NCBI GenBank assembly: GCA_022563755.1
Contig: JADFMT010000003.1
Span: 1 to 40,654, forward strand
Length of the DNA: 40,654 nt
Source: Patescibacteria group bacterium
GTDB taxonomy: Bacteria; Patescibacteriota; Minisyncoccia; HO2-45-28
Direction of reading: 5' to 3'
The notes below the pieces were generated by a model. The model saw only the letters and a program-made list of their open reading frames with translations. It ran no database searches and had not been told where the DNA came from. This document shows, one piece after another, positions 1-40,654 of the stretch (the first letter of the stretch is position 1; each line of letters begins with the position of its first letter). The position numbers were made by a program, and so were the translations under genes.

Positions 1-1
1 C

Positions 2-331
2 GAGATTGAGCTCGCAGATACCTCAGAAAAAAGGGTTCATGGCCTTTCCGGAAGAGATAAACTTTTTGAAAACCAAGGGATGCTCTTTATATTCGATAAA
101 CCGGATTTTCATTCGATTTGGATGAAAAATATGCATTTTGCACTGGACATTATTTGGATCGATGAGGAATGGCGAGTTACAGATATTACGAAAAATGCTC
201 TGCCAGAATCGTTCCCTCAAACATTTCAACCCACCTCCCTTACAAAATACATTCTTGAAGTCAATGCCGGATTTACAGAGAAAAACCGTATCAGGATTGG
301 AGATCGGGTCGAGGGAATAAAAAAAGAATAA
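2..331 (+). CDS. DUF192 family protein, 5'-truncated by window edge
   Basis: Frame is open from base 2: EIELADTSEKRVHGLSGRDKLFENQGMLFIFDKPDFHSIWMKNMHFALDIIWIDEEWRV..., typical of DUF192 (MLF.F..p....WMKNt..pLDi.fid). The ORF track starts at an internal Met (80). Confidence 0.9.
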   Translation, partial: EIELADTSEKRVHGLSGRDKLFENQGMLFIFDKPDFHSIWMKNMHFALDIIWIDEEWRVTDITKNALPESFPQTFQPTSLTKYILEVNAGFTEKNRIRIGDRVEGIKKE

Positions 332-333
332 TA

Positions 334-420
334 GGCGGGATGCCGGAGTGGTTTAACGGGGCGGTCTCGAAAACCGTTATATCCGAAAGGGTATCGGGGG
401 TTCGAATCCCTCTCCCGCCG
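334..420 (+). tRNA. tRNA-Ser (CGA)
   Basis: Acceptor GGCGGGA/TCCCGCC, anticodon loop CTCGAAA, long variable arm, T-arm GGGGGTTCGAATCCCTC; no encoded CCA. Confidence 0.93.
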
Positions 421-450
421 CATCTAACAGCTAGCACGAGGTAGTATCAT

Positions 451-1113
451 ATGACGACAAAAAAAGAAAAAGACAGGCAAAGAAAATATGACTGGGTTGT
501 TTTTGCTCAGAGTTATTTCTTGATAGCAAAGTTGGCCTGTCAAGAATTGTTAAATACTGAAGAAAAAAAGCACAGCAAAGTCAAAGGTAAGGATTATTTT
601 TATCAGCCAGCAGATTTGTTCGTGCCAATTTTGTTTAATATAAAACATGGAACCGAAGTCTTTGTTAAGGCCTTAGGTCTTTTTGCGTATGGGGAGTATA
701 GAGAAGGTCATGATATCCATCATCTATTTATAGAAGTTAAACAAAAAATATCAGATCAAAAAATATCTCCTCCTATAGAAAAGAAATACTATGACGCAGT
801 AACAAATGAGGACATTACTAATTCTCAGAAAGATTTGGATGATATTGAACCTCTTATTCTTTATTTTTACAATCTAGAGATATTAAAATCAAAAATCGGA
901 CAATACTACTCAATTAAAGATACCCAAAATGATTTTCTAAGATACCCAGATAATAAAGCAACGGTTCAAATTGATTGGGGCACTGTGCTAAGTAGTCGAA
1001 TTGAAGTAACTGACATAAAAGATATGCTTAGCAAATTGGATGAATTACTTGAATTATTCAACAAAGTTGGATACTTGTACGCGGTTCTAGATCGATCTAA
1101 CAGAATCACTTAA
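451..1113 (+). CDS. Hypothetical protein, possibly HEPN-like
   Basis: 220 aa ORF; 'IKHGTEVFVKALGLF...GHDIHHLF' resembles HEPN-like helical proteins; AT-rich accessory region directly after tRNA-Ser. Confidence 0.6.
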   Translation: MTTKKEKDRQRKYDWVVFAQSYFLIAKLACQELLNTEEKKHSKVKGKDYFYQPADLFVPILFNIKHGTEVFVKALGLFAYGEYREGHDIHHLFIEVKQKISDQKISPPIEKKYYDAVTNEDITNSQKDLDDIEPLILYFYNLEILKSKIGQYYSIKDTQNDFLRYPDNKATVQIDWGTVLSSRIEVTDIKDMLSKLDELLELFNKVGYLYAVLDRSNRIT

Positions 1114-1121
1114 GAATCTTA

Positions 1122-1157
1122 TGTGCACGAGAACATTAGTTTTGATAAAATAAAAAT
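1122..1157 (+). repeat. ORF-separating repeat R1, copy A
   Basis: TGTGCACGAGAACATTAGTTTTGATAAAATAAAAAT; aligns with copies at 1654 and 2070. Confidence 0.65.
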
Positions 1158-1649
1158 ATGAATAACAAAAATATAGTTATCTATTTACTCATATTACTTT
1201 TGGGAATTTCTGTATACTTAAATTTAAAAGACGACAATTCCCAAAGAAAATATATAGAACAAAATATTAAAGCAGAAGAAGCTTTTGGAAACCAAATTGG
1301 TGAGTTACCACTCTTCTCTTCTGCCTGTTTCCCAACTTACAAACAGGTTTGTACTTATGGTGAATGTGAAATAATTACAGACTTAGGAACATCTTTTAGT
1401 CTTTTGGATAATCTTAATACAGACCAGCGTACCATCTCTCGTTGTGATTCTAATGGCTGTGATACTTACGATGCTCAATATTATGCTTCTGGTTTATATG
1501 AAAATTATCAAGCAGAACAGCCGCGTGGATTTTTTCTCAAAAAAGAAAATAAATCCCTTGTTGATACAGAAACTACATCGTATACAGAAGTGGCCACTCA
1601 GGGAGTAACGACTTTTCTATATTCTGGGTATTGCAAGGATGTAAAATAA
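1158..1649 (+). CDS. Hypothetical membrane-anchored/exported protein
   Basis: 163 aa; N-terminal hydrophobic segment NIVIYLLILLLGISVYL followed by a Cys-containing domain. Confidence 0.6.
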   Translation: MNNKNIVIYLLILLLGISVYLNLKDDNSQRKYIEQNIKAEEAFGNQIGELPLFSSACFPTYKQVCTYGECEIITDLGTSFSLLDNLNTDQRTISRCDSNGCDTYDAQYYASGLYENYQAEQPRGFFLKKENKSLVDTETTSYTEVATQGVTTFLYSGYCKDVK

Positions 1650-1653
1650 CAAA

Positions 1654-1690
1654 GCGCACGAGGACCTTAATTTTGATAAACTAAAATAGT
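1654..1690 (+). repeat. ORF-separating repeat R1, copy B
   Basis: GCGCACGAGGACCTTAATTTTGATAAACTAAAATAGT. Confidence 0.7.
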
Positions 1691-1706
1691 CAATAAAATT
1701 ACGAAA

Positions 1707-2027
1707 ATGAAAAAGAATGCTCACATAGAAGAACAAAAAAAGGATTCGAGTGCGCCCAATAGTAGACCTGCGTTCGTTAGAATTGCTCCAGGTGCAAAGG
1801 TAGATGGTCTCACTATGGTAGATAATACAGCAATAGGTGACGCTGATTTTCTAGACAACCAAGGAGAACTTAAAGACGCAACACTTGAAGGCAATAAACA
1901 TATTGTTCCAAATAACACAATCTCAAAAAGAGCCCTATGGAAGAGACCAGAAATAGTAATCCCTACAATAATAGCTATTATTTCAATCCCTTGGTGGCCT
2001 AGCATTTTCCGTTTATTATTTAAATAA
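1707..2027 (+). CDS. Hypothetical protein with C-terminal transmembrane segment
   Basis: 106 aa; KRALWKRPEIVIPTIIAIISIPWWPSIFRLLFK at C-terminus. Confidence 0.55.
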   Translation: MKKNAHIEEQKKDSSAPNSRPAFVRIAPGAKVDGLTMVDNTAIGDADFLDNQGELKDATLEGNKHIVPNNTISKRALWKRPEIVIPTIIAIISIPWWPSIFRLLFK

Positions 2028-2069
2028 ATGTAAGACATAGTTATTAAATTAGACTACTAATTTTCAAAT

Positions 2070-2109
2070 GCGCTCGAGGATCTTCGTTTTGATAAACTAA
2101 AATAGTTAA
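2070..2109 (+). repeat. ORF-separating repeat R1, copy C
   Basis: GCGCTCGAGGATCTTCGTTTTGATAAACTAAAATAGTTAA. Confidence 0.7.
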
Positions 2110-2112
2110 AAT

Positions 2113-2165
2113 AACCTTACGGGGCTTGATCGGCCACGGTTCCAGCCCGAGGTAGCCCGCCATGA
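2113..2165 (+). ncRNA. Candidate structured RNA motif M1 (5' of 2196 ORF)
   Basis: AACCTTACGGGGCTTGATCGGCCACGGTTCCAGCCCGAGGTAGCCCGCCATGA; shares flanks CTTACGGGGC...GCCCGCYATGA with 2746-2797, different but complementary interior. Confidence 0.4.
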
Positions 2166-2195
2166 TTATTTATTATCGAAGGTAATCCACAGCCT

Positions 2196-2693
2196 ATGAA
2201 AGAGTTACTAATTCAAATTCAAAAAGGACTTGATACAAACTTATATTTTCTGGCTCTATTTACTGCCTTAGCTATACCTGATATATGTGGTGCTTTGAGT
2301 TCGGAAAATGGAGAAACAGACGGCCAAAAGTATAAAGCTTGGTTCGACCAGTATATTGCGCCTAAATATATAAATTTTACTGATGGTGCAGACTGCTATC
2401 GGTTTCGTTGTTCTCTATTACACCAGGGCAGATCTCAACTCAAAGATAGTAAATTTAGTAGGATTTGGTTTATAGAACCCGGCACGACTAGTGTGGTGAT
2501 GCACGATAATACTTCAAACGATACTCTAAATATTGATGTGGGGGTATTTTGCAAAGATATTATTGCCGGTGCAGAAGAATACCTAAGCAAGAATGAACAA
2601 ACGGATTTATATAAAACAAATTACGATAAATTCGTCCGCAGATACCCAAATGGAATACCCCCTCTTATTACAGGCGTTCCTGTAATTGGCTAG
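2196..2693 (+). CDS. Hypothetical protein
   Basis: 165 aa ORF (MKELLIQIQKGLDTNLYFLALFTALAIPDICGAL...), same strand as neighbours, preceded by conserved non-coding motifs. Confidence 0.65.
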   Translation: MKELLIQIQKGLDTNLYFLALFTALAIPDICGALSSENGETDGQKYKAWFDQYIAPKYINFTDGADCYRFRCSLLHQGRSQLKDSKFSRIWFIEPGTTSVVMHDNTSNDTLNIDVGVFCKDIIAGAEEYLSKNEQTDLYKTNYDKFVRRYPNGIPPLITGVPVIG

Positions 2694-2745
2694 TATTAAG
2701 CCGACCCACGTGCCTAAATTTTTCTTTGGAAAAATCTTCTAAAAA

Positions 2746-2797
2746 CCCTTACGGGGCCTCACTTGTGGTGGCACTAGACCCAAGTGGCCCGCTATGA
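2746..2797 (+). ncRNA. Candidate structured RNA motif M2 (5' of purM)
   Basis: CCCTTACGGGGCCTCACTTGTGGTGGCACTAGACCCAAGTGGCCCGCTATGA; GGGCC..ACTTG pairs with CAAGTGGCCC. Confidence 0.4.
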
Positions 2798-2882
2798 CAA
2801 ATTAAAATGCCTTGCTTTTTTGTATTGCTTATATAAAATTAATACGGCAATTAACTTCGCACATTTATAAAGAGGATTTGAA

Positions 2883-3992
2883 ATGGCCAGAGGAGAATAT
2901 GCCCAGGCAGGAGTTGATTATACGAAGATTGAACCCTTTAAACAGGCAATGATGGAAGTGGGCAGAAAAACGTTAGCTTTCCCCAACAAACGAGATGTTT
3001 TTGTGGAAACACACGCTCACGGTGCTGTCCATGAATATCGGGGCTCAAAGCCTCACGGTTGGGCCAATACACAAGAAGGCTTAGGCAATAAAAACTGGAT
3101 TGCAGAGTGGATGTACCAGAATGATGGTACAGGAAACACTTATTACGAAGGAATTGGGATTGATGCGGCTTTAATGGCAGTAAATGATGTTATTGCCCAA
3201 GGGGCAATGCCCGTGGTTTACACTGATGAAGTTGCCGCAGGCGATAGCGAATGGTTTGAAGACGCCAAGAGGGCAGAAGATTTGGCGAGAGGGTATTATC
3301 GTGTTTGCAAAATGGTTGCAATGGCTTTGCCTGCGGGCGAATCATCGTCTCTGCGTTATCTCGTCAACGCAGAACCACCGGTTAAAAGTGCTCCTGTCTT
3401 GAGCGGCTGCGTAACGGGTATTATTGTTCCCCGAAGCCGCCTGATTACAGGAGAAAACCTTCGGGCAGGAGATTGTATTTTAGGTGCGCCCTCTTCAGGA
3501 CTGCACGCCAATGGTATTTCTCTTGTTATTAAACGCGCTCTTCCACTTCCAGACCAGTTTCTTACGAAACTACCGAATGGCAAAACATTAGGAGAGGAAG
3601 CTCTTATTCCTACTCGCTCTTATGTTGCTTTGGTTGAGGCATTATTGAACGAAGAGATAGAAATACATGCCCTCCTTCCAGGAACAGGAGACGGCGTAGG
3701 GAAGGTTGCTTTTGATAAACGACCCTTTACCTATCGGATTTATGACTGGGTTCGCGTGCCGCCCCTTTTTCAATTTATGCGAGAATTGGGAGTTACTCTG
3801 AAAGATTGTCTCAAGACTTTTAACTGGGGGGTTGGCTATTACATCTTTGTGCCACCCTGCGAGGTCACGCGAGCAATTGATATTGGTGACAAAGCGGGTT
3901 ATGAGGTAGTTGAGGTCGGAAGAGTTGAAGAAGGAAAACGGCAGACTATCTTTGAGCCTGAAAACATTATTTTGCCTCCTCCGGGCCAGTAG
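2883..3992 (+). CDS. purM: Phosphoribosylformylglycinamidine cyclo-ligase / PurM-like (AIR synthase) protein
   Basis: YEGIGIDAALMAVNDVIAQGAMP, ...LGAPSSGLHANGISLV..., LPGTGDGVGKV..., GVGYYIFVPP; AIR synthase family motifs. Confidence 0.85.
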   Translation: MARGEYAQAGVDYTKIEPFKQAMMEVGRKTLAFPNKRDVFVETHAHGAVHEYRGSKPHGWANTQEGLGNKNWIAEWMYQNDGTGNTYYEGIGIDAALMAVNDVIAQGAMPVVYTDEVAAGDSEWFEDAKRAEDLARGYYRVCKMVAMALPAGESSSLRYLVNAEPPVKSAPVLSGCVTGIIVPRSRLITGENLRAGDCILGAPSSGLHANGISLVIKRALPLPDQFLTKLPNGKTLGEEALIPTRSYVALVEALLNEEIEIHALLPGTGDGVGKVAFDKRPFTYRIYDWVRVPPLFQFMRELGVTLKDCLKTFNWGVGYYIFVPPCEVTRAIDIGDKAGYEVVEVGRVEEGKRQTIFEPENIILPPPGQ

Positions 3993-4014
3993 CTTTATTC
4001 ACTTTTTAGTACAC

Positions 4015-4040
4015 ACCACCTTATACGGGTGGTTTTTATT
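4015..4040 (+). terminator. Intrinsic terminator after purM
   Basis: ACCACC-TTATAC-GGGTGGT followed by TTTTATTT. Confidence 0.75.
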
Positions 4041-4095
4041 TAATTGATTTTGAGAGATTCGGGTGATATGGTTAAAAGCAAAGAAATGATCCGTT

Positions 4096-4875
4096 ATGAA
4101 AGCGCGTATTGACCATTATCTTCGCTTGGCATTCGAGCATACCGAATCACGCGTGTATCACGTCGTGAATGATACCCTTGCTATTATTATCGTGATTGCG
4201 GTAATCTTGGTAATTTTTGAATCCATAGAGGGTGTATATCTTCGTTACGGGAAAATTTTTGATATAAGCGAGATAATCATTGTAGGTGTTTTTACGCTCG
4301 AATATATCACCTATATCTATCTTGCTCCTAAGAAAAAGAAGTATTTATTTAGCGCCTTTGGAATCATTGATCTTCTTGCGATTCTGCCGACCTATCTTGG
4401 ATTTATCTTCCTGCCATTCGCCAACTTCAGGGTTCTGCGTGTCCTGCGGATCGTGAGAGTATTGCGGCTGCTGCGACTTTTACGGCTGCTTAAATTGCTT
4501 TCTTATACAAAACGACGCCACCCGGGAGAACGGATAACGTTCAAGGAGTTCCCGTGGTACACCATGGAGATTTATTTTTTTGCGCTTCTCTCGGTTGTCG
4601 TCATCGCAGGAACTTTCATGTACCTTGCCGAGCAAAACGTTTCAGGATCCCTTTTTACAAACGTCCCGCAAGGTATGTGGTGGGCAATTGTCACTTTGAC
4701 AACGGTGGGATATGGAGACATGGTCCCGCAAACAATATTAGGACGAATCATTGCGGCGCTCACTATGATTTCCGGACTCATGCTTTTTGCGCTCTTAATC
4801 AGTGTCGTGGGGAAAATCATGAAAAAAATTCTCTTCGGATCCCCGGATGAAATCACGGTAAAAGAAAAAGAGTAA
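4096..4875 (+). CDS. Voltage-gated potassium channel (ion_trans family)
   Basis: S4-like FRVLRVLRIVRVLRLLRLLRLLKLL, selectivity filter TLTTVGYGDMVP, multiple TM segments. Confidence 0.92.
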   Translation: MKARIDHYLRLAFEHTESRVYHVVNDTLAIIIVIAVILVIFESIEGVYLRYGKIFDISEIIIVGVFTLEYITYIYLAPKKKKYLFSAFGIIDLLAILPTYLGFIFLPFANFRVLRVLRIVRVLRLLRLLRLLKLLSYTKRRHPGERITFKEFPWYTMEIYFFALLSVVVIAGTFMYLAEQNVSGSLFTNVPQGMWWAIVTLTTVGYGDMVPQTILGRIIAALTMISGLMLFALLISVVGKIMKKILFGSPDEITVKEKE

Positions 4876-4909
4876 AAACGCCTTTGATTTTTTGTGATTT
4901 TGCGCTATA

Positions 4910-5395
4910 GTGATGAACATGGTTCTTGAAACCTATACACCATTTATCCTTATGGGGATTGGGGGCGCGCTTTTCTTGATAGTCGCCGCACTCGTGTGGC
5001 TAATAATGCTTGAGATGCGGCTTCGGAAATTGTTTCGCGGCCGAAGGGGCATAGATTTAGAAACGCTCATGCAAGAGATCCAAAAAGATTTAGATGCCAT
5101 TTTGCAAAAGGGCATTCAAGTGGACGCTGTTCTTGAAAACATGGAAAGCCGCCTGCGCCAAAGCGCGCGCCACATTGGACTTGTGCGGTTTAACTCGTAC
5201 GGCGATACAGGCGGAGATCAAAGTTTTGCACTCGGAGTGCTCGATGAACGACGTAGCGGTTTCGTAATCTCAAGTCTTCATGGACGTGACTCCACCCGGC
5301 TCTACGCAAAACCGATCGTCCGAGGCGAATCTTCATATCAATTATCCCACGAGGAGAAACAAGCAATTCAAAAAGCGCTTTCAAGCGACGCTTAA
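4910..5395 (+). CDS. DUF4446 family protein
   Basis: N-terminal TM plus ...RHIGLVRFNSYGDTGGDQSFALGVLDERRSGFVISSLHGRDSTRLYAKPI...; likely start ATG at 4913 or 4919. Confidence 0.88.
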   Translation: MMNMVLETYTPFILMGIGGALFLIVAALVWLIMLEMRLRKLFRGRRGIDLETLMQEIQKDLDAILQKGIQVDAVLENMESRLRQSARHIGLVRFNSYGDTGGDQSFALGVLDERRSGFVISSLHGRDSTRLYAKPIVRGESSYQLSHEEKQAIQKALSSDA

Positions 5396-5403
5396 TATGA
5401 TTC

Positions 5404-6951
5404 ATGACTCCAAAAGCCAACCAAGAGAAAAACAAAAATTTGGTAACTCGACCACCAATTGTAGTGGTAATGGGCCATATTGATCATGGAAAAACCACGT
5501 TACTTGATTCGATTCGTAAAACCAATGTAGTTGAAAAGGAATCCGGAGGCATCACTCAGCATATTGGTGCCTATGAAGTGACCACGAGCACTAAGGAAGA
5601 GGAGACCCGTAAAATAACCTTTCTGGACACACCCGGCCATGCAGCATTTTCAAAAATGCGTTCTCGTGGTGCCCGGGTTGCGGACGTTGCGATCTTGGTA
5701 GTTGCAGCAGACGACGGGGTTAAACCTCAAACAAAAGAAGCACTGGATGCGATCAAGGAAGCGGATATCCCATTTGTTGTTGCGCTTAATAAAATCGACA
5801 AACCCGAAGCAGATCCCGAGAAAATCAAAAAAGAACTCTCGGAGGCAGATATTTTAATCGAGGAATGGGGCGGCAAGATACCGTTCGTTCCTCTCTCGGC
5901 AAAAACCGGGCAGGGGGTGGACGAACTTCTTGAGATGATTCTTTTGATAAGTGAGCTTGAGGATTTAAAAGCCGATCCTCGAGCACGGGCATCCGGCGTG
6001 ATTATTGAAGCCCACCGCGATCCAAAACGAGGCAACACCGCAACCCTGATCATTCAAAACGGAACGTTGCGGCAAGGCGAATTTATTGTAAGTAAAAATA
6101 CCTATGCACCCGTAAGAATTTTTGAGGATTTTTTGGGAGATAAAATCGGGGAAGCTACTTTCAGCCAGCCAGTACGCGTCGTGGGATTTTTACAGGTCCC
6201 AGAGATTGGCTCCATGTTTATAACGGTTGACTCTAAAAAGGCGGCTGAGACTGAAATAAAGGGGGCATCGGTGCCAGCCGAAATACCGCCGAAGACAAAG
6301 ACCATATCAGAGGACTCCAAAGAAAAACAAAAGTCCTTTGAAATTCCTATTGTGCTTAAAGCAGACGTTGCTGGATCTCTGGAGGCGCTCGAAGATGAGA
6401 TTAAAAGGCTTGGGGACGGGCGTTTTATGCTCACCATTTTACAAAGTGAGGTAGGCGCGGTAAGTGAAAATGATATGAAAATGGCCTCGGGTTCTCCAAA
6501 TGTTCTTGTTGTTGCATTCCGGGTGAAGATTGAAAAATCCGCCCAGGACATGGCTAAACGGTTTGGAATAACTCTTAAAACATTTGATGTTATTTACGAA
6601 GCTACCGACTGGCTAAAAGAAGAAATCGAGAAACGCCTACCAAAAGAGACTATTGAAAAAATCTTTGGACGCGCTAAACTATTAAGGATTTTTAAAAAAG
6701 AGGGTGAACGACAAGTAGTTGGCGGCAAGGTAAAGGAAGGTGCGATTCTCTTAGGGAAAAAATTTCGCGTTGTACGCAGGGGAAATATGCTAGGCGAGGG
6801 GCGAATTATTGAACTCCAACATCAAAAGGCAAAGACCTCAAGCGTTGAGGAAGGAAAAGAATTTGGCATTTTAACAACCTCTAAAATAACACTTGCCCCG
6901 GGAGACGAGATTGAAATTTTTGAGGAAGAAGAAGTTAAACCCAAGCTTTAA
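5404..6951 (+). CDS. infB: Translation initiation factor IF-2 (short form)
   Basis: [59 protein letters not shown]; 515 aa. Confidence 0.97.
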
Positions 6952-7286
6952 TGACAACGAAACGTCTTGAGAGAACCCGCTCACTTCTAAAACGTTTAGC
7001 TGCCCAGTTTATTGCCCGTAACGTCTCCCTTACAGGGGTCTTGACAACGGTCACAAGGGTTGAGATTGCATTAAGCTTCGATACGGCAACGATTTTTTTA
7101 AGCATTTGGCCGAGAGAAAAAGAGAAAGAAATGATGTCCCTACTTTACGCGGCACGAAAAGACTTCTGGGCATATCTTTCTCGTAACCTTAAAATGAAGC
7201 ATATGCCGTCGTTTCGCTTTGAGATTGACGAAGGCGAGAAAGCTAGAATTCGCATTGAAGAAATTTTACAAAAAGAAAAGAAATAA
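6951..7286 (+). CDS. rbfA: Ribosome-binding factor A
   Basis: Overlaps infB stop (TAATGA), RbfA-like size and C-terminal PSFRFEIDEGEKARIRIEEIL. Confidence 0.85.
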   Translation: MTTKRLERTRSLLKRLAAQFIARNVSLTGVLTTVTRVEIALSFDTATIFLSIWPREKEKEMMSLLYAARKDFWAYLSRNLKMKHMPSFRFEIDEGEKARIRIEEILQKEKK

Positions 7287-7287
7287 T

Positions 7288-7359
7288 GGTCTGGTAGCCA
7301 AGTGGCAAGGCAAGAGTCTGCAAAACTCTTATACGGGGGTTCGATTCCCCCCCAGACCT
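7288..7359 (+). tRNA. tRNA-Cys (GCA)
   Basis: Acceptor GGTCTGG/CCAGACC, anticodon loop CTGCAAA, discriminator T, T-arm GGGGGTTCGATTCCCCC. Confidence 0.93.
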
Positions 7360-7363
7360 CCCT

Positions 7364-7390
7364 AGAACAATCTGCAAAGCAGATTGTTCT
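7364..7390. repeat. Palindrome between tRNA genes
   Basis: AGAACAATCTGC-AAA-GCAGATTGTTCT, perfect 12-bp arms. Confidence 0.85.
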
Positions 7391-7393
7391 GGC

Positions 7394-7418
7394 AATCAAT
7401 TCGCTTAGCGAATTGATT
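7394..7418. repeat. Palindrome between tRNA genes
   Basis: AATCAATTCGC-TTA-GCGAATTGATT, perfect 11-bp arms. Confidence 0.85.
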
Positions 7419-7427
7419 TAGCCAAAC

Positions 7428-7509
7428 GCCCGGGTGGCGGAATTGGTTTACGCAGCGGACTTAAAATCCGTAGCCGCAAGGCTTGTGGGTTCGAATCCCA
7501 CCCCGGGCA
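7428..7509 (+). tRNA. tRNA-Leu (TAA)
   Basis: Acceptor GCCCGGG/CCCGGGC, anticodon TAA, long variable arm, T-arm GTGGGTTCGAATCCCAC. Confidence 0.94.
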
Positions 7510-7519
7510 TATAACATAC

Positions 7520-7601
7520 GCCCCCGTGGTGAAATTGGCAGACACGCATGGTTTAGGACCATGTGCCGAAAGGCTTAGAGGTTCGAGTCCTCTCGGGGGC
7601 A
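7520..7601 (+). tRNA. tRNA-Leu (TAG)
   Basis: Acceptor GCCCCCG/CGGGGGC, anticodon TAG, T-arm AGAGGTTCGAGTCCTCT. Confidence 0.94.
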
Positions 7602-7606
7602 CATAT

Positions 7607-7678
7607 GGGCGGCTAGCTCAATGGTAGAGCGCTCGGTTTACACCCGAGAGGTTTCAGGTTCAAATCCTGAGTCGCCCA
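7607..7678 (+). tRNA. tRNA-Val (TAC)
   Basis: Acceptor GGGCGGC/GTCGCCC, anticodon TAC, T-arm CAGGTTCAAATCCTG. Confidence 0.93.
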
Positions 7679-7727
7679 CAAAAAGGGATGATATTGATGG
7701 ACCGGGATATCATGGTATAATGAGTAT

Positions 7728-8000
7728 ATGAAATTCGAAAAACCGAAGGAGGGCCAGCATATCGGGGGCGGAACCCCTCTAAAAGAAGCTCTAAAGGAGA
7801 CTAGGCAAGTCGCGCAAGAACGAACAGCGTATGAAGAAGAAATGAGAGAAAAAATAGAGAAAGCAAAAAAAGAAGGGGATTCTAAACTCTATATAGAACT
7901 CAATGAGGAACTTAAGAGGAAAGAGAAAGAATTTATACAGCAGGAAACTAAGATTGCAAAACCCGTTGCCGGAAGCAGAGGGTACAAACTGCCTGAATAG
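7728..8000 (+). CDS. Small hypothetical protein
   Basis: 90 aa, charged; TATAAT (7716-7721) directly upstream of ATG. Confidence 0.65.
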   Translation: MKFEKPKEGQHIGGGTPLKEALKETRQVAQERTAYEEEMREKIEKAKKEGDSKLYIELNEELKRKEKEFIQQETKIAKPVAGSRGYKLPE

Positions 8001-8015
8001 TTAGTATATAAAATT

Positions 8016-8087
8016 GCCGCGGTAGCTCAGTGGTGGAGCGCTTGCTTGAAGAGCAAGGCGTCGGGGGTTCGATTCCCTCCCGCGGCA
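8016..8087 (+). tRNA. tRNA-Phe (GAA)
   Basis: Acceptor GCCGCGG/CCGCGGC, loop TTGAAGA, T-arm GGGGGTTCGATTCCCTC. Confidence 0.94.
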
Positions 8088-8090
8088 CTC

Positions 8091-8132
8091 AAAACAAAAA
8101 GAATGGCATCGCGTCATTCTTTTTGTTTTGAG
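8091..8132. terminator. Long A/T-rich hairpin after tRNA-Phe (bidirectional terminator-like)
   Basis: CAAAACAAAAAGAATG-gcatcgcgt-CATTCTTTTTGTTTTG. Confidence 0.8.
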
Positions 8133-8147
8133 TTGATGATAGAAACA

Positions 8148-8379
8148 GGAATCGAACCCTACGAAAGGGGGTACCAGCCGCGAGGCTCTTTCGCAAAGCG
8201 AAAAGCCCCGTCTCCGGGGAAAACTGTAGTTTTCCCCGTGGCGGAAAACAGCGAGACTGAGCTTGTCGAAGCCGAGCGCTAGAAATCCTTCGACACTGAG
8301 CTCAGGACGAAGTGCCGAAGGATTTCTAGGGAGGACCATAAGCGACGACGGGTTCTAGGAGCGCAGCGACGGATTCCCT
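8148..8379 (-). repeat. tRNA-associated palindromic element, copy 1 (inverted relative to copies 2 and 3)
   Basis: GGAATCGAACCC...acgaaagggggtaccag.cgcgaggctctttcgcaaagcgaaaagccccgtctccggggaaaactgtagttttccccgtggcggaaaaca...GGATTCCCT; shared with 15164-15389 and 20092-20298. Confidence 0.85.
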
Positions 8380-8503
8380 ATATTGAAAAAACCATTGCTT
8401 TTATTGACATCCGTTTAGAGTTTTGGTAGAAAGACTATGGCGTACCTTTTAAAAACCAACAACCAAGAAGGCCTGACAATATCGAACCTTGAAAGGAGAT
8501 ATT

Positions 8504-8827
8504 ATGTCCAAAGTCAGCGAACAGCAGTTCTGTGAGATCCTTCAGCCCAAGCTCGGCGATTCGTGGGATCGCGCCCTGACCGTCTTCCGTAACTACGGCG
8601 AGATCTTGGCGTATGACGTAACCAACGTCCTACTCCATGCCGCCGACCAGGGAAAGGCGGATGAGGTGCTCGGCATTCTGGAGAAACACTATGAGAGCCA
8701 TCTCCAATTTCAGCACCCGGAGATCCGCGGCACTATCGAGGATCGCCTTCTCGGCGTCAATCCCACCCAGAATATGTTTCTTCGCATCTGCCAACAGACG
8801 TTGAGTCTCCAGCCGTCTCCGGCGTAG
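8504..8827 (+). CDS. Hypothetical protein
   Basis: ATG at 8504 preceded by SD GAAAGGAG; the track start at 8489 is an upstream TTG. 107 aa. Confidence 0.7.
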   Translation: MSKVSEQQFCEILQPKLGDSWDRALTVFRNYGEILAYDVTNVLLHAADQGKADEVLGILEKHYESHLQFQHPEIRGTIEDRLLGVNPTQNMFLRICQQTLSLQPSPA

Positions 8828-8926
8828 TGATGCCAGATGATACACGCGAGAACCCGGTCGGGTTCCACAGCACAATCGTGGAACTCGGCCATTTTCTTTT
8901 TGTTTGTATGTTTTGCGGATCGGTGA

Positions 8927-9415
8927 TTATTCGTGTTTGATTTTGAGTTTTTGTACCCGTTTTTTGTCGAGTTTAGGAAGACGGATGGTTAGAAGACCAT
9001 TCTTGATTGAAGCTTCTGCAGTTTCCACATCAATTTCCTGCGGGAGCATAATAGCCCGTGAAAACGACCCCCAATAGAGTTCTTGATGAAAATAGCGATC
9101 ATCCGAGACCTCGCGGTGTTTTTCACGCCTCCCCTTAATAGTTACCATGTCTCGAGTAATCGAAACATCTAACTCCTCCGGTTTTAGACCGGCAACTATG
9201 GATTGCATCACAATCTCGTCAGGCGTCTGATATACATCGGCCATAAGCTGTCCCTCACCCTCAACCGGAGGAAGCGGACTTTTTCGCCCCGGGGTGCCTT
9301 GAGCCACGGCCGCATCTGCCGTTACCTGTTCTTCACCGCGTAAAGTGGGTTCGTCGTTGTCTGCCGGATACGATCCGGTGAGTCGTTCAAAAAATAGTCG
9401 TCGATCTTTAGGCAT
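8927..9415 (-). CDS. Hsp20/alpha-crystallin family small heat shock protein
   Basis: VYQTPDEIVMQSIVAGLKPEELDVSITRDMVTIKGRREKHREV...RYFHQELYWGSFSRAIMLPQEID...AEASIKNGLLTIRLPK. Confidence 0.95.
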   Translation of the reverse strand: MPKDRRLFFERLTGSYPADNDEPTLRGEEQVTADAAVAQGTPGRKSPLPPVEGEGQLMADVYQTPDEIVMQSIVAGLKPEELDVSITRDMVTIKGRREKHREVSDDRYFHQELYWGSFSRAIMLPQEIDVETAEASIKNGLLTIRLPKLDKKRVQKLKIKHE

Positions 9416-9459
9416 ATATTATTTAATATATCAAATTATAGCTGAATAAATAAATTTCA

Positions 9460-10173
9460 TCAGTGGATAAGTTTTTTTAGCTTCTCAAATGATAGAATAA
9501 GAATCATCCCTCCCAGCCATACCACAGAAAAAATATAAAGAAGGCTGGATCCACCTCCTATTAGTATAAAAAAATTGAAAAAAGTATGCAAGAGGGTTGC
9601 AAGGGAAATTCCCCAAAACACGTTACGCAGCCGATGCTCGGGATGAAAAAATGAATATGCAACCGAAAACCCTACAATGGCTGAAGTGAGAATATGAAGA
9701 AGCGTAGCCCCCACAAAGCGCAGATGAATGGCTACGAAACCACTGATAAACTCGTGCTGAAAAACATTAAAAAGCATAAAAATGTTCTCTACGGCCGCAA
9801 ATCCAAGTGCGGCCGTAATCAAATAGATAGGTGCATCAATAGGCTCATCAAAAAAGGGTTTTCGCAAAGCGGCCCAATAGGCAGCCCCGTACTTCAAGAC
9901 CTCCTCAGCACCCGCCCAAAGAAAGAGAAGAAAAAACGATGGAAGAGCTCTTGGCCAGAATCCGAGCGCAATGCCCGCGCCGTATATAATCTCCTCTAAA
10001 ATTAAGGCAATGGGCACGGCTAGAGCACCTGCAACAAACGTCAAAAACAAAATCCGCTTGGGCTCAGGATGAGGATCCTCGCGCAGCCAAAACCAGAGCC
10101 AAACGCCAGCGGCCAAAAGTCCGCCCGCAAACGCAAAAAGACCGGCTATGGGGCTGGCAATCACTTGGGCCAC
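9460..10173 (-). CDS. PrsW-family intramembrane metalloprotease-like protein
   Basis: Multi-TM protein with AEEVLKYGAAYWAALR and FVGATLLHILTSAIVGF motifs typical of PrsW. Confidence 0.85.
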   Translation of the reverse strand: MAQVIASPIAGLFAFAGGLLAAGVWLWFWLREDPHPEPKRILFLTFVAGALAVPIALILEEIIYGAGIALGFWPRALPSFFLLFLWAGAEEVLKYGAAYWAALRKPFFDEPIDAPIYLITAALGFAAVENIFMLFNVFQHEFISGFVAIHLRFVGATLLHILTSAIVGFSVAYSFFHPEHRLRNVFWGISLATLLHTFFNFFILIGGGSSLLYIFSVVWLGGMILILSFEKLKKLIH

Positions 10174-12386
10174 GACTCAACCATTAAAAGATCCTTGCTG
10201 CTCGCACGAACCGCTTCCCATATATTCTCTGTAATATGGGGTAGAAACGGATGGAGCAATCTCAGGCAGTCCGTCAATACCAAGACTAAAATCTCTTGCG
10301 TGCGTGTTTTAAGCGCGGGGTCGCCCAGCTGCTTTTTTGAGCTCTCTAAATATTGATCACAGAAATCATGCCAGAAAAAATCATACAGTTTGTGAAGTGC
10401 GTGCCCAAATTGATAATGGTCGATGTGACGGGTTACTTCTTTTTTTGTTTTTTTAAGAGACTCCAAAATTTTTCGGTCTTCTTTCGTTTTAGGATGCGGT
10501 TTTTTAAAGTAGTCCCCCCTCGCCCCCGCTTCGCCAAGGCTACGCAGGGCGAGCAAGGCTTCGGGGGGCGACTCATTCCGTTCGAGAACGAATCGAGCCG
10601 CATTCCACATTTTATTTAAAAATTTCTTCCCTGCAACCAGCGCTTCCTCAGACCAATGGATGTCCTGCGTACCCATGGTTTGCCACGTAAGTCCAAAGCG
10701 AAGCGCGTCCGTTCCATACTTCTCGATCATGACTATTGGATCTACAACATTACCAAGACTTTTAGACATCTTCCGGCCTTTTTGATCAAGCACCGTGGCA
10801 TGAGTATAACTTGTTTTAAACGGGCTCTTTTTGGTAAATTCAAGACCCGAGAAAACCATGCGCACGATCCAGAGAAAAAATATTTCGCGCGCCGATGATA
10901 TCATATCCGTAGGATAAAAAGTTTTTAGATCCTTGGTTTTTTGAGGCCACTCAAGGGTTGCAAACGGCCAGAGGGCTGAAGAAAACCACGTATCAAGCAC
11001 ATCCGGAATTTGCTTGTAGCGAGCGTCACAATGCTTGCATGCGGGTTCTGTTTTTGAAACAACCATGTCAATACATTTTTCAATATCTTTTTCTCTCCCG
11101 CGCTTTGGAATACATACGGGATCATGTTTCCAAACCGGCAGACGGTGACCCCACCAGAGTTGACGCGAGATATTCCAGTCCTTCACCTGTCTTAACCATT
11201 CAAGAAAGATCTTCTTTCGCTGCGGCGGAATAAAGGTAATTTTCTCTCCCCGAACCACCTGTCTCGTTTTTTTAGCAAGCTCGCGCATGGAAAGAAACCA
11301 CTGCAACGAAACCAGAGGTTCAATGATGGTTTGACACCGTTCGCATCTGCCAATCCGATGGATATATTCCTCTTCTTTCTCAAGCAGCCCCGCTTCTCTT
11401 AATGCCTCCACCACCTTTTTTCGGCATTCAAGCGTCTTCAATCCCATGCAAATGGAACCGGCCTCTTTTGTCATTCTTCCCTGCTGGTTAATCACCTCAT
11501 ACGATAGAAGTTTATGACGGAGCGCAATCTCAAAATCTAAAGGATCGTGTAGAGGAGTTATCTTTACAGCCCCCGTTCCAAACTTCTGGTCAATCTCTTT
11601 GTCGGCAATAATCGGAATCGTTCTGTCTTTAATCGGAAGTCTTGCCTTTTCGCCAACAAGATTTTTGTAGCGAGGATCGCTCGGGTGAACCGCAACCGCA
11701 GCATCTCCCAGCATGGTCTCGGGCCGCGTTGTGGCAACCGTGATAAAGCCGCCTGCTTCGAGTGGATATTTGATGAACCAAAGACTTCCTTTCTCTTCTA
11801 CGTGTTCCACTTCGAGATCAGAAATAGATGTTTGGCATCGGCTACACCAATTAATGATCCGTTTTCCCTGATAAATCCATCCTTTTTTGTAGTAGTGCTC
11901 GAATGCTGCCTTCACGGCTTCTTGGTACTCATCATCCATGGTGAAGCGGCCTCTAGTCCAATCACACGAAAGACCCAACAATTTTAACTCTTGATCAATG
12001 GCGTCCCCATTTTCTTTCATCCACTGCCACATTTTCTCAAGAAACTTTTCTTTCCCCAAATCAAATCGCGTCTTGTTTTCTTTTCGAAGTTCCCGCTCCA
12101 CAACATATTGCGCAGCAATACCGGCATGATCTTTGCCGGGCAAAAAAAGGGCTTTGTATCCTTGCATGCGTCGCTTACGAATAACGATGTCGGAGAGGAT
12201 ATTTTCCAGTGCATGCCCAACATGAATATGGCCCGTAATATTGGGTGGGGCCATCATAACGGTAAAGGATTTTGGACGCTTGCCGGGTAATTTGTCGGGA
12301 TTAAAATAACCGCTTTTTTCCCATTTTTTATAGATATTCTTCTCTACCTTGTTAGGGTCGTAGGGTTTGGAGAAATCTACTTTCAT
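10161..12386 (-). CDS. valS: Valyl-tRNA synthetase
   Basis: MMAPPNITGHIHVGHALEN, DVLDTWFSSALWPFATLEWP, KMSKSLGNVVDP; 741 aa. Confidence 0.97.
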   Translation of the reverse strand: MKVDFSKPYDPNKVEKNIYKKWEKSGYFNPDKLPGKRPKSFTVMMAPPNITGHIHVGHALENILSDIVIRKRRMQGYKALFLPGKDHAGIAAQYVVERELRKENKTRFDLGKEKFLEKMWQWMKENGDAIDQELKLLGLSCDWTRGRFTMDDEYQEAVKAAFEHYYKKGWIYQGKRIINWCSRCQTSISDLEVEHVEEKGSLWFIKYPLEAGGFITVATTRPETMLGDAAVAVHPSDPRYKNLVGEKARLPIKDRTIPIIADKEIDQKFGTGAVKITPLHDPLDFEIALRHKLLSYEVINQQGRMTKEAGSICMGLKTLECRKKVVEALREAGLLEKEEEYIHRIGRCERCQTIIEPLVSLQWFLSMRELAKKTRQVVRGEKITFIPPQRKKIFLEWLRQVKDWNISRQLWWGHRLPVWKHDPVCIPKRGREKDIEKCIDMVVSKTEPACKHCDARYKQIPDVLDTWFSSALWPFATLEWPQKTKDLKTFYPTDMISSAREIFFLWIVRMVFSGLEFTKKSPFKTSYTHATVLDQKGRKMSKSLGNVVDPIVMIEKYGTDALRFGLTWQTMGTQDIHWSEEALVAGKKFLNKMWNAARFVLERNESPPEALLALRSLGEAGARGDYFKKPHPKTKEDRKILESLKKTKKEVTRHIDHYQFGHALHKLYDFFWHDFCDQYLESSKKQLGDPALKTRTQEILVLVLTDCLRLLHPFLPHITENIWEAVRASSKDLLMVESWPK

Positions 12387-12390
12387 TTCC

Positions 12391-13533
12391 CTATTTTATC
12401 ACTTTTTTTTGCCCAAAAGAAAGACGGCCATCTGCTCTCAATTTTTTGGGTTTTGTAAAATCTTTTTTAAGCGCATGAAAATAGCTAGCGGCTGCAATCA
12501 TGGCTGCATTGTCACCCGTAAATGCGCCTTCTGGATAAAGAAAAGATATTTTAAGTATTTTTTTAAGTTCTTTTTGAAGATGCTTATTAGCCGCTACCCC
12601 ACCTCCTAAAATAACGGTTTTTGGATTGAATTTTCTAACGGCTTTTAAGGTTTTTGCAACCAAAACCTCCACTGCTGCATCTTCAAATTCTCGAGCAACC
12701 AATGCCTTATTTAACTTCGGATTTTCCCGAAGCGCATACAGTACTGCGGTTTTCAATCCCGAAAAACTAAAATTAAAATCCGGGGATTTTATCATCGGCC
12801 TTGGAAGTTTAATGTTCGACGCTCGGTGTCGAACCGTTGAAGCGAGTTTTGCCACTTTAGGACCGCCGGGAAACGGCAAACCCAAAAGCCGTCCCACTTT
12901 ATCAAATGCCTCACCCACCGCATCATCCAGAGTTTCGCCAATGATTTTATAATCCAGCCACTTTTTCATGAAAACGAGTTCCGTATGCCCGCCGCTAACC
13001 AAGAGCGCAATCGCTGGGAAGTGAATTACCGGAAAAGACGAAGTGTCTTTGGCCGTGGCGACTCCGGCTGGCTGTGCGATCCTTAATTTGGTCGGAACGA
13101 CCTTTAGAGATATAGGGGCGGAGCCACGGGCAGATGACATCTCGTCTTTATGTAACAAAACAGAGGCTATATGTCCCTCCATATGATTCGCTGCAACAAT
13201 CGGCTTTCTATATTCTTCCGCAAGCCCACGCGCAAAATTGATCCCTTCCCAAAGACATGGTTCAAGTCCGGGTCCTACCGTTACCGCAATAACATCGGCG
13301 TTTTGTATCTTATGTTTAGTGTCTTGTATTTTTTTAAAAAGAATTGGCAAATTACGTTGATGCTCTCTTTTTGCAAGACGAGGAACCACGCCGCCAAAAG
13401 GGGCGTGGGTTTTCACTTGGGAAGAAACGAGATTTATTAAAATATCAAAACGCGGCTTTGAAAAACCACCCTCGGCTTCGATTACCACAAGAGCTGTCTC
13501 ATCACATGATGTTTCAACGGCAAAAATTTTCAT
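12391..13533 (-). CDS. tsaD: tRNA N6-adenosine threonylcarbamoyltransferase
   Basis: MKIFAVETSCDETALVV, NHMEGHIASV, ALLVSGGHTELVFM, GGGVAANKHL; the track ORF extends to 13545, the MKIF start at 13533 is more likely. Confidence 0.96.
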   Translation of the reverse strand: MKIFAVETSCDETALVVIEAEGGFSKPRFDILINLVSSQVKTHAPFGGVVPRLAKREHQRNLPILFKKIQDTKHKIQNADVIAVTVGPGLEPCLWEGINFARGLAEEYRKPIVAANHMEGHIASVLLHKDEMSSARGSAPISLKVVPTKLRIAQPAGVATAKDTSSFPVIHFPAIALLVSGGHTELVFMKKWLDYKIIGETLDDAVGEAFDKVGRLLGLPFPGGPKVAKLASTVRHRASNIKLPRPMIKSPDFNFSFSGLKTAVLYALRENPKLNKALVAREFEDAAVEVLVAKTLKAVRKFNPKTVILGGGVAANKHLQKELKKILKISFLYPEGAFTGDNAAMIAAASYFHALKKDFTKPKKLRADGRLSFGQKKVIK

Positions 13534-13593
13534 AAATTTCCTCATATAAAGATTATCATAAAGAAAGTCCCAGGAATTCCTAGGACTTAAATA

Positions 13594-14544
13594 CTAAGAA
13601 GATTTCAGGAAAAACCGAATGCCAAAAAGTTTACGATTCATCTCTTGGCCCGCTAAACCCACGCGCATTGTGCTATCCGGGCCATTATAGTCCTCGTAAA
13701 ATAAAGAAAGTCCGCTTAGGCGTTTTTTAGACAAAAACATATCATATGCAACACCAAAAACGTAAGACTTGTTGCCTTTGCGGCTCTCTATATGACCGCT
13801 TGCGGAAAGATCAGATACCGGATTCACGCGATAGACAAACCTTGGTGCGCCAAAAAGGGATCGATAAGATTTTCGCACATCCCGATTAAAGAACGAACTA
13901 AATACATCATCAAATTTCGCTTCCCACAAAATCGCATCGAGCCGATATTCAAACGTGAACTTTGGAGCTATCTGCCACTGATGAGCAAAACGGCAAAATA
14001 CGAAATCCCGCGCGCTTATCTCACTAACGTCGATCTTCCGGTTTTCAACAAATTTTCTTGTCTCGCTACTTTCCAGTCCGCCGAACGAATGATGCTGATA
14101 TCCGCAACCAACAAACAGCTCTGGCCGAAAATACCACCGGATATCAAATCCGAGACTCCAAATAGAGGCCCTAACAGATTCCTCTTCGCCCTCGTTAAAG
14201 AAGACTCGGTTTCCGCCCCGCCAAACCCAGGCGAGTTGCTCCGGCCACCAATCGCATATTCCTAAAGCGCGTGTTGGGAGAAGCGAAAGGAGTGGAAACC
14301 CAAACCATGCGCCCTCAATGCTTCCTTCTCTAGAATACAAACCGTTTAAACGACCCTCTAAATCCGCTTTTGTCAAAAGGGGCTCAAACCGCACCTCATC
14401 AAACGAGAAAGACTTTCGGTATTTTGAATACGAAGAGACATAGCATTCATCGTCGTCCGCTTCCCTCGCAAAAGAGGTTGCGGGAGCGACGATTGAAAAA
14501 ACGAGCAGGGTCACAAGAACCCACCAATATCTTATTTTTCTCAT
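13594..14544 (-). CDS. Hypothetical secreted protein with beta-rich, barrel-like pattern
   Basis: Signal peptide MRKIRYWWVLVTLLVFSIVAPATSFA; alternating aromatic/hydrophobic strands; SD GGAGGT upstream. Confidence 0.65.
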   Translation of the reverse strand: MRKIRYWWVLVTLLVFSIVAPATSFAREADDDECYVSSYSKYRKSFSFDEVRFEPLLTKADLEGRLNGLYSREGSIEGAWFGFPLLSLLPTRALGICDWWPEQLAWVWRGGNRVFFNEGEEESVRASIWSLGFDIRWYFRPELFVGCGYQHHSFGGLESSETRKFVENRKIDVSEISARDFVFCRFAHQWQIAPKFTFEYRLDAILWEAKFDDVFSSFFNRDVRKSYRSLFGAPRFVYRVNPVSDLSASGHIESRKGNKSYVFGVAYDMFLSKKRLSGLSLFYEDYNGPDSTMRVGLAGQEMNRKLFGIRFFLKSS

Positions 14545-14644
14545 CTCTCTACCTCCTCTACAGGTGTAAATGAGCGATTTTTACTACCCCAATGCTATCA
14601 AAATAGGCTTCGGACGTCAACGAGTCTAAAATATTACTTCTTTA

Positions 14645-14705
14645 TGTGCATTTTAGGAGAACAGGTTATTTATGGTGAGTTTGTCGAACTAGAACCTGTT
14701 TTTTT
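14645..14705 (+). repeat. Repeat R2, copy A, terminator-like hairpin
   Basis: TGTGCATTTTAGGAGAACAGGTTAtttatggtgagtttgtcgaactAGAACCTGTTTTTTT. Confidence 0.7.
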
Positions 14706-14720
14706 ATATAAAATGTGAAG

Positions 14721-15053
14721 TTAAGGAGTTAGTTTCCATTCTCCCTCCACATGCTTAGCAACTGAATGTCCACCGACTGGAATGCCTTCTTGATCAAAAA
14801 AAGTAACGTGAATAGCGGTAATCGAAGCCTGCCCTTCTGAGTATTGTCCCTTTCTCATGTATGAGTACTCTGTATCTCCATCTTCTCCAGAAACTTTGAT
14901 GTCCCACAGGTAAAGACCGCGTTCATCTTCAAGTTTTCGTACGTCTTCATATCCTTCCTTCCCGACTAATTGTTCAAAAACTGATTGTACCTCTTCTGGG
15001 GTGGGAATAGCCCCTGGTCCTTTTTCAAAAGTGTTTGGTGATCCTTCATGCAT
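14721..15053 (-). CDS. Hypothetical protein
   Basis: 110 aa, coding-like composition (MHEGSPNTFEKGPGAIPTPEEVQSVFEQLVGKEGYEDV...). Confidence 0.6.
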   Translation of the reverse strand: MHEGSPNTFEKGPGAIPTPEEVQSVFEQLVGKEGYEDVRKLEDERGLYLWDIKVSGEDGDTEYSYMRKGQYSEGQASITAIHVTFFDQEGIPVGGHSVAKHVEGEWKLTP

Positions 15054-15163
15054 ATTTAGATAATACTACAAACCTTATGTTCCGTGTATTTAATAAAGCT
15101 ATGTGAAATGTTAGAACCTCTACCAAATTACTGAAAAACCGTTTAGTTTTCAGAAAAACCAGT

Positions 15164-15389
15164 GGGAGAATCCGCTTCCCTGCCTGCCGGCAGACAGGGC
15201 TAGAACTCGTCGTCCCTCGACTTCGCTCGGGACTCCCTAGAAACCGAGGGGGTTTCTAGCGCTCGTCCGCCAGCTGGCGGACTCACTGTTTTCCGCCACG
15301 GGGAAAACTACAGTTTTCCCCGGAGACGGGGCTTTTCGCTTTACGAAAGAGCCTCGCGTCTGGCACCCCCTTTCGCGAGTTCGATTCTC
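15164..15389 (+). repeat. tRNA-associated palindromic element, copy 2
   Basis: GGGAGAATC...ccgccacggggaaaactacagttttccccggagacggggcttttcgctttacgaaagagcctcgcgtctggcaccccctttcgcGAGTTCGATTCTC. Confidence 0.87.
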
Positions 15390-15403
15390 TAACTCATCAA
15401 ATC

Positions 15404-15442
15404 AAAACAAAAAGAACGACATAAAGCCGTTCTTTTTGTTTT
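15404..15442. terminator. Long A/T-rich hairpin flanking element copy 2
   Basis: CAAAACAAAAAGAACG-acataaagc-CGTTCTTTTTGTTTTG; homologous to 8091-8132 with a compensatory pair change. Confidence 0.8.
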
Positions 15443-15480
15443 GTGCACTTTAGGGGAATAGGTTAGAACCTCTCTTAAGG
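15442..15480 (+). repeat. Repeat R2, copy B
   Basis: TGTGCACTTTAGGGGAATAGGTTAGAACCTCTCTTAAGG. Confidence 0.7.
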
Positions 15481-15619
15481 CATTAACTGATTATTCTACA
15501 TTTGAAATGGTAACATTTTTAGTAGCGTTATTCCCATAGCACCTCGACCCGATATTAAATTGACACTCTCTACCACTTTTTGCATTATAAACTAAGTATA
15601 TAATTTAACTAATAATGCT

Positions 15620-16597
15620 TTGAAAAAGTATACTTTAAAAAGAGAAATACAAATCCAGAGATTTAAGAATAATCCTTTATTGGAGCCAGATCAATCTCAT
15701 GCCTGGATGAGTAAGAATGTATTTAACTGCGGGGTTATTATTGACGATGACGGCTTCTATAAAATGCTCTTTCGTGGTTCTTGGACTGAAGATCAGTCAA
15801 TGTCTGATTTGGGACTTGCAATCAGCGTTAACGGAAAAAAATGGTATGTTCTGGATAAACCAGTTCTAAAGTGTGGATTTAATAAGTTTTGCACATATGG
15901 CATTGACGACCCAAGAATTGTGAAATGGATTGACGGTTGGAAATATATTTTTGCAGCAATTCGCCCGTATAAGAAGGAATATAGAACAGTAGGTATTTTT
16001 AGAACAAAAAATTTCTTAGAATATGAGTGGGTTGGAATGCCATTCAACTTCGAAGATGTAGATGCTTCTATTTTCCCTGAACCAATTAACGGTTGGGCAT
16101 ATTTACTTCATAGAAAAGCTCCGCATATATGGATTTCTCGAACGAAAGATATGAGTTTAGAAAGTGGCTGGCAGGATATCCAAATTTTGATCAATAAAGA
16201 CCAATTTTATCGGCATCCTGAACATGGTGTTCTGCCTGACAAAATAGGTATTGCCGGACCACCAATAAGAACTCCCAAAGGTTGGCTGTTAATTACACAC
16301 GCGGTTCATCGATGGGACAAGAAGATAACAAGGTACTCTTTTCTTCTCAACCGGTCATACTCACTTAGCTTTGTAGTACTTGATTTAGAGAATCCTACAA
16401 AGGTTCTCTACGTCCACCCAAAACCCATATTATGGCCGGAGGAAAGACATGAAATTGTGGGCCTTATTCCAAATGTGGTCTTTAGCTGCGCCACTGTTGA
16501 TACCGGAGGCGATTCACTCTATATCTACTGGGGTGGAGCCGACACGGTAATTTGTGGTGGTAAACTTATGAAAAAAGATCTACCAATGTGCTATTAA
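15620..16597 (+). CDS. Glycoside hydrolase family 130-like (mannoside phosphorylase/hydrolase-type five-bladed propeller) protein
   Basis: NPLLEPDQSHAWMSKNVFNCGVI, GIDDPRIVKW, IAGPPIRTPKGWLLITHAV, GLIPNVVFSCATV, YIYWGGADTVICGG; likely TTG start. Confidence 0.85.
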   Translation: MKKYTLKREIQIQRFKNNPLLEPDQSHAWMSKNVFNCGVIIDDDGFYKMLFRGSWTEDQSMSDLGLAISVNGKKWYVLDKPVLKCGFNKFCTYGIDDPRIVKWIDGWKYIFAAIRPYKKEYRTVGIFRTKNFLEYEWVGMPFNFEDVDASIFPEPINGWAYLLHRKAPHIWISRTKDMSLESGWQDIQILINKDQFYRHPEHGVLPDKIGIAGPPIRTPKGWLLITHAVHRWDKKITRYSFLLNRSYSLSFVVLDLENPTKVLYVHPKPILWPEERHEIVGLIPNVVFSCATVDTGGDSLYIYWGGADTVICGGKLMKKDLPMCY

Positions 16598-16606
16598 ACC
16601 CTCTCT

Positions 16607-16636
16607 GCCTACTTCTAAATTTAGAAGTAGGCTCTT
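16607..16636 (+). terminator. Intrinsic terminator after the GH130-like gene
   Basis: GCCTACTTCTAAATTTAGAAGTAGGC followed by TCTTTT. Confidence 0.85.
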
Positions 16637-16638
16637 TT

Positions 16639-16680
16639 AGTACACTTTAGGGGAACAGGTTAAAACCTCTTTTAGAAGCA
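16639..16680 (+). repeat. Repeat R2, copy C
   Basis: AGTACACTTTAGGGGAACAGGTTAAAACCTCTTTTAGAAGCA. Confidence 0.7.
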
Positions 16681-16744
16681 GAGTTTAAGCCCCCCCCGTT
16701 TTTTCATACTGCTTATAGTACATCCGTAAAAAATTGGCGTGTTT

Positions 16745-18142
16745 TTATGGTGCGTACACATAATACACCCTCCCCTTATAGTCGTCTGTGAAGAAAAACG
16801 AATTTACATCATTTTGTAAAATATCGACTGGCCGCCCGAAGCGCTCTATGTCTCCGGTTGGCTGATCGGAATGTGCGTAAGCGGTGCTAATAAGCCACCC
16901 AGTTTGCGGTCTCTTTTCGGTTAAAAAACCATCCATGAATACCTCTTGTTCTCCATCCTTTGATACCCTAACTATGTGATACCCTGCACCGATCTTCGGC
17001 TCAAAAGAACCATGTAGAGCAACAAGAAATGTATTTTTTAGAACTGAATGTGCATCCTTAGAAAAATATTCAATACCAAGTGGTGCCGCATGTGGCTCAA
17101 ACGCGGAAAATGAACGCGGCACTTGTGCACATGAAAATGATTGTGTCCATTTTCGGGAAGTATCGGGATAAATTTTTCCATTTAATTCGTAACAGAATGG
17201 CCATCCATAATACTCACCTTCGATGAGCTTATACATACCATCGTCCGGCGCTTGAGGTCCAAGATGATCAGCTCCGTTCGCTGTCGCGTATAATTCTCTG
17301 CCTGCCCATGTAAAACCGACTGTATTCCGCAGCCCATCTGCATAGATCCGCTTATTGCCACCATCGGGATTTATGCTATATATCATAGCGCGCATTTCGT
17401 CCTCAGGTTGCTCACACGCATTACAACCACTGCCAACAGAAACATACAACCGATTATCGTAAAATTTGATCGTACGAGTGATATGCCACACAACACTTGA
17501 TTCTCCAGGCACCTGCTTATTGGGAAATGTCGTTATTATCTCCGGATCACCTGATGGCTCTGTGTCTCCTGCGCTATATGGATACCGAACGATATGCGCG
17601 GTAAGCGCAATATATATCCACTCTTGGCCATTTTTATCAGTATAAAATGCGACGCTATTAGGTCCCCGCAATCCAGAAAGATAGGTGCTTTTTGTTTGGA
17701 ATCGCTTATTTATTTCGTCAAAATTTTCTAAAACATAGATTTTTCCCTCGTGGGAAAGATTCATACTAACGAGATCTGGCACAAACATTCTTCCATCTGG
17801 ACTCATAGCCATAAATCGTGCTTTGCCCAAACCTTCTGCCGCAACAGAGATGTTAAAATCCTCAGCAACCTCGAACATGACTTCAGTTCCGTCTTCAAAT
17901 ATGATGATCCGAGGCACAAGATTGATAGTCGGAAGTACATCACTTTTACCGTCACCGACCTTAATCTGTGTGTTATTGAGAATTGCTTCAAAATCTGCTT
18001 GTTTTTCATCACCAATGTTATCAGAGGTAGAATTATCGGCCTTGTCTGAACGAGTCGTATTGTTAAAAAGAAACACTCCGCCCATAATCAGTACCAAGGC
18101 GATGACGATTCCCATAATCAAATTTTTAACATTCATAGACAC
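16745..18142 (-). CDS. Sorbosone/glucose dehydrogenase-like (PQQ-type beta-propeller) secreted protein
   Basis: N-terminal TM anchor; GPNSVAFYTDKNGQEWIYIALTAHIVRYPY, NRLYVSVGSGCNAC, DGLRNTVGFTW, ADHLGPQAPDDGMYKLIEGEYYGWPFCYE. Confidence 0.85.
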   Translation of the reverse strand: MSMNVKNLIMGIVIALVLIMGGVFLFNNTTRSDKADNSTSDNIGDEKQADFEAILNNTQIKVGDGKSDVLPTINLVPRIIIFEDGTEVMFEVAEDFNISVAAEGLGKARFMAMSPDGRMFVPDLVSMNLSHEGKIYVLENFDEINKRFQTKSTYLSGLRGPNSVAFYTDKNGQEWIYIALTAHIVRYPYSAGDTEPSGDPEIITTFPNKQVPGESSVVWHITRTIKFYDNRLYVSVGSGCNACEQPEDEMRAMIYSINPDGGNKRIYADGLRNTVGFTWAGRELYATANGADHLGPQAPDDGMYKLIEGEYYGWPFCYELNGKIYPDTSRKWTQSFSCAQVPRSFSAFEPHAAPLGIEYFSKDAHSVLKNTFLVALHGSFEPKIGAGYHIVRVSKDGEQEVFMDGFLTEKRPQTGWLISTAYAHSDQPTGDIERFGRPVDILQNDVNSFFFTDDYKGRVYYVYAP

Positions 18143-18333
18143 TTATTTTTACTATACATTAACAGAACATAATAAAAGGTGTACTCACAGCCGTGTTAGA
18201 ACCCGCAAAAGTTGTGATTTAAGAACGGTCTAAGCGCTACTCAAGCGCCAAAACTTGTATTCTGTGCGGAGCCCCTCACTTCGTTTCGGGACGCTACATT
18301 TTTCAGCCAATCGCTTCGCTCTTGGGAAAAATG

Positions 18334-18404
18334 TGCGGGTAGGGAGAATCGAACTCCCGTCATCTGATTGGCAACCAGATGTTTTGCCACTAAACTATAC
18401 CCGC
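18334..18404 (-). tRNA. tRNA-Gly (GCC)
   Basis: Acceptor GCGGGTA/TACCCGC, loop TTGCCAA, T-arm GGGAGTTCGATTCTCCC. Confidence 0.93.
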
Positions 18405-18443
18405 AAATTTTATTGATTTTATAGTTACAAATTAGCAAATTTC

Positions 18444-19169
18444 TTATCTCGCAGCAACCGAGTCACGACGAAGAAATTCAAGGACGCGTTCTAAATCTTC
18501 TGGCGGATCGGCTTCCAGTCCAAGTTTTGCGCCCGAAAGCGTAATAAACTCCAGCTTCCAGGCATGAAGAAATTGCCTGGCAAGTTCTGCAGGACAATCC
18601 GCCGGCTGGCGGAAGCGCTTACCACTATAAATCCGATCACATACGACAGGATGACCAATGGCAGCAAAGTGCGAGCGAATTTGGTGGGTGCGGCCGGTAA
18701 CCGGTACTGCTTCTACTAATGTATAGTCTTTAAAGCGCTCCAGTACGTGATACTCTGTCACTGCCTCTCGTGTTTTACCTCTAAGTCCTTTCCCAGAAAC
18801 GCGCCGCAGAGGGCTTTTCCGGCTGCGGCCAATCGGAAAATCTATCTTTCCCTTGTCATTTTTCACCCTCCCAATCACAAGCACTAAATAGTTTTTCTTA
18901 ATACGCCTTTTTTGAAACACTTCTTTGAAATAACGAAACGAGTTTTGGTTTCTGGTAATCAGTAAAAGGCCTGAGGTGTCTTTATCCAGCCGATGAACGA
19001 TTCCTGGACGAACTGGATCCTCGCCAACATTTTTTAGTTCGGGATATTTTTCAATCAATTCTTGAATCAAGGATCCGGATTTGTGGTGAGCATCCGGGTG
19101 CACCACAACTCCGGGCGGCTTATTTACCACCACGATATCCTCGTCCTCGTAAATAATGCGCAAGATCAC
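18444..19169 (-). CDS. RluA/RluD-family pseudouridine synthase
   Basis: DIVVVNKPPGVVVHPDAHHKSGSL, VHRLDKDTSGLLLITRN, EAVPVTGRTHQIRSHFAAIGHPVVCDRIY. Confidence 0.94.
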   Translation of the reverse strand: MILRIIYEDEDIVVVNKPPGVVVHPDAHHKSGSLIQELIEKYPELKNVGEDPVRPGIVHRLDKDTSGLLLITRNQNSFRYFKEVFQKRRIKKNYLVLVIGRVKNDKGKIDFPIGRSRKSPLRRVSGKGLRGKTREAVTEYHVLERFKDYTLVEAVPVTGRTHQIRSHFAAIGHPVVCDRIYSGKRFRQPADCPAELARQFLHAWKLEFITLSGAKLGLEADPPEDLERVLEFLRRDSVAAR

Positions 19170-19170
19170 G

Positions 19171-19830
19171 CTATTTAATATACCTTGATTGATCCTGAGA
19201 TTGAGACGGCATACCCCGAAATCCCGGCAGGGTTGAAGATGGCCCTGATGGTTGTGGTTTTTGAGGCGGAGAGGATGAGAGCGGTTTTGGTTGAGGTGGC
19301 TGTGATGGCTGGGGTGATCGAGGAGGTGGAGTCGGTTGGGATGACTGAGGGCCTTGAGGTAGAGATGGTAAAGACGGCTTTAGTCCGCCAGCTGGCGGAG
19401 TAGGCTGAACCGGCGGGGTAGGTGATTTAGGAGGCTGAAATGGAGATTTCTGAGGTGGAGTCGGTTGTGGAGATGGGGACGGTCGAAACGTTGGTTGGGT
19501 GGATGGAGACGGTCTTGGTTCTGCCGGTTTAGATGGATAGACGGGTCCGATTGTGGGTGCTCGCTCATTAAACTTAACGGTTGGCTCTTTTTCTGTAACT
19601 ATTACCACCTTCTGCTTCTTTCGTTCTTGCAAAAAAACATATACGAAAGTGCCCAATGCCAGTAGTAAAACAACGTATCGCAATATACTAACGAGCGCGC
19701 CAGAGACCACAACCGTGGAATCCTGTGTAACAATCCCGCTATAGACTCCGGTTCCAAAGAAAATCAGAATATTCAACATAATCCATGCCGCCACCCCCAA
19801 AAATAGTGCTTTAATTGTTACTTTGATCAT
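19171..19830 (-). CDS. Hypothetical membrane protein with Pro/Ser-rich C-terminal tail
   Basis: Two TM segments followed by about 130 residues rich in PSPQPTPP repeats. Confidence 0.75.
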   Translation of the reverse strand: MIKVTIKALFLGVAAWIMLNILIFFGTGVYSGIVTQDSTVVVSGALVSILRYVVLLLALGTFVYVFLQERKKQKVVIVTEKEPTVKFNERAPTIGPVYPSKPAEPRPSPSTQPTFRPSPSPQPTPPQKSPFQPPKSPTPPVQPTPPAGGLKPSLPSLPQGPQSSQPTPPPRSPQPSQPPQPKPLSSSPPQKPQPSGPSSTLPGFRGMPSQSQDQSRYIK

Positions 19831-19831
19831 A

Positions 19832-19976
19832 CCCCGTAAAGCAAAATCGAATGTTTCTTGCTAAATTCCAAAATAACCATTCGAATCTGCTGTTATTAAT
19901 ATAAACTTGTAATAATACATAATTATACCTCGCAAGAAACTAAATTTAGCTTTCAATTTTGCCTTACGGGGCATAT
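19832..19976. repeat. Inverted-repeat-bounded leader/element directly upstream of the 19830 start codon
   Basis: CCCCGTAAAGCAAAAT (19832) pairs with ATTTTGCCTTACGGGG (ending 19976); internal GTTTCTTGC/GCAAGAAAC inverted repeat; TATAAT on minus strand inside. Confidence 0.7.
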
Positions 19977-20022
19977 ATTATAGTATACCACAATGAATGC
20001 GAGTGCGCGCTGCAGGATTTGC

Positions 20023-20078
20023 CAGCCCAAGGCTGGTCCGCCTCGGGCGGAACACCTAATAATCTTTAAATAGGTGGG
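20023..20078. repeat. Cluster of three tandem palindromes
   Basis: CCAGCCcaaGGCTGG, CCGCCtcgGGCGG, CACCTA...TAGGTG next to element copy 3. Confidence 0.75.
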
Positions 20079-20091
20079 CGTTGGAGGACTC
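20074..20091 (-). repeat. Duplicated 3' end of tRNA-Val(GAC)
   Basis: GTGGGCGTTGGAGGACTC, exact 18-nt match to 20354-20371, which spans the tRNA 3' end. Confidence 0.9.
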
Positions 20092-20298
20092 CGTCGCTTC
20101 CTGCCGGCAGGCAGGCGCTTCTAGAACCCGTCGTCCCTCGATTTTACTCGGGACTCCCTAGAAACCCCTCGGTTTCTAGCGCTCGCTTCGCTCGCTGTTT
20201 TCCGCCACGGGGAAAACTACAGTTTTCCCCGAAGACGGGGCTTTTCGCTTTGCGAAAGAGCCTCGCGTCTGGCACCCCCTTTCGTGGGTTCGAGTCCC
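20092..20298 (+). repeat. tRNA-associated palindromic element, copy 3
   Basis: cgtcgcttcctgccggcaggcaggcgcttctagaacccgtcgtccctcg...ctgttttccgccacggggaaaactacagttttccccgaagacggggcttttcgctttgcgaaagagcctcgcgtctggcaccccctttcgtGGGTTCGAGTCCC. Confidence 0.88.
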
Positions 20299-20311
20299 AA
20301 CAAACACAATA

Positions 20312-20356
20312 CACAAAATAACAAACACCATTAAAAAGATGTTTATTATTTTGTGG
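20312..20356. terminator. Long A/T-rich hairpin between element copy 3 and tRNA-Val
   Basis: CACAAAATAAcAAACA...TGTTTATTATTTTGTG. Confidence 0.75.
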
Positions 20357-20427
20357 GCGTTGGAGGACTCGAACCTCCGGCCTTCTCGATGTCACCGAGA
20401 CGCTCTAACCGGCTGAGCTAAACGCCC
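20355..20427 (-). tRNA. tRNA-Val (GAC)
   Basis: Acceptor GGGCGTT/AACGCCC, loop GTGACAT, T-arm GGAGGTTCGAGTCCTCC. Confidence 0.92.
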
Positions 20428-20445
20428 ATTTTTATTTTGTTTTTG

Positions 20446-20517
20446 TCTCCCCGGGAGGAATCGAACCCCCATCTAGGGCTTAGAAGGCCCCCATTCTGTC
20501 CGTTGAACTACGGGGAG
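20446..20517 (-). tRNA. tRNA-Arg (TCT)
   Basis: Acceptor CTCCCCG/CGGGGAG, loop CTTCTAA, T-arm GGGGTTCGATTCCTCC. Confidence 0.9.
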
Positions 20518-20552
20518 AAAACAATCTCTATAGTACTAAGAAAAATAATGAC

Positions 20553-20882
20553 TTACAACGCTGGATCGAGAGGTACAGTAGAGCGAAGGACTCTATCAAA
20601 TTCTAAGGCGCGTTTATCAATGACATCGATTACCTCGCCTAAAGCCGATTTATTAATAGAGATGCCTTCAGCCCCTAAATCCCCCGGCAAGGCTGGAATG
20701 GTTGTAGCATTAAAAATTATAAAAAGGTAGCCATTTAAAACAATCGTCCCCACGATAAAAGCAGAAGCGAGCATCAAAAACCAGCCCCAATACTTTCTTG
20801 GGTGCGCAGCCACAATTTCGATAATCTCTTTTTGAAACTCATGTGCAAGTTCACGTATCGAAAGTTTTTTTAGGTCAACCAT
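20553..20882 (-). CDS. Hypothetical single-TM protein, distal gene of the pilus operon
   Basis: 109 aa with one TM, gene order after PilO-like ORF. Confidence 0.7.
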   Translation of the reverse strand: MVDLKKLSIRELAHEFQKEIIEIVAAHPRKYWGWFLMLASAFIVGTIVLNGYLFIIFNATTIPALPGDLGAEGISINKSALGEVIDVIDKRALEFDRVLRSTVPLDPAL

Positions 20883-20895
20883 AGATATAAGATAC

Positions 20896-21411
20896 TTACA
20901 TATTAAACATAAAACTTAAAAGTCGTACGCGAAACGTGCCTGTCCACCGATTCTGGCTTCGCAAAAACCGCGTCTCCTCAAATGCAATCTGATAATTTAT
21001 GTTCTCCAGTAAATGCAGAAAGGTAAATAAAGAACCAAATCTACCGGTCGCGGTAAATCGAAAAATGGGCCCGCCTTCACGGGGTCCAGAAAGAAGAGAA
21101 ACGGATTCAATCGTAAGTCGGGCCCCACTTAAATCCCCCACGCGTTCCACCTCCTTAATAAATTCAACAACCGAGCGCTCATCTACAAAAGCATTCTCAA
21201 TTTTTTTGCGGTCTTGCTCAATGTCCTGCAGGAGCCGGGTGAGTGCTCGGATATTTTTTTGTTTTAATTCTGCAGCAGCGATGTCCGCGGTTAATAAAAA
21301 GAGCGCTCGCCGGGTTTTTTGTATTTGGGAATAAAAAAACCACCATCCGCCGGCAAGTATCAGGTTGAAAATCAGTATCATTAAGATGACCTTTACAATA
21401 TTACGACGCAT
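20896..21411 (-). CDS. pilO: PilO-like type IV pilus assembly protein
   Basis: N-terminal TM then coiled coil; immediately downstream of PilN-like; size fits. Confidence 0.7.
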   Translation of the reverse strand: MRRNIVKVILMILIFNLILAGGWWFFYSQIQKTRRALFLLTADIAAAELKQKNIRALTRLLQDIEQDRKKIENAFVDERSVVEFIKEVERVGDLSGARLTIESVSLLSGPREGGPIFRFTATGRFGSLFTFLHLLENINYQIAFEETRFLRSQNRWTGTFRVRLLSFMFNM

Positions 21412-21961
21412 TGGCTTTTTTATCTAATTCTAAAATGAACGAATACTGGATATCGACTTCTTTGAGTAAATTAGAAATCGGTGACTGGATACGGCTGAAA
21501 AGCGGATTTTTCTCAAGGGTCTCTCTAAAGCGAATCAAGGTGCTTCGGCGCAGAGCATTCCCGGAAATAGAGATACGCGCAGGCCTGGTTTTCTGGGCAC
21601 GCTCGAAAATAAAGCTGTCGATGGTAATGCCCGCGGGTCGGCTATCAATTACGGCTCTAAACTCGGGGGTAATATCAAAACGCTCCTTTTCTTTTGTGCG
21701 AAAAAGGCGAATTTCAGTATTTAACGTTTTAATCGCGGCTTCAATATCTGTAACTTGGGCAAAAATAGAACTTTTACGAATTGAATCCAGCTCACGCGTA
21801 AGTTCGTTCCTTTGAAGAGCGAGTGACAACCAAAGCGGTGCAAGAAGCAAAATATTTGCGAAAATGGTAAATGCAAACAGCGTCCCGAATGTAATGACGA
21901 AACGCTTTATGCGCCCGGCGCGAATGCTTGATTGATGTTCTGGCGGCAGAAGATTGATCAT
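21401..21961 (-). CDS. pilN: PilN-like type IV pilus assembly protein
   Basis: MINLLPPEHQSSIRAGRIKRFVITFG..., typical PilN start; between pilM and pilO. Confidence 0.85.
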   Translation of the reverse strand: MINLLPPEHQSSIRAGRIKRFVITFGTLFAFTIFANILLLAPLWLSLALQRNELTRELDSIRKSSIFAQVTDIEAAIKTLNTEIRLFRTKEKERFDITPEFRAVIDSRPAGITIDSFIFERAQKTRPARISISGNALRRSTLIRFRETLEKNPLFSRIQSPISNLLKEVDIQYSFILELDKKANAS

Positions 21962-21963
21962 GA

Positions 21964-23085
21964 TTATTCGCCCTCAAGTGCCCGCAAGCCCAACCCAATG
22001 GCTGTACTAAACTCGAGCGATTCGTTTGAGGTAATTTCCGGAATATAGTCTTCAAATGATGCAACGTTCACCCAAGGATTTCCATGCGTCACAGGCAGCT
22101 TTAGTTGTTGAGATAGATACTCTTTAAACCCGATCAGGTTTGCATCTCCGCCCGAAAGGATGATGCCCGATATCTCGGGCGAAGATTTATGAATATGTTC
22201 GGCATGGGTGTTCCAAAAAAGCCGATGGCGTTCAATTTCACTTGCTACTGCCGAGACGATCGGCAGGATTGCATTAAAGACCGCCTCATCTTCCTTGGTT
22301 TTTATCATTCCTTTTTCCTTTTTAATGCGCTCGGCCTCCTTTGGCGTAACCTTGAGTGTTCCCGCAATGGCTTGATCCAAAGATTCCCCTGCAATAGTTA
22401 CGGTTGAGCTGAACCGAACCACCTCCCCCGAGACAATCACAAAACTGGTTCGCGTCTTTCCAAAATCCACGATCATGACCGGGGTATCGGTGCCGCCGGC
22501 CGGAATCAAGGCGCGATTCAAGGATTGCGTCTCCATCGTAAAGGCAATCGGCACTAACCCCGCATCGGTATAAGCCCCTAGGTAACTTTCGACAAGAACC
22601 TTCGGGAACGCGTACACTAAGATATCTACGTGGTCCGGGTTTTGCTCCGTTATTATGGTTTGCCGAGATCGGATTCCTGCAGCAGGCAACATTTCAAAAT
22701 CAAAAATGACCTCTTCCGCAGGCAACGGAATATATTCTTCGAGCACAAGCTCAATTGCTTCTCGAATATTTTGAGACTCCATTTTTGGAAGCTGAATAGC
22801 GCTTACAAACGCCCGTTCCTCTGGTAATGCCGCAACGATGTTACGAATGCCCAACGGTTTAAAGAAAGAGGCCAGAAAAGTTGCCAATTCATCTTGCTCT
22901 TTAATCTGACCGCTTGTGATCAAACCTGGATCTAATTTTTTTTTTCCAAAACGCTTCAAACGAAACCCTTTGCGAGTATTTTTAAATTCAACAAATTTAA
23001 TGGAGCGATCTGAAATGTCAACGCCGATCACTGGAAAATCAATGTAGCGAGGCGGAGGAAACAAATGATAGAAAAAAGACATCAA
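21964..23085 (-). CDS. pilM: Type IV pilus assembly protein PilM
   Basis: VIGVDISDRSIKFVEFKNT, EAIELVLEEYIPLPAEEVIFDFEML, ILSGGDANLIGFKEYLSQQL. Confidence 0.94.
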   Translation of the reverse strand: MMSFFYHLFPPPRYIDFPVIGVDISDRSIKFVEFKNTRKGFRLKRFGKKKLDPGLITSGQIKEQDELATFLASFFKPLGIRNIVAALPEERAFVSAIQLPKMESQNIREAIELVLEEYIPLPAEEVIFDFEMLPAAGIRSRQTIITEQNPDHVDILVYAFPKVLVESYLGAYTDAGLVPIAFTMETQSLNRALIPAGGTDTPVMIVDFGKTRTSFVIVSGEVVRFSSTVTIAGESLDQAIAGTLKVTPKEAERIKKEKGMIKTKEDEAVFNAILPIVSAVASEIERHRLFWNTHAEHIHKSSPEISGIILSGGDANLIGFKEYLSQQLKLPVTHGNPWVNVASFEDYIPEITSNESLEFSTAIGLGLRALEGE

Positions 23086-23121
23086 TTTTATTATAGCAAA
23101 TACTCAGTTTTAAACTTGTTT

Positions 23122-25014
23122 CTAAGGAATTTCTTGCCATTCCTGGATCTTCCATCCTCCAGAAGGACCAGAAGAAAAGCGGGAATTAATTAATCCTTCC
23201 TCATAGGTAACAGTGGCAGTATTATCAAGACGAAGCGCATAAGCAGTCACCTCGGTAACATTAACTCCGTTATGAATATAAATCAGGGAGTCGCCCGCAT
23301 AAAATATTGCCCCTGTTGCATTGTTATGAAGATCTATAGCGCTATTATGATGAGTACATTCTGAACGCTGAGTTCCTCCAAGACATGTATCAAGTGTGCT
23401 CAACATCATAAGATAACTTCCTTCCTCACCAGAACCATGAAACATTGTGTTATTTTGAAGATGTACCCAGCTATCTGTTAGAATAATGCAGCTCTTGTCT
23501 TCAAAAGAAGCATCGCACTTAACCGTGACACCACCCGCACTATCCATATCAATGTACCCGGTAAAATAGAGCACGCCCGTAACAATTAATGTCTGCTTTT
23601 TTGTCAAAACTAAGTTGCCGTTTATTCTTTTCGGACCTAGAGAAAGCGTTCCATCATCATCAATGACACATTCAGGAACGCCATCATCGCCGCAATTACC
23701 ATTTATGATTCCGCCTAGCTCGGCATCATTTTTCCAATCCTGTATATTACCTTCGGAGATCGGCATATTTTGAATCGACGAATCGGATTGATCAGGGAAA
23801 GCGGTGCCCGGCGTCAAAGGAGAAGAACACGTGGGGCTCGAAGGACTATTTACGAAACTTAAAGAGCTCGCATCAATGGTTTGATAATATGCATCACCAC
23901 ATATTTCACTATTCGTGATCGTGTTTGCGCGTGCATCTCCATGGATGACAACGCCATCCATCAAACTAACGCCGGTGCCTAAGAACGTCTTAAAGGTTAA
24001 ATCTCCCACGATTTGAGTCCAAGGATCATCGTCCCAATCTTCACTGTACTTACCAACGCCATTACCATATCCTTGATTACTGTCTTTGCACCATATCCAA
24101 TACTTATTAGCATTTTGTTTTCCGTCCACAACAATCCAATACGTTACACCGCTGGTAACCGTAGTTGGATCAGAAAACACTACATCAATCCAAGCATAAT
24201 CAGAACCCACTGAACTTTCTGCTAAAATCGCATTTGCAAGATCACTCCCTGCAGGCGAGCCACCACTATCAGCCGTTATTCGCACTCGGGCATTCGATGG
24301 ATTACCTACTTTCTTAATATAAAGGCTCACTTTGGCAAGAGGTTGTGTATCCGATGGTTGAAAACTCTGGGCAAAATCAATCTCTGGATTGACCTGTCCT
24401 ACAATTTGAGCCTGATTACAAACAGTTGAGCGGGCTTGATTATCTTCGGCAATCCCCGTAGCTACCGTGGCATCACCCGTAATCGTAGCGCCAGATCCGC
24501 CTGTAATAGGACCATTGGAATAAATATTGCCAGCTGTACCTCCTGCGCCTTCAATCCTGCTATTATTTCCCATAGCAACGCCTCCTTCGCCAACTTGAGC
24601 TCCGTAAAAGAAAGAAATGCCGGTCCATTCTACAAGCAAAGTTCTTACATTGCGCCTTGCATCAACCTGGAGGCCCTCAACTTCAATATCCCGTGTGTCT
24701 GTTGTCTCGCTTACCGTCGTGGTTGCTACTAACGTTCCTTCTTGGTAGACAACTTCTGACGGCATATTTTTGCCGGATTTTATGCGGTAAATTGCGTCCT
24801 CAAGAGCTCCTTCTGCAAAAATATAGCTTTGTTTGGACTTCTCTAATATCTTTGCGCTTCGTAACTCTATTGCGGCAAAGCCGCTAAACCCTCCTACCAG
24901 GGCCAGAGAAATAAACAAAAAGAAAAGAACCGTAATTAATGCCGCCTGCCCTTTCTGAGCTTGTAGCTTGTAGCTTGTAGCTTGTAGCAACTTTTTATTT
25001 TTAAATATGTTCAT
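23122..25014 (-). CDS. Large PilX-like pilus-associated protein with choice-of-anchor/jelly-roll-like insert
   Basis: KGQAALITVLFFLFISLALVGGFSGFAAIELRSA N-terminus; internal FAQSFQPSDTQPLAKVSLYIKKVGNPSNARVRITADSGGSP...SGVTYWIVVDG. Confidence 0.75.
   Translation of the reverse strand: MNIFKNKKLLQATSYKLQAQKGQAALITVLFFLFISLALVGGFSGFAAIELRSAKILEKSKQSYIFAEGALEDAIYRIKSGKNMPSEVVYQEGTLVATTTVSETTDTRDIEVEGLQVDARRNVRTLLVEWTGISFFYGAQVGEGGVAMGNNSRIEGAGGTAGNIYSNGPITGGSGATITGDATVATGIAEDNQARSTVCNQAQIVGQVNPEIDFAQSFQPSDTQPLAKVSLYIKKVGNPSNARVRITADSGGSPAGSDLANAILAESSVGSDYAWIDVVFSDPTTVTSGVTYWIVVDGKQNANKYWIWCKDSNQGYGNGVGKYSEDWDDDPWTQIVGDLTFKTFLGTGVSLMDGVVIHGDARANTITNSEICGDAYYQTIDASSLSFVNSPSSPTCSSPLTPGTAFPDQSDSSIQNMPISEGNIQDWKNDAELGGIINGNCGDDGVPECVIDDDGTLSLGPKRINGNLVLTKKQTLIVTGVLYFTGYIDMDSAGGVTVKCDASFEDKSCIILTDSWVHLQNNTMFHGSGEEGSYLMMLSTLDTCLGGTQRSECTHHNSAIDLHNNATGAIFYAGDSLIYIHNGVNVTEVTAYALRLDNTATVTYEEGLINSRFSSGPSGGWKIQEWQEIP
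24958..24988 (-). repeat. Heptanucleotide tandem repeat in 5' part of the PilX-like ORF
   Basis: (AGCTTGT)x4 + AGC on plus strand. Confidence 0.9.
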
Positions 25015-25041
25015 TATTTTCTAATAAGCTAAAAAGCTAGA

Positions 25042-25566
25042 TCAATAGCTTCCCCGTAAAATTACTGTATTAAAAAATGATCGGCTGACTTGGTTTGAAC
25101 CCTTGCCCACCTCAAGGGTTAAACTTATTTTTGCGACCTGGGAATGCGTGGTGATAATTTTAGAGACAATAAACGAAGTCGTTGTTGCCCGAGGTGAAAT
25201 TAAATACTCGATTGGATTCGAGTCTTCTTGTAACACCAGACGACCGCTAGAGACATAGAATTGTTTTATCACGGAAGTTGAATCAGTAGCACTTCTTACC
25301 GTATTTAAGACAAGGCGAGAAGGATTTACATTTAAAATACTAGAGCCATCATTGATGCTTGAGGCAAGACGTATTTCACGCGTGATGCGTTCAAATGCGG
25401 TCTCGCCATCAAGCGTAACCCTTCGCAGAATACTTGCTTTTGTAAAGGCCGAGAACATGATTAGAATCGTATTGATCACTAATACGGAAAGCACTGCAAG
25501 GATCGCAACATAAATGACCGTCTCAATTAAACTGAATCCTTTATGAAAACGAATTCTATCTTTCAT
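25042..25566 (-). CDS. Prepilin-type protein (PilW/GspJ-like)
   Basis: KGFSLIETVIYVAILAVLSVLVINTILIMF prepilin N-terminus. Confidence 0.88.
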   Translation of the reverse strand: MKDRIRFHKGFSLIETVIYVAILAVLSVLVINTILIMFSAFTKASILRRVTLDGETAFERITREIRLASSINDGSSILNVNPSRLVLNTVRSATDSTSVIKQFYVSSGRLVLQEDSNPIEYLISPRATTTSFIVSKIITTHSQVAKISLTLEVGKGSNQVSRSFFNTVILRGSY

Positions 25567-26045
25567 TATTCAAGAAAAATATTTGTTATATAACTTACCG
25601 CGCTCATGGTACGTTCGTCTCCTCGCTCTTCCCACGTAACTTCTATCTCCATTCTTCTGGTATCAGGGTCACTCGTACCGCTAGATGCGATATTATCAGA
25701 AGTATCACGAAATACTTCGCGTAGGATAAACGTACGGGTAAAGATGCCATCGATCAGTTGCGACGAAATCGTTGCGCTCCACGTTCCCTCTGAAAAAATA
25801 AGGTGATAAGACATGTCTAGGGTTAAAGAAGAAATATTTGCCCATCCATCATCCCGCATCGTCTTTATGGACTCAAATCCTTCTTCAAGTAAAAATCCTC
25901 CGCGCTGACGATCCGATGACTCCAAAACGGCGCGAAAGGCAATGCGGCTGACGGTTGCGAATGCAAAAAGAGAGACTGAGATCAATGTAATAGAAATGAT
26001 GATCTCTATTAACCCGAAACCTCTGGTATGCCCTCTATTGTACAT
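25566..26045 (-). CDS. Prepilin-type protein (PilV/GspI-like)
   Basis: RGFGLIEIIISITLISVSLFAFATVSRIAF. Confidence 0.86.
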   Translation of the reverse strand: MYNRGHTRGFGLIEIIISITLISVSLFAFATVSRIAFRAVLESSDRQRGGFLLEEGFESIKTMRDDGWANISSLTLDMSYHLIFSEGTWSATISSQLIDGIFTRTFILREVFRDTSDNIASSGTSDPDTRRMEIEVTWEERGDERTMSAVSYITNIFLE

Positions 26046-26481
26046 AAATCAAACCGCTGGAGTTAATAATGATGGTTTTGGACTCTGAAGGATCGGCTTT
26101 AAGCCGCACGGATACGTCCCCGGACGGATTTGCGTCCCCCGTTAAGCGCTCAAAGACAACATCACTGCCAAGAATATTGATTGCAAATATCTCTACCCTA
26201 TTGGAAAGTATCAGCGTTTTATTATTTGGGGCACCCATCGTAAACGTCGCTCCTTTAAATAATACGCTGTTGGATGTTTCAAAATGAACTCCGAATTGCG
26301 AATCGCCCTCAGAAGAAAGTGTGCGCGACCGTGCTTCACGAACGAGTGTAAAAATTTCATCTACTGCACGATCAAGCTCGCGCGCATCGCGAAACGTTGC
26401 AAAGGCTCCAATAACGATGGCTGAAAGAATAATTAAAACCGCAATGGAGAGAAGTACTTCGAGCGTCGTAAATCCTCTCAT
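26035..26481 (-). CDS. Prepilin-type protein (GspH/FimT-like)
   Basis: MRGFTTLEVLLSIAVLIILSAIVIGAFATFRDARELDRAVDEIFTLVREARSRTLSSEG. Confidence 0.88.
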   Translation of the reverse strand: MRGFTTLEVLLSIAVLIILSAIVIGAFATFRDARELDRAVDEIFTLVREARSRTLSSEGDSQFGVHFETSNSVLFKGATFTMGAPNNKTLILSNRVEIFAINILGSDVVFERLTGDANPSGDVSVRLKADPSESKTIIINSSGLIYVQ

Positions 26482-26487
26482 GTCTCT

Positions 26488-26862
26488 CTAAATAATCTCT
26501 CCTAAAACTTTTTTTATCTTTTTAGTAATATCCTTCAAGTCAAATTGAGCTTTTATCAAAAAATCTTTTGCGCCGAGCGCCTTGGCTCGTTCCACCTCAT
26601 CACGCAGTCCCAGGTTTGAGAGTACGACGACCGGTATGGACGCGAGCGCTTTATCGTCTTTTATTTTTTTTAGAAATTCATACCCATCCATGCCGGGTAA
26701 AATAAGATCAAGAATAATCAGTTCGGGTTTTGATTTCTGAATTTCTTTGAATGCTTTCTCCGCGTCTGGCGCAAAGGAAACTTCGAGTCCTTCTTTTTTT
26801 AGATGATTGACCAGAAGGTCGGCCAAAAATGTATCATCTTCAATAATAAGAATTTTTGCCAT
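26488..26862 (-). CDS. CheY-like response regulator
   Basis: KILIIEDDTFLADLLVNHL, LIILDLILPGMDGYEFL, PVVVLSNLG, FLIKAQF. Confidence 0.95.
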   Translation of the reverse strand: MAKILIIEDDTFLADLLVNHLKKEGLEVSFAPDAEKAFKEIQKSKPELIILDLILPGMDGYEFLKKIKDDKALASIPVVVLSNLGLRDEVERAKALGAKDFLIKAQFDLKDITKKIKKVLGEII

Positions 26863-26902
26863 ATGGGTCTATTCTACAATTATAAAATAAATCTTACCAT
26901 CT

Positions 26903-28117
26903 CTATAATCCCCCGACAACGGAATAGAGAGGCTGGATCATGGAGATTGCAAAAAACCCAACCGCGATTCCAATTACAATCATGAGCACCGGCTCAATAA
27001 TGGTAGAAAGCGCTTTGGTTTCATCCGCGACCTCACTCTCATAAAACGTTGCAAGCCGCAAAAGCATCTCGGACAATTTACCGGTCTCCTCACCCACTGC
27101 AATCATCTCTCCCACCAGAAGCGGATAGAGATTGCTATGACGAATAAATACCGCGGAGATGGGATTCCCTTTCTGAATCTCTTTTTTTGCCTCCTCAAGC
27201 ACTTTCTTAAAGCGGTAATTTTGGATAACGTCTCGGGTGACATCCAGTGCTTCAATAATATCAACCCCAGAGCTGATGAGCGAGGAGAGCGTGCGGCTGG
27301 TACGCGCGGAATTCATTTTTTTTATAATACCGGAGATGACCGGAAAACGCAGAAATAAATTGCCGATCATTTTTTTCCCGCTTTCTCGAGAACCTAAATA
27401 CCACAGCGCTCCAATAAAAAAGATCGCTAAAAAGAAAGCCAAAATCCCGTGATTTAAAAAGAAACTGCTGACGAAAACAATAAAGGCCGTGGTAGGAGGA
27501 AGATCAACCTCCAATTCTTCAAAAGTAACCAAAAGCGTGGGCACCACGTAAATCAGCATAATGATACCGATCATGACCATAGCGACCAGGATGACGGCAG
27601 GATAGATAAAAGCCCCTCGAACTTTGCGGCGAAGATCGTAATCTCTTTCCAATTGTTGACCAACCAGGGTAAGAGCTTCTTCTAATTTACCCGAGGCTTC
27701 TCCTGACTTTACCATCGAGCGAAACAAGGGAGAAAATACTTTTGGATGACTCTCCATTGCTTGAGTGAGCGTGCGTCCTTTGCGGATCTCTGCCCCAAGA
27801 AAAACAAGAACAGAGCTGAATTTTTTGTTCTCGGTTTGTCGCGAAAGAATATCTAAGGCTCGGATTAAAGAGACTCCTGCACCTGCCATCACGGCCAAAT
27901 TCCGCGCAAATACCATTTTCTCCTGCAAGGGAACGCGTTCAAACAAAGAAAGCAATCTCAACCCCGCGCCTTTGACTCTTTCTTTCTTATACGAAACTAA
28001 AAAATACCCTTCTTTTCGCAGCTGCCTGGCTAAATCAAACCGATCTACAGCTTCCCTGCGACTCTCAACTTCCTCTCCGCTTATCTTTTTGGCTTTATAA
28101 ATAAAGGTTGACATCAA
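26903..28117 (-). CDS. pilC: Type II secretion/type IV pilus inner membrane protein PilC/GspF
   Basis: YKAKKISGEEVE, ALDILSRQTENKKF, RSMVKSGEASGKLEEAL, MIAVGEETGKLSEML. Confidence 0.95.
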   Translation of the reverse strand: MMSTFIYKAKKISGEEVESRREAVDRFDLARQLRKEGYFLVSYKKERVKGAGLRLLSLFERVPLQEKMVFARNLAVMAGAGVSLIRALDILSRQTENKKFSSVLVFLGAEIRKGRTLTQAMESHPKVFSPLFRSMVKSGEASGKLEEALTLVGQQLERDYDLRRKVRGAFIYPAVILVAMVMIGIIMLIYVVPTLLVTFEELEVDLPPTTAFIVFVSSFFLNHGILAFFLAIFFIGALWYLGSRESGKKMIGNLFLRFPVISGIIKKMNSARTSRTLSSLISSGVDIIEALDVTRDVIQNYRFKKVLEEAKKEIQKGNPISAVFIRHSNLYPLLVGEMIAVGEETGKLSEMLLRLATFYESEVADETKALSTIIEPVLMIVIGIAVGFFAISMIQPLYSVVGGL

Positions 28118-29865
28118 TCCCCAGTCACCCTTAAAATCTCCTCCATTGAAGTAATCCCTCGGGCCGCTTTTACCATTCCGTCTTCAAACATCGTAATCAT
28201 GCCCTCTTTACGACCCTGCTCCTGAATTTCGTCCGAGGTACTGTGTTTCACGGTCATGGATTTGATCGTCTCAGACATCTCTAGTACTTCATGGATGCCA
28301 ATCCGATCGCGGTATCCATCCGGACAGTCAGATGAACTGGAAGGTTGATAAAATTTTACGTTTTTCCAGCTTTCGCCCGCCTTAATAACCTTCTCTTTTC
28401 GCAAAACTTCAAGCAGCCGATCTGCATTTACACCTTTGCCGAGAGAGGCAAGCTCATCCGGGCCCAGGGTGTGAGATTTTTCTTTTGCGCAAAGCCGCCG
28501 GACCAAACGCTGTGCGATAATCAGATTGATGGTGGACGCAATCAGAAACGGCTCCACTTTCATCTCTAAAAGACGCGGCAGGGCACCACCGGCTGAGTTC
28601 GTATGAAGCGTGGATAAGACCAGGTGGCCGGTAAGAGCAGCATTCACCGCTAAAGAAGCGGTCTCATTGTCACGAATCTCACCAACCATAATAATGTCCG
28701 GGTCTTGACGCAGGAGTGAACGAAGACCATTGGCAAAGTTAAAGCCGATATCCGGTTTTACTTGCGACTGATTAATGCGCGCGATTCGATACTCAATCGG
28801 GTCTTCAATGGTTAAAATATTGACTCCCGTAGTATTTAACATCTCCAGAAGAGTATAAAGGGTCGTGGTTTTTCCGCAGCCGGTAGGACCCGTAGCTAAA
28901 ATCATGCCTGTCGGCCTTCGGATGGCGTGCTCAATTCGTTCCAGGCTTTCGCCGTAAAATCCGAGCTCCTCTAGAGTAAATCCTTTGACCGTTTCTGGAA
29001 GAAGACGCAGGACAGCTTTCTCTCCGTCATAGACAGGCAGAATCGAGACCCGAAACGAAATTTTCTCGCCTTCTAAATCGATCCGGAATCGGCCATCTTG
29101 AGGCAGACGGTGTTCATCAAGTTTTAGGCGTGAGAGTACTTTGATGCGCGCAATAATCCCAGGCGCAACCTGACGAGGAAGCACCATGGCATCACGAAGA
29201 ATGCCGTCAATCCGATAGCGAATCACGACTTCTTTTTCAATCGGCTCCACATGAATATCAGAGGCATGCTGAACAATGGCATGACGCAGGAGGGTCTCGA
29301 CAATCCGGATAATGGGCAGTTCCTCTGCAATTTTTTTCAAATCCTCCTCTGGAAGCGCCTCACCAGCTTCTACCGGCGAAGGCTTTATGGCGCCGGTTTC
29401 TTTTTTAATGATCTCGCCAAATTCAGCTTCTAAACTTTTTTGATACTGTCTCAGAACGCTTAAAATCGAATCTCGACTAGTCAAACGCGGCTTAATTTTC
29501 AAATTGGTTTTTTTCTTTATGAATTCAATGGCTTCTAAATCCTCGGGGTCGAGCATGGCCACCTCAAGCGAATTCCCCTCTTTGCGGTAAGCAATGATGT
29601 TGTGGTTGCGGGCGATCGGCTCAGGAATGATACTTAAAATCTCGGGGTCGATTTTCTCTGTCTCTAAATCAACAAACGGAATGCCCAAAATATACCCTTG
29701 CATGCGCCGGAAATCGTCTTCTGAAATCTTTCCTTCTTCAACTAGAACATCGCCGACGTATTTGTTGGCTGTTTGAGCTTTTTTCTCGACCGCCTCCCAA
29801 TCTTTCTCGGTGATCAAATTTGCATCCAGCAAAAAAAGCTTGAGACGCTCTGAATCTATTCTCAT
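28114..29865 (-). CDS. pilB: Type IV pilus assembly ATPase PilB/GspE
   Basis: ATGPTGCGKTTTLYTLLEMLN, EDPIEYRIARINQSQVKPDIGFNFANGLRSLLRQDPDIIMVGEIRD. Confidence 0.96.
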   Translation of the reverse strand: MRIDSERLKLFLLDANLITEKDWEAVEKKAQTANKYVGDVLVEEGKISEDDFRRMQGYILGIPFVDLETEKIDPEILSIIPEPIARNHNIIAYRKEGNSLEVAMLDPEDLEAIEFIKKKTNLKIKPRLTSRDSILSVLRQYQKSLEAEFGEIIKKETGAIKPSPVEAGEALPEEDLKKIAEELPIIRIVETLLRHAIVQHASDIHVEPIEKEVVIRYRIDGILRDAMVLPRQVAPGIIARIKVLSRLKLDEHRLPQDGRFRIDLEGEKISFRVSILPVYDGEKAVLRLLPETVKGFTLEELGFYGESLERIEHAIRRPTGMILATGPTGCGKTTTLYTLLEMLNTTGVNILTIEDPIEYRIARINQSQVKPDIGFNFANGLRSLLRQDPDIIMVGEIRDNETASLAVNAALTGHLVLSTLHTNSAGGALPRLLEMKVEPFLIASTINLIIAQRLVRRLCAKEKSHTLGPDELASLGKGVNADRLLEVLRKEKVIKAGESWKNVKFYQPSSSSDCPDGYRDRIGIHEVLEMSETIKSMTVKHSTSDEIQEQGRKEGMITMFEDGMVKAARGITSMEEILRVTGD

Positions 29866-30246
29866 TTATGGGGAGATTAAACTTTCCTTAACTTTCTCTA
29901 CCACCTCCTCCAACGAGTGATCGCTTTTTATCAGATAACACTTGGCGCCCAGCCTCATCATTTTATCAACATCCTGGCTCGACTCCAGATTCGTAAGCAC
30001 CACCACCGGAATCTGTTTTAACTCTTCCCGCTTGGATATCTCCTGCATTACTTCATGTCCGCTTTTTCGCGGAAGGATGATATCCAAAATGATCAGATCT
30101 GGTTTTTCTTCCTCGATCAGTTTAAAGCCCGCATCCCCATCAAGCGCAGATAACACCGCGTATCCCTCTTTTTCAAGTGCCTGGGAAAGCGCTTTTACGA
30201 GTGCCGCGTCGTCCTCTAAAATCAATATTTTTTTGTTATTAGGCAT
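29866..30246 (-). CDS. CheY-like response regulator
   Basis: KKILILEDDAALVKALSQALE, LIILDIILPRKSGHEVMQ, PVVVLTNLES, YLIKSDH. Confidence 0.95.
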   Translation of the reverse strand: MPNNKKILILEDDAALVKALSQALEKEGYAVLSALDGDAGFKLIEEEKPDLIILDIILPRKSGHEVMQEISKREELKQIPVVVLTNLESSQDVDKMMRLGAKCYLIKSDHSLEEVVEKVKESLISP

Positions 30247-30297
30247 GGTTGTGATTTAAATAATTTAACATCGGTGACCTTTTTAATTTTTAATGTA

Positions 30298-31287
30298 TCA
30301 CGAGGCAAGTGGAAGAGTGAACCAAAAGGTACTTCCCTCGCCTTCTTTTGAAAGAAAATTGATTTTGCCCTCAGACGCTTCAATAAACGCTCGGGCCAAA
30401 AAAAGCCCGACCCCCAATCCCCCTCCCCGATATCGAAAAACATTGTGTGCCTTATAAAACGTACGGAAAAGTTTTTTTGCGTCTTCCTTGGGAATCCCGG
30501 AACCCTGATCCTTTATGGTCCACAAAAGATGGTTGCCTTTCTTCTGAATCGTAATTACGACCTCTCCTTTGCCAACACTGTACCTGATGGCATTATCCAT
30601 AAGATTTTCAACTACCAAGGTAATTTTTTTGGGGTCGGCAAATCCGTCCGGAAGTCCTTCGGGTGAAACCACGCGAACACCTACCTTCGAGGCCTCGGCC
30701 AGAGAGCGAAATTCCGCAACCACCTTTTCGGTTACGGCTCTTAAAGAAAAACGGCTCGGCTGGAAATCCAATTTTTGATCTTCAATTTTGCGTACTTCAA
30801 GCAGGGTATTAATTAGACGAGTCATTTTTTTGTTTTGCTCCTCAATTGCATCCAGTCCAGAGATCGTGTCTTTTGATAACGGACGCTGACCTTCCATCGC
30901 CTTCAGTAAGCCGAGATTCCACCGGATGGCGGTCAAGGGCGAGCGCAATTCGTGAGAAACAATACTTACAAATTCTGATTTTAGCTGGGATGCCTCTACA
31001 ATATTTTCAAATGAACGCACAATCGTATGGCCCACAATAAAAAGAAAGGCGGTTACCACAAGCACAATGAGTGCCGAAATTTCCGGGTCGGTAAAGCGCT
31101 GCGCAACCACATTAGTTGCAATAATTGCAACAATAATAACGAACCCCATCACCGGAAAAAGAAACTGCGGACATTGCCATAACTCTACACCAGAAGCCGC
31201 ACAGCGTTTTTTAACGTTCAAGGACTCTAAAAATCTGTCTCCTGTCATACCTTTTTTATAGCGTACCATAAATTTATTACTTGACAT
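30298..31287 (-). CDS. Membrane sensor histidine kinase
   Basis: FVSIVSHELRSPLTAIRWNLGLL (H-box), VENLMDNAIRYSVGKGEVVITIQ (N), DQGSGIPKED, GGGLGVGLFLARAFIEASEGKI. Confidence 0.95.
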   Translation of the reverse strand: MSSNKFMVRYKKGMTGDRFLESLNVKKRCAASGVELWQCPQFLFPVMGFVIIVAIIATNVVAQRFTDPEISALIVLVVTAFLFIVGHTIVRSFENIVEASQLKSEFVSIVSHELRSPLTAIRWNLGLLKAMEGQRPLSKDTISGLDAIEEQNKKMTRLINTLLEVRKIEDQKLDFQPSRFSLRAVTEKVVAEFRSLAEASKVGVRVVSPEGLPDGFADPKKITLVVENLMDNAIRYSVGKGEVVITIQKKGNHLLWTIKDQGSGIPKEDAKKLFRTFYKAHNVFRYRGGGLGVGLFLARAFIEASEGKINFLSKEGEGSTFWFTLPLAS

Positions 31288-31367
31288 ATAATAGATATGA
31301 AGATAAGCTGTTTATATTCTGATCTTGTCCGCCGCGCGCGGGCATTATTTATAAAAATAAGTACATT

Positions 31368-32597
31368 ATGCTATCTGACCTCAAAACCGTTCAAGCAGCA
31401 CTCGAGCAGCTCGAAGTTGAGCGCGGAATCTCAAAAGAAAAAATATTAGAGACCATTGAGATGGCACTCGCTGCTGCCTATAAAAAAGATTACGGCAAAC
31501 GCGGACAGATTGTTCGGGCTAAATTTGACTTGTCTTCCGGTAAAACTACCTTTTCTCAGATTAAAATCGTCGTGGATGACAGTATGCTCAAACCAGACGA
31601 GGAGACCCCGGATGAGGCCGAATTAGAACAAGAACAGAAGGAAACCATCCGTGAAACACAAGAAGAAAAAGAAGAAAATGAGGAAGTCCTCCAACACAAA
31701 GTCCGATTTAATTCCGAACGGCACATTATGATCGAGGAGGCTAAGAAAATAAAAAAAGGCGTGAAACCCGGAGAGGAACTTATCTTTCCGCTTGAAGCCA
31801 AGGACGACTACGGCCGCATTGCAGCACAAACGGCAAAACAAGTCATCATCCAGCGCATCCGGGAAGCTGAGCGGGAATCGGTTCATGGCGAGTTTAAAGA
31901 GAAAGAAGGGGAAGTCATATCCGGAATTGTACAGCGAATTGAGAATCGCAATGTGTTTTTAGATCTGGGCCGCACCACAGCCATTCTTCCAACTGAGGAA
32001 CAAATCCGAGGAGAACGCTACCGCATCGGCGAACGTATAAAGGCGCTTCTCTATTTAGTGGAACGCTCACAACGCGGAATCAATCTGTATTTGTCTCGCA
32101 CGCACCCGCAGTTTCTTGCCAAACTCTTTGAGCTCGAGGTTCCGGAAATCGCGGCCGCTACCGTTGAGATTAAACAGATTGCGCGCGAACCCGGAGCGCG
32201 TTCCAAAATTTCGGTTTTCTCAAACACTCCGGGCATTGATCCGGTCGGATCGTGCGTCGGGCAAAAGGGAGTTCGTGTCAGTACAATCATCTCTGAGCTG
32301 GGAAATGAAAAAATTGACATTGTAGAGTGGGATGAAAATCCTGAAGTCTTTATCATCAATGCGCTCTCACCGGCAAAGATTTTAGACGTTGAGATCAATG
32401 AAAAAAATAAAACCGCGCGAGTTATAGCCTCAGAAGACCAACTTTCCCTGGCGATCGGCCGGGGAGGACAGAATGTACGCCTCGCTGCCAAGCTCACCGG
32501 CTGGAAAATCGATATTCAATCGCGCGAAGGCGAATCGGTAGCCCGAGCTACCGAGAAAGGAAAGGTAACCGGAGAAAACATTGAGAGTAAAGAATAA
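31368..32597 (+). CDS. nusA: Transcription termination/antitermination protein NusA
   Basis: ALAAAYKKDYGKRGQIVRAKFD, GEVISGIVQRIENRNVFLDLGRTTAILP, DPVGSCVGQKGVRVSTIISELGNEKIDIVEWDENPEVFIINALSPAKI. Confidence 0.96.
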   Translation: MLSDLKTVQAALEQLEVERGISKEKILETIEMALAAAYKKDYGKRGQIVRAKFDLSSGKTTFSQIKIVVDDSMLKPDEETPDEAELEQEQKETIRETQEEKEENEEVLQHKVRFNSERHIMIEEAKKIKKGVKPGEELIFPLEAKDDYGRIAAQTAKQVIIQRIREAERESVHGEFKEKEGEVISGIVQRIENRNVFLDLGRTTAILPTEEQIRGERYRIGERIKALLYLVERSQRGINLYLSRTHPQFLAKLFELEVPEIAAATVEIKQIAREPGARSKISVFSNTPGIDPVGSCVGQKGVRVSTIISELGNEKIDIVEWDENPEVFIINALSPAKILDVEINEKNKTARVIASEDQLSLAIGRGGQNVRLAAKLTGWKIDIQSREGESVARATEKGKVTGENIESKE

Positions 32598-32635
32598 AAT
32601 TTTACTTTTTTCCGGTTGTCCTCTAGAGTAAAATT

Positions 32636-33160
32636 ATGAATCTATGGCATGATATTTCTTCGGGGGACGGGCAATCATTAAATGTGATTATTGAGATTCC
32701 GAAATTATCGCGCGTAAAATACGAACTCGATAAAGAAACCGGACTTATAAAATTTGACCGCGTGCTTTATTCTCCAATGCATTATCCCACCAACTACGGG
32801 TTTGTGCCGCAAACTCTCTGGGAAGACGGGGATCCTTTAGATGTTCTGGTCCTTGGCTATGAACCACTTGTCCCTCAATTGTTAATTACCGTGCGGCCAA
32901 TCGGAATGCTTGAGATGATAGATAGCGGAGAGAATGACGCAAAAATCCTTGCGGTTCCGGTCAAAGATCCGCGGTTTAAAAATACCAAGGACATCAAAGA
33001 TCTTGAGCCGCATTTGTTGGATGAGATCAAACACTTCTTCTCGGTCTATAAGGAACTCGAGGGGAAAAAAGTAGAGGTAGGAGACTGGAAAGGAAAAAAA
33101 GAAGCACTTGAGGCCGTAGACAAAGCAATTAAGCTATATAAAGAAAAATTTGCTCGGTAA
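32636..33160 (+). CDS. ppa: Inorganic pyrophosphatase
   Basis: VIIEIPKLSRVKYELDKETGLIKFDRVLYSPMHYPTNYGFVPQTLWEDGDPLDVLVLG. Confidence 0.97.
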   Translation: MNLWHDISSGDGQSLNVIIEIPKLSRVKYELDKETGLIKFDRVLYSPMHYPTNYGFVPQTLWEDGDPLDVLVLGYEPLVPQLLITVRPIGMLEMIDSGENDAKILAVPVKDPRFKNTKDIKDLEPHLLDEIKHFFSVYKELEGKKVEVGDWKGKKEALEAVDKAIKLYKEKFAR

Positions 33161-33162
33161 AA

Positions 33163-33200
33163 AAAACGGCGATACCCCAAAGGAATCGCCGTTTTCGGGT
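33163..33200 (+). terminator. Intrinsic terminator after ppa
   Basis: AACGGCGATACCCCAAAGGAATCGCCGTTTTCGGGTTTTT. Confidence 0.8.
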
Positions 33201-33210
33201 TTTTGGCTTT

Positions 33211-33462
33211 TTAAATTTGTTCGCGATCTCCCTCAACCGTGCCCCCGCCAAGAACTGAATTATACCAAGTCAAAAGCTCATCAAATTTCTGCTGAGCTTT
33301 TGGCCCAAGCTCTGTTTCTCTGGAGAAATTATGCATTTCTTTTTTGCCAGGACCCGCTTCTTCTAAAAATGCCTCGGATAGAGCTCGCATTTTCCCTTGA
33401 TACATTGAAATGGCTTCATCGGTTACCCCAAACAATTCAGTTACAGCATTCCATTCCTGCAT
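33211..33462 (-). CDS. Small hypothetical protein (likely longer at N-terminus)
   Basis: 83 aa from ATG; the frame remains open upstream (KGDNISTLADVYKL) with a minus-strand TTGACA-17-TTAGAA promoter at 33540-33568. Confidence 0.5.
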   Translation of the reverse strand: MQEWNAVTELFGVTDEAISMYQGKMRALSEAFLEEAGPGKKEMHNFSRETELGPKAQQKFDELLTWYNSVLGGGTVEGDREQI

Positions 33463-33539
33463 TAATTTATATACATCGGCAAGTGTAGATATATTGTCTC
33501 CCTTGAAAAGTTTTGAACATTCTTGATTTCTGTGAAAAA

Positions 33540-33590
33540 TTCTAACATGTGTACCAAAAACTTGTCAATATGCAAAAAATATGGTAGAAT
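33540..33590. promoter_or_regulatory. Overlapping divergent promoters (tig plus strand; 33211 ORF minus strand)
   Basis: Plus: TTGTCA (33562-33567)-17 nt-TAGAAT (33585-33590). Minus: TTGACA (33568-33563)-17 nt-TTAGAA (33545-33540). The -35 hexamers overlap. Confidence 0.65.
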
Positions 33591-33593
33591 TAA

Positions 33594-34616
33594 ATGATGG
33601 AAATCGTAATAAAAAACCTGCCTAAATCAGAAGTTGAGATTACCGGGGAAATCACAGCTGACGATTTTGAGCGTTCGTTCCAAAAAACGCTCCTAGAATT
33701 AAATGCAAAAGCAAATATTCCGGGCTTTCGGGCTGGCAAGATTCCTGAGAATATCCTGCTGGATAAAATTGGAATGGGTAACGCGCTTGAGCGAGCGGCG
33801 GAAATTTCACTTCAAGAAAATTACCCGAAAATTCTTCAAAAGCATAACATTGATGCCATTGATCAGCCCCGAATTACAATAACAAAATTAGCTAGAAACA
33901 ATCCGCTGGGCTTTAAAGCAATAATCGCAATTCTTCCTTCCATTTCCTTGCCGACTGATTACAAAATGCTGGCCCAAGGCATAATGAAACAAAAAGAAAA
34001 TATTACGATAGAAGAAAAAGAAATCGCAGACGCGCTGGAATACCTTAGAAAATCAAGAACCAAAAACCAAGCACCAGGTACCCAGAACCCGGAACCCGAA
34101 TTAAATGACGAGTTTGCAAAAAAAATAGGGCAACCGGATCTTCAAAGCTTAAAAAATTTACTTCGCACAAATATTCGCGAAGATAAAGAGAGAGAAGCAC
34201 GCGAAAAAAAGAGAATGGAGACCATGGATAAAATTGCAGGATCTACGCCTATCGATATTCCGGACGTTCTTATGCATGCAGAAAAAAGCAAGATGTTGGG
34301 GGAGTTAAAAGCATCCATTGAAAACATGGGGCTTAACTGGAAAAAATATCTGGATCACATAAAAAAAAGCGAGGAAAATCTGCAAAAAGAATGGCAGGAA
34401 GAAGCAGGAAAACGCGTACGGTATGCATTGGTGCTTCGCGAAATCGCGCGTATTGAAAACATTAATCCCTCGGAAGAAGAAATTGAATCCCATATAACGC
34501 GCATGATCTCGGCATATCCAGAATCTGAACGCAAAAAAATTGACAAAGCGCGGCTGAAAGATTATGCTTACGGTGTTATACGTAATGAAAAAGTTTTTCA
34601 ACTCTTAGAAAGTTAA
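33594..34616 (+). CDS. tig: Trigger factor
   Basis: [42 protein letters not shown]...; directly upstream of clpP. Confidence 0.94.
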
Positions 34617-34617
34617 C

Positions 34618-35235
34618 ATGGGTAACGCACTTTACAATTATCTAATTCCTACAGTTATTGAAAAATCCCAATTTGGAGAACGAGCCTATGATATTTACTC
34701 GCGTCTCTTAAAAGATCGTATCATTTTTGTTACGGGCCCGATCATTGACCCTGTAGCAAACACGGTCATCGCACAGCTGTTGTATCTAGAATCCCAAGAT
34801 CCAAAAAAGGATATTGAACTTTATATCAACTCCCCGGGTGGTTCGGTATCGGCTACCCTTGCCGTCTATGATACGATGCAGCATATAAAACCCGACGTCT
34901 CAACGATTTGCGTCGGCTTTGCAGCCTCTGGGGCTGCCATTTTGCTTGCGGCTGGAACCAAAGGCAAGCGTTTTAGCCTGCCGAATGCTGAGATCATGAT
35001 TCATCAAGTGATTGGATCAGCTGAAGGACAAGCAACCGACATTGAAATCTCAGCTCGGCAAATAATTCGCGTTAAGGATAAATTGAATAAAATCTTAGCT
35101 GCCCATACCGCTCAACCTTTGGAGAAGATTGAAAAAGATACGGATCGCGACTTTTTCATGGATGCGGAAGAAGCCAAAAAATACGGCCTCATCGATAAAA
35201 TCGTAAAATCAAAAGACAATATCCGCACCAAATAA
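34618..35235 (+). CDS. clpP: ATP-dependent Clp protease proteolytic subunit
   Basis: [76 protein letters not shown]. Confidence 0.98.
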
Positions 35236-35247
35236 ACGATTTTGCAA

Positions 35248-35279
35248 GAAAAATAGTCCGGCATGCCGGACTATTTTAT
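35248..35279. terminator. Bidirectional terminator hairpin
   Basis: AAATAGTCCGGCATGCCGGACTATTT followed by TATTATTTTT. Confidence 0.8.
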
Positions 35280-35615
35280 TATTTTTATATGCCGCGGCCG
35301 TACAATGTGGCACGCCAACTGCCTTAGCTTGGCGATGTGTTCCATGGTTACCTCTTTCATCGGAATCTCCGAAAGAATATCGATTGTCATTTTCTCATGG
35401 CAATAGCACAATACTACTCCTTTGCTAAAAATCTCAAGCAATCTTGTCTCAAGGACCTTGTTAGAAATATCAGATTTATAGATATGGAGCTTGGTTACGC
35501 AACCCTTCCAGCAGCATTGCCGATTCTTGGGTTGTTCGTCTTTCCGCGGAGGAGATAAATCAACAAGAGAATCAATAATCTGGAAACCATTCGAATCTTC
35601 GTTATAAACACTCAT
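35271..35615 (-). CDS. Hypothetical Cys-containing protein
   Basis: 114 aa; strong SD GAGGAGAATGGGAAATG; CCWKGC and CYCHEK motifs. Confidence 0.65.
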   Translation of the reverse strand: MSVYNEDSNGFQIIDSLVDLSPPRKDEQPKNRQCCWKGCVTKLHIYKSDISNKVLETRLLEIFSKGVVLCYCHEKMTIDILSEIPMKEVTMEHIAKLRQLACHIVRPRHIKIIK

Positions 35616-35669
35616 TTCCCATTCTCCTCTCTGATTTACGAGTTTAAAGAGCTTTGCAGTATTTTAATA

Positions 35670-36899
35670 CTAAATTTCAGATTCTTCAATCTTCTCCCAC
35701 CACAAAAAACTTACGAGAGTAAAAAACGCCATAATGAAAGCGGAAAACAAAAACGGAACACCGATGCCGAATGCGTCAGCCAAAGGACCCATCCCCAAAA
35801 TACCCAAGCCAGAGCCCAACATAACTAAGGCACGATATACTCCATTCAGCTCGCCAAGGTTGGATTTTGGCATTAACCCCGTTGCCACGCCATCGAGTGT
35901 AGGAATTATAAACGCAAAAGAAAGTCCAACCAAAAAAGAAAGCGCAAAAACCCAGAGAATACTTTCGGTAAAGAAAAGCAATACCAATACCACGGTCGAA
36001 AATAAACCGGATGCCAGTAAAATCTTCCGATTACTCAAGTGGTCCGAAAGTACCGAGAGGGGCGCTTCAAAGAAAAACGGAAGCACCGCCAAGGCAAACA
36101 CAATCCCGATCTGAATCGGGTTGGCGCCCAGAGCCTTAGAAAAAAGCGGCAAAAGGACATCCTGGACCGTAAATAAAGGTAATGCCACGAGCAATGACAA
36201 AAAACCTACTAAACACAATGGGCGATTCTCTAAAAAATCACGCACGGAATCTATAAACAAACGGAGCCGTAATACGGTTAGTCCCGTCCGCAGGTTACGC
36301 GAGCCATGATGATCGGGCAAAAACAATAGAGTCACAATTAATGCGGAGAAGATAAAGAAAGGCATGATATAAAACAAAACCGGTATGTTAAAAAAGTACA
36401 CGATGACCCCGCCTGCAAGCGCGCCCACTACCAGAAAAAGATTATGAACGCCGTCAAAAAGACCGATCGATTCTGCCCGCTGATGTTTAGGTGAGTGCGC
36501 GCGAACATAAACCTCGCTGGTTCCCCAGAGGCCGGTAGCAGTAAACGAATGATAGAGACGAAGAATAGTGAATTGAAAAACGCCCTTAAAAATCGCCAGA
36601 AGCGGACCCAGCGGTAGATACAGAAACAAGAAGATGATAATAAGTTTTTTTTTGGAAAGGACGTCAGCTAAACGCCCCATGAAAACGGACAGGAAGGCTG
36701 AGAACAGGAAAAAAACAGCAATAATAAACGTGGTTTTAGTATAAGTGCCCACAATCTGGTTAAAATAAATCGCCAAAAAAGGACTTACGAGTCCCCAGGC
36801 CAGAGAATAGACTCCAAAGACCACTGAAATCCATTTTATGGAACGGGGTAGCTTTTTAAAATCTCGGGGAATGGTGGCAAGTACTCGACGAAGACGCAT
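35670..36899 (-). CDS. Major facilitator superfamily transporter
   Basis: About 12 hydrophobic segments; FMGRLADVLSKKKLIIIF motif; two-half MFS arrangement. Confidence 0.9.
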   Translation of the reverse strand: MRLRRVLATIPRDFKKLPRSIKWISVVFGVYSLAWGLVSPFLAIYFNQIVGTYTKTTFIIAVFFLFSAFLSVFMGRLADVLSKKKLIIIFLFLYLPLGPLLAIFKGVFQFTILRLYHSFTATGLWGTSEVYVRAHSPKHQRAESIGLFDGVHNLFLVVGALAGGVIVYFFNIPVLFYIMPFFIFSALIVTLLFLPDHHGSRNLRTGLTVLRLRLFIDSVRDFLENRPLCLVGFLSLLVALPLFTVQDVLLPLFSKALGANPIQIGIVFALAVLPFFFEAPLSVLSDHLSNRKILLASGLFSTVVLVLLFFTESILWVFALSFLVGLSFAFIIPTLDGVATGLMPKSNLGELNGVYRALVMLGSGLGILGMGPLADAFGIGVPFLFSAFIMAFFTLVSFLWWEKIEESEI

Positions 36900-36917
36900 G
36901 ATTTAGCTTGTAGTTGA

Positions 36918-38510
36918 TTAGCTTATTAACTTCTTTAATAACGATATCCCTTCCATCTCAGAAGGGAAAGGTAGTCCCAAAAGCTCCAAAATCGTTGGCG
37001 CGACATCGCTAAGCACTCCTTTTGCTTCCTGGTAATTCTTTATAATCTCGCTTTCGGTCTGTTCTTTTCTTAACTTAATATCGGAGGCAATAATAAAAAA
37101 CGGAACCGGGTTCGCGGTATGCTTGGTGCGAATCTCGCCGGTTTGCTTGTAGAGTTTTTCCTCGGCATTACCATGATCAGCCGTGACCACCGCCGCTCCC
37201 CCAACCTCCAGGATTTTGGGAATCATCTTTCCAATTGAGAAATCCAAAACCTCAAGAGCTTTGACCGTAGCTTCAAAATTTCCGGTGTGCCCGACCATAT
37301 CGGCATTGGCAAAATTTACTAAAATAAAATCGTAACTATCCAGCGCTTCAACGACCGCATCCGTAACCTTCTCGGCCGACATCTCCGGCACCTCATCAAA
37401 ATGGGGTGCTGCGGGCGAAGGAATTAAAATCCGCTCCTCGCCCGGAAAGGGTTTTTCTTGCCCCCCATTAAAAAAATACGTGACGTGCGCATATTTTTCG
37501 GTCTCAGCAATATGAACTTGCCTAAGACCGGCCTCGGAGATCACTCGGGCCAAAGGTTGTACAATGCCCGTAAGCGGAAACGCAACCTCCACTTGGGGCA
37601 TTTTTTCATATTCTGTCATGGTAGCAAAAAAGAGATTTTGTACCTTTTTGCGTGGAAATTTATCAAAACTAGGCAGGACAAAGGCGCGAGTCAACTCCCG
37701 TGCGCTATCCTCACGGTAGTTGAAAAAAATCACCGCGTCTCCTTTTTGCATTCGGCCCACGGCCTTATCGTTTTCTTCCCCGCCCGAGACGGATAAAAAT
37801 CCGGGCTCAATAAATTCATCATGCCGATTGTTTTTGTAATTTTCCTCGACGTGAAGAGAAGCTCTCTCGTACGGCTTCCCGCTTCCTTCGGTCAGCAACC
37901 GATAAGTTTTTTCAATAAAATCCCAGTGTTCGTCGCGGTCCATGGCAAAATGCCGACCGATAACCGAGACGATACGAGCAAAAGGATAAAGCTGCTCTAG
38001 ACGCAGCTCTAAATTTGAAAAAAATTTTGCTGCCTCTTGAGGGGACGCGTCACGACCGTCTGTAAACAAATGCAAATAGACCTCTTTCAGTCCTTTTTTC
38101 TTGGCAAAATCCAGAAGCGCGTACAAGTGATCCACATAGGCATGAACCGAACCCGAAGAAAAAAGGCCCATAATATGCAGACGCGACTTTTCTTTTTTCT
38201 TATGGGCGAAAGCGTTTTTAAACGCAGGATTTTCAAAGAACGTGCCGTCCTGAATCGCCATGATAATACGCGGAAGGTGCGAGTAGATCACGCGCCCGGC
38301 CCCCATGGTTAAATGACCCACCTCAGAATTCCCCTCTTCCCCCCACGGAAGACCAACTGCAGTTCCTGAAGCCTGCAGGGTTGTAAAAGGATAGTGTTTT
38401 TCAAGCGCCTCAAAGGTAGGGCGTTTTGCATAGCGCCAGGTTGACTGCGGCGCTTTGGTGTTTACTCCGTATCCGTCAAGCACAATCAACACCACGGGTT
38501 TATAGGGCAT
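36918..38510 (-). CDS. gpmI: 2,3-bisphosphoglycerate-independent phosphoglycerate mutase
   Basis: VVLIVLDGYGVN, GEEGNSEVGHLTMGAGRVIY, FTDGRDASP, RHFAMDRDEHWDF, VVTADHGNAEEKL. Confidence 0.97.
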   Translation of the reverse strand: MPYKPVVLIVLDGYGVNTKAPQSTWRYAKRPTFEALEKHYPFTTLQASGTAVGLPWGEEGNSEVGHLTMGAGRVIYSHLPRIIMAIQDGTFFENPAFKNAFAHKKKEKSRLHIMGLFSSGSVHAYVDHLYALLDFAKKKGLKEVYLHLFTDGRDASPQEAAKFFSNLELRLEQLYPFARIVSVIGRHFAMDRDEHWDFIEKTYRLLTEGSGKPYERASLHVEENYKNNRHDEFIEPGFLSVSGGEENDKAVGRMQKGDAVIFFNYREDSARELTRAFVLPSFDKFPRKKVQNLFFATMTEYEKMPQVEVAFPLTGIVQPLARVISEAGLRQVHIAETEKYAHVTYFFNGGQEKPFPGEERILIPSPAAPHFDEVPEMSAEKVTDAVVEALDSYDFILVNFANADMVGHTGNFEATVKALEVLDFSIGKMIPKILEVGGAAVVTADHGNAEEKLYKQTGEIRTKHTANPVPFFIIASDIKLRKEQTESEIIKNYQEAKGVLSDVAPTILELLGLPFPSEMEGISLLKKLIS

Positions 38511-38538
38511 AGCTCCATTCTACTGGCAAGGCCGGATT

Positions 38539-38567
38539 TTGACAAAAAATAAAAGACCCGCTATACT
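38539..38567 (+). promoter_or_regulatory. Sigma70-type promoter for rny
   Basis: TTGACA-aaaaataaaagacccgc (17)-TATACT. Confidence 0.65.
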
Positions 38568-38617
38568 AAAAAGAGTCTTTTATTTATCCATGTTTAGAAA
38601 CAACGTCTTACAATTCT

Positions 38618-40147
38618 ATGTCGTTTATGCAACCAACTCTTGTGGCGCTGGCCATCGGACTTTTCGGTGTCGCGGTCGGCTACGTTCTGCGCCACATCAT
38701 TGCCCAGCAGCAACGAAACTCCATCGAGCTCAAAGTCAAACAATTACTGCTGGATGCAAAAACCGATGCCCATAAAACGCTTGAGGGCGCAAAGCAAAAA
38801 GCAGATTCCGTACTCGAGCAAGCAAAGCGAGAAGAAAGGCAGCGTGAAACTTTGCTTCGCAAGCTAGAGGAGCGTGTAGGTCAAAAAGAGGAACTCATTG
38901 AAAAAAGGCGAGCAGCTTTTGAGGGAGAAGTGCGCACGCTTGAAAGGCAAAAACACGGTCTTGAATCGCGGATGAAAGCAATTGAATCCATTGAGGAACA
39001 AAAGAAAAAAGAACTTGAAAGGCTCGCAGGCCTATCCGAGGAAGAAGCCAAGGGAGAACTTTTAAAAAGCGTTGAGAAAAAGCATGAAACAGATATTTTG
39101 GCGCGCATGCAGAAAATCGAAACGTTTGGCCAAAAACGCCTGGAACAGCGAGCGCATGAAATTTTGGCTGCAATTATCCAACGCCTCGCATCCTCAACCG
39201 CTTCAGAAATAACCACTACAACCGTATCCATTCCCTCTGAGGACATTAAGGGAAAAATTATTGGGAAAGAGGGGCGTAATATTCGGGCGCTTGAACGCGC
39301 AGCCGGAGTTGAGGTTATTGTGGACGACACGCCGGGCTCGATTGTAATTTCAAGTTTTGATCCGATTCGCCGACATATTACAAAAATTGCGCTTGAAAAT
39401 CTTATCTTAGACGGCCGGATCCAACCGGCGCGCATTGAGGAAACAGTTGAGAAAGCAAAAGCCGAGATAGAAAAAATGATCAAGGAAGCTGGGGAAGCGG
39501 CAATTTATGAAGTCGGTGTTTTTGATATTGATCCTCGACTGACTTCGCTTTTGGGACGCCTGAAGTTCCGAACCAGTTTTGGGCAAAATGTGCTCCAGCA
39601 CTCGATTGAGATGACTCACTTGGCCGGCATGCTCGCTTCCGAACTCGGAGCAGACGTACAGATTGCAAAAAAAGGAGCGCTTTTGCATGATATTGGAAAA
39701 GCTGTAGATCACGAAGTCCAGGGTACGCATGTAGAAATTGGTCGTAGAATTCTTCAGAAATTCAACGTGGACCAACAAATAATCCAGGCGATGCAGTCGC
39801 ATCATGAAGAATACCCTTACGAGACGCTGGAATCCATTATTGTCCAGACAGTCGACGCACTCTCAGCTGGACGTCCGGGTGCGCGCAGAGACACGGTTGA
39901 CAATTACCTCAAGCGCCTGGAAGACTTAGAGCGGATTGCTGCTGATTTCGACGGCGTTGAAAAATCCTATGCGATTCAAGCGGGTCGTGAGATTCGCATC
40001 TTCGTGACCCCTGAAAAAATCTCAGATCTTGAGATGAAAAAACTGGCGCGCAGTGTTGCAGATCGGGTGGAAGAAGAGCTAAAATATCCAGGAGAGATCA
40101 AGGTCCATGTAATCCGTGAAACCCGAGCCGTAGAGCATGCCCGGTAG
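38618..40147 (+). CDS. rny: Ribonuclease Y
   Basis: N-terminal TM + coiled coil, KH domain (GKIIGKEGRNIRALERAAGVEVIVDDTPGSIVISSFDPIRR), HD domain (GALLHDIGKAVDHEVQGTHVEIG). Confidence 0.97.
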   Translation: MSFMQPTLVALAIGLFGVAVGYVLRHIIAQQQRNSIELKVKQLLLDAKTDAHKTLEGAKQKADSVLEQAKREERQRETLLRKLEERVGQKEELIEKRRAAFEGEVRTLERQKHGLESRMKAIESIEEQKKKELERLAGLSEEEAKGELLKSVEKKHETDILARMQKIETFGQKRLEQRAHEILAAIIQRLASSTASEITTTTVSIPSEDIKGKIIGKEGRNIRALERAAGVEVIVDDTPGSIVISSFDPIRRHITKIALENLILDGRIQPARIEETVEKAKAEIEKMIKEAGEAAIYEVGVFDIDPRLTSLLGRLKFRTSFGQNVLQHSIEMTHLAGMLASELGADVQIAKKGALLHDIGKAVDHEVQGTHVEIGRRILQKFNVDQQIIQAMQSHHEEYPYETLESIIVQTVDALSAGRPGARRDTVDNYLKRLEDLERIAADFDGVEKSYAIQAGREIRIFVTPEKISDLEMKKLARSVADRVEEELKYPGEIKVHVIRETRAVEHAR

Positions 40148-40325
40148 AAAAAGGCTAAAAACCCTATATTTAATGAAATGTCCATGCTATCCTGAAGAGG
40201 ACCTAAAAGGTCGAGACACAAATTGATAATTGGCAGCGAGGAAAAAATGAAGAGCTTGCTTATTCATTTCGAACGAGCGAACCAATTATATGTAATATAA
40301 TTCACTAACGTTCATAATATTTGGC

Positions 40326-40601
40326 ATGAATAAATCAATGTTCATTGACGCCATTCACGAGAAGATCGGCGGGACTAAAAAAACAGTCGAGGAGGTCGTG
40401 GACGCCGTATTTGATACGATTACGAACGCCTTAAAAGAAGGCAACGAGGTATCCATTACCGGTTTTGGCACCTTTTCAGCAATAGAACGAAAGGCGCGTC
40501 AAGCTCGTAATCCCCGGACCGGCGAGCCGGTATCTGTCCCGGCCATGAAAGCTCCCAAATTCAAGGCCGCTAAAGGCCTCAAAGACGCGGTTCGGCAATA
40601 A
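40326..40601 (+). CDS. HU family DNA-binding protein
   Basis: MNKSMFIDAIHEKIGGTKKTVEEVVDAVFDTITNALKEGNEVSITGFGTFSAIERKARQARNPRTGEPVSVPAMKAPKFKAAKGLKDAV. Confidence 0.97.
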   Translation: MNKSMFIDAIHEKIGGTKKTVEEVVDAVFDTITNALKEGNEVSITGFGTFSAIERKARQARNPRTGEPVSVPAMKAPKFKAAKGLKDAVRQ

Positions 40602-40618
40602 AATAAGCGATCATTCTT

Positions 40619-40646
40619 AAACGCCTCAATCTACATTGAGGCGTTT
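40619..40646 (+). terminator. Terminator hairpin after HU gene
   Basis: AAACGCCTCAAT-CTAC-ATTGAGGCGTTT. Confidence 0.75.
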
Positions 40647-40654
40647 GTGGTATA

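Follow-up and report, generated by a model that had tools for sequence, protein, structure and literature searches.

How does one short palindromic sequence come to carry ends that match the gene next to it? The question is raised by a 40,654-nucleotide stretch of Patescibacteria DNA (the window; contig C8 of the 781-kb genome G000), in which the original prediction described three copies of a modular element whose ends copy the T-arm of a nearby tRNA gene. The three copies are real, and their likeness exceeds chance: a common core of 90 nt at 8162-8251 (minus strand), 15286-15375 (plus) and 20195-20284 (plus) is 98 to 99% alike. We refer to the conserved part of the element as E, to the target gene end as X, and to its inverted copy as X-inverse; the features of the window were as follows.

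8016-8088, plus strand: tRNA-Phe(GAA), intact target of copy 1, its 3' end being the "new" X (ARAGORN, Rfam tRNA)
8087-8133, no strand: A/T-rich hairpin, centre of the X-inverse/X inverted repeat of copy 1 (19-nt perfect arms, 9-nt loop)
8148-8159, minus strand: X-inverse of the tRNA-Phe T-arm, copy 1, GGAATCGAACCC on the plus strand (12 of 12 complementary to 8065-8076; alone not tRNA specific)
8160-8371, minus strand: E of copy 1, with hairpins H1 to H4 and the optional 36-40 bp module (8162-8251 is 98% identical to the 90-nt core)
8372-8379, minus strand: displaced tRNA-Phe 3' fragment (left X) of copy 1, GATTCCCT on the plus strand (only 8 nt recognisable; best match tRNA-Phe, tied with Pro)
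15164-15172, plus strand: displaced end (left X) in copy 2, GGGAGAATC; Gly and Met fit equally well, leaving the target uncertain
15173-15376, plus strand: E of copy 2, 99% identical to the core; a CCTGCCTGCCGGCAGACAGG palindrome is inserted close to its left end
15377-15389, plus strand: inverted T-arm copy of copy 2, GAGTTCGATTCTC (scores of 15 for tRNA-Ala(GGC), the best match, and 14 for Gly)
15403-15443, no strand: A/T-rich hairpin of copy 2, with no intact tRNA after it (16-nt perfect arms)
20074-20091, plus strand: displaced tRNA-Val 3' end, left X of copy 3, GTGGGCGTTGGAGGACTC (18 of 18 identical to 20353-20370; rank 1 of 47 tRNAs)
20092-20284, plus strand: E of copy 3 (99% identity to the core)
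20287-20298, plus strand: inverted T-arm copy of copy 3, GGTTCGAGTCCC (own tRNA rank 4 of 47; alone not specific)
20312-20355, no strand: A/T-rich hairpin, inverted-repeat centre of copy 3 (21-nt arms, 86% complementary)
20353-20427, minus strand: tRNA-Val(GAC), intact target of copy 3 (ARAGORN, Rfam tRNA)

In an Rfam scan of the window only the tRNAs reached the gathering score, and the element matched no curated RNA family. The A/T-rich hairpin that had been noticed beside each copy was present in all three cases, but it is not a separate neighbour: it lies in the middle of the inverted repeat that X-inverse and the intact gene end make up. The word modular was apt, since some copies carried an extra 36-40 bp hairpin module or additional palindromes. 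A repeat flanking the GH130 gene (TGCACTTTAGGGGAAYAGGTTARAACCTC, at 15446 and 16643) was tried as a cassette site and rejected, with just two copies in the genome.

Copies 1 and 3 adjoin tRNA-Phe and tRNA-Val, as described, and copy 2 has no adjacent tRNA. The derivation of its ends from tRNA-Gly, 2.9 kb away with no tRNA nearer, became doubtful because the inverted end slightly favoured tRNA-Ala(GGC) over Gly (15 versus 14) and the left end scored Gly and Met equally (9 each). Likewise, the inverted ends of copies 1 and 3, offered as specific matches, ranked their own tRNA fourth of 47; GTTCGANTCC is universal, so these ends are not specific alone, and the specificity of the inverted end became visible only when loci were pooled. 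Scored against all 47 tRNAs of G000, the left (displaced) end had the adjacent tRNA as best or tied-best match in six of seven copies, and the seventh, at a Met gene, was scored against the other of two Met genes, its top match nonetheless being a Met gene. In the pooled test of 86 loci, mean scores for own and other targets were 16.8 versus 8.3 at the direct end and 12.0 versus 7.2 at the inverted end. None of 20,000 permutations reached the observed sums, either over all 86 loci or in the tRNA-like subset of 50, so the ends matched their own downstream genes far better than those of other loci, and the prediction withstood the refuting test proposed with it. The inverted end was searched in its first 40 bases only and targets nearer than 42 bases were skipped, which makes the test conservative; only 41 of the 86 loci ranked first on each measure.

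Tiny, non-coding, hairpin-rich insertions of this kind were scattered through genomes of the Paceibacteria (Parcubacteria), a very large group of ultra-small bacteria, and were located at the ends of essential genes. We found the family in at least 39 of 286 genomes of the class Paceibacteria and, in a phylum-level survey, in at least 5 of 380 genomes; both counts are lower bounds because the BLAST query and the fixed pattern used were built around one H4 type. One further element-bearing genome (G319) lay outside the class, and its copy, at a tRNA-Val gene, was identical in plan. Close matches in named records, mostly metagenome-assembled genomes, were all from Patescibacteria wherever a group was stated, and included Ryan-, Jorgensen-, Staskawicz-, Portnoy-, Lipton-, Terry-, Taylor-, Nealson- and Nomurabacteria. 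Within G000, additional core copies were found on contigs C10, C2, C24 and C31, and E copies at different targets were 98 to 99% alike; the tRNA genes Lys-TTT and Gln-CTG carried a variant core with a different H4 hairpin. A literature search, with thin coverage of subscription journals, returned no description of the anatomy.

All well-preserved copies had the same order of parts. Read in core orientation, a displaced gene end (left X) is followed by E, X-inverse, a loop or terminator hairpin, the intact gene end (right X) and the remaining gene. At the 59 loci with a clear direct repeat, X had a median length of 31 bp (15 to 89), and the inserted unit, non-coding, measured a median of 179 bp from junction to junction (109 to 321). 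The left X is a direct copy of the target gene end; in tRNAs it runs to the T-loop or close to it (GATTC|GAACC), and in protein targets to about 15 to 80 bp within the gene. E, with a median length of 102 bp (48 to 240), contains its hairpins in the order H1 (variable), H2 (conserved, AGAAACC..GGTTTCT), H3 (variable and optional) and H4 (conserved, CGGGGAAA..TTTCCCCG), with GACCCC(C)TT after H4. Pairing in the H2 and H4 stems was kept through two-sided (compensatory) changes; the second pair of H2, for example, was AT 25 times, TA 19 times, GC 14 times and CG 3 times. An alternative core pairing, TTTTCC with GGGGAAAA, was rejected, as variants such as L041 and L042 keep H4 and break the alternative. 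X-inverse, the inverted target copy, begins at the junction and often crosses it by a few bases, and together with the A/T-rich hairpin and the right X it forms a single long hairpin. E often opens with the motif CGTC, which occurred near the left junction in 28 of the 59 loci, about half of the copies only, versus 7% of random control windows. About one third of the copies had no clear X, and about a third of the 86 pooled loci had no recognisable target.

The targets were not confined to tRNAs. Relatives of G000 carried the core at the 5' ends of fusA, lepA, dnaX, thrS and dinP and at the 3' ends of ndk and pilC, among others (names read from the translations rather than from a search for each gene), as well as at tRNAs of many kinds. 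The original description of a non-autonomous, tRNA-targeting element was therefore right as to a non-autonomous family with target-matched ends, but tRNA-targeting is too narrow because conserved protein-gene ends are used too. Retroviral-style priming from a tRNA 3' end was ruled out by the same protein targets.

The unit lies inside the target gene end: the new X keeps the target intact and the native X remains on the far side. Protein genes allowed the two ends to be compared by their codons. In ten coding segments, hand-picked from loci with evident reading frames, the left and right ends differed at 82 nucleotides and only 17 amino acids, compared with 52.8 expected under neutral decay, and none of 5,000 simulated runs gave a value as low (minimum, 40 amino-acid changes). 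At fusA of G003, nine codons differed between the ends and the protein did not change at all. This comparison showed the displaced and intact ends to be diverged alleles, both of them functional, and under coding constraint, until not long ago. The near-synonymous divergence therefore points to a foreign allele replacing the gene end and not to a decayed local duplication, and the tRNA-templated copying that had been suggested is not favoured because diverged functional alleles are not copies of each other. Where left and right ends differed, X-inverse agreed with the right end at 59 positions and with the left at 3 (27 to 0 by locus), a count biased by the alignment of X-inverse to the right copy, although hardly to that extent. 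X-inverse follows the intact end, and thus E, X-inverse and the new gene end behave as one unit; on the plain reading of these sequences, the left end would belong to the original host gene, whereas E and the inverted copy would have brought the right end with them. A gene-drive or guide-RNA reading, with E as scaffold and a 3' guide, was rejected, as the inverted copy agrees with the intact end, which would have to serve as the rescue, and not with the native one.

The comparison of occupied and empty sites proposed with the original prediction could be run at fusA, where rpsG and fusA are contiguous in G000 and an insertion is present in relatives. G003 had a unit between rpsG and fusA; G001 had one unit at the 5' end of fusA and another at the 3' end of rpsG, with a 269-aa gene between them; the palindromic core of the rpsG unit is divergent, and the displaced rpsG end there encodes HFAW-stop. 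Between G001 and G003, E was 95% identical versus 79% for fusA, and the new X with its spacer, at 87 to 88%, also exceeded the gene body. Similar differences were seen in two dnaX pairs (E, 95 to 96%; gene body, 79 to 88%), in a third dnaX pair (89% versus 77%) and at the tRNA-Arg site of G045 and G016, where E was 96% and the gene next to it 79% identical. Since this non-coding DNA is better conserved than the adjoining gene, either units were transferred recently, or constraint is strong, or both; functional constraint could also explain the conservation. The tRNA-Arg site is common to G045 and G016, which are sister species, but the direct repeat extends to different lengths in the two, so the repeats are also reshaped in place. 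This site and dnaX in three species of one genus were seemingly inherited vertically with co-evolving direct repeats, and part of the pattern may therefore be gene conversion. At dnaX, X-inverse also matched the host gene just past the junction, which a model of pure carry-in does not predict.

The reading that we prefer, to which we assign a probability of about 0.4, is that a small, non-coding and non-autonomous mobile unit inserts at a gene end that matches it, the old end staying on the far side of the unit and the X-inverse/X hairpin serving as the joining structure. One unit would consist of E, X-inverse, the loop and the new X, the replacement end of one particular conserved gene, and it would pass from one genome to another, probably in a circular or single-stranded DNA form. 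X-inverse and the new X may fold into a hairpin, the base of which would be the joining site, and entry would take place where the recipient gene matches X, by one crossover, guided by that homology, at the foot of the hairpin. The candidate enzyme would be the single host Xer recombinase acting on the folded hairpin, by analogy with CTXphi and integron attC sites, both of which recombine on a folded single-strand hairpin; host recombination following DNA uptake is an alternative candidate. E might gain the X of a new target by snap-back copying of the target strand. Against such a mobile unit count the sites that look vertically inherited, the possible constraint on E, the dnaX match past the junction and the copies with no clear X. 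In addition, the IMG/VR, viral, phage and plasmid collections gave no match to the element, with no circular or free form seen, and the targets share no evident motif that a sequence-specific recombinase could read. It is doubtful, though conceivable, that these hairpin units form a separate class of mobile element, finding targets by the base complementarity that they carry (X-inverse/X), inserting without an encoded enzyme, retargetable to new conserved genes, and swapping tRNA and essential-gene ends between species of Parcubacteria.

No consistent enzyme partner of E emerged among the four families searched, and the mobilising process matched no known enzyme. Only the Xer-type family (PF00589) was present in every genome tested (19 of 19), a point in favour of the preferred reading, with one gene in most and two in G003 and G168; no integrase is encoded by the unit or travels with it, the unit being non-coding and most hosts having a single Xer-type gene. 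In G000, serine recombinase, reverse transcriptase (RT) and Y1 transposase were all absent despite its near-identical E copies. That absence would be explained by the strongest rival, ordinary homologous recombination, in which E was inserted rarely and long ago into conserved gene ends and has since been carried along with the adjacent gene by transformation. Of the two crossovers, one would lie in the gene body and one inside the short X, and template-switching in replication would keep the inverted repeats alike. Such exchange would also account for the synonymous divergence of the two ends, for inverted copies that track the resident gene (the 59:3 linkage and the dnaX trio) and for orthologous sites in sister species. 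We nevertheless consider it unlikely, as it needs repeated crossovers in 15 to 60 bp of diverged homology and leaves unexplained both the near-identical E cores at several different targets in G000 and the conservation of E above that of the gene carrying it. Copying at the target, similar to target-primed reverse transcription (TPRT), would have the target strand prime synthesis of E (from RNA or DNA), snap-back yield X-inverse, and upstream rejoining yield a variable direct repeat. The spread of repeat lengths (15 to 89 bp), the start of X-inverse at the junction and its few nucleotides across the cut, the structured core with compensatory changes and the 9-nt loops in two window hairpins all fit. 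This route is quite unlikely, however: it predicts identical repeats followed by neutral decay of the displaced copy, which the coding test rejected, and RT was found in just 7 of 19 E-bearing or related genomes and was missing from both G000 and G001, each with several copies.

Two further rivals name a particular enzyme. If a Y1 (IS200-like) transposase had moved E as a patchwork of CGTC-tagged REP hairpins, the enrichment of CGTC at the left junction would be accounted for; Y1_Tnp was present in 13 of 19 genomes, and CGTC REPs are known without a dedicated transposase (PMC3733652). Six E-bearing genomes (G000, G026, G150, G061, G172 and G097) lacked Y1_Tnp, however, and none of the Y1_Tnp genes fetched was flanked by E as expected of RAYT-mobilised repeats, which makes this origin very unlikely. 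To our knowledge, REP transposition does not replace gene ends. The units could instead be non-autonomous relatives of the large-serine-recombinase islands that also integrate at many tRNA genes in the class; serine recombinases adjoin tRNAs at many loci, and one E abuts such a gene. We regard this as extremely improbable, and the serine recombinase as a mobiliser is largely refuted: it was present in 9 of 18 genomes and in neither G000 nor G001, and the other recombinase genes fetched had no adjoining E. The single E-adjacent recombinase, the only case of E near a fetched enzyme gene, lacked its N-terminal catalytic part (Resolvase profile 43-145). We know of no serine integrase that needs or makes repeats of 15 to 89 bp.

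If the mobile-unit reading is true, species throughout a major bacterial radiation trade the ends of their tRNA genes and essential protein genes by way of very small non-coding units. Target-matched insertion for which no enzyme is known would then be open to testing, and it might supply a principle for programmable insertion. Mosaic gene ends of this kind could also mislead annotation, through false ORFs running across units, and phylogeny.

Integrative elements (phages, ICEs and islands) use the 3' ends of tRNA genes and restore them. The units resemble them in that the displaced gene end, 3' or 5', and its replacement form direct repeats (59 loci), the target stays functional and conserved genes are chosen, but they differ in measuring 109 to 321 bp, having no genes, placing one core at dozens of unrelated targets and adding an inverted copy. 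With MITEs and SINE-like elements they have in common that they are non-coding, non-autonomous and multicopy. MITEs have target-site duplications of fixed length and fixed terminal inverted repeats; the units have neither, their terminal repeats being derived from the target, and the RT expected of a SINE-like (TPRT) element was absent from 12 of 19 genomes, including G000. As in integron attC and CTXphi attP sites, recombination may take place at a hairpin folded from a single strand next to the junction. Unlike integron cassettes, the units have a hairpin whose sequence follows the target and no coding cassette, and no integron integrase or attI was identified; the hairpin base follows the target (fusA versus dnaX versus tRNA), which would leave no fixed boxes like the conserved R/L boxes of attC. 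E was not filed as a CGTC-tagged REP, a single palindrome of 20 to 40 bp, because of its greater length and several hairpins. It resembles these REPs and the Rickettsia palindromic elements RPE-4 and RPE-6 (PMC3733652) as short palindromic DNA of a mobile kind, in the CGTC that many copies bear at one end and in having no known dedicated transposase, but differs in its four-hairpin core of some 100 to 200 bp, target-matched ends, carried replacement gene end and inverted target copy. If the mobile-unit reading is true, palindromic repeats of the CGTC type, for which no mobiliser has long been known, can possess a definite insertion anatomy.

Two tRNA-Gln(CTG) loci of the window's own genome, G000 (L190 on contig C47 and L208 on C31), have one A/T-rich hairpin in common and carry different cores of the E element, a pattern suggestive of an exchange of E at a single hairpin. 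The optional 40-bp module, an AGACG..CGTCT hairpin, was found alone at another locus of this genome (L020, G000:C24:26143), with the remainder of E missing, and, because of this lone copy, the module may be capable of independent movement. After each tRNA-Ala gene of G000 (three of three; L179, L185, and L205) comes a short pattern of related sequence, which repeats the tRNA 3' end and lies around GTAGGATCCTGAG..CTCA..CGACGTAGG.TCCAC; this is perhaps a smaller cousin of the E family.

A second, divergent palindromic element was observed in G001, another E-bearing genome, at the 3' end of rpsG, between rpsG and fusA (L214). Its ends are AAATTTCCCCC/GGGGGAAATTT, and it has both an inverted copy and a displaced HFAW-stop end. 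The gene that comes after it encodes 269 amino acids and has no match in Pfam.

Within the window, the stretch 15443-16670 holds a GH130-family gene between direct repeats:

15446 and 16643: direct repeat TGCACTTTAGGGGAAYAGGTTARAACCTC, two copies bordering the gene
15620-16597: GH130-family gene (PF04041)

Each repeat lies just past a hairpin, and a genome search of G000 found only this pair.

In the E-bearing genome G003, an E copy adjoins a large serine recombinase gene (L064/L122, contig C19) whose Resolvase domain is missing its catalytic N-terminal portion; at its 3' end, this recombinase gene reaches a tRNA-Met. Across the class, serine recombinase genes lie close to many different tRNA genes, namely, Gln, Ser, Leu, Lys, Asn, His, and Val/Ala (loci L126, L127, L131, L132, L135, L136, and L139-L143).
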